Shown: positions 1 through 64,000 of the stretch, in pieces | How the letters are laid out: each line of letters opens with the position of its first letter | Position numbering within the stretch: the stretch's first letter is position 1 | Assembly: GCF_964355755.1 (NCBI RefSeq) | Contig: NC_092670.1 | Coordinates: 18,289,201-18,353,200, forward strand | From: Antedon mediterranea | Lineage: Eukaryota; Echinodermata; Crinoidea; Comatulida; Antedonidae | DNA length: 64,000 nt | Reading direction: 5' to 3' | The notes under the pieces: model-generated | Databases searched by the model: none | Seen by the model: only the letters and a program-made list of their open reading frames with translations | What the model was told of the DNA's origin: nothing | Made by a program: the position numbers and the translations under genes

Positions 1-13
1 TGTAAGTCAATTG

Positions 14-184
14 ATAGCAACACTTGGACGGAGGTTGGTGGCAACACCTAGACAGAGGTTGGTGGCAATACCCGGACGGAGGTTGGTGGCAAAACCTGGA
101 CAGAGGTTGGTGGCAACACCTGGACAGAGGTTGGTGGCAACACCCGGACGGAGGTTGGTGGAAACACACCTGGATGAAGGTTGC
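14..184. repeat. 24-bp minisatellite, about 7 units
   Basis: Tandem units of 24 bp built around AGGTTGGTGGCAACACCTGG, with small differences between units (TGGACAG versus CGGACGG). Because 24 is a multiple of three, it stays open in several frames on both strands and gives spurious repetitive ORFs. The repeat may continue left of the window only in part, since the first 13 bases do not match. Confidence 0.9.
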
Positions 185-535
185 CGTGACAGGCACCTCA
201 AGAGTTTTTCACATTTTTATCTGAACCAACAAAAAATGTTTGTGTACCTGAAATTACTATTTTATGTTTTTTACCACTCCCATAAGATCTTAAAACATAA
301 AGCCAAGACTTTTTAGCTATCCCTGGGTCACTACTGAAAATAAATATTTCCCCCCAAATTTTGTTATCCCTTGAAACTCACCTTAATTAATTTATTTGTG
401 AAAAAAACCTTTTATATTTTACTGAAGTTACTGCAGTTATTCAAGTTCGGTCTCCTTACCATAGCAAATAGCCTATTCATTACATTTTACAAATGTAATA
501 ATGACCATGCATACATGGATTTTATACACATGAAA

Positions 536-737
536 ATACTGCAGTAACATAATATTTGATACCAATGAACCTATGATCAATACTGCAGTAACACATTTTA
601 TTCCAATGAACCTATAATGAATACTGCAGTAACACATTTTATCCCAATGAACCTATAATGAATACTGCAGTAACATATTTTATCCTAATGAACCTATAAT
701 AAATACTGCAGTAACATATTTTATCCTAATGAACCTG
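536..737. repeat. 41-bp tandem repeat, about 5 units
   Basis: The word ATACTGCAGTAAC recurs with starts near 537, 581, 622, 663 and 704, giving spacings of 44, 41, 41 and 41 bp. The rest of the unit (ATTTTATCCTAATGAACCTA) is also conserved, and the later units are the most alike. Confidence 0.9.
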
Positions 738-1758
738 TAAGACTAAACTGTGAATTCTTTAATAGAACCCACTGCTCTGTACTCAAAAGTGTTAAAATAC
801 CTTCTTAATAGAATGATCACAGACAATCATACATGCATCAAAAGCTACGAACAATATCTAAAAACAACATTGCATAATATGACCTGCATGTCGTGCCAAC
901 ACCTCTACAAATTTTGGTGCACGAAAGGAAGTAAATATTGTACACCGATTATATCTGCATGAAAAGAAATATAAATATAGTATATCAATATTATTTTTAC
1001 TTAGATTAAAACCCAGTTGACTTCCTCAATTAAAAACACTTTGTCTACCAAGTGGATATATTGCGAAGAAAACATATAGAATAGTACAACTTTATAGAAT
1101 TACTGTAGTATAGTAGTATAAGATATAAAAATAAATTAAGATATTTCTTGCACAGACTAAATACTAAATAAAATTGCACATTATGACAAATAAACCTTTA
1201 TACTATATAAAAATATAGAAATTTGATATCTTCATAAACAAACAAGTTATTTAAACGATAACATCCATGTCTACTTGATGGTATGCAGTGAGGCACTATC
1301 TTGAATTAGCCTATTGTAGAAGAATGATCTTATAATATAAGTACCATACTGACAGGGCTGTCCACCCCAAATAGTTTTAAAAATTAGCTTTATATAAAAA
1401 CCAGCACAGAATTTTAAAAATTCTAATTCATTCACTCTCAGTATTTTCTTCTATGGATATAAAAATATTTACATACATTTTAAAATAATCTTTCTTCACA
1501 CAACCACACTATCTCGCAATATTACCACTCAGCATCTCAATCGCCACAGTATTCTATCTATTCCGTTTCATATACGAAACTAATAGTGATACACGCAATA
1601 AAATATTTCTAAAACAAAGATCACAAATAAAAAATCAATATAAAAATTTAGAAGTGTTCTCCCCAGGGGTGAACCATGGTGGATGTCTGCACCATTGGAG
1701 AAAAATAAGGAAGGATACCTTCTATAAATATGGTTTGTTTGGGTGTGTATTTGGTAGA

Positions 1759-1956
1759 CAGGGCTCGATTCACACACAAATCATTCAGGACTAACCAATC
1801 TTGCATGTACTGTACCTTGTGGGCCAGTAAAACATTAATTTACTACTACCTACTACTTCCCACCAATAAACTAATTTAACAACTTTAATCTGTACCACAA
1901 TATTATATTTCAGTTTGCAACGGCTTTTTAAAAATCAACAATTTAATCGAGCCCTG
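1759..1956. mobile_element. Short inverted-repeat element (CAGGGCTCGATT termini)
   Basis: Begins CAGGGCTCGATT and ends AATCGAGCCCTG, a perfect 12-bp inverted repeat about 200 bp apart with no coding capacity. The CAGGG end is typical of hAT-type non-autonomous elements, but I see no clear 8-bp target duplication. Its interior shares words with the element at 7243 (AACCAAT followed by TGTACTGT). Confidence 0.5.
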
Positions 1957-3425
1957 GATAGAATACAGTTAAAAGGGGATTGTTTAAACGTCACAGATAG
2001 CGTGCGTCATATCATATCAACGTCACGGTAATTCCCCAGTGTGATGCTTTCACATTTTGAACAGCCTGGGGAGAACACTTTAGTATGGTGTACTTCAAAT
2101 CAGAAATGCAACAATCTCTCAAACATATCAAATATTTTTTCGTTAATTTTATCATACTTAATTCTCAAATATTTACATTTTCATGACAAAAATAATAATG
2201 AAAAGCCAACTCATTTCAAGCCTAATTAAACATCAATTAATAATTACATTAAATTATGATTCTATCAATTTATATATCTAAAAATAATTCAAATCATGTT
2301 TTCTTTAATTCATATTATTAATAAAACAAATTTCCTAAAATCCTCTACATAATACAAATTATAACCAACACTAGAGTAATATTATATTAAAAAGACAATT
2401 CAAAACTTAGTTTGTAGTAGATCTCTTTAAAATTTAAAAATTCTCATGACGACGCATAAATAATTATAATTCGCAGTTTAATTATACTGCATTAAAAACA
2501 ATCAACGCCCATGTTTGACTCATATGTGATGACATCATAATATACCATGTCACAATGTTGATTTAATCTGGTTATTTGGAAATAAAGAGGTCATTACTAC
2601 TATTGAGAAGGAAATAATGGATATAAAAACATAAATTGAATTCATTTATTACAAATAAGCGCTCTTTAAAGTTTCTCAACTGACCCAAAATGTACTAGAT
2701 CTGATAAAAAAACATCTCAATGAATAAACGATATTGACCTAGTGCCGCAGATAGCCAATGATAGGCAACAGTAACAGCGCGATGGCATGAGTTTTGTTTC
2801 TCTTAAAATATAAGCTGCCATTAGAAGGATAGCAAAATGTGATAGGGGTGACAAAACGATATACAGCTCGTGACAAAGTAAGTTAAGTGGACATGACTGT
2901 TATTTACTCACTGTACTGTATGGGTATGTGTCATTCAGACAGTGCTAACAGCATACATTTGATCTGTATTACTATTAAAATGGTTTTAATAAAATAAAAA
3001 GTAAAATCTCATTGGTTTTAGATTTCTTCTATAACATAGATATAAGTCAATTAATAGTTTAAGCGGCCCGCGATAAATTGCAACATGCATTGCACACGGA
3101 TTGATATTTTCATTTTTCTTCTGTGATTCACCAACTTTCGATCGATCATGAAGGCCAAAACAAATGGAAGAATTGTAACTTTAAAGACCGTCACACAAGA
3201 GCACACAATCTACTTAGGTAGTGCATTGTTTCTCTCTTTTTATCATATTTAAATATTTAAGACAAGGAATGACCTGGTTTAATGTTTTGAAAGTAATATA
3301 TTAATATGCATTACAAAACATCAAAAATTGTAGATTTGTTCAAAATCTAATCTAAAATTAAACTGAAATTACATCAAATATAAATGATATACACTGTATG
3401 ATGTATCAATCAGAAAATATAAAAC

Positions 3426-3520
3426 AAATGGCACAGTAGCTTGGTACCTTGCTTACTTATCCTCGACCAGGGTTCAAGCCTGACTGTCCTAGTCAGTATT
3501 TGGATATTCAGTTTTTAGTA
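3426..3520 (+). mobile_element. Possible tRNA-derived SINE head
   Basis: Contains GTAGCTTGGTACC followed about 35 bp later by GGGTTCAAGCCTGA, resembling spaced A and B boxes of a tRNA-derived promoter. A similar arrangement lies at 23335. It does not fold into a complete tRNA, and assignment as a SINE is tentative. Confidence 0.35.
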
Positions 3521-4944
3521 AGGTATGATTATTTTTCGCATGGATGAGGTAAAAATAGATGTATCATAAAGTGCTTACATTACAACAGTATCGCAATCTA
3601 AATTCAGACTACAATTATTGTACAGATAATAAATTTTCAGATTTAACTTTTAAATAATTGCCTATAATGCAGAAATCTTCAGTTAAGCTGAGATGAAATT
3701 CATCAACATAAAATTTATTTTCAGACAGACGATGAGGATTTTAGAATCATAGCAGACAGTGTGCTACTTGATATTGTAGAACATAAAATTTAAATATTTC
3801 TACTGTTTATGATTTTTTTAAACCGTGTCGTCAATTTTGAAATACATAAACTATTTGCTCAAACAAACAAGTTTTGAATTATCTTTCTTGAAAATGTCCT
3901 AAATTACTGTACTAAACAACATAATATTCAAATGAAACCGATGAAATAGAGTGACTCATTTATCTAATTAATCACTATATGACAATGAGTCACATAGCAT
4001 AGGACAAGGTGACTTGGCTGTCATCACATTGATTGACAATGTCAAATTCAGCCAAGGGCTGAACCCAAAAAGATCTTTCTCTATAATTAGTCAATTTGTT
4101 TAAAATAAAACCAATTATGAGGCATAAATGGTATGGTAATTGTTTTTCTTATAAGTTGAGACAGTGGTGAATATTGGTGTACATTGATTTAATGATATTG
4201 CGCCTGCGGATTTTATACAGTACATGATCATAAATGTTAACATGTTATAGTATAGGAATGCACTAATATGTTAAGTCATATTTTTGCATTGAACTTGATC
4301 AATTTAATTCAGGGATTTAAAAGAAGAAAAATCATGATCAAATCATCTCAAAATATTCCTGCATTTATATTTATCACATCTAAATTTTATATTAAAATCT
4401 ATTTTTATTGATTGTATAATTAAATATTCATAATTAATTTGTGTCTTTAATTACATTAATTTATAAAGCCTTGTATTCACAGTAGCTTTATTAAAACTGT
4501 CATAAAACAATTATATTTCCATTTCATTATAAAATCATATTTATAAATAAAAATTTGACTTCTAAGTAAATTTTAAAGGGACAGCACACATCGTTTGTGG
4601 TTTTGTATGATCTCAAAAGAATTATGGGATAGTTAGTCATCGACGCAAAAAACAGGTTTATGCAAGCATTCTAGAAAGATCAATATTAAGCCAATTTGGA
4701 ACGTTACAAGGGGCGAGTAATGCATAAATCTTTTTAAAAAACCTGTTGGGGATATTTAGAAAGTAGTACATTTGTAATCCAGATATCTTATCGAAATAAA
4801 CTCAGTATCCCATGATTGGTGAGATTAAATGTGTAACAGACGGTGTTATTAAATCAAATAAATGATTATATTCTGCTTTGGTAATGTTACTATTATTAGT
4901 AACTTCTTGTTCTAGATTTTTCCTAAAATGATATAATGCACTAA

Positions 4945-5129
4945 GAGCTGTAGCACAATATCAAACTTTATGTGACAAAAAAATGTGATGTGCCCATATA
5001 TGGACATGATGATGTCATATTACTACCATATTTGTGCATATTACTACCATATTTGTGCATATCACTACCATATTTAGGAATATCACATTATTTTTTGTCA
5101 AACTAGTTTGATAGTGTAGACACAGCATT
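4945..5129. mobile_element. Palindromic MITE, family 1, copy 1
   Basis: Left arm reads ATCAAACTTTATGTGAC and the right arm ends GTTTGATAGTGTAGACACAGC. The interior has the family core CCATATATGGACATGATGATG. An internal 18-bp unit (ATTACTACCATATTTGTGC type) is repeated about three times. The left terminus is degraded. Confidence 0.75.
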
Positions 5130-5609
5130 ACAATACATTGTATTGTTTAAATTTACAACATTAAACTAAAAATATTAGCACTCACAGACTCTCGCTCACT
5201 TCTATTCTATGAATACTTCACCTATTTTAGCCCAGGCTTAAATAATTTCCAGACCCACAAATCCTACTGTACTAAATCATATTCATTTACTACAAACAAA
5301 TAATTCTCAATTTGATTTTATATCTATTTTTAGTAAATTATTAAATATGTTCTTAAACCTGAGATCAATAATAATTATTCACATTGTAAATAAATATTTC
5401 AACAAAATAATAATGGAAATTCTTCAAATCAATTTTCAGATAATTATTGCTATTGCTAATGTGCTAAGCATACATGAATTAATTTTATTAAAATCATCTA
5501 TCATCATTTATTTTTAGGAGTGTAAATGTTTAAATTTTAAATAAAATAAAATAATATATACAGTGGTAGAATAAGACTGATATTAGATTAAAATAAAAAG
5601 AAAATTTAG

Positions 5610-5953
5610 TTTTAAAGATGTATTGTCCCCCTGAAAAAAAATTATTATTATTAAATTTTAATTTCACATAATAATTATCCACCTTGATTTGACCAAAAAT
5701 TAGATCCTAAAAAAATTATTTACCGGAAAAAACTGTAATTTAAAGCAAAAAAACAGTCAAATAGGCTGCCAGCCAATGGATTTTTGGTTGAATTTAACCA
5801 TTTATTTTGTCATTTTATAAGGGAAAACATAATTTGTTTTCTTTTTTTTTCTACGGAAGTGATTAACTTCATTAAAACTACAAAATAACTATTCAAAGTC
5901 TGATTTAATTAATCTTCATATTTCATGTTTTTGGGGCAAAATACATCTTTAAA
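5610..5953. mobile_element. Inverted-repeat element (TTTAAAGATGTATTGTCCCC termini)
   Basis: The left end TTTAAAGATGTATTGTCCCC is mirrored at the right end by GGGGCAAAATACATCTTTAAA. The AT-rich interior, about 340 bp, has no ORF. A related copy in the opposite orientation sits in PHGDH intron 2 near 24042 and shares interior words including GACCAAAAA and TTTTTGGTT. Confidence 0.65.
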
Positions 5954-5992
5954 GGTTTCAAAAGTATCTAATATAAATTTCTAATTTTAATA

Positions 5993-6177
5993 TTAGGGAG
6001 TTTTCGATTTGGGACGACCAAACTACGCCATATTAGTCTATTTTGCGCATGCAGGAATATTGGGACGCTTGTCCGCACTCCCCCCAAGTTTGATGGTTCT
6101 AGGTGGAAAACATATTGATTGACCTGATGACCTGGTCATCGGTTCTCTTGATTGTCGCAACTCGAAAACTCCTTATT
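5993..6177. mobile_element. Short inverted-repeat element (GGGAGTTTTCGA termini)
   Basis: The left end TTAGGGAGTTTTCGATTTGG matches the reverse complement of the right end AACTCGAAAACTCCTTATTG with few mismatches. About 180 bp, no coding capacity. Its first bases resemble those of the element at 24485 (GGGAGGTTTCG), so the two may belong to related families. Confidence 0.55.
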
Positions 6178-7242
6178 GAGAAAGGAACAATTAAGAAAAA
6201 TATTATCAGAATTACATTTACAAGATAGAATGAGTAACTAAAATGCTAATAAGAGAGGTTATCTGCGTGATTCAGACTCCTAACATTACTCAATATAATA
6301 ATTAGTATTACTATTACTGTATGTATTTTTGTAAATTTGTAAAAAAAAAAGTTAGGGGTGGGGAAGGGCGGGGTTAATAATTAAGTATTTAAGTGAATAC
6401 TTGACAAATATATTATAATTTTTAATGGAAATAGAGAATTTCTTTATATCATGGGGATACTAAAAAAAGATGAGGTAATCTGCGCAAGTAAAAAAAAAAC
6501 CAGTGTATAGCAGACAGACTCTTGAATATCCAGGGTCCTACTTATATAAAATCACCTGACCTGGATTAGATTGCAAATGACTAAGCCCCAACTCGCTAAA
6601 CGAGAGCAAAGTCAGGTTTGAGATCTATGATTTAAACGGTCGTAAGAATCTCAATAACCTCAACCTACAGTAATAAATAAACTAACTATTTAATCGCAGA
6701 ATTATTGTTAAAATATAGCAAAAACTAGTTATGCAAGAATATTATTATGGTAATAAATCATAAATTATTGAGAAATGAGATCAATAAAAATTGCCTACTC
6801 AAATTGTTTAAAATCTAAATATTGAGAGAAAATTCTGCTTAAACATTGCAACAAAAAAAACTCTATAAAGAATAAGAAATATCAATTGATAAAGATGTTG
6901 AAGAAATTTCTTAATACAAAAATCAAAATAAATAATTCCCCAACTGATAAAAAATGCTGTACAGTTAGAGATTTGATACAGCAATTAAGATTGTTGTTGA
7001 ATAGCAAAAGGTCATAGGTCAAATACGTAATGTAGCTGTTGAGAATACAGTTCATACATCTATGCCAATTTATTCAATAAGTATATTTTTGTATTTCGTT
7101 TTTTGACAAGAAGTCTAATAAATTACGTTTCTGAAAATTGATTTGAAGAACACGTCCATTTGGAAACTGAGTTATTTGTTTCATGGTAATTTACATAAAA
7201 AATAATTTAATTTTAAGCATTGATGCTTTTTTAAAGTAGAAA

Positions 7243-7355
7243 AGGGCTTGATTTAATATTACTAGCTCTAAGCCAACCAATTATATTTGTACTGTTAATT
7301 CGGGCTAGAACAATTTTAATGGCCCATTTGCCTAGTAAGATTTAAATCAAGCCCT
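7243..7355. mobile_element. Short inverted-repeat element (AGGGCTTGATTTAA termini)
   Basis: Starts AGGGCTTGATTTAA and ends TTTAAATCAAGCCCT. The match extends inward to ACTAG/CTAGT, giving inverted repeats of about 24 bp around roughly 65 bp. Interior words are shared with the element at 1759. Confidence 0.6.
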
Positions 7356-7904
7356 AAAAAATGTGAAAATGGTTGGCTTTTCGAATAGACAAAAAAAGTA
7401 TTTAAACATATTTATTCTTTGATATTTATCATGCAGTTCTATGTTAAAACTGACAAATTATGAATGTACTAAATAGCACATAATCATAATAATATGGTCT
7501 AAAGGAAATTGTTATCAAGATTAAATAGTTTTTGTCTTTTAGCTTATCTGCTACTTAACGGATCACTTCAGTGACTCACAGAAACATTTTGTTCTTTATT
7601 GTAGAATGTACGCAAACTGGTGTGTGTTGAGCTAGTTGAAGCAGGCTTTATATTGTAGGCTCAAACTTGCCAGCAACATTCATTAATCAACCGTTGACAT
7701 TCACATTCACTTGTCAATTTATATTTTTCCGGCATCCTTGAAGTGATAATTTGTTTCCAGTTCAAAGTTGCAACATTTAAATGCTAATCTGTAGACATTT
7801 CCTCAAGAAAATGTCATTCTTGGAATTTGAATGTCTTGTAGATGCAAAATAAATCTCTTAGTTCTTGGAATTGTTTTCTTGAACTTTTGCACTTTTTTTT
7901 ACAT

Positions 7905-8045
7905 TCTGCTTTTAGACGTTCTGCCTTTGCTTTCTGCTTTTAGACAATCTGCCTTTGCTTTCTGCCTTTATATTTTATACTTTTAGACTTTCTGCCTATA
8001 GACTTCTGCATTTATTTAAACTTTCTACCTTTAAACTTTCCACTT
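7905..8045. repeat. Degenerate tandem repeat of TTCTGCCTTTAGAC type
   Basis: Successive imperfect copies of a roughly 14-16 bp pyrimidine-rich unit (TTCTGCTTTTAGAC, TTCTGCCTTTGC, TTTCTGCCTATAGAC). No function is evident. Confidence 0.7.
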
Positions 8046-8811
8046 GACTTTTTCTTCATACATCTGACAAACCGAAAATATGATGGAAACAAACTTTTTA
8101 AAGGGTTGCATTTCTTCACAATTGTAGAAGACTGTCTAATTGATGTATTCTTACTTCCAGAACAGATGTCAACTTAATTTGTATGAACTTTGACCTTCCT
8201 TTCTGTATCTTTTCCCACAAAACCTATTAGATGACATATTCTTTCATGGAAGTACCTTGGCTTTACAGTTTCCGGAATACTTTCCGTTCCACTTGCTTTT
8301 ATTTTCTTCTAATTTTCTTTTTTCGGTTTCACATTCCTTTTGCATTTACGCTTTCTATTTACATTACATAAAGATCTTTAAATATAAAGCATTTTACTGT
8401 TATGCAAATAACCCATCTAAATTAATACAATTCCACAATAAAAATTATATGCATTAACTCCTGAAATGTTGATTAATGAATGCCAACTTAAATATTCCCT
8501 TTCTATTTGTGTAACCTTCGTAAGACTGCAGTCACCTTTACATGTTTCACCTAAAGTAAACTTACTGTACACCACTAAAAAAGACTCTTAAAACCAGTTT
8601 GAGTTTTAAAATGCTACCCTCAAATGTCTTATACAAAGATAGTTTACAAAGTTGAGGGTACTTCAGAATACATGAAAAAATGTACACAATACAAAATTAT
8701 TTACAATAAAATATGTAAAGAAATATTATACAACTTATCACATGTGTATATGGCCTTTCTTCTTGATACTTTGATGTAATGATGTAGTAGCACACACAAG
8801 TAGAGATGGTC

Positions 8812-9052
8812 TCTGGTACCAATATTGGTCAATGGTAGCAGCAAAGATTCCTGGTAGCAACAACCCCTGGTAGCAGCAATGGTTTCTGGTAACAGCAAAC
8901 CTCCCTGGGTGCAATCAACTGTACCCAGTAGAAGCAACAGTACCAAATAGCTGCAACTGCCTCTGGTAGAAACGCTCTCTGGTAGCAGAAATGGTCCTAG
9001 CTATCACCAATGGTTACCGGTAGTGTATCAATGGTTACCGGTAGTAGCAATG
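8812..9052. repeat. Degenerate GGTAGCAGCAATGGTTCCT-type repeat
   Basis: Variants of CTGGTAGCAGCAATGG recur about ten times with drifting spacing; ATGGTTACCGGTAGT is exactly repeated near 9012 and 9031. It lies 150-380 bp beyond the stop codon of the RBM33-like gene, so it is probably transcribed in that gene's 3' untranslated region. Confidence 0.65.
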
Positions 9053-9194
9053 TACCTTGTTAGCATCAAAATTCCATAACAGCAGCAAAATTCTATATGC
9101 TTCAGGGACTGTAGGCCTCTGACCATGACTGTATGCCTCCACTATCTGGTAGTGCATCCTTAGTTTTAAACCCATCAGAGCTAAAATGTTGCTG

Positions 9195-12100
9195 TTACGT
9201 GGCTGGTATGAGCGAGACATTAATCATAGACAGATCCACCATGTGTCTGTAATGAAAGATAAAACAATAAATGTCTCGAAGTAGAAGGGAACTGTGGAAT
9301 ATTATTTAGGGTATTTGTGTGCTAATTTAGGGTACTTGGAGAATTGTAGGTGTGGTAGTGGACAATAGTATATAAGAATATTTGATTATCAAAAGCTGCA
9401 GTCAAATCTTTTTAGGTATAGGAACTCCTCAGTTGTCTGCCCTGTTTTTATATACAGTATTCATATATTTTTACAATTTGGAGGAAATGAATATATTATT
9501 ATTACTATATTATTATTACACTTTAAAATATTAAAATGTCTGTTTATAGTTTAGCTTTCATACCTGTTGTATTTCTTCTGAAACATGTATGCATGCTGTG
9601 GGTTGTGAAATGTTACAAACGCTTTCCTCTGGTTTGGAATAAAATGACAATTCTGAAACGAAATGAGAAAAGCAAAACATGTTTGTGTGATCAGACCTCT
9701 TATATAACTCTGATAGATCACAATTTATCTCTGATGGAGAAATGAGTGTGTAAACATAGCTTCTACCTAATATTACATTCACATGCAAGAAAATGTAACT
9801 TATTGTAACAATTCTACAGTATCAAACTTTGTGTTTATATCCATATATGGACATGATAATGTCATATCACTACCATATTTTTGTCGCATACAATTTGATA
9901 GTGTAGACAGAGCTTTAGTTATATTAGTAGAGTGAAAGAGAAAAGTGAAAAAAATGCACAAACCTGTACAGAACCAACTGTCTTGGCCATCTGAATGATA
10001 CCCTGAGTCACCGTGGATGCGGACAGACCTTCTATGAGCACTCGGTTTAGAATTGCTTCAGTCTGAACTAATCTAGCACCTTCCAAATGGTTTACTTGTT
10101 GTTGTCTTTGTTGAAACTGTTCAATGTTCTGTCCAGGAGGTATAACAACCCTTTGCTGGTGGCTGGGTGGAACCTGCTGATGGATCTGGTGGTTAGGGGT
10201 TACAGCGCCCCCAAGCCTGTCTTTAACACTCTTTCGTGCCGGTGCTGGCTGGTGTTGGATATTTCCTGGAGTTTGCTGCTGGTGTGGTTGATGCAGGCCT
10301 CTTCCAGTACCAGGGAAGTTTCCTCTTCCGGCTGAGGCATTCCCTTGTCTGGCAGGTGGTTGATGGCTACTCCCTCCCCTCTGCTGTCCTCTACCCCGGC
10401 CAGTACCTCGTACTCCCCTTCCTCGCATGTTTCCACCTCCTCTTGTCTGTTGTACTTGTTGAGGAACAATATTTTGTTGTGGGTAACCTGGGCTCTGAAA
10501 TTGATTCACTGGGACCGGTTGTAGGCCAGTCTGTTGGGGTGGAAAATTCTGTTGAAATGGCTGCTGATTTTGAGTAGGGTTATTTTGATGTTGATTTTGG
10601 TGGTGTTGAAACCCTCTTCCACGACCACGCCCTCTGCCTCTTACTGGATGACCCTAAAAAATTATAAAAGTATACAATTCTTGATTTTGCATACTATTAA
10701 TAGAAAAAAAATACTGAAAAGAACAACTTAAGGAAAGAAGCATGAAGCCATGTGGTACTGAGGGGAAAGGAGTTTATTGTTGTACTTACTCTCATGTTGG
10801 TTGGTGGTGTATTGGTTCTTTGTGGTGTTGGCATGGGTGCAGGTTGATTACCAACAGTGGGTATGGGTCTTGGTTCATCCACTAATACCTGATAAAGACA
10901 AATATTATTGCTCAAATTATTACATTATTAATAGGAGTATGGTATATGAAATTTATGATGCAACCAAAACACTGTTCAGATAAAATTATTTATATTTACA
11001 AATTGATTTAATATTATTACTTTGAGATTTTGCTGCTGTTTCCACACTTTAACCGAGGTGTCTTGTAGTTGATGGTGTGGTTCTAGGTAAGTGTGTGGTT
11101 GTTGGTAAACTTCAGGTTGTGGTTGCGGTTGTCGGTGCACAACCGGTTGATGTTGGTAAACATCCGGTTGATGTTGCCGGTGGCCTTCTGGTTGATGTTG
11201 GGGCAGTTGGTAACCTTTTGGTTGATGTTGGGGTGCTTGGTAACCTTTTGGTTGTGACTGTTGGTACTCATGTTGTGCATATTGCTCTTGTTGTTGGTTT
11301 AACTTTTGTCTCATTTGTTGTTCTAACTTTTTAGTTGGTGTACCACCTCCTTGTTTCTTTCCATCTGGCGTTTTCTTTGCTTTATTTGCTGGTTGCTTCG
11401 CTGGCGGTGCTGGATCAAGACCAAGTTTTTTGGTAGCTTCTGCCACATCGTGACCTTGTTCAGCCAAGCGTTTCTTTAACGCTTCTTGACGTTTGGCAGC
11501 AAGCTGTTGCCGCCGTTCTTCTTTACGTTTCATAATCTCCTCTCGTAGTTTCTTTTGTTCTTCTATCTGGATCCTCAAACGTTTTGTTTCCGCATCTTCG
11601 TTGGTCTCCTATTGTTCAATAAAAAATGATATATTTAGGCACACATTTTATTAATTTAGTATCATTATATATAACAGTTATGCCTACAGAAAAAAGTAAA
11701 TTGTTTTTCTCCAGTGACTGTATTCAAACTAGTTTGATAAAAAAAGTGTGATATGCCCCCATATAGTAGTGTTATGACAATATACGGTTACATCACATTT
11801 TGTTGTCACATAAAGTTTGATAGTGTAGACAGAGCTTAAAGAGTTAGCAAGGTTATATCTGACCTAAGTTAGTTTGACTCACATGAGGTACGGCTACTGA
11901 AGACTTGTTAACTGCTTCTTTGATAAGAGTTTGTGGAGGGGCTGCCAATTTAGGTGACTGCTTAGGAGAAGGAGATAGATTGGTTCGTTGAGGAGAGCCA
12001 AGATTTGGCGAAGATGAAGGAGGTGATGAATAGTTTGGAGGCGCCTTCTTTTGTGAACTGTTACATGTAAAAATAAAGAGTTGATTAATCATAACATAGT

Positions 12101-15100
12101 TATACCGTTTATTTTTCATACGGCCAATTGTCTTAAGCTCTGTCTACACTATCAAAAAAGTGCGATGTGCAAAAATATGATAGTAATATGCCCAAATACG
12201 GTTGTGATATGACATCATTACGTCCATATATGGGCACATCAGATTTTTTTGTCACATAAAGTTTGATAGTGTAGACAGAGATTTATGATAGAATGAGACA
12301 TACATTTGAAGAGTATTGTTAGATTATGAAGCAAGAGAAAAGAATTCTGAAATACCTTGGTGTCTGGTGTCTAAATTGAGGTGACGGCTGTCTGTAATTT
12401 TGACCGGGCCCTTGAGGTGGGCCTGGGAACCTTGGTCTTGTTTGGCCTAGGTTCATTCCAGGTTGATTTAGTAAATGTGGTCTATGCTGGTTTGAATGTT
12501 GGTGTTGCTGCTGGTGCATGGGTGGAGTGGTGAACCTAGGCTGTTGTTGCTGTGGCCGGTAGTTTGGTTGTTGTTGGGGTGTATGAAACTCTGCCCTGGG
12601 TCTATGCTGTTGATTTGGGATTGGTGGTCGCATCTGGTGTGGTTGCTATTGTGTATTAAGATCAAAACAATATTTGCAATCATTTAAAAACTAATCGATG
12701 CACTGATTATGTTTAAATAACATAACGGTATAAAACTTGTTTTAAATAATGTGTACACTGGACCTACGGTATATAATCCTTATCCGAGCAGACTTGTTCT
12801 ACCACTAGAACTATGGAGTGAGTGTGAGCCTTGAACCATTGCCAATGTTATGGCTACATTCTTACGGCTACACTGTCTTAACCGCTCGGCCATTCACTCA
12901 AGTATGAATTTAACGGTTTGATATTTATTATCAGGAATTAATAAAAATCAAACTTCCCTCTAATTATTTGGCGTACATTTTATACTATGTTGTAATGATT
13001 TATTTATTCATAGAGTAAACACAGGCTGAAATTACGTTACAGCGCTGATTGAACAAGGATATCAACATCATAAAATAATTTAAAAAACAGAAAGGTGTAG
13101 GAGAAAGTATCCTACCTGCATTCTAGGTTGAAATGAATTCTGCTGCGGCATCTGATTGTCTGGTACCCTCTGTGAAGGGGGACTAAAATGATGTGAAGGG
13201 GCATTGAAATTATGTGAAGAGGAGACTGCTGGTTGGTGGTCTCTGTAATGTTGTTGCCCTAAAGTAATAATTGAAAAAATTCAATTTGTATAAAGAGAAT
13301 GTATTTTTTCAGGAAATCATATTATCAAGAATTAATTTATAAAACTGTACTGTATTGTGATATGATTGGTTCTTAAGTAAATACTTCAGATTATTATTTT
13401 TATATATTAAATACTACTTTTAAGCAAATATATGGCAGCCATTTTAGGAAGTACCTGGCTTTTCCACATCATTTTGTTGCCTAGTTGGCTCTCTAGTACT
13501 TTAATAGTATATGTAGGATAGATTTATAAGACAACATAATATTTAATCATGTAAAAATAAGAATTGTAAGATTCAATAAAGGCTAACCTTGTTGAGGGTT
13601 TGTCCATGTTTGTGATGGGGTCAGCCTTGGAGCTTGGGTCCATGATGATACGGGCGATTCTTGCTGTCTATTAATATAATTTTCAGGTGCTCTGTTCTGA
13701 TTCTGAAAAAAAAAACACAACAAAGTTATAAACTGGAAGTAAGAAATGCAAATTAAAACATAAATCAATATACAACAAACCCATACAGTTGTCATAAACA
13801 AAATATGATATCAAATTTTACTTACTGGTAACCCAGGGACATTTGTAGTTGATGATGTCACAATGCCAGGAACTTGCTGATTTTGGTTATTCCAAGTTTG
13901 ACCTGTAGAAAAGGAAAAATATTTGTCAACAATAAGGATGAATTTGGGCTCACTTGTCTAGGTTAAATCTAGCCTTTGTGCATGGGTTTGAGTCTTGCTG
14001 TTACATGCTAATAATCTGCTGTGGCGGCAAATCCGGTGCGGATGCAGCAGAACGGATCATATTTTTACTACACACCTGGTGCTGCTGACATGAGTCTTAC
14101 TATAGAAGAACTTTGGAATATCAAAAGTATTTGGTACAATTATGAGAGCAGCTTAAAGAGAGCTATAAAAGTGATAACATACCTTGTGATGATACTTGTA
14201 CTGTTCCTTTAAAGTGAGGATTAATGTGAATCTTGTTAGGCTGCTGATTAGGCTCAGATTTATGAACAACAGCACTCATTGACGATGATGGTGGGTGCAT
14301 TGGTAGACGCTGGTGGGGGGTAGGTTGCCTTGGTGGGGTTTGAATCAGAGGTGGGTTTTGCATCAATGGCGGCCTTGGCTGATGCATCTGTGGTCTTATA
14401 TGGCGTTGTTCCTGCTGGTCAAACATCGTAGGGTTCATTCCCATAGGAACGCCCTGTGGTCCAATCTGTGGGCCACCCTGTGGTAGGTTCCGTCGTCTAT
14501 CGTGATTAAGAATCGGTCTACACGGAAATCTCATGCGAGAAAGATTTCCAATATTGTCACCACCAGGACCACAAGTTTGGAAATTGTCACAACGACCTCC
14601 ACGTTGCGAGAAGCCACCACGCTGTTGGTTCCCACGCTGATGCCCATAACCACCACGGCCTCCTCGCCGGTTGCGCTTTGATTGTTTCTCTTCTTCTTTC
14701 TTTCGATTGAATTCATCTAGCTTTTCCTTTGCTTCTTGACTTAACTCTGAAAACAATAAAAAAAAATAAATAAAGTTAAAACAAAATGTCTTTAATAGCT
14801 TAATTTTGAAACCTGAATAATAAAAATGTTCAAATTCTCAAATATACCTAATGTTTCTGGAATATCTCGTTTACTGCGAACAGATGGTTTTACTGCAACA
14901 GATGGCTGACGCTCCGACTTAAATCGTCCCCTACCAGATTCTTCTTTCTCATCCTCTTCCTCCTCCTCACTTTCACTTGATTCACTTTTATTTGCGTCAT
15001 CAATATTTTCTTCTACAGGTTCTTCTTGTGTATCTACTTTGACGTTGTCATCTTCAGCAAGTTCCTTAGAAAAAAATTTAATTATTGCACATTATTTTTA

Positions 15101-16770
15101 TTAAATATATAATGAGGCCAAAGATTTTTTTTTTTGCCTGAGCAAAGTATAAAAAAAGGGTGAGTTTGTTTAATTGTTTGAGGGAGCAACTCTCAACACA
15201 AAGTAAGACTAGCTATTTACAATAAACTTACCCGAGTTTTTTCTTGAATCGGTTCTTCATATCGTTCTTGCGTTTCTTTTTCTGGTTCGCCTTTAAAATT
15301 ACTCTCTGTCGTTGCGTCCAAATCCTCATCAAAGTCATCGAAAGCTTCATTAGTAATATCAATATCTAATACATCTTCTGTTCCTGAACCATTTACAACT
15401 GAGTCAAACGTCTTATCAGCCAATTGGCTTGGCACTGTGTGATCCTTTGATGAGTCCAAAAAATCATCCACTTCCGTTTCATCATCATCATCATTGTTAA
15501 ATTTCCCTACATTGCTAATGAACTCTTCCTCTTCAGTATTTGTAAGACTGTCAATGTGGTCTGTTCCATTTCCATCTAAGGGTAGTTCATCATTGGTTGT
15601 AGTTGTATCGTCATTCCAGGCATTGTCTTCACTATCACTGAGACCTAATAGTGCTGCTTCATCTAACTCATCATCAGATTGATCTCCTTTGGTCTGGTAA
15701 AAATAATCATATATATTATTTTAATTTTCTTTTTACAGCCATTTGTCTATTTCGATACCTTTCGGGGACTAATATTGGTGAAGAGGACAAGAATTTTTTG
15801 CCAAATTTACAGAACAAGAAAATCAAATCGAGAAAATAAAAGGTGGGAAAATTGGTGGGAAAATTGGCTGGAATTTAGGACCTCAAAAAATGGTAGTACA
15901 GTATACAATACTATAGTACTTTCAGGTAGTCAACTGTTTTGTTAAACTTTAGGCTGGGTAGAGGGCCTCAAAATAAGCTTTAGGGTCAGTAAACGACCGA
16001 CCTTGAAGGTAGAAAACATTTAAGGAAATGCCTGATTCCTTTAATTACAAGTTCAACATTGTCAATGTCAATGTTTTAAGAAAGGACGAAATTATAGTTT
16101 CACGGTCCATTGTCAATATTCTTTTTTTTCACTATTTTTTTAACGTAGATGTGTAATTACTAATAAAAAAAAAACATGAATATAAAGTACAAAATAATTG
16201 TTAATAATCTCAATAAAAGAAATCATTGTGTAAGTATCTATCGCCAGCAATACCTTTTTAATTAGTAAATCATCTTGGAGGAGCTCATCGTCGCTGTCCC
16301 ATGAATTAAAATTTCTCTTTCGACTTCTCCTTCGTGGATCAGAATCATCTACGATGAGAAAAAGCACAAATTAATAATTTTTATAAAGATTAAAAAATTC
16401 AATTTTCAAGCTATTTTCTCCATTTTAAATTTATTCCTCGTAACCCAACTAGGCCTAGGCCTAGCCTAGCCTAGGCCCTAGCTAGGAGTATAAGTAGGTA
16501 GCTATGTATATTTATATAGGCCCTAGGAGCAACCAAATAGTTTATATGATACCAGACCTCGGCTACACAATGAAAATATAGGCCAAGTACTAGCTAGCAG
16601 TTAAAGGCTAGGCCCTTTATGCAGGTATTTAGGCCTAACAATAGACTGGACTAGATAGACAGGACAGCAGGAGGAGAGGGTACAATGTGAAGCACGCGAA
16701 CACAAAGCTGGCCTAGAAATTACACACAATTATGAAGATATAACTGGGGCTTACCATCAATTTCCGTCAT
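9195..16770 (-). CDS. RBM33: RBM33-like RNA-binding protein, complete, 15 coding exons
   Basis: Coding exons, 5' to 3': 16770-16755, 16348-16254, 15693-15232, 15064-14848, 14746-14183, 13902-13826, 13702-13588, 13258-13116, 12645-12356, 12057-11883, 11608-11021, 10888-10790, 10653-9964, 9652-9564, 9246-9195. All introns are GT-AG and all phases join, giving about 1223 aa (human RBM33 is near 1170). Landmarks: an acidic N-terminus with RKRNFNSWDSDDELLQDDLL; IPETLELSQEAK followed by RG-rich sequence (about 258-290); INPHFKGTV (438-446); a basic coiled segment starting IEEQKKLREEI; long Q/P/H-rich stretches; RG repeats; and a C-terminal RRM with VLIEGL (1152-1157) and RKAFVTF (1186-1192), ending in MINVSLIPAT. 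In vertebrates RBM33 is a nuclear RNA-binding protein linked to mRNA export and m6A removal; that role is known for the family, not shown here. The RRM is split over the last three exons. Confidence 0.93.
9812..9915. mobile_element. Palindromic MITE, family 1, copy 2
   Basis: Arms CAGTATCAAACTTTGTG and TTTGATAGTGTAGACAGAGC enclose CCATATATGGACATGATAATG. It lies in the intron between the last two-but-one and penultimate RBM33 exons, ending about 50 bp from the 9964 splice donor. Confidence 0.75.
11722..11838. mobile_element. Palindromic MITE, family 1, copy 3
   Basis: Left arm TTCAAACTAGTTTGAT lacks the outer terminus; the right arm GTTTGATAGTGTAGACAGAGC is intact. It ends about 45 bp from the splice donor at 11883 in the RBM33-like gene. 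Confidence 0.7.
12135..12284. mobile_element. Palindromic MITE, family 1, copy 4
   Basis: Both termini are present: AAGCTCTGTCTACACTATCA on the left and TGATAGTGTAGACAGAG on the right, with TCCATATATGGGCACATCA inside. It occupies half of a roughly 300-bp RBM33 intron. Confidence 0.85.
12751..12902 (-). mobile_element. tRNA-derived SINE, truncated copy
   Basis: On the minus strand it starts TTGAGTGAATGGCCGAGCGG (A-box-like TGGCCGAGCGG), then ATGGTTCAAGGCTCAC (B-box-like), then a tail shared with the longer plus-strand copy at 20869 (CTAGTGGTAGAAC, GATAAGGA, CCGTAGGTC). It lacks the 3' part. It sits in an RBM33 intron. Confidence 0.65.
13455..13490 (-). other. Possible 36-nt cassette exon in the RBM33-like gene
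   Basis: Between the exons at 13588 and 13258, the minus strand offers an AG at 13492-13491 and a GT at 13454-13453 enclosing 36 nt. Inserted at this phase-1 junction it would keep the frame and add EPTRQQNDVEKP with a G/E change at the join. The acceptor has a poor pyrimidine tract, so this is only a possibility. Confidence 0.2.
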
Positions 16771-18116
16771 TTCTGTAATCTTCAACTTTATTTTAGTGAT
16801 TTTCAGCATCCATATCTGTTCAATTATATCAATTTATTAACTTAAATACGGATTATTTTTCAACAAAAACAAACCAGCAGAGATACGCGAGTTTTCGAGG
16901 TACTTACCGAGATTAAAATGCGCCACCAATAGGCCAGACTTTTTTTTCAATTTTTTTGTATTGGCGTTTTTTTAAAAACTTCATATTTTTGCGACTCAAT
17001 TTTATGTTTATCTAATTTCATTAATTTGAAAAAAAAAAAAATTTTCGTAATATGAAATTTAAGGAAACAAAAAAGAGTAGGCCTATAATATAAGTATGTC
17101 TTTACAACCATAAAATTGTGTCCTAATAATAATAAAAACAAACACAAAAATAAATTTGAGAACAGTAGTAGTTTCAAAGATGTACAGTTTAATTTTTTTT
17201 TCAATATTCTTTTCAAAATCAAATACATTGTAAAACAGACAATAATTATATTGTTGAGACCTGAAATAGTTACTTTGTTATGTATGCAACAAATAAACCC
17301 AGTTTAAAGTAGTATTCGAGTGAACATGGCCACATAGATGGCTGCAGCCGCTTGCTCAAGTTAGTGTTTATAACGAACGACCGACCAACCGCACATAATG
17401 CATAATTTACATATTAAAATGTACATTCAATTACATTCAATATGTGGGCTTGTAAATGAAGGACTAGAAAATAAAATTCCCAAATAAAATATTTAACTCA
17501 AGTAAAACAAAGTAATAAATTAAAAATAAATATTCTTGAGGAATATAAATAAAATATAAAAATCATAAAAATGTAACAAACATACTTAAATGTAAAATAA
17601 ATAGTAAGAAACTGATGTGTATATTTAACCCTTTCAGTGCTTATACTAAGCATTAATATTACAATACAAAAAATATAAAATTATTATCACAGTACTGGAC
17701 TGCTAGAAATTATAATTTAAATTATATTCTTTAAACATATTTATGCAAATATTTTGCACATTCTTGATCAGCTGGTTATTTATGTTTGTCCATAATTATA
17801 TATTATAAAAAAATTATCTGTCCAATTTTTGAATTTTAAAAATAATTTTTGAAAAACAAATTAAAAAATCATAAGTTGCCATCATAATAAGATACTGTAT
17901 AAGTAAATCATTGTCATTTAATTGAATATAACAAGAATGAACATGCATAGAACAAATTTGCACTGAGATATGCACTCTTGATGTCTCATGGGTTCAATGG
18001 AGTATTTATTGAATACCATGTGACCCACAATCATCCAATCAAATGACAAGGATCTATCATAACATATTTAGGTATGTAACTAGGTTAAATATGTAACATT
18101 ATTAGTATCTTGTCAG

Positions 18117-18122
18117 TTTATT
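18117..18122 (-). terminator. Candidate polyadenylation signal of PHGDH
   Basis: AATAAA on the minus strand about 285 bp beyond the PHGDH stop codon. A second AATAAA lies at 18005-18010. Which one is used cannot be told from sequence alone. Confidence 0.35.
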
Positions 18123-18218
18123 AAATATGTTTGTATAATTATTGGTCCTGTTTTTTTGGGTCCTAATAACTGTGATTTTTTTATGCAACTATACAATGTA
18201 TTTCTACAACTTGGTCTT

Positions 18219-18373
18219 AAAACTCTGTCTACACAATCAATCTTTATGTGAAAACAAAATGTGATGTGCCCATTTATGGACATGATGATGTCATACCACT
18301 GCCATATTTGGGCATAACACTACCATATTTGGGCACATCACACTTTTTGACAGTGTACTGTAGACAAGGCTTA
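18219..18373. mobile_element. Palindromic MITE, family 1, copy 5
   Basis: Ends AAACTCTGTCTACACAATCA and GTAGACAAGGCTT, with ATGTGCCCATTTATGGACAT inside. It begins only about 33 bp after the PHGDH stop codon, so it probably forms part of that mRNA's 3' untranslated region. Confidence 0.75.
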
Positions 18374-18405
18374 AGATGGCATCACATCATTTCATATGTT
18401 AACTG

Positions 18406-21400
18406 TTAGAGCGAGAGTTGTGTTGTAAAAGTTGTTTGTCCATTCAGGCTCTCTGGGTTTGGTAAGGGCGAGACAAGCTGTAAATAACCCCATGATCCAT
18501 CAGTCCTACCACAGGTTGATGTAAATGACAGGATTTGATTGGCTCCTGCACCTGAAAATAATAATAATAATGTTCAATTTATATAGCGTAATATGCAGGG
18601 CGCCTCTAAGCGCTGAACAATCAACAGAAAAAAAGCACAGAATTAATTAAATGTATAAAAATAAATAACAGAATTAAAATAAACCAATTTTTATTTAATT
18701 GAATGGTTAATACCATTTGGAATAACCAGGAGTAATAGGCTATAATTCTAAATATTGAAATTGTTCGTAAACTTTTTCAACAAAGAATTATGTATTAATA
18801 TTCATCCTTTTTTTAAAAAAACCATGCTTTTCAAGAAGTTAACTGTAAATAACACACTAGATTTGTTTTAATTATTAATACATTTTTATCATTTTATTTT
18901 CGACAAGTAAAATGTTGTTTAAATATTGTTTCATGTATATCCTCACTTCAATTGAATACAAGACTGAAGCTCTGTCTACACTATCAAACTAGTTTGACCA
19001 AAAAAGTGTGATGTGCCTAAATATGGTAGTGATATGTCAAAATATGGTAGTGATATGACATCATCATGTCCATATATGGGCACATAGCATTTTTTTGTCA
19101 CATAAAGTTTGATATTGTAGACACAGCTTCAGTCAAGTTTAGAGGGTGAGCTTATAACAGAGGACCAAAATGGTTTGTTTTTTTAAGGTGTAATTTGTTC
19201 AGTTAGAAGTTAGTTTACTTACCAGCTAAAGAAGCCAGGACCTCAGCTGGAGCTGCTTGTGTCTTGTACAGTAACAAATGCCCAGCAAGCACAGCAGGGC
19301 CTTGGAATGTTGACCCATCAATCTCACATAATACTGGTGATGTTCCCATAACAGTGCCACTCAGCTTACAACTGATTGCACCTGCGGTTGCGACTACTGA
19401 CACAGCGTTTGACAGGTTTGATGGCGCTAACTCGATGTGCTCCGTAACTGCCTATAAATATTTGTTGAAATATAAAAATAAATGAGTGTTTAAAAAAATA
19501 ATAATATGTAACGCTCTGTTTACACTATCAAACTAGTTTGACAAAAAAAGTGTGATGTGCCCAAATAAGGTAGCGATATATGCAAATATGGTAGTGATAT
19601 GACATTATCATGTCCATATATGGGCACATTTTTTTGTCACTTAAAGTTTGACAGAGCTTAAGAATATTATGTTATGTCTGAACTTTCCAACAAACAATAC
19701 AGGTACAAGTAATGGAACCGTAAAGTACTCCCTTAATAGGGGTGTTCCCAGTGTATGTAGACATTCCCCATTGTTTGTCTTACATTACAGTGACTCCTTA
19801 ATATGAAAGATTTTACTGTATAACAAATATAATAAAAGCAGCCAGGAAAAGATAAACAAAATAGGTATTTATCTAACTACAACAAAAACTCCACACAGAT
19901 AGTCACGCATTAATCAGGGTTATTCCTTCTCATTTATTTAGTCAATGGCTTTACTTTACAATAAAATTTAATGAAAAAAAACAAAAAGATCGACGTTTCG
20001 GAACCATCATGGAACCATTTTCAAGATCAAGTGATCGAATTATACAGGCCTTCTTTGATGTTAATTAACCAATTAATTAGTATTTCCTTTCACCCATTGG
20101 TGTTTTTGTATTAATTTGTAATGGCTTTCTTGCCAGGTTTAAGATCTACTAACCTGTAGGCCTATTTCTTTAGCAAGCACAGGGGCATTAACTAAGTTAA
20201 CTTTGCTTGATGACTTAGATTTTACCATTCCTGATAACACTGCGGCTGATAAGTATTTCCCAGCATCCTTCAGGTTGTCACCTATCAAGGCAATAAAGGT
20301 CAACAAGTGTAAAGCTCTGTCTACACTATCACACTTGATGTGATATGCCCATATATGGACATGATGATGTCATATCACTACCATATTGGGGCATATGACT
20401 ATCATGGACACATCACACACTAGTTTGATGGTGTAGACAGAGTTTAAGAATAGTGAGCCAAATATTTTAAGACCTGAAAGTACATGCTTGTTAAAAATAT
20501 GATTTGACCTTTGACATTACAGGGTCAAGAAATTAATTTGATATGAGACTATAAAACAAACTCTGGATAAAGTGAGGAAAGCTATTGTGATTCAATATTT
20601 TGATGGCATATAGTTACTATTGCTTACCGTAAGTTATGATTTGCACTTTCGTATCTGCCTTCACAGATCCAACAATGGATGTTGCCAATAAGCCCAGGGC
20701 TTGTCCTAGGTTAACCAGAGGGCGTGTGTCTGGTTCTAAGGCATTACTTAGAGCCTGGGCATTAAGCTGTAGATAAAATGAACACACGAAATATTTACAG
20801 TTAAATTAAGTAAATGAAATGTATAAGAGAGTAATTTATTAGAAAACAGAACAGTATGGGTGATAAAAGCGAGTGAGTGGCAGAGCGGTTAAGACAGTGG
20901 AACCGTAGCCCTTAACATCAGCAAGGGTTCGAGGCTCACTCGCTCCATGGGTCTGGTGGTAGAACGAGAGTCTTTCCAGATAAGGACTATAAACCGTAGG
21001 TCTAGTGTATACATCTAGCTCATGTGCACTTGCTGGACCTACACACCTGCCCCTAGTACCTCTTTCCAGATGAGTAGAGAGTTACCCCAGTGTACTAGTA
21101 CATCACAGCCACTGATCATAACTGGGCCCTCTGGGAGAACAGTCGTTAACTGAAGAGGTCACCCAGTATAAATAATAATAACAAACAAAGCGATAACTGG
21201 TGATTAGGCCTATAACTAAATCTCTGCCTACACTTATCAAACTTTGTGACCAAAAAAATGTGATGTGCCCATATATGGACATGATGATGTCATATCACTA
21301 CCATATGTGAGCACATGATTTCACTTACAGCTCCAAATAGACTTTTACCATTTGAGGCATCTACAAACTGCTGGGCGATTTCTTCAGCGACCCTTATCTG

Positions 21401-24400
21401 CGCCTCTTTGGTGCTGGCACCAAGATGTGGTGTCAGGATCACATTGGGATGTTGGGTCAGAGAGGTCTTGGTAGGTGGTTCCTGAGGATGAAAAAAATTA
21501 AAACAAATTTGATAACATGTACCAATAATCATGACTGTTTTTCCATTTTGTTATTTATCTATCTATAATATTACACAAGGTGGGCAAATTAATAGTAATC
21601 AAAAAAACAAAAGAAAGTACTTGGCAAAATACGTCAGGGAAAACTATATTCGGCGAGAGAGGACTCACTACTTGATATTTCGTTCCATGTTACAGAATGC
21701 AGAGGGCGTGCTATTTAAGTCAGATTCTAATATAATATGCTTTTGTGACATGACCATATCAATTTTCTAGAAAACCAATAGGCATCTTCTGTAAGTATAT
21801 ACATATTTACACTGAAAAATTGAGAATGATAACTTCAAATTTGCAGCCGCTATCATGCTGATAAACAAAGCAAGTACTATACTATATAACCATAGGAGTT
21901 GGTACACACTAGAGTCTTTCTTATGTATTCAACTAAAGACGGGTTCACATATAAGCCATGACAAGTTACACTTTTTTTTTTTTTATTAATGAAAGAAACA
22001 TATATGTTTGCACTTACCTCCACAAACACGTCAAGAGCAGCGCCCCCACACTGACCAGAATCTAATGCTCGTACAAGTGCATCTTCATCGTAGATGCCAC
22101 CTCGTGCTACGTTTAGAACGCGAACTCCTTTCTTACATTTAGCCAAGGACGCATCATTCAACATACCTAGTCAAGAAATTATGTTTTCACTATTAAAGAT
22201 TTCTGATCTAAAATTCTGTTTACACTATCAAACTAGTTTCACAAAAAAGTGTGATATGCCAAAATATGGTAGTGATATAACATCATGTCCATATATGGGC
22301 ACATCACATTTTGTTGTCACATAAAGTTTGATAGTGTAGACAGAGCTAACTGATATTTTTACTGCCCATTGCCCGTGTTAATTATACTCCAATTATAGAG
22401 AAGAAGGGAACGGGGGTGGATAGAGTTAGTGGGTCCAGGATTTGTATTTATATTTAATATTTATAAAGAAAATGTACCTTTTGTTGGAGGAATAAGTGGA
22501 ACATGAACTGTTATGTAATCTGCAACAGGCCAGATGTCTTCAACACTGAGCCACCTGACGTTGAACTCTGCGGCTTCCTCGGCAGACACCAGAGGATCAA
22601 ATCCAATAGTCTGTAGTTAAAAAGAAAGAAATACAGAGTAGGGATCTAAGAAACATTGCTTTACATAAAACCTGACATGATACAAGTAACACATCTTTAA
22701 AGTAATGAGTTCCCCTTTAGTTACGAAAACTATTGATTGGTACACAGATGTATTCAATTGAGAGCAATATAGATTATAGTGAACGATTATTATTTAATTA
22801 ACTTTCAACATTACTCATGTATAATATACAATACAATGTGAAAAGGAGGCAAAATAATTTAAAGAGAATTATCAAAAATTATAATGCAAAGTATGCACAC
22901 ATTAATAAATTACAAAATATTAAATGAAATACCTTCATGCCAAAAGACTGCATACGTGCTGCGACCTCGCGACCTATCCTTCCAAGACCGATGATAGCCA
23001 AAGTTTTCCCGTACAACTCTGTTCCCATGTACTCCTTACGGTCCCATCTCCCTTCTCTCATCGACATGTGGGCTTGTGGTATATGTCTAGATTTATAAAT
23101 TCAAATTTTATTTTAAAGACTCCAACAATAACAGACACTCCAGGGTCTGACTTAATTCCACATTGTTTACACTGATTTGATGTGGACAAAAAGTGGCTGT
23201 GGCTCAAATGTTTACCTTTAATTTATTTAAGAATATTTTTGGTTAATCCATTAATTTGCATAATATTGTAAACTATTTCCATGGTTTAGCAAACATTGAA
23301 ATAAACAGTAAGATTTGTAAAAAGTAGAATTTATGGCACATTAGACGAGCTGTAGCTTGCTTGCCTTCCAATCCCAAGGTCTAGGGTCCAATCATGTCCT
23401 AGTGCTAGGGTTGTACTCTTTCTACTCCGTTCCCTAAGCCTTCAAAATGAGTCTTTAGTTTTATATTGTTTGAAGGTTTGCATGGGCGAATGACGATATA
23501 GTTTCCTGTAAATGGCGATTGCTTGTTGAATGTGTATGAAATTTGATAAAAACCCAACTCACCTGGCAAGTGCGCATATTAATGCACAGGTGTGTTCCAC
23601 CGCACTGATCGTGTTGCCACCAGGTGTACTAAAAATAAACAACAATAGTAAATAGTTATACAAATACAGACGGATTGCTACTTTTTAGAGGTTTTAAACT
23701 CTAAAATGTATTAATGTTGATAGAATTAATATTATACTAATGTAAAAAGGCAGGTCTTGCATTTAGCTCTCTCTGCAGCAGAATCTGTATACTGTAAGTA
23801 GGTAAAATAAGAATTTAAATATGGCATTTTTCACTTAAAAAAAAAAAATAATTTCACTTACAAAAAGACATGTTTATTTTAACCAAAAACCATTGTCTGA
23901 CAGACAATTTAAGTTTTTTTTGCTTTAATTTTTCAGCTAAATAAGTTTTTTTTCGATCCAGTTTTTGGTCAAAGTGAATAACGGCATATTTAAAAAAAAT
24001 GTGAAAAAAAAAAAAATTTTAGGGGGACAATAAATCTTTAAGTGTCTAACAATGTTCACAATTATTTTACCAGATTCAGTTAGGTAACCTTGTCTTGATT
24101 AAGGCTACATCTTTATCTGATTGATTGACATTTTTTCCAAGGCATATTGGTAAGTACACTGTACCATTTTAACAACAAGAAATTCTAAGAAGCTATAAAA
24201 ACATTATTCAACAAATTATTTAAAATCTCATAAATTAATCAGTAAAATTTGTTTTATTTGATAGGGTAATTAAACTTATGTAAGAAATATGTTTAAATAT
24301 GATAAGAGTTTTTAACAATGTAAATACAGTACATAGTAGTAGTAAGTACTCGTAGGATCAAAGTATTAGGGACATATGGATGATGCAATAACAACAAGGA

Positions 24401-27071
24401 GCTGAGCTGGCAAACATTTTGTAGAATGGATTAAAGGTCAAAAAGACATATATTTTTTCCCCACATTTGCTGAAATATTCTATTAATAGGGAGGTTTCGC
24501 AACCTTACGAATACGATAACGACAACGGATACGTCACGCACACGTATTTGTTTTTCGTAAGCCAGTAAAAATCTGTTTCGCATGGCAACGAAATATTGAG
24601 GGCGCCATCCAAAATATGACTGCGGTAAATTTGAGCGAAGCGCAGGTACGTGTTGCTTGGTGCTTGGCTGCCTAGGCCTAGCGTAACATCAAAGCGAGTG
24701 AAGACTTTAAAAACTGCTATTTATCAAAATTGACCTGGCATTTTAGTAAATTACTTTCAATAAAGGTATAATTATATTATAGTCATGAATCATTCCTGAT
24801 TCAAATGCAAAATGTGCAAAATAGATCAAAAACTATACTCGTTTTGTAGTTACGAATATGACTGGTGATATTCGTCAACACGAATACGCTTTACGAATAT
24901 GAAATGGGGATCAGCTCAACAGTTTCACAAATGTGTGACGTATCCGTTTTCGTTATCGTATTCGTAAGGTTGCGAAACCTCCCTATTATTTATTTAGTCC
25001 CCTGAACTGAGAGACTGCCTGTATGAATGGTATTATGTATTAAAGTACAATTGCATTCATAACTTTTTATACACTAAGAGTGTTAAATAAACAAATATTT
25101 ATGATCTAGCGTCATAAAGCATATGGTGACAGGTCCCATTTTCATCATAATTGTTTATTCTGAAAATGAAATTAACAGAGGATAGAGTATACTATGTGTT
25201 TAAGAACATACACAACAACCAATTGATAAATATTAACGCTGAAATATTTTATAATTATTTATCTAGTCCCTGAGAGACAATGAATGGTATTATGAATGCA
25301 TTAATATGACATTTTATACTACTGACAAAGAGTGTTACAATAGTTATGATCAGAGCAGTGTCATGTGGTGACAGGTTACATTTTTATCCTGAATGATCTT
25401 TGAAAAAAAAGAAATTAACAGAGCATATATATGTGTTAAAGAACTTACTAGTTACTAAATATTTAAGAATCTGAAAATATTTATACAATTAAAAATAAAT
25501 ATATGCTACAACAATTTGGTAACTTAGTATGATTTACATGAAATTTTAAAATTTGTGGGTTAAATTGTAATAAATGTTTGAGGTTAAATTGTAATAAATG
25601 TTTGAGGTTAAATTGTAATAAATGTTTGAGGTTAAATTGTAATAAATGTTTGAGGTTAAATTGTAATAAATGTTTGAGGTTAAATTTGAATAAATGTTTG
25701 GGGTTAAATTGTAAAAAAGTATTATTACAGTCATATAAATACAGTTTTTGATTAATATTATTTAAATATATTATTCTTTTTTTTTGCGTTAGTACTTCAT
25801 GATTCTACTATTTTGTTTGCTTTTATAACTTTTTTTTTCTGTAGACTATTGTACTAACTGATGGAAATTTTACTTTTTGAATAATTTATTTTAATTTTAT
25901 ATTATTTATTAATAGGTAATAAGCTATACTGTAAGATGTGTTGTATGTATTATTATTATGCTAGTAAAAAAAATAAACAAAACTATATCAATCGATGGCA
26001 TACGGCTAGACTTACTTCATAACAATGACTCCCTTTCTCGAGGCAGCAGGAATATCAATGTTGTCGACACCCGTTCCAGCTCGTCCTATTATCTTCAAGT
26101 TAGTAGCAGCATTAATAACGTCTGCTGTAACCTTTGTAGCTGACCGCACAACAAGCCCATCATAGTTCTTTAAAACAATATTTCTTTTTATTTTATATCA
26201 TTCCTTTTTTTCGAAGTCTACTACTAGTTTTATTATATCTCAATTCTCATACAATTTATTTTCAGTATAAAAATAACATTTTATGATTTAAAAAGTGTGT
26301 TGGGGAGTGAATAATAATAATCAATGTACTCTGTTGGTTGGTGTCTTGTCATAGAATGACGTTCTGATATCTGATTGGCCAGTTATGGCTGTTTCAAGTT
26401 ACCCCCTGGAGAAATATTGCCACTGTACGTAGTGAATAGCTTAATAATAACTTATTGACAGAAATTTAAACTCTAACATGTCAACATTAATTAAAAATTG
26501 GCAAAACTATGAATACATTCATGGGCTACTACTTTTAAGTTTCACTCCAGTCAGAGGGAGTAAGTATGTCATATTCAACCATCCCTGACCAACAGAATAA
26601 TTAATATGCTAAAAATAGGGTTATACTATAGCATTATAAATTAGGCTAGTAATAGTATTCTAAAGAATACTTACAAAATAATAATTTACTTTTAGGACTA
26701 GGCCTAGGCTAACTTATAGTTGTATACAAGGTTTATTATACTTTTAATATTTCATATTTTCAAATAACTATATATCTGACTTAGTTTTAGAGGCCTTTTG
26801 GGTCAAGATCTAGGCCCTATGCCTTAATAATATTAATGAACCCCGGGCAGAACACAGAGCATGTTTCCCTGCTAGACACTTGTCAGAGGAAGTGTCATCA
26901 TGCTCAGACAGCTTGTCACTTTAAAAAAAAACTCACCGGTATCTGACCGATTAACTCTTCTTTCGTCAGCTTAGTTTTTGTTTCAACGACAATACCATTT
27001 GCTTGTAAGACTTCAGCACAAAGTGGCGACATTGCATCACTAATGAGCACTTTTTTCAAAGATAAAGCCAT
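18406..27071 (-). CDS. PHGDH: D-3-phosphoglycerate dehydrogenase, complete, 11 exons
   Basis: Cytosolic NAD-dependent oxidation of 3-phosphoglycerate to 3-phosphohydroxypyruvate, the first step of serine synthesis. Exons, 5' to 3': 27071-26937, 26167-26016, 23628-23563, 23086-22933, 22610-22478, 22166-22018, 21481-21329, 20766-20628, 20281-20154, 19451-19223, 18551-18406. All GT-AG, phases join, 527 aa (human 533). Seen: [10 protein letters not shown] start; [20 protein letters not shown]; the NAD-binding GLGRIG (151-156); catalytic Arg in NVARGG (235), Glu of EEPP (264) and His of PHLGAS (282); then the intervening and regulatory C-terminal domains typical of the long animal form, which lacks an evident bacterial-type ACT signature. 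ATG 27071 fits the family; the frame stays open upstream to ATG 27179 (see findings). Introns carry six MITEs or more, SINEs and a minisatellite. Confidence 0.96.
18965..19131. mobile_element. Palindromic MITE, family 1, copy 6
   Basis: Nearly full-length copy bounded by TGAAGCTCTGTCTACACTAT and TGTAGACACAGCTTCA. Contains two ATATGGTAGTGATATG words and TCCATATATGGGCACAT. Located in the last PHGDH intron. Confidence 0.88.
19510..19660. mobile_element. Palindromic MITE, family 1, copy 7
   Basis: Left terminus ACGCTCTGTTTACACTATCA; right end AAAGTTTGACAGAGCTT has lost the middle of its arm. Located in the PHGDH intron just upstream (in gene sense) of the exon at 19451. Confidence 0.85.
19930..20038 (-). 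mobile_element. Possible Penelope-like element remnant
   Basis: On the minus strand the sequence reads CTTGAAAATGGTTCCATGATG then GGTTCCGAAACGTCGATCTT, the type of motif found near the ends of Penelope-like elements (hairpin around GGTTCC, then GAAACGTCG). No coding part is visible. In a PHGDH intron. The assignment rests on this motif only. Confidence 0.3.
20311..20446. mobile_element. Palindromic MITE, family 1, copy 8
   Basis: AAAGCTCTGTCTACACTATC to GGTGTAGACAGAGTTT, with CCATATATGGACATGATGATG inside. It starts about 30 bp upstream of the acceptor of the PHGDH exon at 20281. Confidence 0.85.
20869..21182 (+). mobile_element. tRNA-derived SINE, near full length
   Basis: The head GCGAGTGAGTGGCAGAGCGG carries an A box (TGGCAGAGCGG). 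GGGTTCGAGGCTC is a B box, and ACTCGCTCC can pair with the start, as in a tRNA acceptor stem. A body of about 200 bp follows, ending in an AATAATAATAACAAACAA tail. It is antisense to PHGDH, in the intron between the exons at 21329 and 20766. A truncated relative lies at 12751. Confidence 0.75.
21218..21326. mobile_element. Palindromic MITE, family 1, copy 9 (one arm lost)
   Basis: Starts AATCTCTGCCTACACTTATC and runs through the family core to GTGAGCACATGATTTCACTT, where the right arm stops. The end lies directly against the splice donor of the PHGDH exon at 21329, so the right arm is missing at exactly that point. Confidence 0.7.
22211..22347. mobile_element. Palindromic MITE, family 1, copy 10
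   Basis: AAATTCTGTTTACACTATCA to TTTGATAGTGTAGACAGAGC, complete at both ends. It lies in the PHGDH intron, about 45 bp upstream (in gene sense) of the exon at 22166. Confidence 0.85.
23335..23490 (+). mobile_element. Possible SINE related to 3426
   Basis: Has GTAGCTTGCTTGCC, then TCTAGGGTCCAATCATGTCC, and later GCATGGGCGAATGACGATA, an order similar to the 3426 sequence. It has no intact B box. In a PHGDH intron. Confidence 0.3.
23830..24042 (-). mobile_element. Second copy of the TGTCCCCC-ended element, incomplete
   Basis: The minus strand begins CTTAAAGATTTATTGTCCCC and continues with AT-rich sequence sharing TTTGACCAAAAACTGGATC-type and AATGGTTTTTGGTT words with the element at 5610. The opposite terminus is not clear. 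Confidence 0.5.
24485..24987. mobile_element. Inverted-repeat DNA element with about 60-bp termini
   Basis: Left end AATAGGGAGGTTTCGCAACC, then TTACGAATACGATAACG; the right end is its inverted copy (CGTTATCGTATTCGTAAGG, then TTGCGAAACCTCCCTATT). The arms match for about 60 bp with few changes, and about 380 bp of interior has no ORF. It is non-autonomous and inserted in PHGDH intron 2. No family can be named with confidence. Confidence 0.8.
25558..25715. repeat. 24-bp minisatellite, about 6.5 units
   Basis: The unit GGTTAAATTGTAATAAATGT plus TTGA is repeated almost perfectly; only the last two units differ (AAATTTGAATAA, GGGGTTAAATTGTAAAA). Lies in PHGDH intron 2 and gives a false repetitive ORF on the minus strand. 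Confidence 0.93.
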
Positions 27072-27625
27072 TTTCATTGATGGTAACCGTTTTCTTGGAT
27101 AGAACACTGTCTGCCTCCTCAAGTCGAACAGCCGATGAAGACAAAACAACGGCGGAATCCTCCAAGTTGTTGTTATCATGCGTGACACGTGTGGTAAGTT
27201 TAAAGGTCAAACAATTACTTTACGCTTGAATGATCCTCCAATACTTTAAAAACTATAGAGGGGGACATACATAAAATAAACATTAAAAGTCATGTACAAA
27301 TTATTATTTTATTAATATAACCGAATGATAACTGTATTAAGAACTAAGTTTATTTAAAAGTAGTTGTTCAACTTCAAAAATCTAAAAAATACATTTATTT
27401 TATTTCATTGATACTATGTATTTTCATTATGACTAATACCAATAGTTGTTTTAGTTAATTCCTAAATTTATGCTCATAATATTAATCAATATTCAATCTA
27501 TTATTTCGCCAATTATTGTTTTGTTCGCCCTTTTTAGAACTTGTCAAAATCAATCGCTCTAGGATTAGGTGTACTAGGATTTATCTAAACACTCATACAT
27601 TGTAGTTAGTAGTTCATATAAAAAA
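27072..27625. promoter_or_regulatory. Divergent promoter interval, PHGDH and MAM/EGF gene
   Basis: The two start codons are 554 bp apart and point away from each other, so both 5' untranslated regions and core promoters are likely to lie here. I see no strong TATA box or CpG-rich stretch; this is inferred from gene arrangement, not from a motif. Confidence 0.5.
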
Positions 27626-30600
27626 ATGATTGAAAGTGTCCAACAAATTTATTCACGAAAACATCTAGTTATTTATGTTTGTTGTATTTTCTGGTTACAA
27701 TGTATTTCAGGTATGTGGATTACTTATTACTTTATTCAATATTCAAGTTAATTAAACTACAGAAACATTAGTATTAAGCATTTGTTATATAGTTTTTAAG
27801 TCCAAGTAGTACGTTTCGTTAGTGAACGGCCAGGGTACCTAGATAGAGAAACAATGATTTACGCGCGCGTTCAAATGTTGATAATTTGTACGTACGCGCG
27901 CGTTCAAATGTTGATAATTTATACGTACGCGCGCGTCAATTTCGTGTTTCATTTTATCAATTTTTTTACGTAATTAGGTGACACAGACGTTTGTGATTTT
28001 GAGACAAATCAGTGTGGGTACACTCGAGACGACACCGGCTTCGCCAAGTGGTTCAGGAATTATGGTCCGTCCTGGTTGAGGAGTACAATGGGGACGACTG
28101 GACCCGCAACTGACCACACTGAAGGGGCTGGTAAGTTTGTATAGAGCCCACACTATCATTTTTTGAATGAAGAGGAGTGGTGGTAGAATGAAAGTCCGTA
28201 ATATGGACACTCGAAAAAAACAAAACTATAAATTGTTTTCCCTTTAATCTTTTGTTTTGTTTCCTCGAAATGATTATCGAAACTAAAATTGTCAGAAACA
28301 ATGATACACTTATAATTTATTTCGATTTTTTATGGATTACCAACATGGTTTTAGCGGATTTTTATACAATAACGCATATTCATTTTTCATTATTTACTGA
28401 ATATTAATTTAAAGAAACACTTTGACCAAATCACATTTATTTTTACAGAAACCGGTTTTTATATGGTGATGTTGAACATCCCCAACCTTTATGTATACGA
28501 CCCGGGGGACAAAGCACGTATTGTGTCACAATGCTACCCAGGAAGTCGCACAGTTGACGTCTCATTTTACTACCACATGTACGGGGACGGTATCGGACAA
28601 CTGAACGTCTTCCTTGTTGACTGCAGCCTTGCATCGTCTCTCGGACTATCGGTAATTAGTCTATCTGGTGATCAAGGTGACGAATGGAAGTTGGCTGGAT
28701 TCTCACAGGCTAATGTAGGAGAATTCAGGGTAAATAATTATAAAGCTTTTAGGCCTACACGAAAGATTTCTATCATTGTATTCTCCTTGTTGATCATGTA
28801 ACATCAGCTTATAATTGTAATCAAAAATAGCAGGGCTTCCCTGGTAATAATATAGATCATCTGTATGATTCGAGATTTTTTTAACGGGGAAGCGCCGAAA
28901 GCGTACTATCAAATAGTCTGTCAAAAATAGATATTAAAAAGTGACGTCATTTTAGCTGTGAAACAGGAGGGGCACGGTCAATGGTTAACCCCCTCCCCCA
29001 ATATGTTAAGCCTATATAAATAGCCCGATATTATTTATTTTTTAAAGGTTTTGTTTGAGGCAGTTCGTGGGCCAACTAACAACAGCGATATTGCCATTGA
29101 TGACATAACTGTAGAAAGTGAGTTGGAATTGATTTTCGCTTTGAGTAGTACAAGATTTTAATATAAAGTACGGTAATTAAAAGCTTTGTTATAAAGATGT
29201 AGAACCTGCAATTATTTCTTTTCTTTTAAACCAGGAACAGAGACAAATGCAGTCACAAACCCACAGGATTATTTAGATGAAGGTAAGTATGTAGGCCTAT
29301 TAAAATAATTGTTGTCGCCACCTAACGCTATGTTAAATTTGTATCCATTTTGTGTCCATAAATAATCTTAAATGTTGATTTACTATGAAATAAAAACGAA
29401 TTACGTCGAAAAAACAGTTTAATTCCCAATTAAGCCTGTTACAAGGTGAATGTAGGCCTATATTACGTGAATTGAAACGTCAGCATGCGAATCTTTTATT
29501 TCAATCTCTTTTTTGCGATGAGAAAAAATGCGCAACCAAAGTTTTAAAATAGGTTTTTGTCTTGAGTAAATACTATTTTATTAAACTAAATTGTTAACAA
29601 TCGTGTTTGGCCATTTTTACTTGTTTGTAGCTTCTGTAGTATGCACGTTTGAAATAGATCCATGTGGGTACGTACAAGACAAAACAGACGACACTGATAT
29701 GATATACAACCACGGGACATCATGGCTTCGGCAAGTGGACGGGTCAACTGGTCCCACAAGTGACCACACCAATGGGATAGGTAAGAAGAGCGTGGCATCG
29801 GAAGGTAGAAATGTTCGAAAAAATCGGATCGAATTATTAAGCTTTGTTTCTGCTTAGACCACATCGGATATTTTGACCCATCATAACGCATGCGTTGCGC
29901 CTACGACATTGCGCTCGTCCAAAGGTGGAAACGAAGCTTTAGAAATGAAGGGCGTTGGTCTTTTTTAAATGCAAAACGCGGTGCGCGCGGCACATACGTT
30001 AATCGAGCAACGTTTTAACGTCATTAGCGTGCCATAGCCCAACAGTTTTAATATTTTCATCTTTCATTTCCAGAAACAAACTTCTATATGATCTTAATGA
30101 ATGTTCCCGGCCTGATAGACTTACAGCCTGAGGACAAAGCTCGTCTTATATCACCGTGTTACACAATTTCGTCATGGGTGCGAATTCAATTTTTCTACCA
30201 CATGTACGGAGTGGGAATGGGGACGTTAAATGTGTATTCGTCAAATTGTGAGCAATTTTCGGAGAAAAGAATTTTAATCAGTATATCTGGTAATCAAGGC
30301 GATGAATGGAGAGAAGGTAGTAGAACCGCACATGCGGAAGGTGGAGTTCAGGTAAAAATAAGATCACTTTTATCACATAATAAAGTTTCAGAAGCATAAA
30401 AGAGAACAGCCGGACCTTATAACCCTCTGCTTAACAGTTTTTTAAAAATCTTTAATTGTTTTAGTTCACATTTGAAGCTGTACGTGGATCAGATTATACC
30501 AGCGATATTGCAATAGATGACATCGCCCTCTACGGTAGGTTAAACACGAACTTTTTTTAGTTAAGTGTGCCACAAGGCAATCTAACAGGACACTGAGCTC

Positions 30601-32703
30601 GCCTTGCTTTTGATCTCACGTCTGGTCGCGACAAATACCAACAGTACAGTACTATTTTATTCTTGCGCGGTGTCAGTTACGGGTTTGATCGTGTCGCAGC
30701 CACAGAAAAACCCTTTGATCTTCAGAGCTCAGCATCCTGTTAGATTGCCCTGAGTGTACACATCTACTACTCTAAAATAAAATAAAATATAGTTCAGTAA
30801 CCCACTAAAAGTCTTTATCTAGTATTTCCATGGACCAAATAAAATCCATTAAACAAACATTTAAATAATTTTTTAATAATTAATGTTTTCTTGCATTTAG
30901 CTCTCAACGAAGAAGATATAACCACCACCACAGAAAAAGTGACTACAATAAGAATAGTGACAACAGATGAAGGTAGATACACATTACTTGAGCTCTGTCT
31001 ACACTATCAAACTGTGACAAAACAAATGTGTTGTGCCCATATATGGATACGATGACGTCATATCACTACCATATTAGGCACATCACACTTTTTTTTGTAA
31101 AAAAGACAGAGCTTTATTTATATTACTTTGTATAAATGAGAGCATTTCGTGTTTATTAATACTTTTTTTTATTTACAGCTCCTCTTGAACCGACTCAAAC
31201 TATTCCAGAAGTACCGGAAGTAGAAACCACTATGGGTAAGCAACTCACTATATCTTTCCTTTTCTTTAATATTTATTGTAGCATCATAAATAAATAAAGC
31301 CATAGAGTTAAATATTTGCAGTTTGTGTTTTTATATAATATGGTAAATTTTTCAGTGGAACCAACAACACAGCAAAAGGTCACGACATCAGAGGTCATTG
31401 AGGCAACCGAAGGTAAATTAAATGTTTGTCACGTGAATATTTAATACTTTAGCAAAATAATATTGGGAAAACTTTAAAATGGCATATATTTTACAAAAAT
31501 TCCTTGACGCAATGCAAGAAGTAAGCGCAACGCAAGTTATTCGACCAATCACGACGCGATGGATCACCGAACTGTCGTTTCTGATTGATCAACTAACTTG
31601 CGTTGGATAGAGGAACTTGTGTCCAAGTGGGAATCAAGCTGTACGTAGAGAACAAAGGAAGATAAGTTTTATCGAATTTATTTTTGTTACTCTTTAGAAG
31701 TTACGACGACGGAAGCCCAAGTAGACCCATGTGATCCCAATCCGTGTCAGAATGGGGGTGAATGTTCAGTCGACAGTTCAAATTCTTACGCATGCGTATG
31801 CATGACACAGTGGACTGGGGACAATTGTGAGTCTGAAGGTACGTAAGATTTTAATAAATCTCATTTTCCTAAATAATGTACTGTCAAAGCAAAGTTTGTT
31901 CATTTGCTAAGAGCATGGTTAGTCGTACTCACTTTCTTCAAAAAACTTATTTATAATTCAATCCTAACAACGATGACCTGCTAACAAGTACATATACTGA
32001 TTCACCAGTACACCACTAATAAACAATGGATACCTATAACTGTAGTTTGCTTCGTATTTATATCATGTATTACGTCATTCTATGAATCATATTCACTTCA
32101 CACATTTTTAAAATAAAATGTATAATTGTTTTTTCAGCGCAAACTGGCCTTTCTGCTACTACTGAAGAAGACAGTTCTGGCCTGACGGCTATTAACATTG
32201 TTGCCATTGTCATCGCCTGCATCACGGTAATTGTCCTTCTAGGATGTTTCCTTATTTTCGGGTACAGAGGACGAAACAACACACAGGATACAAAACAGCG
32301 AAAACTACAATCACAACCGTCTTACGAACGCGCAAGGCAGCTACAAGAACAGTTACAAGGAAGGCAGATGCATTTACCGAAGACAAAACAGACGTACCAA
32401 CAGAAACAGCAACTGTTAGAGGAGGAAAAAAGGCGGCAACGAGAAGAGCAGCAGAGACATGAAGAAGCAGAGCGGTTAAGAAGGGAGCGGCTTAGAGAGC
32501 TACATTTAGAACGTGAACGTCAGTTGCAAGAGCAGCTAGAAAAAGAAGAAGACGAAGATCCGGAGCTTTATACAATTAAAAATCAGATATCAACAGACAG
32601 TATTGAGGAAGATGATCCCACGAGAGTGCGTCCTCCATTACGAAAACAACAGTCGAGCGGAAGACGATTACCAAAACTTCCCAACAATCAGAATTTCGTG
32701 TAA
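27626..32703 (+). CDS. MAM-MAM-EGF type I membrane protein with coiled-coil tail
   Basis: Exons: 27626-27710, 27978-28130, 28449-28729, 29048-29117, 29235-29282, 29631-29780, 30074-30351, 30465-30534, 30901-30972, 31179-31235, 31356-31412, 31698-31838, 32138-32703. All GT-AG, in frame, 675 aa. Order: signal peptide (1 to about 28, VIYVCCIFWLQCIS); MAM 1 (34-196, CDFETNQCGY ... FEAVRG ... SDIAIDDI); MAM 2 (217-378, CTFEIDPCGY ... FEAVRG); Thr/Glu/Val-rich stalk (380-445); EGF-like domain with six Cys (452, 457, 463, 473, 475, 484); membrane helix (about 505-528, TAINIVAIVIACITVIVLLG); and a 147-residue cytoplasmic tail, strongly charged and E/R/Q-rich, probably coiled coil (about 548-630). The two MAM domains have matching exon sets (153/281/70 and 150/278/70 bp), showing internal duplication. 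Most introns are phase 1. A cell-surface adhesion or receptor role is inferred; I recognise no exact orthologue. Confidence 0.9.
27861..27936. repeat. CG-alternating tandem repeat in intron 1 of the MAM gene
   Basis: ACGCGCGCGTTCAAATGTTG plus ATAATTTGTACGT occurs twice, followed by a third ACGCGCGCGT, with a unit of about 34 bp. The alternating CG blocks stand out in this AT-rich window. Confidence 0.85.
30564..30758. mobile_element. Inverted-repeat element (GGCAATCTAACAGGA arms)
   Basis: The arms GGCAATCTAACAGGACACTG and CAGCATCCTGTTAGATTGCC face each other about 175 bp apart. Weaker pairing extends outward (GTGTGCC / GTGTACAC). It has no ORF and lies in intron 8 of the MAM/EGF gene. Confidence 0.75.
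30990..31113. mobile_element. Palindromic MITE, family 1, copy 11
   Basis: GAGCTCTGTCTACACTATCA on the left; right end AAAAGACAGAGCTTT has lost most of its arm. Core CCATATATGGATACGATGACG. It lies in intron 9 of the MAM/EGF gene, beginning about 17 bp after the splice donor. Confidence 0.85.
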
Positions 32704-32905
32704 AGATGTACAATGTAGGTCCTGGTAGAGAGATTATTTTAAAGAATTTATAGTGTATAATACTATAGTCTAGATATAGTGTGTAAATTAAAATATTAGA
32801 GTATTATTAAATGTCTGTCATGGTATAGGTAATGTATATAGGCCTAAATTTGTTTTTAATGAACCGTAATTTTCATTTAGGCCTACAAAATGGCAATAGT
32901 TTTTT

Positions 32906-32911
32906 AATAAA
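32906..32911 (+). terminator. Polyadenylation signal of the MAM/EGF gene
   Basis: AATAAA 203 bp after the stop codon and the first clear hexamer downstream, giving a short 3' untranslated region. Confidence 0.55.
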
Positions 32912-33819
32912 TTAGAATAATTGAAATTTGATTAAAAACCAACCTTTTATGTTTTAACAAATTATCACGGTGCATTTTACTACATTCCATTACAGTTATT
33001 ACAAATTCTTATAACACTATGATATGAAGATATTTCGTAAAAACTGAGTTATCTTTTACTAAAGTCACGTCAGTCTTTTTTCAAAGTGTTTGTATAGAGT
33101 GTATAATCCACGTTTTTAAGTTATGATGAGTGTATAATTTTGGTTATGATTCTATTCTATGTTCATGCTTGGTTCCTTCCCACTAGAACGAACGCAATGA
33201 CGCAATTGATATTTCGGTTTAATGTGATTGGTCAAATTATTATGATGCGTGTACGTCGTCCTCGCGCTGCATCCTTCTAGTTGGAAAACTTTGCAACAAT
33301 ATGTGGATGGGCTTAAACGCTTTGTTCTCGGCGTTGCAAGTGCTGCACGCCGCGTGCGCACTGAAACCGTGATGGAATGCAGCGCTAGTACCATTTTATT
33401 CTCGTATGCGTCGGAAATGACCTTGGTTTGGGAACATTTTATTATTAACCACCAAACTACCCTTTTCTAAAAATTGTAGTAAATTAATCAAAACCATCCG
33501 ATGTCTGAAGTCGTGATGAAAACTTAATTAGAATCGTATTAGTATCTTTGCTCAAGATTGAACTGTCTAAAAGTGCAAACACGTGACATCGAAAAGTCTG
33601 TTGTGTACAGAATCGTGGTACTTTTTGTGTATGCCAAGACAAGAGGTATACGGTAACCGATTTCTCAGTTCAGTGCTGTATCTATTTATTTAAAACCTTA
33701 TCAGGAGAAAATATTAGAAGTAGCACCTGTTTATATGGTCCTCCTGTTATCCTATATCGCCACATACTACATTATTTTGCCCAGTGTATCATAGGGACAA
33801 TTCGGTATTATATACAGCC

Positions 33820-33963
33820 TTTGGTTCCACTAGGATGTAACGCAAGAACGTAAGGGAAATCACAGGCGGGTGGACCAATGGCAAGCGATAGTTTGGATAT
33901 AGTCCATCGCGTGTGATTGGTCAAATGTCTTACGTTGCGCTGCATCCTAGTGGGAACGAAACT
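33820..33963. mobile_element. Short inverted-repeat element (TTGGTTCCACTAGGATG arms)
   Basis: Left arm TTTGGTTCCACTAGGATGTA then ACGCAAGAACGTAAG; right arm CTTACGTTGCGCTGCATCC then TAGTGGGAACGAAAC. About 145 bp. Looser relatives with the words CCCACTAGAACGAACGCAA and CACTAGAGACGCAACGCAA lie near 33180 and 34588. Confidence 0.65.
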
Positions 33964-35400
33964 TTTAAGATACAGGCACATTTTTTAAATTTTGTTGTAA
34001 GACTTTTGTTTATTCGTTTATTGTTTCACATAAAAAATATAAAGAAATCACTTAGAATTAGCATCATAATTATTTCACTAATTTGTGTTTATTGTGTGAA
34101 GACTCAAATATGTTACAGAAGTATTAAATTAATCTTACTTCTGTGTAGAAAACTAGTGCTCCTCTCCTCTAGCAGGTACTGCTAGCCGGCGGTACGGCGA
34201 TTCCCAGCCGACCATAGGGGTCACCGGGATTAACTGCACGTGCTTGATGACAGCTGATATTTTGATTTTTCCAAGGATATTTCCCTAGAGTAGCGGCCGG
34301 ATACCCTGGAAATTGCTAGCGATAATTTCCGTAAGATTATAAATTGATACTTCGCGTTTTCGGTTGATCCTTTATGATCACGTGAACAAATGATAAAGCT
34401 ACGGCCTGTTGTATTATAAAACTGTATCCTTTTAAGTTTTATGGTTGTGGAGAGGGTCTATTGCAAGCTGCTTCCGAAGTAGGCCTAGTGGATGCATTAG
34501 ACGGGTCGGATCTTTCGTATAGCAAGCAATTTTTTAGCACTACAACTGATTATAACTTGCATTCACACGACCAGATCGCTTGGTCCACTAGAGACGCAAC
34601 GCAATGACGTAAGCGCGACGTAGGTGGTTTGAAATATGTGTTCTTTCATTTTGTCGAGCATCACACGAAAATAAATTGAGGTGGAAGTGTGAACGCCCGT
34701 ATAGGTCCACGTCTTCGGACGAAATCTATTTGTTGTTTTATTTCGACTAGGCCTACAGTTCTAGTGTGAACTTGTATATATTTAGAAGGTCTGTGCGTTG
34801 AATGGTGTCGGGAAGGAGAATGAGGAAGCCTATACTTACAGTATTAAAATACGTTAGACGAAAAAGGTAAACTACTGTACATGCAGAATGGGTGACTTAA
34901 TCGGCAACATTGATGTGGTCAAAAGGAATTTGCATTTAAATAGCAAATAATGTATCAAAATTTGATTTATGGCTATGGGACGCTCATTATTAAGCAATGT
35001 GTACTCATTGAAAACGCAAATTACCCTTCTGCGCATACGGTACTAATAATAAAATAATACAGAAAGAATGTTAACCCTGGATATCAATAAATATTAATAA
35101 ACAGGCTTATAAGAAGTATTATTTAAAAATCATTATTTGTCAAGTTTAATGCAGTCATTAACTGTACCATTATTAATGTTAAGTCCAAAGAGGGGAGCTG
35201 ACTAAGCTGAATTATCTCCTTCGTGGATTGGATAACTCGATTCCGACTTAAAACGAATATTTCCCCCCAGGTTTTGTTTCGCGTAGTTAGTGTACTTTGA
35301 AATGGTGGCCTCCGAATTTACCCTAACCCTCTCTTCCACCTTCTACGCATTGTATACGCGTTGGTGTCAAATTCATATATATATATCTGATGTACAGAAT

Positions 35401-35532
35401 AAAGCTCTGTCTAAACTTTATGTGACACAAATTTTGGTATGCCCATATATGGAAATGATGACGTCATGTCACTACCATAATTGGGCACATCACACTTTTT
35501 TAAAACTTGTTTGATAGTGTAGACAGAGCTTT
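35401..35532. mobile_element. Palindromic MITE, family 1, copy 12
   Basis: AAAGCTCTGTCTAAACTTTA to TTTGATAGTGTAGACAGAGC plus TTT. The core reads CCCATATATGGAAATGATGACG. It is the only copy outside the three-gene block to the right, and none is seen between 35.6 and 64 kb. Confidence 0.88.
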
Positions 35533-37216
35533 GGGGAAGTGTACGATTTTATTTTCATCTCATTTTAGGGTCGATATTTATTCGAGACCTGACCTATGGT
35601 TCCAACAAGGGAAAACGTTCGCCCTTCATTCTGGTGTGGGGTTGCATGGCCTATATTAATTAAGGTTGATGTAAAGTTTAAAGTTCAGTAAAAGGTGTTT
35701 TTAAGGAGATAGAGGTTTGATCGTATTTACCAGATGTTTATTATTTAAAATTTATTGTGTGATATCAAAATAAGGCAAACGGAAGTGATCAAAAAGGTAA
35801 TACTAAGGTAGGTAGGTCTGCTACCGGGTATTTTATACGTAAAATTAAGGGTGGAATATTATAACATTTATGGTTGAATCTAGTTCGATGTCCTTACAGT
35901 GATAGCACGGTGTCATGTAGGTCAAATAAGAGGCCTATACCAATTCGATCCCAGGCTTGTCGATTTTCTCATTGATTATATCCCATTTTCCGCAGCTAAG
36001 TATACAATAGCAATCTTTTAGTTTGCTAACTTAAGCTAAACCGGGCTTAGTTTGGCAAGAAAAATGTAGAAACTAGTTGGCAGACCGTTACCTTCTTAAC
36101 TAGTTTTGCTGGAAACTAAATAACAGCCTAGGCAAGGAGCTACATTACATATAGGCCTACTGTATAAACTCCTTGGTCTAAACACTGGTGGAAAAATTCA
36201 ACCGGTTTACGAGGTCTAATACATAAGTATATATTAATATATAAACACCCTTGTTAGGAATCTTTTATCTTTTTGACTCGGGATTGATCTTAGGAAATAA
36301 AACCTACACCAAAAGGAAATTCTTATTCTTATCGTTGATTGCATCTGTTTGTGTCCAAAAAGAACAAGAACCGTTTACATACCAATTACAACAGGTGAGG
36401 ACAGGTGATGTTATATCGGAGCTTCCGGAATGTGTTGCTTGCCCTTTCACGAACTTAAACCATCTAACTCTAATTGTTAGTTAAAAACTTGCCGGAAAAA
36501 ACTAATTGATAAACAGGTTGCTGTGATTTGATTCATTAATATTGTCAATCGATAGTTCAAGCGCGGTACAACGACGATAACGAAGACCTGGGTGTATGCA
36601 GTGTATTATTATGTGTGTAAAAAGTATACGTATCGTATGACACGTCATGTGTGCCACAGTGTTTCTCTTTTACAAATATAAAATGGCGTCGAATCTAGAA
36701 TAATAATTTGATGAGTTAGCAGTACATTTGTTTACTTTTCCCACCGAGGGGGAAATGGTGAGATTGGAGAATTGGTCAAACATTGAATACACTTTCAGTC
36801 TATTAGTAATACATCCATTAAAAAAATATATGCCTATTACATAATTTCAAACAATACTGATTGCACTCAAACCTTCAAACAATATATTACATAATTAGAA
36901 TAGCTTATTGTATCAATTTAAATATTATTAGTATAGTATTGTTTTCATTTAAAATTTAATATGGTTTATTTGTCTCTTCTTATTTCTTTTCATGGAAAAT
37001 AGGTTTTCAACTTATTTGGTATTATTACTGATTGCACTCATTATCCTATTGTTGAAACAAAAGAAATTGTTCTCACTTATGACGATGTGATAAAGAGATA
37101 AACGCAGCCTAATGTGTGAAAAGGCGTTTTATTAGCAAGGAAGGCAACAGTTGATGAAGTTAATAGCCGTAAAATCAAATCACCTGCTAAAGCGAGGTTA
37201 AAATAGCGGCACACTG

Positions 37217-37350
37217 CAGGGGATACGCCCGGACATAGACGATGATAGTTGGCGTGTCCGACTTCCCGCAATTAGGCCTATACCTCCTACGAGGGGGATA
37301 CGCCCGGACAGAAACGGTATTGTCGGCGTGTCCGGCTCCCCGCATTTAGG
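37217..37350. repeat. Pair of GC-rich hairpin repeats
   Basis: GGGGATACGCCCGGACA occurs at about 37219 and again at 37293. Each is followed some 20 bp later by GGCGTGTCCG and TCCCGCA or CCCCGCA, then by ATTAGGCCT or ATTTAGGCCTC. Each unit can fold (GGACA with TGTCC, GGGG with CCCC). The copies are about 75 bp apart. Confidence 0.7.
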
Positions 37351-40300
37351 CCTCCTACGATTAGGAAGCTTTTAATTTTCCGGTTCATAGAATTCAATAA
37401 TATCATCTCTAATATTTAATTTGTGTCGGGGTGAACAAAACAAAAATCACCATAAAAAGACGCCAAGTCTTTGTTACAGTTTCCTGCCAAGCACGAAGAT
37501 CATAAATTTTCATGAAAGCTATTAATAATGGGAAAAATAAGATAAAGCGTGCCGCTACATAAACGGTAAAAAAACAATAGAAATCCGTGCAAGCATAATG
37601 TTTAATGTAAATACGGCCTAGCCTAATATGTTCGTATACAAAAGGTAGCGTGTGTATATAGAAAATATGATCATCGAAATACACAGTGATAAAAATGAAA
37701 CCGGGAATCACTTTAATCCATAGTATTTTTATTTTATTTCAACAATAATTTAGGGTGGTCCATCCAGCTGAAGCTGATCATTAGGCACCCTCACAAAAAT
37801 ACATCATGACGAGACATAAACATATAACAATACAAATTTAAATAAAATATAATAATTTATAAAGATATTAAAAATAAACAAATACAATTTAGAGTCAACA
37901 ATTAAATTTATTTAATTAAATTGGCCATCTCAAAAGAAAAGATAGGAAAAAGGAGGCAACTAAACAAAAAGATGGTTCTTGAGCAGAAACTTAGGCCCTG
38001 TTCAGGCCTATGACGTTATAGCATTCTAAAAATACATTTATATTTAAAAACGAAGTTTAGAGACCCGTTTCGTCCAATGATATTTAAAGTTCTTTTGTCC
38101 TTGTCTTTAGTCTTTTTGGAGACGTTTAGTCTCGAAAGGAAGGCAAACAGGATGGTTTCCATCTACAAGTGTACGCGCGCACATATCTCCATTTCCCCCC
38201 AAGTGTTAAAACTTCTACATATTATATAATTATAAATACTTGTTCCGTGAAACAGTTAAATTCTTATGGTGTCATCATCACGCGGAACTATTATCTTAAA
38301 AGCTAAAAACAAAAGACTATATAAAGAAACATTAGGAAGTTATCTGTCTCTTTGACATTGACATTGCTGTTGTTTTGAACTGTTTATAGATCGTATGATT
38401 TTTCTTTCAAAGAACTAACCGCGGCTAGGGAAATACTAGAACCAAGGGAATCTCATGGAATCAAATACAGTACAATTAGACAAATGAAACAAACATACAG
38501 AAAATAACAATTGGACTGGAACAATGAGTTTGGACTGAATGTTTGATTCCTCTTCTGTATACTTGGTAACATGTGACACACATGTGCCGTGTATCATTCC
38601 TTTCAGTATACAATAATTACATACAGGGGTAGAGTCGGATGGCGTATAATCTATTCCATTTAGATGAACGATACATGACGTCACATCCTCCTCATACTCC
38701 AGTCTCAATCTTTTTCTTTTCATGAGATCACACTCACCACCATTGCCAGCCAGGGAGGTATGCCCTGTTCCTCCCTAAAGGGACCAGTCAATTCCAATTT
38801 AAGTTTTAAGAATGTTTCGATTTACCTTTGTTTTCTATCTGTTTTCCTTGTTATGCATGAAGTTTATGGGGTGGCAATTATAGAGATATTATGTTGACTA
38901 TAATATCTATATGATGTATTTTATGTGGGTGTCGATCAAAACAGCGTTCCATACAATCTGTAGCTTGGGATGAATTCCTTTATACTTATAATTATTTATG
39001 CAGGGAAGAGCAGAGTGATCGCGTATAATAAGAACAATATTACCAGACGGGAATTTCCATAAAATTATTCATGCACTACAAACTTTATTCCAAATGTACG
39101 TTTCTTTATTTTCGAGCCAATTTAACCGAAAAATTGCCACTAGACAACAGGATACCGTTACTTATATTTAGAATACTTATTTTTTTTTTTGTTCAGATTC
39201 TTGATCGTTTCCTGTGCACGGCCGCGGATGAATGGGTTAAAATCAAGTTAATCCACTTGTATGGTGGTCTGAAGCAGATACTCACGGATAACCCTATCAG
39301 CACGTTCATCCATATTCATATGTGTATACATTATTTCCAAAAAATAATTATGGATTAGCCTTGCTACATACCTGAATGAATGATATTAAGATAAATACTT
39401 CTTGAATTCATTTATAACATCTATTATAGTGAAAATCCCGCATTTATTTACTCCAGTAACTGCGGTAACTTTTACATATTTTGTTAATTAATAAATTACC
39501 TGAGTTGTGATTGATCTACTTTCATGGTTGCGAGTAGGAATTCAACAAATTCACAAGCAAATATTTTTTTAAATCCATAATTTTAGCATCCAAAACTCCT
39601 ATGAAAAGTAAAGTATAGAACTATGACGTACGAACTGTGACAGTTATTACCTATGTGACCCCAAGGTCATAATTGCCCCAGACAGAATATCAGAGTGCTC
39701 ATAACTCAATATGTCTCAAGGGATAGAAACTAAATATTTCTCAGTTTATTGTGGTAGTTTGTGATCTCGTAAAGAGAATCCAGCCTCGTGTTGTTGTTTA
39801 TAGCAGCAGAACATGGCTATTTAGGTAAATCTGATTTACAAAAAAACAAAAAACAAAACAAACACACACAACCTCCACCCCTCCCCCACCCCAAATCAAT
39901 GCACATTATTTTTCAACGAAAAAGAAACTAGGTATTGTTAATATATATTATTATACTATATTTCTCGGTTATACTGAATTACAATTACATTTGTACCCGC
40001 TGTCGATTGTATAGTAACTTTAAAATTGTTAATAAAACTTTCTAAGCGAAGAAAAAAAAAGAACATTAATGATCAGATACTTTTGGTTTCGAGTCTAGAC
40101 CATTAATGCATCCATGATGTAACCATGAAGAATATTTCCTATGATGCAACGGCTCTTGCATTTTGCCAGAGGAACATGTCAACAGATACTTGGTGTTAAT
40201 TAATCCTATTATCTTTAGGAAGTACTTAGCCATTAATTCTTATCAAAATCTTTCTATCGGATCCAGATGAAGATATTGTATATGGCACGCTAATCTGGCA

Positions 40301-41785
40301 TTTTATTCCGAAAAAACGGAGGTATCTTAATTTTGTTTTAACAAATAGATAGGCTTACTATATACAGTTTTAAATAGAGTTGGTTAATATAGATATCTTA
40401 GTTTTAAAATAATATTTAAATTCCGATGTTTATACATTCAGCAGAAAATAAAGATATCTTCTTTAAAATAGAAATCTAAAAGAAAATTACTGAAGAGATA
40501 TATCCTTTGAATATGAGATATCTCTTTATTAATAAACTAATCTTTAGATGTCTTTGTTGTAAAAATATGGTTATTTGCGAATAAATGACAGTTTGGCGCG
40601 CCATAGCCATGAGATTGATTTACAGGTCAATTAAGAAAAGTCATTTTGACAGTAATTACAAATTGTCTATGTAGGCCTATATCTGCAGCAGGTGAATTGA
40701 GAAGGTTGATGGTGGGAAAGTTTTTCTTCTAAAAATCCTCAGAAATTGTATTTATTGTATAAATGTATCAATTAATGTTCTCTTATGGTTCATTTCATTA
40801 TTTATTCGGTCTATTCCAATAGGCCTATACATAACAAACAAAAACTGAAATTGGGGAGACCAGCGTCAACCTAAGTATACTAATTACTGTAGCTGAGCCG
40901 GTTGTAATGTTTACAGTTGAATTTTAATTATTCAATCTACTCGTTTTAGCATTCTCTATTGTTATACCATAATGAAATAATTTTTTTTTAAAAAGAGCTT
41001 GTTTTAGACTCAAAATTTTTTTTTCTATTTTAACAACGAATATTCTAAAAAGAGCAAATGTCTTACCAAAAACCCGAAAGCGGAGCCCATTTCGTCTTTA
41101 ATATCAGATAAAGCTTATAGCTATATATATATACGATGTATATATTATGTAGGTAGGTCTAAACATTAATTTAGTATTTCTTAGAAACCATCAAAATATT
41201 CTACTGCAGTAATAAATTATTAATATTGTTTTTGTTTCCTCTATAACATTGTTTATACAATTATTTAGCAAACTTGTTAAATTAAAACTACACTAAAATC
41301 ATACGTTCAGTAAAAAATGTAGTTACTGCAGTTACCGCGGTAGAATAATGTTGAAATTGAAAAATAAAAAAGAATATAATTTTATATCATATCGTAGGCC
41401 TGTGTTTTAATTATGCATTAGTAGATAAAAGCTAATCAAATTTTAATATGTATTAAATATGTATGCTAATGTTTTTAAAATCCACGAAAATTATCATTGC
41501 GTGCGCAGACGATCCGCCTACTCTCACGTGACCCTGTGATTACTAGACGGGAAGTTGATTCCACGCTGTATTGTTGATTTATACAATTACGATCATAAAG
41601 TAGTTTCAGCTACTACTACCACAGCTGTGCTCGCTAAATCCTATCGTTCACTTGCCTTCATCGTCGGAAATAACAACACCAAAACGTGATCATTTACATT
41701 CAACCATTAATCAAAAAGAACACAAAAATTGGAGGAAAAAGCGAATAGAGAAAAGAGAATACGTTCGCGATTAGTTTCATCAACG

Positions 41786-42271
41786 ATGTCAAAACGAAAA
41801 TATTCTAAAGATTCTGTATCATCAGATGTTGAAATTATAGACACTTTTGATTCTGGGAGCGAAGGTTCGTCATCCTCGGATCCAGATAAAGCGAACAGTC
41901 GTATAAATAGGAAAAGAAAGAATACGATGTACGATTTGAATTTAAATATAAATAACACACAGAATGTGATTCACGAGGAGAGGCCGCGATGTGCCGCAAA
42001 CGCCCGCGAGAGAGACCGTACGCACAGTGTAAACAGTGCATTCCATGCGCTGCGTGGACTTATCCCTACAGAACCAGCCGATAGGAAATTGTCGAAAATC
42101 GAAACTTTGAGATTGGCTACGAGTTATATCAACCATCTAGGAACAGTGTTATTAGTGGGTAATGAGAATATAGACCAGCCGTGCATGCACAGACCACTTT
42201 ACAGACCAACTTGTGATAATTCCCCAAGAACCATCTGCACATTTTGTCTCAGTCACCGTGCCAATAAACTT
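41786..42271 (+). CDS. Scleraxis/paraxis (TCF15) family bHLH factor, main exon
   Basis: Class II (Twist-related) bHLH transcription factor that would bind E-boxes as a dimer with an E protein. The exon encodes 162 residues from the first in-frame ATG; the frame is closed by a TAA upstream of 41729. Residues 10-35 are Ser/Asp-rich. The bHLH spans about 70-122: [20 protein letters not shown] (basic and helix 1), [18 protein letters not shown] (loop and helix 2). ICTFCLSH (150-157) is the C-terminal motif shared by vertebrate scleraxis and TCF15. The exon ends CTT followed by GTAAGT, as in vertebrate genes where a short last exon follows this motif. Sequence alone does not decide between the two paralogues; an invertebrate may have a single pre-duplication gene. 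Family role: mesoderm, tendon or skeletal connective tissue. Confidence 0.9.
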
Positions 42272-45200
42272 GTAAGTATGAACATACATTAGTATATTCT
42301 AGTATTAATCCAAATGCACTGAACAAACAAGTACTGAAAGAAATGGCAATGCTTAGAATATATGTTGTGGCTGAATCTCAATGATGGAGATACAAATAAA
42401 AATACTGTAAGAAAAAAGCGAAACAGCCACAAGTGCATATACTTAAGAATTGGCTGCGAATAATTCATACATAAAATAAACAAAACATCGTCTACATGTT
42501 TTTAGGAAGAAAAAAGAGGACTTAGGTATACTGTGTATGTTTAAATGCCTAAACAAGTTATGTGTACTTATTTCATTTGTATCTCAATTGAGATTCAGCA
42601 ATTGTCCCACATCATTGTCATTTTCAGTATAGTTTTGCCTTTCATTTGTTTAAACATTGTCATATCACCAATGACAGGAAAAATAAAATGAATATACAGA
42701 CGCTTTGATCTAAAGTTAAAATTAAGACTTTTTTATGTTTGTCCTTTTTTAAACGTTCTTTGTAACATCTTAAAACTATAATATTATTAGTAAACTCTCT
42801 TTAGTTTATATAATGTAATTTGCATACTTGCCATGATTATTGGCTGGCTATTGATTATTGATTAATAATTGATTGTTTGTTGATAATATTTTCCTTTTTA
42901 TAATATCTATAGATATAGAAATAGGAAATATTTGTTAAACAATAGAAACTTGGCTATACAAGTATAATTTCCCTTAAAAGTTAGTTTCTTTCCAATCGTA
43001 TAATAACTCTTCTCTGGTATAATACTAATAATACTAGTTACATTTTCTACTATTGTAAAACACTCATATGGACACTTTACATAATATGAATTTCCTGTAC
43101 AACAACCAGATCAATGCTCTCTTGGTTTAATCCAGTTAATGTCAAGAGTATGTTCAACAAATGTTCTAATATTAAAACTTAACCTCAGCGTTTGCTTGGC
43201 ATGTTAAAATAAACTTAAAATCGTTACTTTTGGCAAACTTATCTGATTTGTTTCGCAATAGTGGTACCATGCCGAACAATCGGTATCATATTTTAATCCA
43301 ATGGATAATCCTCATAGCAGGTGATGATCTGTATTGATAGGGTTTAATGATAATCCCCTATGATATTAAGGAGGTCATGGCTATAATATTAACAGTAGGC
43401 CTACCCTATTTCTGGTAATTGTAATATCGTTATTTACGTTATTACCGCTGTCCTCTGTTGATATTGTTTTTTGTTACTTTGGTTATCATTTATATTTTGT
43501 ACATATTTTAGTTTAAGTTCCCTTGTAAATAGGCCTATCGTTAAATCCTTTTTTTTACTCTGGGCACAGCTTCAAGAGGGTTTTCACACTGTTTCAAAAG
43601 TGTAGATTCCAAATAACTTATTATATTATATTGAATCAACGGGGGTGCATAAGACTGAGATACTTAGGCCTATATGCATTACGTTTAGTTAGTTTTCGGA
43701 TTAATTTTGTATCTTTAAACAGTAATTAAACACATTCATGTTAACGAAGAAGAAATATTCCCTTATAACATAGGATACCTCCAACAATCATGTTTACCTT
43801 CTACAATTAAATATGCCATAGGGCAGGACAGGTTTACCCTGGATACCGCTACATCCCTGGATAATAAAGATAAGATAGGCCTATAATCCTATAGGAATAA
43901 TTGTACAGAACCTAATACACAATAGCCTATTGTAGTATAACTGTGTGCTTTGTTAAACCATTACTCACAGTTTAATATCACAATACAGATATGCGTGGCG
44001 GATTACAACAGTTATTATATGAAAATGAACTTTGATATAATGAATCATCGTTTGTATTGTTGTCAAGATTATCTGATAATTTTTATCCAAGTTTTCGTTA
44101 GTCGTCAGGAAGAAACTCTTTATTTCTTTAGCTGAAGCATAACCGCCTTTATTATCATATTATTCATTCTAAGTTTTTTTTTTAGCATGCAAATGCATTG
44201 TTCCGGAACTTTAAGACATGTGTATTGTTATGTTTAGGTATAAGGCCTAGGTTTAACAATAGATCAGAACATTTTTCTTTTGTATAACCATGAAAGAATT
44301 AAATAAGTATTGGTACCAACCAGGCCCCTATAACATTGTAGTTGTTAAAATCCAATTATTCACCATAGCTGATTTTATTGGTCATTAGCCTGCAATATAT
44401 CGTATAGATAAAACTTTATTCTAAGGCTAATCTTTAAACTCAGGGGTTGCTATCCTATTTACGATAGTGTATTAAATTAGTTTTTTCCTGAGAACCTTGG
44501 AGTTAAATTAAGGTTAGAAATGTTAACCAAGATATGGAATTTGACTTCGAATGAAAGAAATTTTTTTTAATGGATAGAACAAAGGGATAAGATATAAAAA
44601 GGCAATTTACGAGTAGGCCTGTGTTATGCTTATACCATGAAGGAAACTCACCCCTGCTTTAACAAATCACATTTTTGTTTAAATGCAACTGGGTGTAACA
44701 AAACAATATACGATTTTTAATGTTGAATACCATGGTAAAGTATCATGGCATCTCATACCGTACACATTACATAACCGTGCATGCAAGACACAGTCACTCT
44801 TTTATCTAACGTACAGGTTACACATCTGAAGATCCACTAAACTTCAGATAAAATAATAGTGAAACTCCAAAATAAAGTGACAAAACATTCCGATCTACAC
44901 ATTAAGATTTTATAGATTAATTATTAATTGAATTGTCAATAATTAGTTTATAATTAAAATTTATTTAAAGATGTTACAACAAAACCATAGCGGCTATATC
45001 TATGAATAAAACCCAGGTGACCGGAAGTCTTTAATTGATACATCGCCATTTGGACAATTAATTATTAATCAAACTGAGAAATCAAGGCTACTCCTAAGTG
45101 ACCAAAAGGAAGTGGGTCGCAGTCATTCCATAAAAATTAAACACTCCGACAAATTGACCACTGTCGGTCTCTTTGTGGCTAATTACCTTCAGATTTTAAG

Positions 45201-45579
45201 TGTCTTGTTACGTCATCGTAATCTCACAATACTGTGACGTAATCAGAATGGTAATCTTTTAATAACTCTGGGGTACTCAATTATTATTTTATATACCATT
45301 ACCAAACTTGACACAAATTTATAGGAAAACAGAGTTTAATCGGAAAGCCTATCTTTTTAATCAGAGGCTTAAATAAATGATAATGTAAAATTTTATAACT
45401 TTAGATCAGATAGGCATATTAGTAATAGGCCCTTACCCTATATACATTTTCTTTACAAACTCCGAAAGTGAGAGAGTTCTCTTTTAGGTATCCTTTAACA
45501 CAGTTATTAAGCTTTGAGGAGAAAACTAGTGCATTTTCCATCCCGATTTTCGGAATCAACGTTAGTGCATTTCGGAACA
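42272..45579. other. Probable first part of the bHLH gene intron
   Basis: AT-rich sequence with no exon that I can support. It begins with a good splice donor (GTAAGT). Whether all of it is intron depends on where the last exon lies. Confidence 0.4.
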
Positions 45580-45639
45580 GCTGAAATAACCCAAAATGAA
45601 TATTTGAAGGTCCCTTGTTCAAGCAATCTCATTTCAGCA
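45580..45639 (+). pseudogene. Decayed tRNA-Phe copy
   Basis: 60 nt starting GCTGAAATA and ending ATTTCAGCA. The 3' half TTTGAAGGTCCCTTGTTCAA matches tRNA-Phe, but the D arm and part of the anticodon arm are lost. The acceptor ends still pair (GCTGAAA with TTTCAGC). It lies 165 bp before the intact copy, in the same orientation. Confidence 0.7.
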
Positions 45640-45744
45640 GCTATCTGGCGATACTTGCTATACTTAATCTGTTACCATCGATATAGATTTGCAGTTATTT
45701 ATTTGTAAAACATTGTTTTTAATATAGACAGAGTTTATCAATAA

Positions 45745-45750
45745 GCCGAA

Positions 45751-45800
<50 letters not shown>

Positions 45801-45817
45801 AATCCCGGGTTTCGGCA
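45745..45817 (+). tRNA. tRNA-Phe (GAA), solo copy
   Basis: 73 nt without intron or encoded CCA. Acceptor GCCGAAA pairs with TTTCGGC, discriminator A. D stem GCTC/GAGC; anticodon stem TCAGA/TCTGA around loop CTGAAGA, anticodon GAA. T arm CCTGG-TTCAATC-CCGGG; B box GGTTCAATCC. A six-T Pol III terminator starts 3 nt after the gene. Identical to eight units of the minus-strand array 11 kb away. Confidence 0.97.
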
Positions 45818-45930
45818 TATTTTTTAACGATATTTTTTAGTGCATTATTTTATCTACGATCACTCACACCGTTTGAAGTAAGATTTTTAGCGTAATATTC
45901 GTTTAATGTAGATTTCTTTTCTCAAAAAAT

Positions 45931-45986
45931 GGCTTTAGTGTGGAGAGCGTCAGAATGAATATCCACTTCACTTCCGGGTTTCAGCA
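45931..45986 (+). pseudogene. Decayed tRNA-Phe copy
   Basis: Recognisable words GGAGAGCGTCAGAATGAATAT and CCGGGTTTCAGCA keep tRNA-Phe order, but the acceptor 5' strand, D stem and T arm are damaged. About 185 bp after the intact copy, in the same orientation. Confidence 0.65.
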
Positions 45987-46439
45987 ATTACCAATTCCGC
46001 ATTAATTATCTTTTTATTTAATTGAAAGTAAGGTGGGTTGTAGAACAGGGAATAACGTGGCATATTTCGATAACCTATTTTTCCTAAATTGGTTTTGACC
46101 TCGAATATCCAATTTTTAATTCTTTTTTAAGTGTTTGCCTACAGCTGCTTTGTAATCGTTGTATTTTAGTTCAACTTCTGAATCGGAAGTTTTGGGGAAA
46201 TGTTTGCACAATCATAAGCCTGTTGTCTTGTCGTTTGGCACCTTTGGGGTAGACATGTGACCTTCTTCATATCAAACGTACATCATTTCAAAGATTTTGT
46301 CATAAGATAACTTACCACGCGCTTCATGATGAGTGAAATGTTTCGATTGACCTAAAATTGCCATAAAAGATGAATCATACTTCATAGTTTGATTTATTAC
46401 ATTTTTGGTTCCTTCATATTTATGTACAGTATTACATTA

Positions 46440-46620
46440 TATCAGGGACGAATTCACTTTTCCCTGATTATATTTTAAAAGGTGGAAATACGTAGATATG
46501 ATAATCCATGATAATTATACTGGGACGTTCCTTTGAAGTCCCCGAGTCCCCGGGTCTAGCATTGTGATGTACGTGTTATCGTTTGTATTGTAACATCCGG
46601 AATAAATTGAATTGAATTAA
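46440..46620 (+). mobile_element. Possible 3' end of a non-LTR retrotransposon
   Basis: The stretch ends with TTGTATTGTAACATCCGGAA then TAAATTGAATTGAATTAA, the kind of short repeated tail common for CR1-like elements of marine invertebrates. No coding sequence precedes it, so the assignment is weak. Confidence 0.3.
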
Positions 46621-49600
46621 TACGGTAGTACGATTATGTATAGATCGGTAGGTGATGTTGATAGTGCTACGCGCACGCGCGGCCGGCTTTTGCGATAGGT
46701 TTATTAAATATTATCGCTGATTTTGAGTAGGAACCAACTTTCCCGGGTGTAAATCATGTGGAGTTATCGGGGGAGTTATTATAGATAATATAGATTATGT
46801 TAAGATTCATAAATAAATATTTAGAGTAAGCCTGAAAGTGTTTAAAGTATACATACAAATGATTTATTTTGAACATGTAATTTAAATTTAATAAATACAT
46901 ACCTTGCTCAAATAACACTGAAAAATTAATTTAGGCCTACTGATATTTGTTATTGAATTGATTATCCCTGTAAGAAATTGCTTTAATTTCAAGTTTTAAG
47001 CAGTATCTTTTCCAATTTTATATAAAAAGTAGCTATTGTAGCCCGCTAAGCCTAGTGATTGATACCGTATTACGGTAGCCTAGCGTATAATGCCTTCCGT
47101 CTGCCCGTACAAGGCAACTGGAAATGCACTAGCTCCCAGATGCACACTTGTACGGATTCTTTAAATTCTGTTACGATTCCCCAAACGGAAGGTTGTCGAA
47201 TGTCGATAGTGAAACTGCCATATATTTTCTGATTCACAGTGAAATTATTGAATTTCAGTACAAAATTACGACAAAATGAGTAATGCCCCGAACGGCGCCC
47301 TGTACAAAATTGTAATTTATCGGTGTTCTCTTAGCAACTACAGAGTGAATTTGTTGATTTCAAGAAGCATGCCCGGATGCATTTTTCACGGTTTCTTCCA
47401 AAGGTTTCTGGAAGTAGCGCTGACCTTGGCATCCACTTAACAAGTTTGTTTTGTACTCATGTCTTTAAAAATATCATGACATCCTAGATGTGTTGAAATA
47501 TCAAGGCAACATGTAAATTGTAATAATAATGTTGTTTCTTTGTAAATTCGACCATTTGGTAATGAAAGACTTTGTAGTGATTCAAGTGATTTATCGTTAT
47601 ACTATGAAAGTTTAAAAAACCCCACATTTTTAGATCTGATTTGGATTTTATACTTTTATAATATTAATTTGATAAAAATAAATATCAATATCAAGAAAAT
47701 GTGCAATAAGAACAAAGTACAATATATTTGAAAATAATATAAAACTTTGATAAAAATAAACAATTAAGTACAATCTTGAGATAAAAGATTTAAAATGTAT
47801 GGATTTTGACAAGGATAGCCTAAAAAACATGTTTTGTCATTTTTTGTATGAAGTCTCACTATAGAGAAATAAGTTGAGATTCTTCCATGGTCTTACAGAT
47901 CCATTATTTGTTTTGGATTTTACTGAAGGGAAGTATTTTCAGTTTCTAGTCAAGGATAAAATAAGGTATTGAATTTAACCAATTTGATGTTATTTTACTC
48001 CAATACGATTAATGTGAACAAAGCTAACAGAATTGACATAAATGCAAATACGTGTATTGCTATTTACTCATGTTGATTTGGCAGAAATTACCAGTTACAC
48101 ATAACAGTCTTTTTGCCAAAATTTGATAATCAAGTTATTTTACGTCAGACTGTTGCATAGAAATAATTCAGTAGTTTTAGATTCGGTATTTACTCATCAA
48201 ACGTGTTTAATTGAGGTCATATCCAATACTCCCGCAGGAGGGACCAAAAAAGTTCTTTGACTTGTTACAATTTATGACTCTAGGAAGGTTTTACGGTTCG
48301 TTCCTTTTTAAAGGTTTATATTACTGCTACTGCTATGTACTGTTTTAGGCTCTAAGTTGCAATGTTTAATGGGCCGAACCATCATTTATGTTCTGTAACG
48401 TTGCCATGTTATGCCAGATTAGAAATGTTTGAGTTGAGCGTGGAAAAATGAAAATATATTCTAGATACTATGTTTTGGTGGCAGCTTCATACTGTATCTA
48501 CATTTTGCACATATAACTTATGTGTCTTTACGTCATAATTGGTTATTATTAGATTGCTTGTATTGTATACGACAAATTAACACTATCTTTAATCCTTTTT
48601 GCATGGACTCTTTTCACAATTTTCCAGTGCAATCAGAGACTTGGTACAGGGTTGAAAAAGAGGGCCCAGGCCTTGATAAAACATTGATGGATAAACTTAT
48701 GATTTCATAACTATGTTTTATAGAAGTTTAGTCAAGATCAGAGTGATATATTTGGGAATTAAACGTAGAAGTTTACATGGAAACTCATATTGCTCAAAAG
48801 TTTTAAATTGTTCTACATTACATTAACTCAGAAATTTAGTCATACTAGTTAAAACATGTATGTAGGTCTAGTATGTATGGGTATATTATTTCAATATTTC
48901 AAAATAAAAAGGAGCCTCAAGCGCTGACTTTACCCTGATCAACAACTGGCATTTATGGGATACGTTTTGACAGTGCGTTTGGTAGCTAATGCTACAATTA
49001 TACCCGGGTGATTTATAATACAGTACGTTACGCCACATCTGCCGGTATAACTCACCCCTGACGACGTCATCATAAGTTAATCAACTTCATAGTTAATTGG
49101 AAACACCCAGTAAACCGAACGTTATTAATAATCATGATTAAATTGGTCAAGGCTTCCAAATAAATCGCTGAATACCATTACAATCAAGTCGGATTAACTC
49201 GGATCAATTCGGAAAAGTATGAAATATTTGTCATGATTTTTAAATTATTTTAAGATCATGGCAAAAACAATACATGCTATATTTAGAATTAAATGGAAAC
49301 TATTGACGTGTAATACCGTATAGGTAGAAACGATATAAATGAATAAATTGACCAACTTAGATTCGAACTCGGAATTTTCTACTTTTTATCCTTACTATTA
49401 AATGATGGTTTTATTTTAATATCCATCCAAGTCATATTGGATATCAATTATTGCCACATACAACAGTAATATTATTTAGTTTGAGTAACATTGCGTCATT
49501 AACCTGATTACTGCAATACATTATACCGGCGGTAACGTAACGGTTTTCTTGTAAAGTTAATGTTCTACGAAAAACAGAAAACCATATTAATACCACCCAC

Positions 49601-52600
49601 AAAAGGCGGATTTAGTTAAGACCCCTGTCGCTTTGTGCATGCTGTCGTGGGTATGGTGGTGAGCATGTAATCTGAATTGAAGATATATATAGGGGCGATT
49701 AATGTGCACATCTATGTAAAAGTTCAGGTTTCTAATTTTCTTATTTGTATGTATTATTTCTATTTGAAGTAAAATCTTAAGACTCCCATTTTAGTCAAGG
49801 CTTATCACACTTTCATGTGGACATTCTGCCACCATTTTATTATCCTTACTGGCTATTAATAAACAATAATTACAATTTATAACGAGGAAGTCACGTGTAT
49901 AAATGTACATTTGGCTTAGCTAATCTAGTCGTCTTATAAAAACACGCCAAATATTCGAGTAAAAAGCTCGTCACCGGCTCCATCAACTCCCAAACGTTTA
50001 ATCATTATAAACCATCAGAGCGATCTAATCAACAAGGTATTATTACCATGCAGAAATGAGTGGCATGTACAAGTGTTGCAAATTATCATGATTATTGATA
50101 AAAATGTACTATGATGGCACCAAACATTACAATAAAGACGTCTTTATACCGAATGCAGCTTCTATAACGTGACTCCACACGTCACTCGTTTGGTTATAGC
50201 ATGGAGAAATCTCTATTTTCTTGTCTCAGTGAGGCGCAGGTCCAAATTTCTGATATAATCGGCACAGTTTTTGTACGCTATAGATTTGCTTAGCATTTAG
50301 GTTCAGTAAAAATAAAACAGAATATAACAACTTTTAAAAAAAAGATGCAATGGACATGCAATACGGTAGGTCAACACTGACGCAATCGATACGAAACGTG
50401 AAGATTTCTTCACAGTGAAAATACATTTTAAAGTTTGAATACATTCAGGCCTGTCTTGTAATAATACCTAAATAAACCTATTTATATATAATATTTGTTC
50501 TAAAAAAAGCAAAATAATTAGATTAGGCTATAAGTCATCCGAATCAAGTCTAAGATGAGGTACAATAATGTAATGCGCATGCCTCAAATTCTATAATATT
50601 AAACAATGAAAAGGTTATACATTTAAAAGTACCATCCTCCATTTTAAAAAATGTATTGATATTACAGGCCGACCAGAGGCATTGCACCATAGTTATGATA
50701 GGCCTATATACACATTATTATTTGGTTTTATACCGTCCATATGAAATTCAAATTAGCGTACAATTTTTTAGTTTAGTTTACGCTGCACGCGGTCGATTTT
50801 TAAGTAATTTGTCAGCAAATTCGCAAAGCACTTAACGATAAACAGTTGATGAAGTGCTCGATCTCTGTAAACGCAATTAATGTGTAGTTAACGTTTTAAA
50901 CGAATTCGCAGACGATAACGAAAAATGTATGCGATAGGTTTGATGAATTTTACAGCGATACTTTTACGTTATGAAATTGACGAGGTATATCTTTCTCTAT
51001 GGATGAATAATTAAGTGCGAATAATGGTGTGGTATTAATAATTAATAACTAATCACTTTGTTTTGATCGTTATTGCCGACAGACACTTAAATATTATTTT
51101 TCCTTCATTTATTATTTACGTACGTATCCCATCCCGCTTTTCGTTTGCACGTGTGTTCTTCATCAGTTGCACTCAGTCTTTTAAAAATGAATTTACTTGT
51201 TGTTTTGCTTCCTATGCGTTTCTTTGTTTAATCCTCAATTCTTTCAATCAATTATCTGTTTATTTTTTTATTTTTTTTATTCGTTTCTTTTTTAAAGTAG
51301 GCCTAAAGATCGGATTAATTTTAAAGACTACATCACCACTTGAAATGATTATAGATTACAATATAAGTTTATAACTGTTATGTATTATATACAACTGTAA
51401 TTTTAACGTTGACTCCAAAAATAGAATCACATTATTTTCATATTTTCGAAGAATTTTTTTTCTTTATAACAGGACTGGAGTGTACATTGGGTTTATATAT
51501 AATTGCCTGGAATTGGTAATAACGGAATTAGTCGTCTCCAGTTTTGTATAATACTGATATCCATTTATAAATGTACCATGTATACGGTATTCATAGGTCT
51601 ATCTTTATATTCATATAAACTTGTACAAATATTAGTAATCAGTGTTACAGCAGAACTGTTATTCATTTTGCATATGTTGGGATTTTCTATAAACTCACTT
51701 GTCTTCTCAGATTTAGAATATGCCTATAGTATGGATTTGCCGTCCCCATCATGGAGTTTTGTAAATATCTTTATATTCTTATAATACTTATTTATAATGA
51801 TCAATATCAGAATTGTTTTCCATTTTGTATAATGTTGGGATTTTCTATACACTTATCGTACGGTAGTATATTTGTGGCCGGCGAGACGGGCTTCTTTCCA
51901 CCCGTTGTCCTTGGCTAGGTTTACATCGGAAGTCTGATCGTGTTAAATCGTTCGGGGATTTAAACACCTGTTATTATCATACCAGTCCGACGTATAGCTT
52001 CTAATTATCTCGGCTTCATTATCATTAGGTAGCAGCCGTCTATAATGTGTAGCCTACGATAGTTTTTTTTTTCGAGTTTACATCAGTAGATAGAAAACAA
52101 CGAACGAATATTATTGGTATGATACGATAGGATAATTTTCTTTGATCCGCCTGTAGAAATGTTGTAATATCGATTATTTGTCACGAAATAACACCCGAAA
52201 CAAGACATTCTAGAAATACAGTATAACCGAAAAATACCACAATATTTATGTAATAATAATTATAAATTATTAAAGATATATAGATACAGATACAAACACA
52301 TAAATATATAAACTGTATTTTTATTAAATCAAATGGTAATCTACTGAACAAATGTTATTTCAACAAATATTAAAATATAGGCTAGAGAGGCCTATGTTTT
52401 CGTTGGACTAAAGATGAAGGAAATACTATACATTATAACTACGAGGACATTAAATCTATGCATTTTAACAAGAAACAAGTTATGATTAAGTTAGTTACCA
52501 AGAAGAAACAGTGACTGATTTCGTTTTCGTTTTCTTCTTGTCTTTTATAACAATAATAGGCCTATAGTATAGTTACACCAATCAACAGCTATCATTAGTA

Positions 52601-52624
52601 CAGGCCCATAGTTTTTGGAATGAT

Positions 52625-53160
52625 CTCTCACTGATTGTAGAGAACCATGGAGTAATATAGTAATTAGTTTACAGGAAATGTATTTTGAGATTGATTACAT
52701 TTTAAAACAAAATCTATCATAAAACAGGACAGTTGCTGAGATTCATTCAGTAAAACTGTTTCGTTCTTTTTGCCTTTATTATTATCAAATCTCACTGATT
52801 GTAAAACCATGGAGTATAGTAATAGTAATTAGTTTAAAGTGTATGTATTTTGAGATTGATTGCATTTTAAAACAAAATCTATCATCAACAGTCGATGAGG
52901 TTCGCTCAGTAAAACTGTTTCGTTCTTTTTGCCTTTATTATCGATAAGCAATCTCACTGATTGTAAAATCATGGAGTATTAGTAATTAGTTTACAGTGTA
53001 TGTATTTTGAGATTGATTGCATTTTAAAACAAAATCTATCATAAACAGTCGATGAGGTTCGCTCAGTAAAACCAGGGAAGAGTTAAATTTAACTCTTCCC
53101 TGGTAAAACTGTTTCGTTTTTTTGCCTTTATTATCGATAAGCAATCTCATTGATTGTAGA
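52625..53160. repeat. Tandem duplication, about 165-bp unit, three copies
   Basis: TCTCACTGATTGTA recurs near 52625, 52790 and 52953, and once more as TCTCATTGATTGTA near 53147. Each unit carries TTTTGAGATTGATTGCATTT, AACAAAATCTATCAT, CAGTAAAACTG and TTTTTGCCTTTATTAT. The third unit is longer because of the palindromic insertion at 53072. Confidence 0.88.
53072..53103. mobile_element. 32-bp perfect palindrome with 5-bp target duplication
   Basis: CCAGGGAAGAGTTAAA is followed directly by its exact reverse complement. The palindrome is flanked on both sides by TAAAA, which is single in the sister repeat units (CAGTAAAACTG). It is therefore a clean insertion made of two inverted ends with no interior. 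Confidence 0.85.
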
Positions 53161-53823
53161 ACAATAGCGTCATAATTAGATTAGATGATGTGCCAAATGA
53201 GAACAATAGATAACGTATTACTTTATATACTGAACGTTGTTTAACATTATAAACTGGTACACATACTGACAACCAATAACAATGATATACATGCGCAAAG
53301 TGTGTCTCGTCTATTAACCTTTGACACCAAAACCAATGATGGAGTTAGCAGATATAAAACTGTTTTCGTATAATAAGTCCCGCTGCTCATATTATGAACT
53401 TATAGTCAATAAATGGAATTCAACTGGAACTAACCTATGGCATGACGAAATTATTATTTGTAGTAGGCCTTTAATGATATTTACGTGTTGGTATATCGAT
53501 TAAGTTTACTTTTGTGGTGGAAAATGTAATGTATTGTAGGCTATAGTATGCTGGATAGCCAATCATGGGTAGTTCGTTATAATTGTGATTTATAAACGAT
53601 TTATAATAATTATAATAATATAATTTAAGATAAAATAATATGTATACAATTGCCACCTGTATAAATAATTTTATTTTTAAATGCTTATTAAAATATCAAG
53701 TTATTTTATCTTCAATATATGGGTTAATAAGTAGCATGCCCCCTGGTGTTCAGTTCATTTCGCCAAAAAGAGAAGAAATTATTATTTTTGTATTAATTAA
53801 TGATTTTACGTGTTTTGTTTCAG

Positions 53824-53898
53824 AAGGCCTCATCAAGAGGAATGGACCAATCAATTTTCAACTCAGCGCATCACGAAAGATTGGCAATGTTGAGATGA
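53824..53898 (+). CDS. Candidate last exon of the bHLH gene
   Basis: A strong acceptor (TTTTACGTGTTTTGTTTCAG) is followed by 75 nt that, in phase 0 as left by the exon ending 42271, read KASSRGMDQSIFNSAHHERL then AMLR and stop. Vertebrate scleraxis and TCF15 also end in a short basic tail, but I see no clear similarity, and the intron would be 11.5 kb with a tRNA gene inside. Confidence 0.25.
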   Translation, partial: KASSRGMDQSIFNSAHHERLAMLR

Positions 53899-54107
53899 AC
53901 TCGTCGATTGGTGGCGCACTTTGAACTCGATTCGAAATTGATAATCATTGATTGATAAACGAAAACGTTGTTGATATGTTAATCTACTAAATATGAATCA
54001 TAAAGATATGATACTAAGAAAGTTGCGACCAACGATGTCCTTCAGTAAAATGAGAATGAAACGAAGAAGAGCCAATGACAAATATGATGTTACTAATGGC
54101 AATGACA

Positions 54108-54155
54108 ACTATCATGTATGGAAAGCAGACGACTATCATGTATGGAAAGCAGACG
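54108..54155. repeat. 24-bp direct duplication
   Basis: ACTATCATGTATGGAAAGCA plus GACG occurs twice in succession without change. It falls in a 70-codon ORF (53993-54205) that I do not consider a gene. Confidence 0.85.
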
Positions 54156-56690
54156 ATGATGATAGCGTAAATCAATCGTTCAATAAGGATTTATTTTTTA
54201 CGTAATCTAACAGCCGGGTGATCAGATTTGTTCACGGATTTTAAAAACATTAGAGTTCGGTTCATTAAAAAGAAACATCACGTACTGTCCCCGCTGTAAT
54301 GAACGCTATATTAATGGCATTTGCCAAACTTACAGATTATTAATGGATAGGACAATACATAATGCATCACAAGGGAAAAGAATTCTTCTCTGTACGCATA
54401 CTCAAAACGGTTTCATAATTTAACTAATTGATTGTGATATATTATACATGGCAAATTTGTGTAATGTTTATAGATGGAATTATAGTAAACATGTGTTATG
54501 CTTGTATTGCATGTAATAAATCTATCGTATATTGAGCACAGTATGTTGTAACAATTCAATCGATTCGTCAGTGACTGATGACTTAATGCGCACAATTTGA
54601 TCATGATAATAATAATGATGAATATTTATGTAGCGCTCGACCTCTTTACCAAAGTAAGGTTTCTCAGCGCTTAATATACGCGCGCGTAGTATTTTTTTTA
54701 TGTGATGTCATTGACGATTCTGATTCGAAGTTGATAAAATATAATCATTTTAAACAAAATACTTTATTTTATTGTTAAGCATTTCTTTAGAAAATCTTTT
54801 AAAAATATCATAGATTCCAGTACAAAATACCTCAGAATCATGATGCTATTTGTTAATAAATTGTACAAACGAATATACATAGTACCTGCTTTTATGTCTT
54901 GATGTTGTTTTATTTTGTAAGTCATACGGTATTTACGTCCGGATATTTGAAGGAAAATTGTGAATGAACGAAGACCACAAGGATTAGGTTTGTAGAAAAC
55001 TGACTTCTTATAGATCGTAATGACCATGATCTTAGTTCCATCGTTGACATAAAATACAGTATGACAATAACAACAACTGCAAGTACTCTTGGCTAAGAAA
55101 ATTATTTAAAATGATCAAATTTTTTTTTGTACGTACTTTTTTTAGTATTTGGTTATCTTTAGAATACTTAACCGTACGTGTTAATATCAGCTGGATCAGG
55201 CATCCATTAACTCCTGCTATTTCCTTTGTATCTTAATATTAGTAAAAATATAACTATTTTGGCACATATTGCGTTTCATAAGTATAAAGCTCACAATTTT
55301 TCCAGACAAAAATCAAAACGACGACGTACAGTATAACATAAAAAATTAAAGACAAATATTATTTTCTATTTATCCTATACGAAATGTCATGAATGCATGT
55401 ATTTGTACAATCAAATCGATCTTATTATTACAAGTTTGGAATACTCAGTCATTGTGAACACTTTTTACAATACTGTAACTACAAGGAGTAAGAAGAACAT
55501 ATTCTCAGTTATACCTTTATTCTAAAATTGCAACATACTTTGTTTAAGAGGGTTTTATAGCCATGGTTGCCAACATGACTTTGCATGAGGTCTAGGTTAA
55601 GTTTTATCCACACCTGTTTTTACCCATCACTTTCCAAATAACAACTTCGTATTGCTACTCTATTTGTCGTGAAATATCTTGGGGTTTATGACATCGGCTT
55701 CGTAATAAGACTATGACATTCATGTTATTAGGTCATGTCATTGGGTCAGGTCATGGGTCATGTCATTGGGTAATATTAGAAGAGAAATTTTATATCAAAT
55801 TCAATATTGCAATAAAATGATCGTTCTACACTTGCACCAGATCAAACCTGTACAGAACTCATATGCTCAAAAGTTGAAAGTGAAAACTATAGTTTGTAAT
55901 TTAAGTATGGAACGGCAAAAAGGTAATATTGCATCACCTTTCACACAACAAATTCCAGAACTGATAAAACAGTACTGGCAGCGAAAACAAACACATCATT
56001 TGACGTATAGGCCTACTCCTCATACACATTCTTTGCATTAATTGAGTGGAATGGAACGTAATTGTAAGAAGCTTAATATTGTGGTTCGCTTATCCACTAC
56101 ACCGCTTCAAAGTATTGCCATGTAGACCTTATTCTAATTATCGAAACTCTCCATCTCATTCTGCAAATTGTAATGTATTATTTGTTTCAGAATATTGATG
56201 AAATAGTTTGTTCAAATCGCTATAATGAGAGGAAACGAGAATAACCCATTAGTGGAAAACTAATAACAGGCAATTAATTAAATATAAAGTAGTACCCAAC
56301 TGGGCGTTCAACCCCCTTTACCAATACCACCCATGAATATATTTCTTACTTCTCCCTCATGATGTCTCTAAAATATTAGAATTATGTTTCACCACACTAT
56401 TGCTATATTAATCATGTTTTATTTTGTAGTCTAATTCAAGCATAGAGTTCAGATGACATAATTTCACAGAATTCTACAGAGACCAGTTTTGAACTGTTCA
56501 AATAAAAAATGTCATATGCGATTTACCAACCCATTCATTCATGCAGCAGTGTACAAAACAAATCATAAATTACAATTTAGGGATTACATACTTTATGATG
56601 ACATTGGGACTTAATTCGGTTATGTGATCAAATATGTTTTAAAATTCATTTATTTAGGGATTGTTTTATCTTGTTTACGTTTCTATTGTT

Positions 56691-56722
56691 GTCTGACGCT
56701 CTCCCAACTGAGCTATTTCGGC
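56691..56722 (-). pseudogene. Half tRNA-Phe at the array edge
   Basis: Exactly the first 32 nt of the tRNA (acceptor 5' strand, D arm, 5' side of the anticodon stem) and nothing of the rest. It marks the 3'-most (in tRNA sense) boundary of the array. Confidence 0.85.
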
Positions 56723-56845
56723 AGTTGAAAAATGCCGTCTATTCTTAAAATAATATTGTAGACCCACAGATCAAAACAATAAATGAAAAATTGTGGTTAT
56801 CTTTGAATGATGAAATAAATGCAAGAAAAATTTTTTCTTAATAGT

Positions 56846-56862
56846 TGCCGAAACCCGGGATT

Positions 56863-56912
<50 letters not shown>

Positions 56913-56918
56913 TTCGGC
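56846..56918 (-). tRNA. tRNA-Phe (GAA), array unit 1
   Basis: Identical to the solo copy at 45745. A long T-run (AAGAAAAAATTTTT on the minus strand) follows within 20 nt and would end transcription. Confidence 0.95.
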
Positions 56919-57068
56919 TGTTGATTATTGCAATCTACAGTATTATTAAAAGCAATATTTAAGGCCTACCGATTTAAAGAAAATAAAATAAAAAGATAAA
57001 ACCAAACTATACACGTTATCTTTTAAAGTTGATAAAATTAATTCAATGAAAAAGATATTCCTGATATA

Positions 57069-57133
57069 TGCCGAAACCCGGGATTGAACCAGGGACTTTC
57101 AGTCTGACGCTCTCCCAACTGAACTATTTCGGC
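57069..57133 (-). pseudogene. tRNA-Phe unit 2, anticodon arm deleted
   Basis: 65 nt; eight bases of the anticodon arm are missing (GTCAGACTGAAAGTCCC), plus a C-to-T change in the D stem. It cannot fold a normal anticodon arm. Confidence 0.9.
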
Positions 57134-57259
57134 AGTTGAAAAATGCAGTATATCATCGAAAACAATATTTATAGGCCTACTGATAAAAACAATAAACGAA
57201 AATATTATGGACTTTGAAAGTTGATGAAGTAAATGGAAAAAAAAAGTATTCTTGATAGT

Positions 57260-57332
57260 TGCCGAAACCCGGGATTGAACCAGGGACCTTCATATCTTCA
57301 CTCTGACGCTCTCTCAAATGAGCTATTTCGGC
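57260..57332 (-). pseudogene. tRNA-Phe unit 3, four substitutions
   Basis: Anticodon GAA is kept, but position 32 is G, the anticodon stem has one mismatch (TCAGA/TATGA) and the D loop has two changes. Probably not functional, though not certain. Confidence 0.55.
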
Positions 57333-57456
57333 AGTCGAAAAAAAGCAGTATATCATTGAAAACAATATTTTAGGCCTATTGATTAAAAAATAGACGAAAA
57401 TACTATGGATATCTTTGAAAGTTGATAAAATAAATGAAAAAGATATTCTTGATAGT

Positions 57457-57529
57457 TGCCGAAACCCGGGATTGAACCAGGGACCTTCAGCTCTTAAGTC
57501 TGACGCTCTCCGAACTGAGCTGTTTCGAC
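57457..57529 (-). pseudogene. tRNA-Phe body with TAA anticodon, unit 4
   Basis: The anticodon loop reads CTTAAGA, so the anticodon is TAA (Leu UUA codon) in a tRNA-Phe body. The stem has a mismatch at 31-39, and the acceptor start is GTCGAAA. Likely a pseudogene. Confidence 0.7.
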
Positions 57530-57654
57530 AGTTAAAAAATGCAGTCTATTATTAAAACCAATATTTAGGCTTACTGATAAAAACAATAAACGAAAATATT
57601 ATGGATATATTTGAAAGTTGATGAAGTAAATGGGAATAAAATATTCTTGATAGT

Positions 57655-57678
57655 TGCCGAAACCCGGGATTGAACCAA

Positions 57679-57721
<43 letters not shown>

Positions 57722-57727
57722 TTCGGC
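57655..57727 (-). tRNA. tRNA-Phe (GAA), array unit 5
   Basis: One change (C to T at position 50 in the T stem), still able to pair as G-U. Confidence 0.85.
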
Positions 57728-57875
57728 AGTTGAAAGATGCAGTCTATTATTAAAAACAATATTTAGTCCTACCGATTTTAAAAAAAAATAAATTAAAAAA
57801 AAAACCCGAACTATAATACACGTCATCTTTTAAAGTTGATAAAATAAATTCAATGAAATAGATATTCCTGATTTA

Positions 57876-57905
57876 TGCCGAAACCCGGGATTGAACCAGG
57901 GACCC

Positions 57906-57942
<37 letters not shown>

Positions 57943-57948
57943 TTCGGC
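57876..57948 (-). tRNA. tRNA-Phe (GAA), array unit 6
   Basis: A single A-to-G change at the start of the variable loop; all stems intact. Long-type spacer on its 3' side. Confidence 0.87.
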
Positions 57949-58086
57949 AGTTAAAAAAAGCAGTATATCATTAAAAAACAATATTTAGGCATACTGATTT
58001 AAAAAAAAATAAAATAAACCCGACCAATAAACGATATCTTTGAAAGTTGATAAAATAAATTCAATGAAAAAGATATTCCTGATAGA

Positions 58087-58159
58087 TGGCGAAACCCGAG
58101 ATTGAACCAGGGACCTTCACATTTTCTGTCTGACGCTTTCCCAACTGAGGTATTTCGGC
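58087..58159 (-). pseudogene. Diverged tRNA-Phe subfamily, unit 7
   Basis: Anticodon GAA is kept, but the loop is CAGAAAA, with A in place of the invariant T33. The D stem is CCTC/AAGC with two mismatches, the anticodon stem and acceptor have one each, and there is a CTCGGG T-stem change. Confidence 0.75.
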
Positions 58160-58294
58160 AGTTAAAAAATGCAGTATATCATTGAAAACAATATTTAGGC
58201 TTACTGATTTAAAAAAAAAATAAAATAAACCCGACAAAACGATATCTTTGAAAGTTGATAAAATAAATTCAATGAAAAAGATATTCATGATAGT

Positions 58295-58311
58295 TGCCGA
58301 AACCCGGGGTT

Positions 58312-58361
<50 letters not shown>

Positions 58362-58367
58362 TTCGGC
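58295..58367 (-). tRNA. tRNA-Phe (GAA), array unit 8
   Basis: Differs from the solo copy only by T59C in the T loop (TTCAACC). The same variant is found in units 10 and 12. Confidence 0.92.
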
Positions 58368-58505
58368 AGTTTAAAAAAGCAGTATATCATTAAAAAACAA
58401 TATTTAGGCATACTGATTTAAAAAAAAATAAAATAAACCCGACCAATAAACGATATCTTTGAAAGTTGATAAAATAAATTCAATGAAAAAGATATTCCTG
58501 ATAGA

Positions 58506-58578
58506 TGGCGAAACCCGGGATTGAACCAGGGACCTTCACATTTTCTGTCTGACGCTTTCCCAACTGAGGTATTTCGGC
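58506..58578 (-). pseudogene. Diverged tRNA-Phe subfamily, unit 9
   Basis: Same lesions as unit 7 (A33, damaged D stem, acceptor mismatch) except that the T stem is normal. Part of a duplicated two-unit block with unit 10. Confidence 0.75.
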
Positions 58579-58717
58579 AGTTGAAAAATGCAGTATATCA
58601 TTGAAAACAATATTTAGGCCTACTGATTTAAAAAAAAAAATAAAATAAACCCGACCAATAAACGATATCTTTGAAAGTTGATAAAATAAATTCAATGAAA
58701 AAGATATTCATGATAGT

Positions 58718-58734
58718 TGCCGAAACCCGGGGTT

Positions 58735-58784
<50 letters not shown>

Positions 58785-58790
58785 TTCGGC
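58718..58790 (-). tRNA. tRNA-Phe (GAA), array unit 10
   Basis: Carries only the T59C change. Confidence 0.92.
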
Positions 58791-58915
58791 AGTTAAAAAA
58801 TGCAGTCTATTATTAAAAACAATATTTAGGCCTACTGATCAAAACAATAAACGAAAATATTATGGATATATTTGAAAGTTGATGAAATAAATGGGAATAA
58901 AATATTCTTGATAGT

Positions 58916-58932
58916 TGCCGAAAACCGGGATT

Positions 58933-58982
<50 letters not shown>

Positions 58983-58988
58983 TTCGGC
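58916..58988 (-). tRNA. tRNA-Phe (GAA), array unit 11
   Basis: One substitution, G65T, which opens the first base pair of the T stem (49-65); otherwise identical. Confidence 0.75.
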
Positions 58989-59126
58989 AGTTGAAAAATG
59001 CAGTATATCATTGAAAGCAATATTTAGGCCTACTGATTTTTAAAAAAAATAAAATAAACCCGACCAATAAACGATATCTTTGAAAGTTGATAAAATAAAT
59101 TCAATGAAAAAGATATTCATGATAGT

Positions 59127-59143
59127 TGCCGAAACCCGGGGTT

Positions 59144-59193
<50 letters not shown>

Positions 59194-59199
59194 TTCGGC
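59127..59199 (-). tRNA. tRNA-Phe (GAA), array unit 12
   Basis: Carries only the T59C change. Confidence 0.92.
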
Positions 59200-59323
59200 A
59201 GTTAAAAAATGCAGTCTATTATTAAAACAATATTTAGGCCTACTCATCAAAACAATAAACGAAAATATTATGGATATATTTGAAAGTTGATGAAATAAAT
59301 GGGAATAAAATATTCTTGATAGT

Positions 59324-59340
59324 TGCCGAAACCCGGGATT

Positions 59341-59390
<50 letters not shown>

Positions 59391-59396
59391 TTCGGC
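59324..59396 (-). tRNA. tRNA-Phe (GAA), array unit 13
   Basis: Identical to the solo copy. Its plus-side neighbour has lost its tRNA. Confidence 0.95.
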
Positions 59397-59591
59397 AGTT
59401 GAAAAATGCAGTATATCATTGAAAACTATATTTAGGCCTACTGATTTAAAAAAAAAAAATTTCGTCAGTTAAAAAATGCAGTCTATTATTAAAAACAATA
59501 TTTAGGCCTACTGATAAAAACAATAAACGAAAATATTATGGATATATTTGAAAGTTGATGAAGTAAATGTGAATAAAATATTCTTGATAGT

Positions 59592-59608
59592 TGCCGAAAC
59601 CCGGGATT

Positions 59609-59658
<50 letters not shown>

Positions 59659-59664
59659 TTCGGC
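59592..59664 (-). tRNA. tRNA-Phe (GAA), array unit 14
   Basis: Identical to the solo copy. 268 bp from unit 13 because of the collapsed unit between them. Confidence 0.95.
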
Positions 59665-59812
59665 AGTTGAAAGATGCAGTCTATTATTAAAAACAATATT
59701 TAGTCCTACCGATTAAAAAAAAAAATAAATTTAAAAAAAAACCCGAACTATAATACACGTCATCTTTTAAAGTTGATAAAATAAATTCAATGAAAAAGAT
59801 ATTCCTGATTTA

Positions 59813-59829
59813 TGCCGACACCCGGGATT

Positions 59830-59879
<50 letters not shown>

Positions 59880-59885
59880 TTCGGC
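59813..59885 (-). tRNA. tRNA-Phe (GAA), array unit 15
   Basis: One change in the acceptor 3' strand (T67G), giving an A-G mismatch in the acceptor stem; possibly weakened. Confidence 0.7.
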
Positions 59886-60022
59886 AGTTAAAAAATGCAG
59901 TATATCATTAAAAAACAATATTTAGGCATACTGATTTAAAAAAAATAAAATAAACCCGACCAATAAACGATATCTTTGAAAGTTGATAAAATAAATTCAA
60001 TGAAAAAGATATTCCTGATAGA

Positions 60023-60095
60023 TGGCGAAACCCGGGATTGAACCAGGGACCTTCACATTTTCTGTCTGACGCTTTCCCAACTGAGGTATTTCGGC
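60023..60095 (-). pseudogene. Diverged tRNA-Phe subfamily, unit 16
   Basis: Identical in sequence to unit 9, 1.5 kb away, which shows that the broken form was copied along with the block. Confidence 0.78.
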
Positions 60096-60233
60096 AGTTA
60101 AAAAATGCAGTATATCATTGAAAACAATATTTAGGCCTACTGATTTTTAAAAAAAATAAAATAAACCCGACTAATAAACGATATCTTTGAAAGTTGATAA
60201 AATAAATTCAATGAAAAAGATATTCATGATAGT

Positions 60234-60250
60234 TGCCGAAACCCGGGATT

Positions 60251-60300
<50 letters not shown>

Positions 60301-60306
60301 TTCGGC
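60234..60306 (-). tRNA. tRNA-Phe (GAA), array unit 17
   Basis: Identical to the solo copy. Confidence 0.95.
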
Positions 60307-60430
60307 AGTTAAAAAATGCAGTCTATTATTAAAACAATATTTAGGCCTACTCATCAAAACAATAAACGAAAATATTATGGATATATTTGAAAGTTGATGA
60401 AGTAAATGGGAATAAAATATTCTTGATACT

Positions 60431-60447
60431 TGCCGAAACCCGGGATT

Positions 60448-60497
<50 letters not shown>

Positions 60498-60503
60498 TTC
60501 GGC
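60431..60503 (-). tRNA. tRNA-Phe (GAA), array unit 18
   Basis: Identical to the solo copy; TTTT lies 14 nt past the 3' end. Confidence 0.95.
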
Positions 60504-60642
60504 AGTTGAAAAATGCAGTATATCATTGAAAACAATATTTAGGCCTACTGATCTTTAAAAAAAAATAAAATAAACCCAACCAATAAACGATATCTTTGAA
60601 AGTTGATAAAATAAATTCAATGAAAAAGATATTCCTGATTGA

Positions 60643-60715
60643 TGCCGAAACCTGGGATTGAACCAGGGCCCTTCAGATCTTCAGGCTGACGCTCTCCCAA
60701 CTGAGCTATTTCGGC
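60643..60715 (-). tRNA. tRNA-Phe (GAA)-like, array unit 19, three changes
   Basis: The T stem is fully paired (CCTGG/CCAGG), but A31C opens the last anticodon stem pair and the variable loop is changed (AGGGC). Function uncertain. Confidence 0.55.
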
Positions 60716-60840
60716 AGTTAAAAAATGCAGTCTATTATTAAAAACAATATTTAGGCATACTGATAAAAACAATAAACGAAAATATTATGGATATATTTGA
60801 AAGTTGATGAAGTAAATGGGAATAAAATATTCTTGATACT

Positions 60841-60857
60841 TGCCGAAACCCGGGATT

Positions 60858-60907
<50 letters not shown>

Positions 60908-60913
60908 TTCGGC
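60841..60913 (-). tRNA. tRNA-Phe (GAA), array unit 20
   Basis: Identical to the solo copy. Confidence 0.95.
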
Positions 60914-61051
60914 AGTTAAAAAATGCAGTATATCATTAAAAAACAATATTTAGGCATACTGATTTAAAAAAAAATAAAATAAACCCGACCAATAAACGAT
61001 ATCTTTGAAAGTTGATAAAATGAATTCAATGAAAAAGATATTCCTGATAGA

Positions 61052-61124
61052 CGCCTAAACCCGGGATTGAACCAGGGCCCGTCAGATCTTCAGGCTGACG
61101 CTCTCCCAACTGAGCTATTTCGGC
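61052..61124 (-). pseudogene. tRNA-Phe unit 21, multiple lesions
   Basis: Discriminator base changed to G, acceptor mismatch (C69A), A31C in the anticodon stem as in unit 19, and variable-loop changes. Probably inactive. Confidence 0.65.
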
Positions 61125-61249
61125 AGTTAAAAAATGCAGTCTATTATTAAAAACAATATTGAGGCATACTGATAAAAACAATAAACGAAAATATTATGGA
61201 TATATTTGAAAGTTGATGAAGTAAATGGGAATAAAATATTCTTGATACT

Positions 61250-61322
61250 TGCCGAAACCCGGGATTGAACCAGGAACCTTCAGATCTTCAGTCTGATGCT
61301 CTCCCAACTGAGCTATTTCGGC
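61250..61322 (-). tRNA. tRNA-Phe (GAA), array unit 22
   Basis: Two changes: G26A and C48T (the usual partner of G15). Stems are intact. Confidence 0.7.
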
Positions 61323-61461
61323 AGTTGAAAGATGCAGTCTATTATTAAAAACAATATTTTAGGCCTACTGATTTAAAAAAAAAATAAAATAAACCCGACC
61401 AATAAATGATATCTTTGAAAGTTGATAAAATAAATTCAATGAAAAAGATATTCCTGATTGA

Positions 61462-61478
61462 TGCCGAAACCCGGGATT

Positions 61479-61528
<50 letters not shown>

Positions 61529-61534
61529 TTCGGC
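61462..61534 (-). tRNA. tRNA-Phe (GAA), array unit 23
   Basis: Identical to the solo copy. Its plus-side spacer contains a pure A run of about 20 bp. Confidence 0.95.
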
Positions 61535-61680
61535 AGTTGAAAGATGCAGTCTATTATTAAAAACAATATTTAGACCTACCGATTTAAAAAAAAAAAAAAA
61601 AAAAAAAACCCCGAACTATAATACACGTTATCTTTTAAAGTTGATAAAATAAATTCAATGAAAAAGATATTCCTGATATA

Positions 61681-61697
61681 TGCCGAAACCCGGGATT

Positions 61698-61735
<38 letters not shown>

Positions 61736-61753
61736 AAACTGAGCTATTTCGGC
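61681..61753 (-). tRNA. tRNA-Phe (GAA), array unit 24
   Basis: One D-loop change (AGTTTGGA in place of AGTTGGGA), leaving two adjacent G residues. Confidence 0.82.
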
Positions 61754-61891
61754 AGTTAAAAAATGCATTATATCATTCAAAAACAATATTTAGGCCTACT
61801 GATTTAAAAAAAAAAATAATAAACCCGACCAATAAACGATATCTTTGAAAGTTGATAAAATAAATTCAATGAAAAAGATATTCCTGATAGA

Positions 61892-61924
61892 TGCCGAAAC
61901 CCGGGATTGAACCAGGGAGCTTCT

Positions 61925-61958
<34 letters not shown>

Positions 61959-61964
61959 TTCGGC
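61892..61964 (-). pseudogene. tRNA-Phe-like unit 25, three changes
   Basis: The anticodon stem has a central A-A mismatch (TCAGA/TCAGA) and the variable loop is altered. Anticodon GAA is kept. Function doubtful. Confidence 0.5.
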
Positions 61965-62085
61965 AATTAAAAAATGCAGTCTATTATTAAAAACAATATT
62001 TAGGCTTACTGATCAAAACAATAAACGAAAATATTATGGATATACTGTATTTGAAAGTAAATGGGAATAAAATATTCTTGATAGT

Positions 62086-62154
62086 TGCCGAAACCCGGGA
62101 TTGAACCAGGGACCTTCAGATCTTCAGTCTGAGGCTCTCCCAAGCTATTTCGGC
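62086..62154 (-). pseudogene. tRNA-Phe unit 26, D-arm deletion
   Basis: 69 nt: four bases of the D arm are missing and GCG is changed to GCC. The D arm cannot form. Confidence 0.85.
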
Positions 62155-62279
62155 AGTTAAAAAACGCAGTCTATTATTAAAAACAATTTTTAGGCCTACT
62201 GATAAAAACCATAAACGAATATATTATGGATATATTTGAAAGTTGATGTAGTAAATGGGAATAAAATATTCTTGATAGT

Positions 62280-62296
62280 TGCCGAAACCCGGGATT

Positions 62297-62346
<50 letters not shown>

Positions 62347-62352
62347 TTCGGC
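62280..62352 (-). tRNA. tRNA-Phe (GAA), array unit 27
   Basis: Identical to the solo copy; last intact unit on the right side of the array. Confidence 0.95.
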
Positions 62353-63214
62353 AGTTGAAAGATGCAGTCTATTATTAAAAACAATATTTTAGGTCTACCG
62401 ATTAAAAAAAAACCAAGAAGAAACAAAAAGAAACTGTAAACAATATCAGATACGGTAGTTCATAAAGTAAATTCAATCTCAAGGATATTCCTAATTATAA
62501 TGTACCAGCGACCTTAACAATTAGGAAATATCAACTTTTTGGTAATAATTAATTTACCGGAAATAATAAAGGTAAAAAAGTGACGCTTTTGAATTTTCCC
62601 CGTGTAAACAATTAAAGTTCATTTCTAATTATGTGTAATTTGTAGGCCTATTTTCGGAAAATTGTCGGCGAAAGGTATACATGAAACTGGTCAAATTTCC
62701 AATTCTTTAGGCCGCCGCTAGAATGACACCCAACAGCAAAAGCTGTCTTCAAGTACCGTCTTGTCTCGATCTTTGTTAAGAGCTTAATGTGTTTGTTACC
62801 CGTATACATCGACTCCGATAACATCAAAGATATTAACCGATAGTCAGACTATTATGATTTTTTGAAGTCTGAGGTTCCGCTCAAAAATGTTCAATTACAA
62901 ATTATGATGGTACCATTACGGTACCAGTATGTTTTCTAACAATTAGGATGGTACATCATGACACATGATATCTTGGTTTCGTCTATGTTGTACTAGGCCT
63001 AGTTTGTATCTTGTGACAAAGTATAATATAATCTTTTTTTTATTATCCTAATAATAATATTAATTCTTATTTTTGTTTTACATATAACATAATTATATAT
63101 AAAAACACAATGATACTACAAAATAAAATCAGTAACAACTATAGAATGTAATTCGTCACGTTGGCGAATCATAGGTGATTATTTTCATAATTAATTTTAC
63201 TGCTATATTATACT
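62353..63214. other. Right edge of the tRNA array and flanking sequence
   Basis: The first 140 bp are a decayed array spacer (AATATTTTAGGTCTACCGAT ... GGATATTCCTAATT), followed at about 62501 by GTACCAGCGACCTTAACA, which may be the worn remains of a further tRNA (compare GAACCAGGGACCTTCAGA). Beyond that I see nothing until the retrotransposon. Confidence 0.6.
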
Positions 63215-64000
63215 TTGTATGTAAACATTGGCATTAGCATTGGCACGCCACAAGGGTCTGTTATCTCCCCAATGTTGTTTTCACTGTTCACCAGCAGTTT
63301 CAGAGCCAATTCAAATGAATGTTGTATAGTAAAATATGCAGATGACACAGTCATCACTGGATACATTACTGGCAATGATGAAACAAGCTATAGACAACTA
63401 GGATGTGATTTTTATCACTGGTGCTGCAATAACAACCTGAAACTAAACATAAAGAAAACAAAAGAAATGCAAATTGATTTTAGGAAAATTAAAGAACCCT
63501 TAGAACCTCTGATTATAAATGAAAATGAGATTGAAGTAGTAAATGAGTACAAATATCTGGGTTGTATAATTGACAATAAGCTAAATTGGATAAATAATGT
63601 AAATAAAGCCACATGCAAAGCCAACCAAAGGATGTTTATTTTAAGAAAAATGAAGTACCTACAAATTGACAAACTATACTTAAATTGTTTTATAACTCTG
63701 TAATTCTCAGTGTAATACTTTTTTGTAATGTTTGTTTTTATGGTAATACAATGCAAAAAGATAAAATTAAACTTAATCGAATAGGAAATAGAGCAATTAG
63801 ACTAGTAGGAGAGCACTTACCTGATGTTGAATCCTTGTATAAAGAAAATGTGTTAAAAAAAGTAAAAAGTATCATTGATGATGAAACACATCCTCTTCAC
63901 AAACAATTTGCTCTCATGAATTCTGGCATAAGACTACGTGCACTTAATACCAAAACAAAACGGTTTAGGTGCTCGTTTGTACCTAATGCTATACACTTAT
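63215..64000 (+). mobile_element. CR1/L2-like non-LTR retrotransposon, 3' part of the RT ORF
   Basis: Reverse transcriptase palm and thumb region: GTPQGSVISPMLFSLFT, then VKYADDTVITGY with the catalytic YADD, LKLNIKKTKEMQIDFRK and YKYLGCIIDNKLNW. The first frame ends at the TAA at 63701. The protein continues in another frame from about 63688 (FYNSVILSVILF ... IGNRAIRLVGEHLPDVESLY ... RFRCSFVPNAI), so there is one frameshift, and it runs off the window end. The endonuclease and N-terminal RT are absent upstream, as expected for a 5'-truncated copy. Inactive. Confidence 0.88.

What the first reader, a model, noticed from the sequence alone, without database searches (positions are those of the whole stretch)
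56691..62352. Tandem array of 27 tRNA-Phe units in 5.7 kb
One isoacceptor, one orientation, near-regular spacing. Eight units are identical to a solo gene 11 kb away, while interspersed units are visibly broken. Identity over the tRNA with divergence among spacers suggests recent amplification or homogenisation together with selection on some copies. Arrays of tRNA genes are known in other animals (for example Xenopus and zebrafish), but a pure tRNA-Phe array with mixed functional and dead units is worth describing.
Basis: partly seen in the sequence, partly recalled or inferred. Interest (0 to 1): 0.72.

Follow-up and report, generated by a model that had tools for sequence, protein, structure and literature searches.

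The report
tRNA-Phe gene array, half decayed
An animal chromosome carries 27 head-to-tail copies of the gene for phenylalanine tRNA, about half of them broken, but the same genome holds larger arrays of this and other tRNA genes, so this is a tidy example of a known kind of gene array and not something new.

Summary
The array (56691 to about 62412, minus strand) has 27 tRNA-Phe(GAA) units and a 28th cut to its first 32 nt. Exactly 8 units match the solo gene at 45745-45817, six more keep a sound cloverleaf, and 13 are damaged.

The genome has two more tRNA-Phe arrays (81 and 31 units) and single-isotype arrays or clusters of other tRNAs. The solo gene is not independent: its flanks match array spacers and decayed tRNA-Phe fragments lie beside it.

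The array grew by block duplication. The clearest case is a 1.94-kb, nine-unit tandem duplication (94% identical) with its junction in the odd long spacer at 59457/59460. Dead units were copied with live ones. Since then tRNA and spacer have diverged equally (3.1% vs 3.7%), so no selection on single copies is visible. Long-term constraint is supported by identical tRNAs at five loci with different flanks.

Homogeneous tRNA arrays are described in Hydractinia, Nematostella and some fishes. Verdict: a new member of a known kind, modest interest. Transcription was not tested and the species was not identified.

The parts
56691..62412 (-). whole tandem array of tRNA-Phe units
   Evidence: (TRF)
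56691..56722 (-). truncated 28th unit: tRNA-Phe positions 1-32 with its 5' flank, at the downstream edge of the array
   Evidence: edge sequence
56846..56918 (-). u27: tRNA-Phe identical to the solo gene although its downstream spacer is only 53-83% identical to the other spacers
57069..57529 (-). u26-u24: decayed edge units (8-nt anticodon-region deletion in u26; broken anticodon stem and changed invariant bases in u25 and u24)
57523..59457 (-). second copy of the 1.94-kb block (u15-u23)
59460..61384 (-). first copy of the 1.94-kb block (u6-u14), 94% identical to the second
59445..59475 (.). junction of the block duplication: poly-A/T tract fused to the first nucleotides of a tRNA-Phe, making the 195-bp spacer of u14
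58087..58159 (-). u21, dead variant (four broken stem pairs, invariant T33 changed, plus C61T); the same dead variant is u19 (58506-58578) and u12 (60023-60095)
62280..62352 (-). u1, first unit in transcription order, identical to the solo gene
45745..45817 (+). solo tRNA-Phe(GAA), opposite orientation
45597..45622 (+). decayed tRNA-Phe fragment upstream of the solo gene (88% over tRNA positions 33-58)
45927..45963 (+). decayed tRNA-Phe fragment downstream of the solo gene (81% over tRNA positions 5-40)

Best explanation
This is a homogeneous nuclear tRNA-Phe(GAA) gene array. Each unit of about 190-220 bp has the layout of a complete Pol III gene: an AT-rich upstream flank, a tRNA with internal A and B boxes, and a T-run usually 14-16 nt downstream. 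The array grew by tandem duplication of units and blocks (most simply unequal exchange; the nine-unit block and its junction are visible), with local conversion spreading variants. Copies are redundant, so single units mutate and die freely, and dead ones are copied along with live ones, while enough intact units persist to supply tRNA-Phe. Shown: the array, the block duplication, the damage, long-term conservation of the tRNA. Inferred: transcription of the intact units, and unequal crossing over rather than slippage or another route.
For: Unit structure, spacing and T-runs. 1.94-kb nine-unit tandem duplication with junction at 59457/59460. Alternating spacer types, with the least similar spacers mostly at the low-coordinate (downstream) edge, as unequal exchange predicts. 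Same dead variant three times. tRNA/spacer diversity ratio 0.32. Identical tRNA copies at five loci with different flanks: this array 8, solo 1, C1 17.6 Mb 12, C3 33.26 Mb 8, C3 36.5 Mb 1. Same behaviour in the sister array on C1: 12 of 81 identical to consensus, one five-mutation dead variant in 8 copies.
Against: No transcription data. No reads, so the unit count and the 94% block could be affected by assembly, including two haplotypes joined end to end. The equal tRNA and spacer divergence since the block duplication gives no sign of present selection on single units.
Confidence: 0.85

Rival explanations
1. The array is mainly a tRNA-derived satellite: it persists by recombination alone, and the tRNA supply comes from other loci.
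For: 13 of 27 units damaged; tRNA and spacer diverged equally since the block duplication; other intact tRNA-Phe copies exist elsewhere; the Lys array has a tRNA/spacer ratio of 0.74, closer to neutral.
Against: Eight units are perfect and six more sound; the edge unit u27 is perfect beside a diverged spacer; overall ratio 0.32; T-runs kept downstream of all units.
Confidence: 0.13
2. tRNA identity is kept by gene conversion limited to the tRNA part, not by selection.
For: Variants have spread locally (T59C in u16, u18, u20; A31C and T47G in u7 and u9; the dead variant in u12, u19, u21).
Against: The three dead units have nearly identical downstream spacers (98-99%), so the copied tracts are not limited to the tRNA; conversion would have to act between chromosomes to keep five loci identical.
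Confidence: 0.12
3. Part of the array is an assembly artefact: two haplotypes joined end to end, giving the 94% block duplication.
For: The two copies are adjacent and differ by about 3-5%, which a highly heterozygous animal could reach; the junction is not at a unit boundary.
Against: The array has many distinct units (17 distinct tRNAs), and other arrays on this and other chromosomes have the same organisation. An artefact would shorten the array, not remove it.
Confidence: 0.12

Closest known systems
ncRNA tandem arrays of Hydractinia (PMC11067881)
   Different: Different animal as far as can be told; block-duplication history and share of damaged units could not be compared here.
Homogeneous tDNA clusters, survey of Bermudez-Santana et al. 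2010 (PMC2888827), for example Nematostella, zebrafish, stickleback
   Same: Neighbours within 1000 nt, same isoacceptor, mostly parallel; clusters of 50 or more members and clusters with interspersed pseudogenes are reported.
   Different: Nothing in kind; the species of this window was not identified.
Entamoeba tRNA gene arrays (PMC2652664)
   Same: tRNA genes in tandem arrays.
   Different: There up to five tRNA genes per unit with short tandem repeats between; here one tRNA per unit.
Human 1q23.3 tRNA variable number tandem repeat (PMC4041453)
   Same: tRNA genes in a tandem repeat with many units.
   Different: There 7.3-kb units with five tRNA genes and CTCF binding; here about 0.2-kb units with one tRNA gene.

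Membership tests
Homogeneous tDNA cluster (PMC2888827) | neighbouring tDNAs within 1000 nt | tested here: met
   spacing 190-268 bp
Homogeneous tDNA cluster (PMC2888827) | all tDNAs of one isoacceptor family | tested here: met
   all 22 ARAGORN calls in the array are Phe(GAA)
Hydractinia-type tandem ncRNA array (PMC11067881) | evenly spaced, highly similar tandem copies, tens or more | tested here: met
   27 units, median spacing 211 bp
Hydractinia-type tandem ncRNA array (PMC11067881) | arrays for all amino acids in the genome | tested here: inconclusive
   arrays or clusters seen for Phe, Lys (two anticodons), Cys, initiator Met, His and a small one for Asp; His is in mixed orientation; other isotypes not sought
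Entamoeba tRNA array | several different tRNA genes per unit | tested here: not met
   one tRNA-Phe per unit
tRNA-derived SINE | many dispersed copies with tRNA head plus unrelated body and tail | tested here: not met
   matches lie in clusters; dispersed ones are few, with the limit that only the best candidates are scored
Functional Pol III tRNA gene | transcription by Pol III | not testable with these tools
   no expression data

The most novel reading that the evidence does not exclude
In this animal many tRNA genes are kept as satellite-like, single-isotype arrays in which single copies evolve almost neutrally and selection acts on the array as a whole (number of live units), with dead units spread by block duplication.
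Probability: 0.25. Interest if true: 0.45.

Novelty: new member of a known kind. Interest (0 to 1): 0.28.

Why it matters
The array is a clean small case for studying how redundant tRNA genes turn over: it shows a traceable block duplication, a re-copied dead variant and sister arrays with other spacers as controls. It also corrects the idea that such an array is rare: in this genome it is one of several, and not the largest.

Tried and rejected
tRNA-derived SINE: rejected because matches are clustered. Solo gene as independent reference: rejected because its flanks match array spacers over about 40 bp on each side and decayed tRNA-Phe fragments lie beside it. Per-copy purifying selection since the last block duplication: tested, not seen. 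Literature searches for tRNA arrays in amphioxus and echinoderms gave nothing useful.

Full report
Observation. The window lies in an animal genome of 354 Mb in 18 contigs, at C1:18289201-18353200; the species was not identified. The array is real: TRF 56691-62412 with periods 211 and 409, 22 ARAGORN tRNA-Phe(GAA) on the minus strand, 26 Rfam tRNA matches above the gathering score in the array. Alignment gives 27 full units, u1 (62280-62352) to u27 (56846-56918) in transcription order, and a 28th cut to tRNA positions 1-32 at 56691-56722. The unit that falls below the Rfam cut-off is u21.

State of the units. The consensus has no broken stem pair. Eight units are identical to the solo gene, six differ but keep all stem pairs and the checked invariant bases, and 13 are damaged. 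A T-run of four or more lies downstream of every unit, at +14 to +16 in all but u22, where it is at +32; in AT-rich DNA this alone is weak evidence, but the position is regular.

Growth of the array. Spacers fall into an A type (about 125 nt) and B and C types (about 138 and 148 nt). A and B often alternate, which explains the 409-bp period. The clearest high-identity self match pairs 59460-61384 with 57523-59457, 94.1% over 1941 columns, so the copies are adjacent. Unit by unit, u6-u14 pair with u15-u23. The junction lies in the abnormal 195-bp spacer of u14 and joins a poly-A/T tract to the first nucleotides of a tRNA. One pair, u10/u19, does not fit: u10 is perfect with an A spacer, u19 is dead with a B spacer, so one of them was replaced later. 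The dead variant is found in u12, u19 and u21; T59C in u16, u18 and u20; A31C with T47G in u7 and u9. This is local spreading of variants, dead ones included. The least similar spacers are mostly at the low-coordinate (downstream) edge, as unequal exchange predicts.

Selection. Across all units the tRNA is 0.32 as diverse as the spacer (95% bootstrap 0.20-0.48); in the sister arrays the ratio is 0.53 (C1, 17.6 Mb), 0.25 (C3, 33.26 Mb) and 0.74 (Lys, C8). Between the two block copies, leaving out u10/u19, tRNA and spacer differ equally: 18/577 and 41/1114, P = 0.68. Both can hold: copies decay freely over a short time, while intact copies win over a long time (inference). u27 is perfect although its spacer is 17% or more different from every other; if the tRNA had diverged as the spacer did, zero changes in 73 would have P about 1e-6, with the caveat that conversion could also do this.

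Relatives in the genome. Exact tRNA-Phe copies: 8 here, 1 solo, 12 in an 81-unit array at C1:17.61-17.63 Mb, 8 in a 31-unit array at C3:33.26 Mb, 1 at C3:36.50 Mb. Their flanks differ apart from a short leader ending in AACT in many copies and T-runs downstream. The C1 sister array repeats the pattern, with a five-mutation dead variant in 8 copies. Other single-isotype clusters: Lys-UUU on C8 (229 matches, spacing about 175 bp), Lys-CUU on C3, Cys on C2, initiator Met on C11 and C1, His on C1 in mixed orientation, and a small Asp cluster on C11 (isotype inferred from the query).

The solo gene. Its flanks match array spacers over about 40 bp on each side, and decayed tRNA-Phe fragments lie at 45597-45622 and 45927-45963, about 180 bp from the matching parts of the gene. 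It is best read as the survivor of a small decayed array (inference).

Comparison with what is known. Homogeneous tDNA clusters are described, as are clusters of 50 or more members and a cluster with interspersed pseudogenes (PMC2888827). Hydractinia has evenly spaced tandem arrays of tRNAs for all 20 amino acids (PMC11067881). Entamoeba arrays and the human 1q23.3 repeat differ in unit make-up. This is a new member of a known kind.

Limits. No reads, no expression data, no related genome. Genome searches score only the best candidates, so counts are lower bounds. The cloverleaf test counts base pairs and a short list of invariant bases; it does not prove function.

Noticed in passing
G000:C8:23626001-23676000 (L050-L054): Very large tRNA-Lys(UUU) array, about 229 matches at 175-bp spacing, with the tRNA almost as diverse as its spacer (ratio 0.74).
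   Followed up: partly
G000:C1:17612001-17632000 (L037, L038): Sister tRNA-Phe array of 81 units about 0.7 Mb away; 11 units are read by ARAGORN with anticodon AAA, part of a co-amplified damaged variant (C13T, G18 deleted, G34A, G64T, G70A).
   Followed up: partly
G000:C2:14174001-14189000 (L042, L043): tRNA-Cys(GCA) array, 82 ARAGORN calls on one strand.
   Followed up: no
G000:C11:15183361-15199706 and C1:37159536-37164270: Two arrays matching initiator tRNA-Met at about 148-bp spacing.
   Followed up: no
G000:C1:11501537-11508976: tRNA-His cluster with units in both orientations, unlike the Phe arrays.
   Followed up: no
window 63191-63703: Reverse transcriptase fragment (RVT_1, E = 8e-13), about 800 bp beyond the array end.
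   Followed up: no
window 28373-30399 and 41711-42289: Open frames with MAM domains and a helix-loop-helix domain elsewhere in the window.
   Followed up: no
window 52626-53072: Unrelated 157-bp tandem repeat, 2.8 copies.
   Followed up: no
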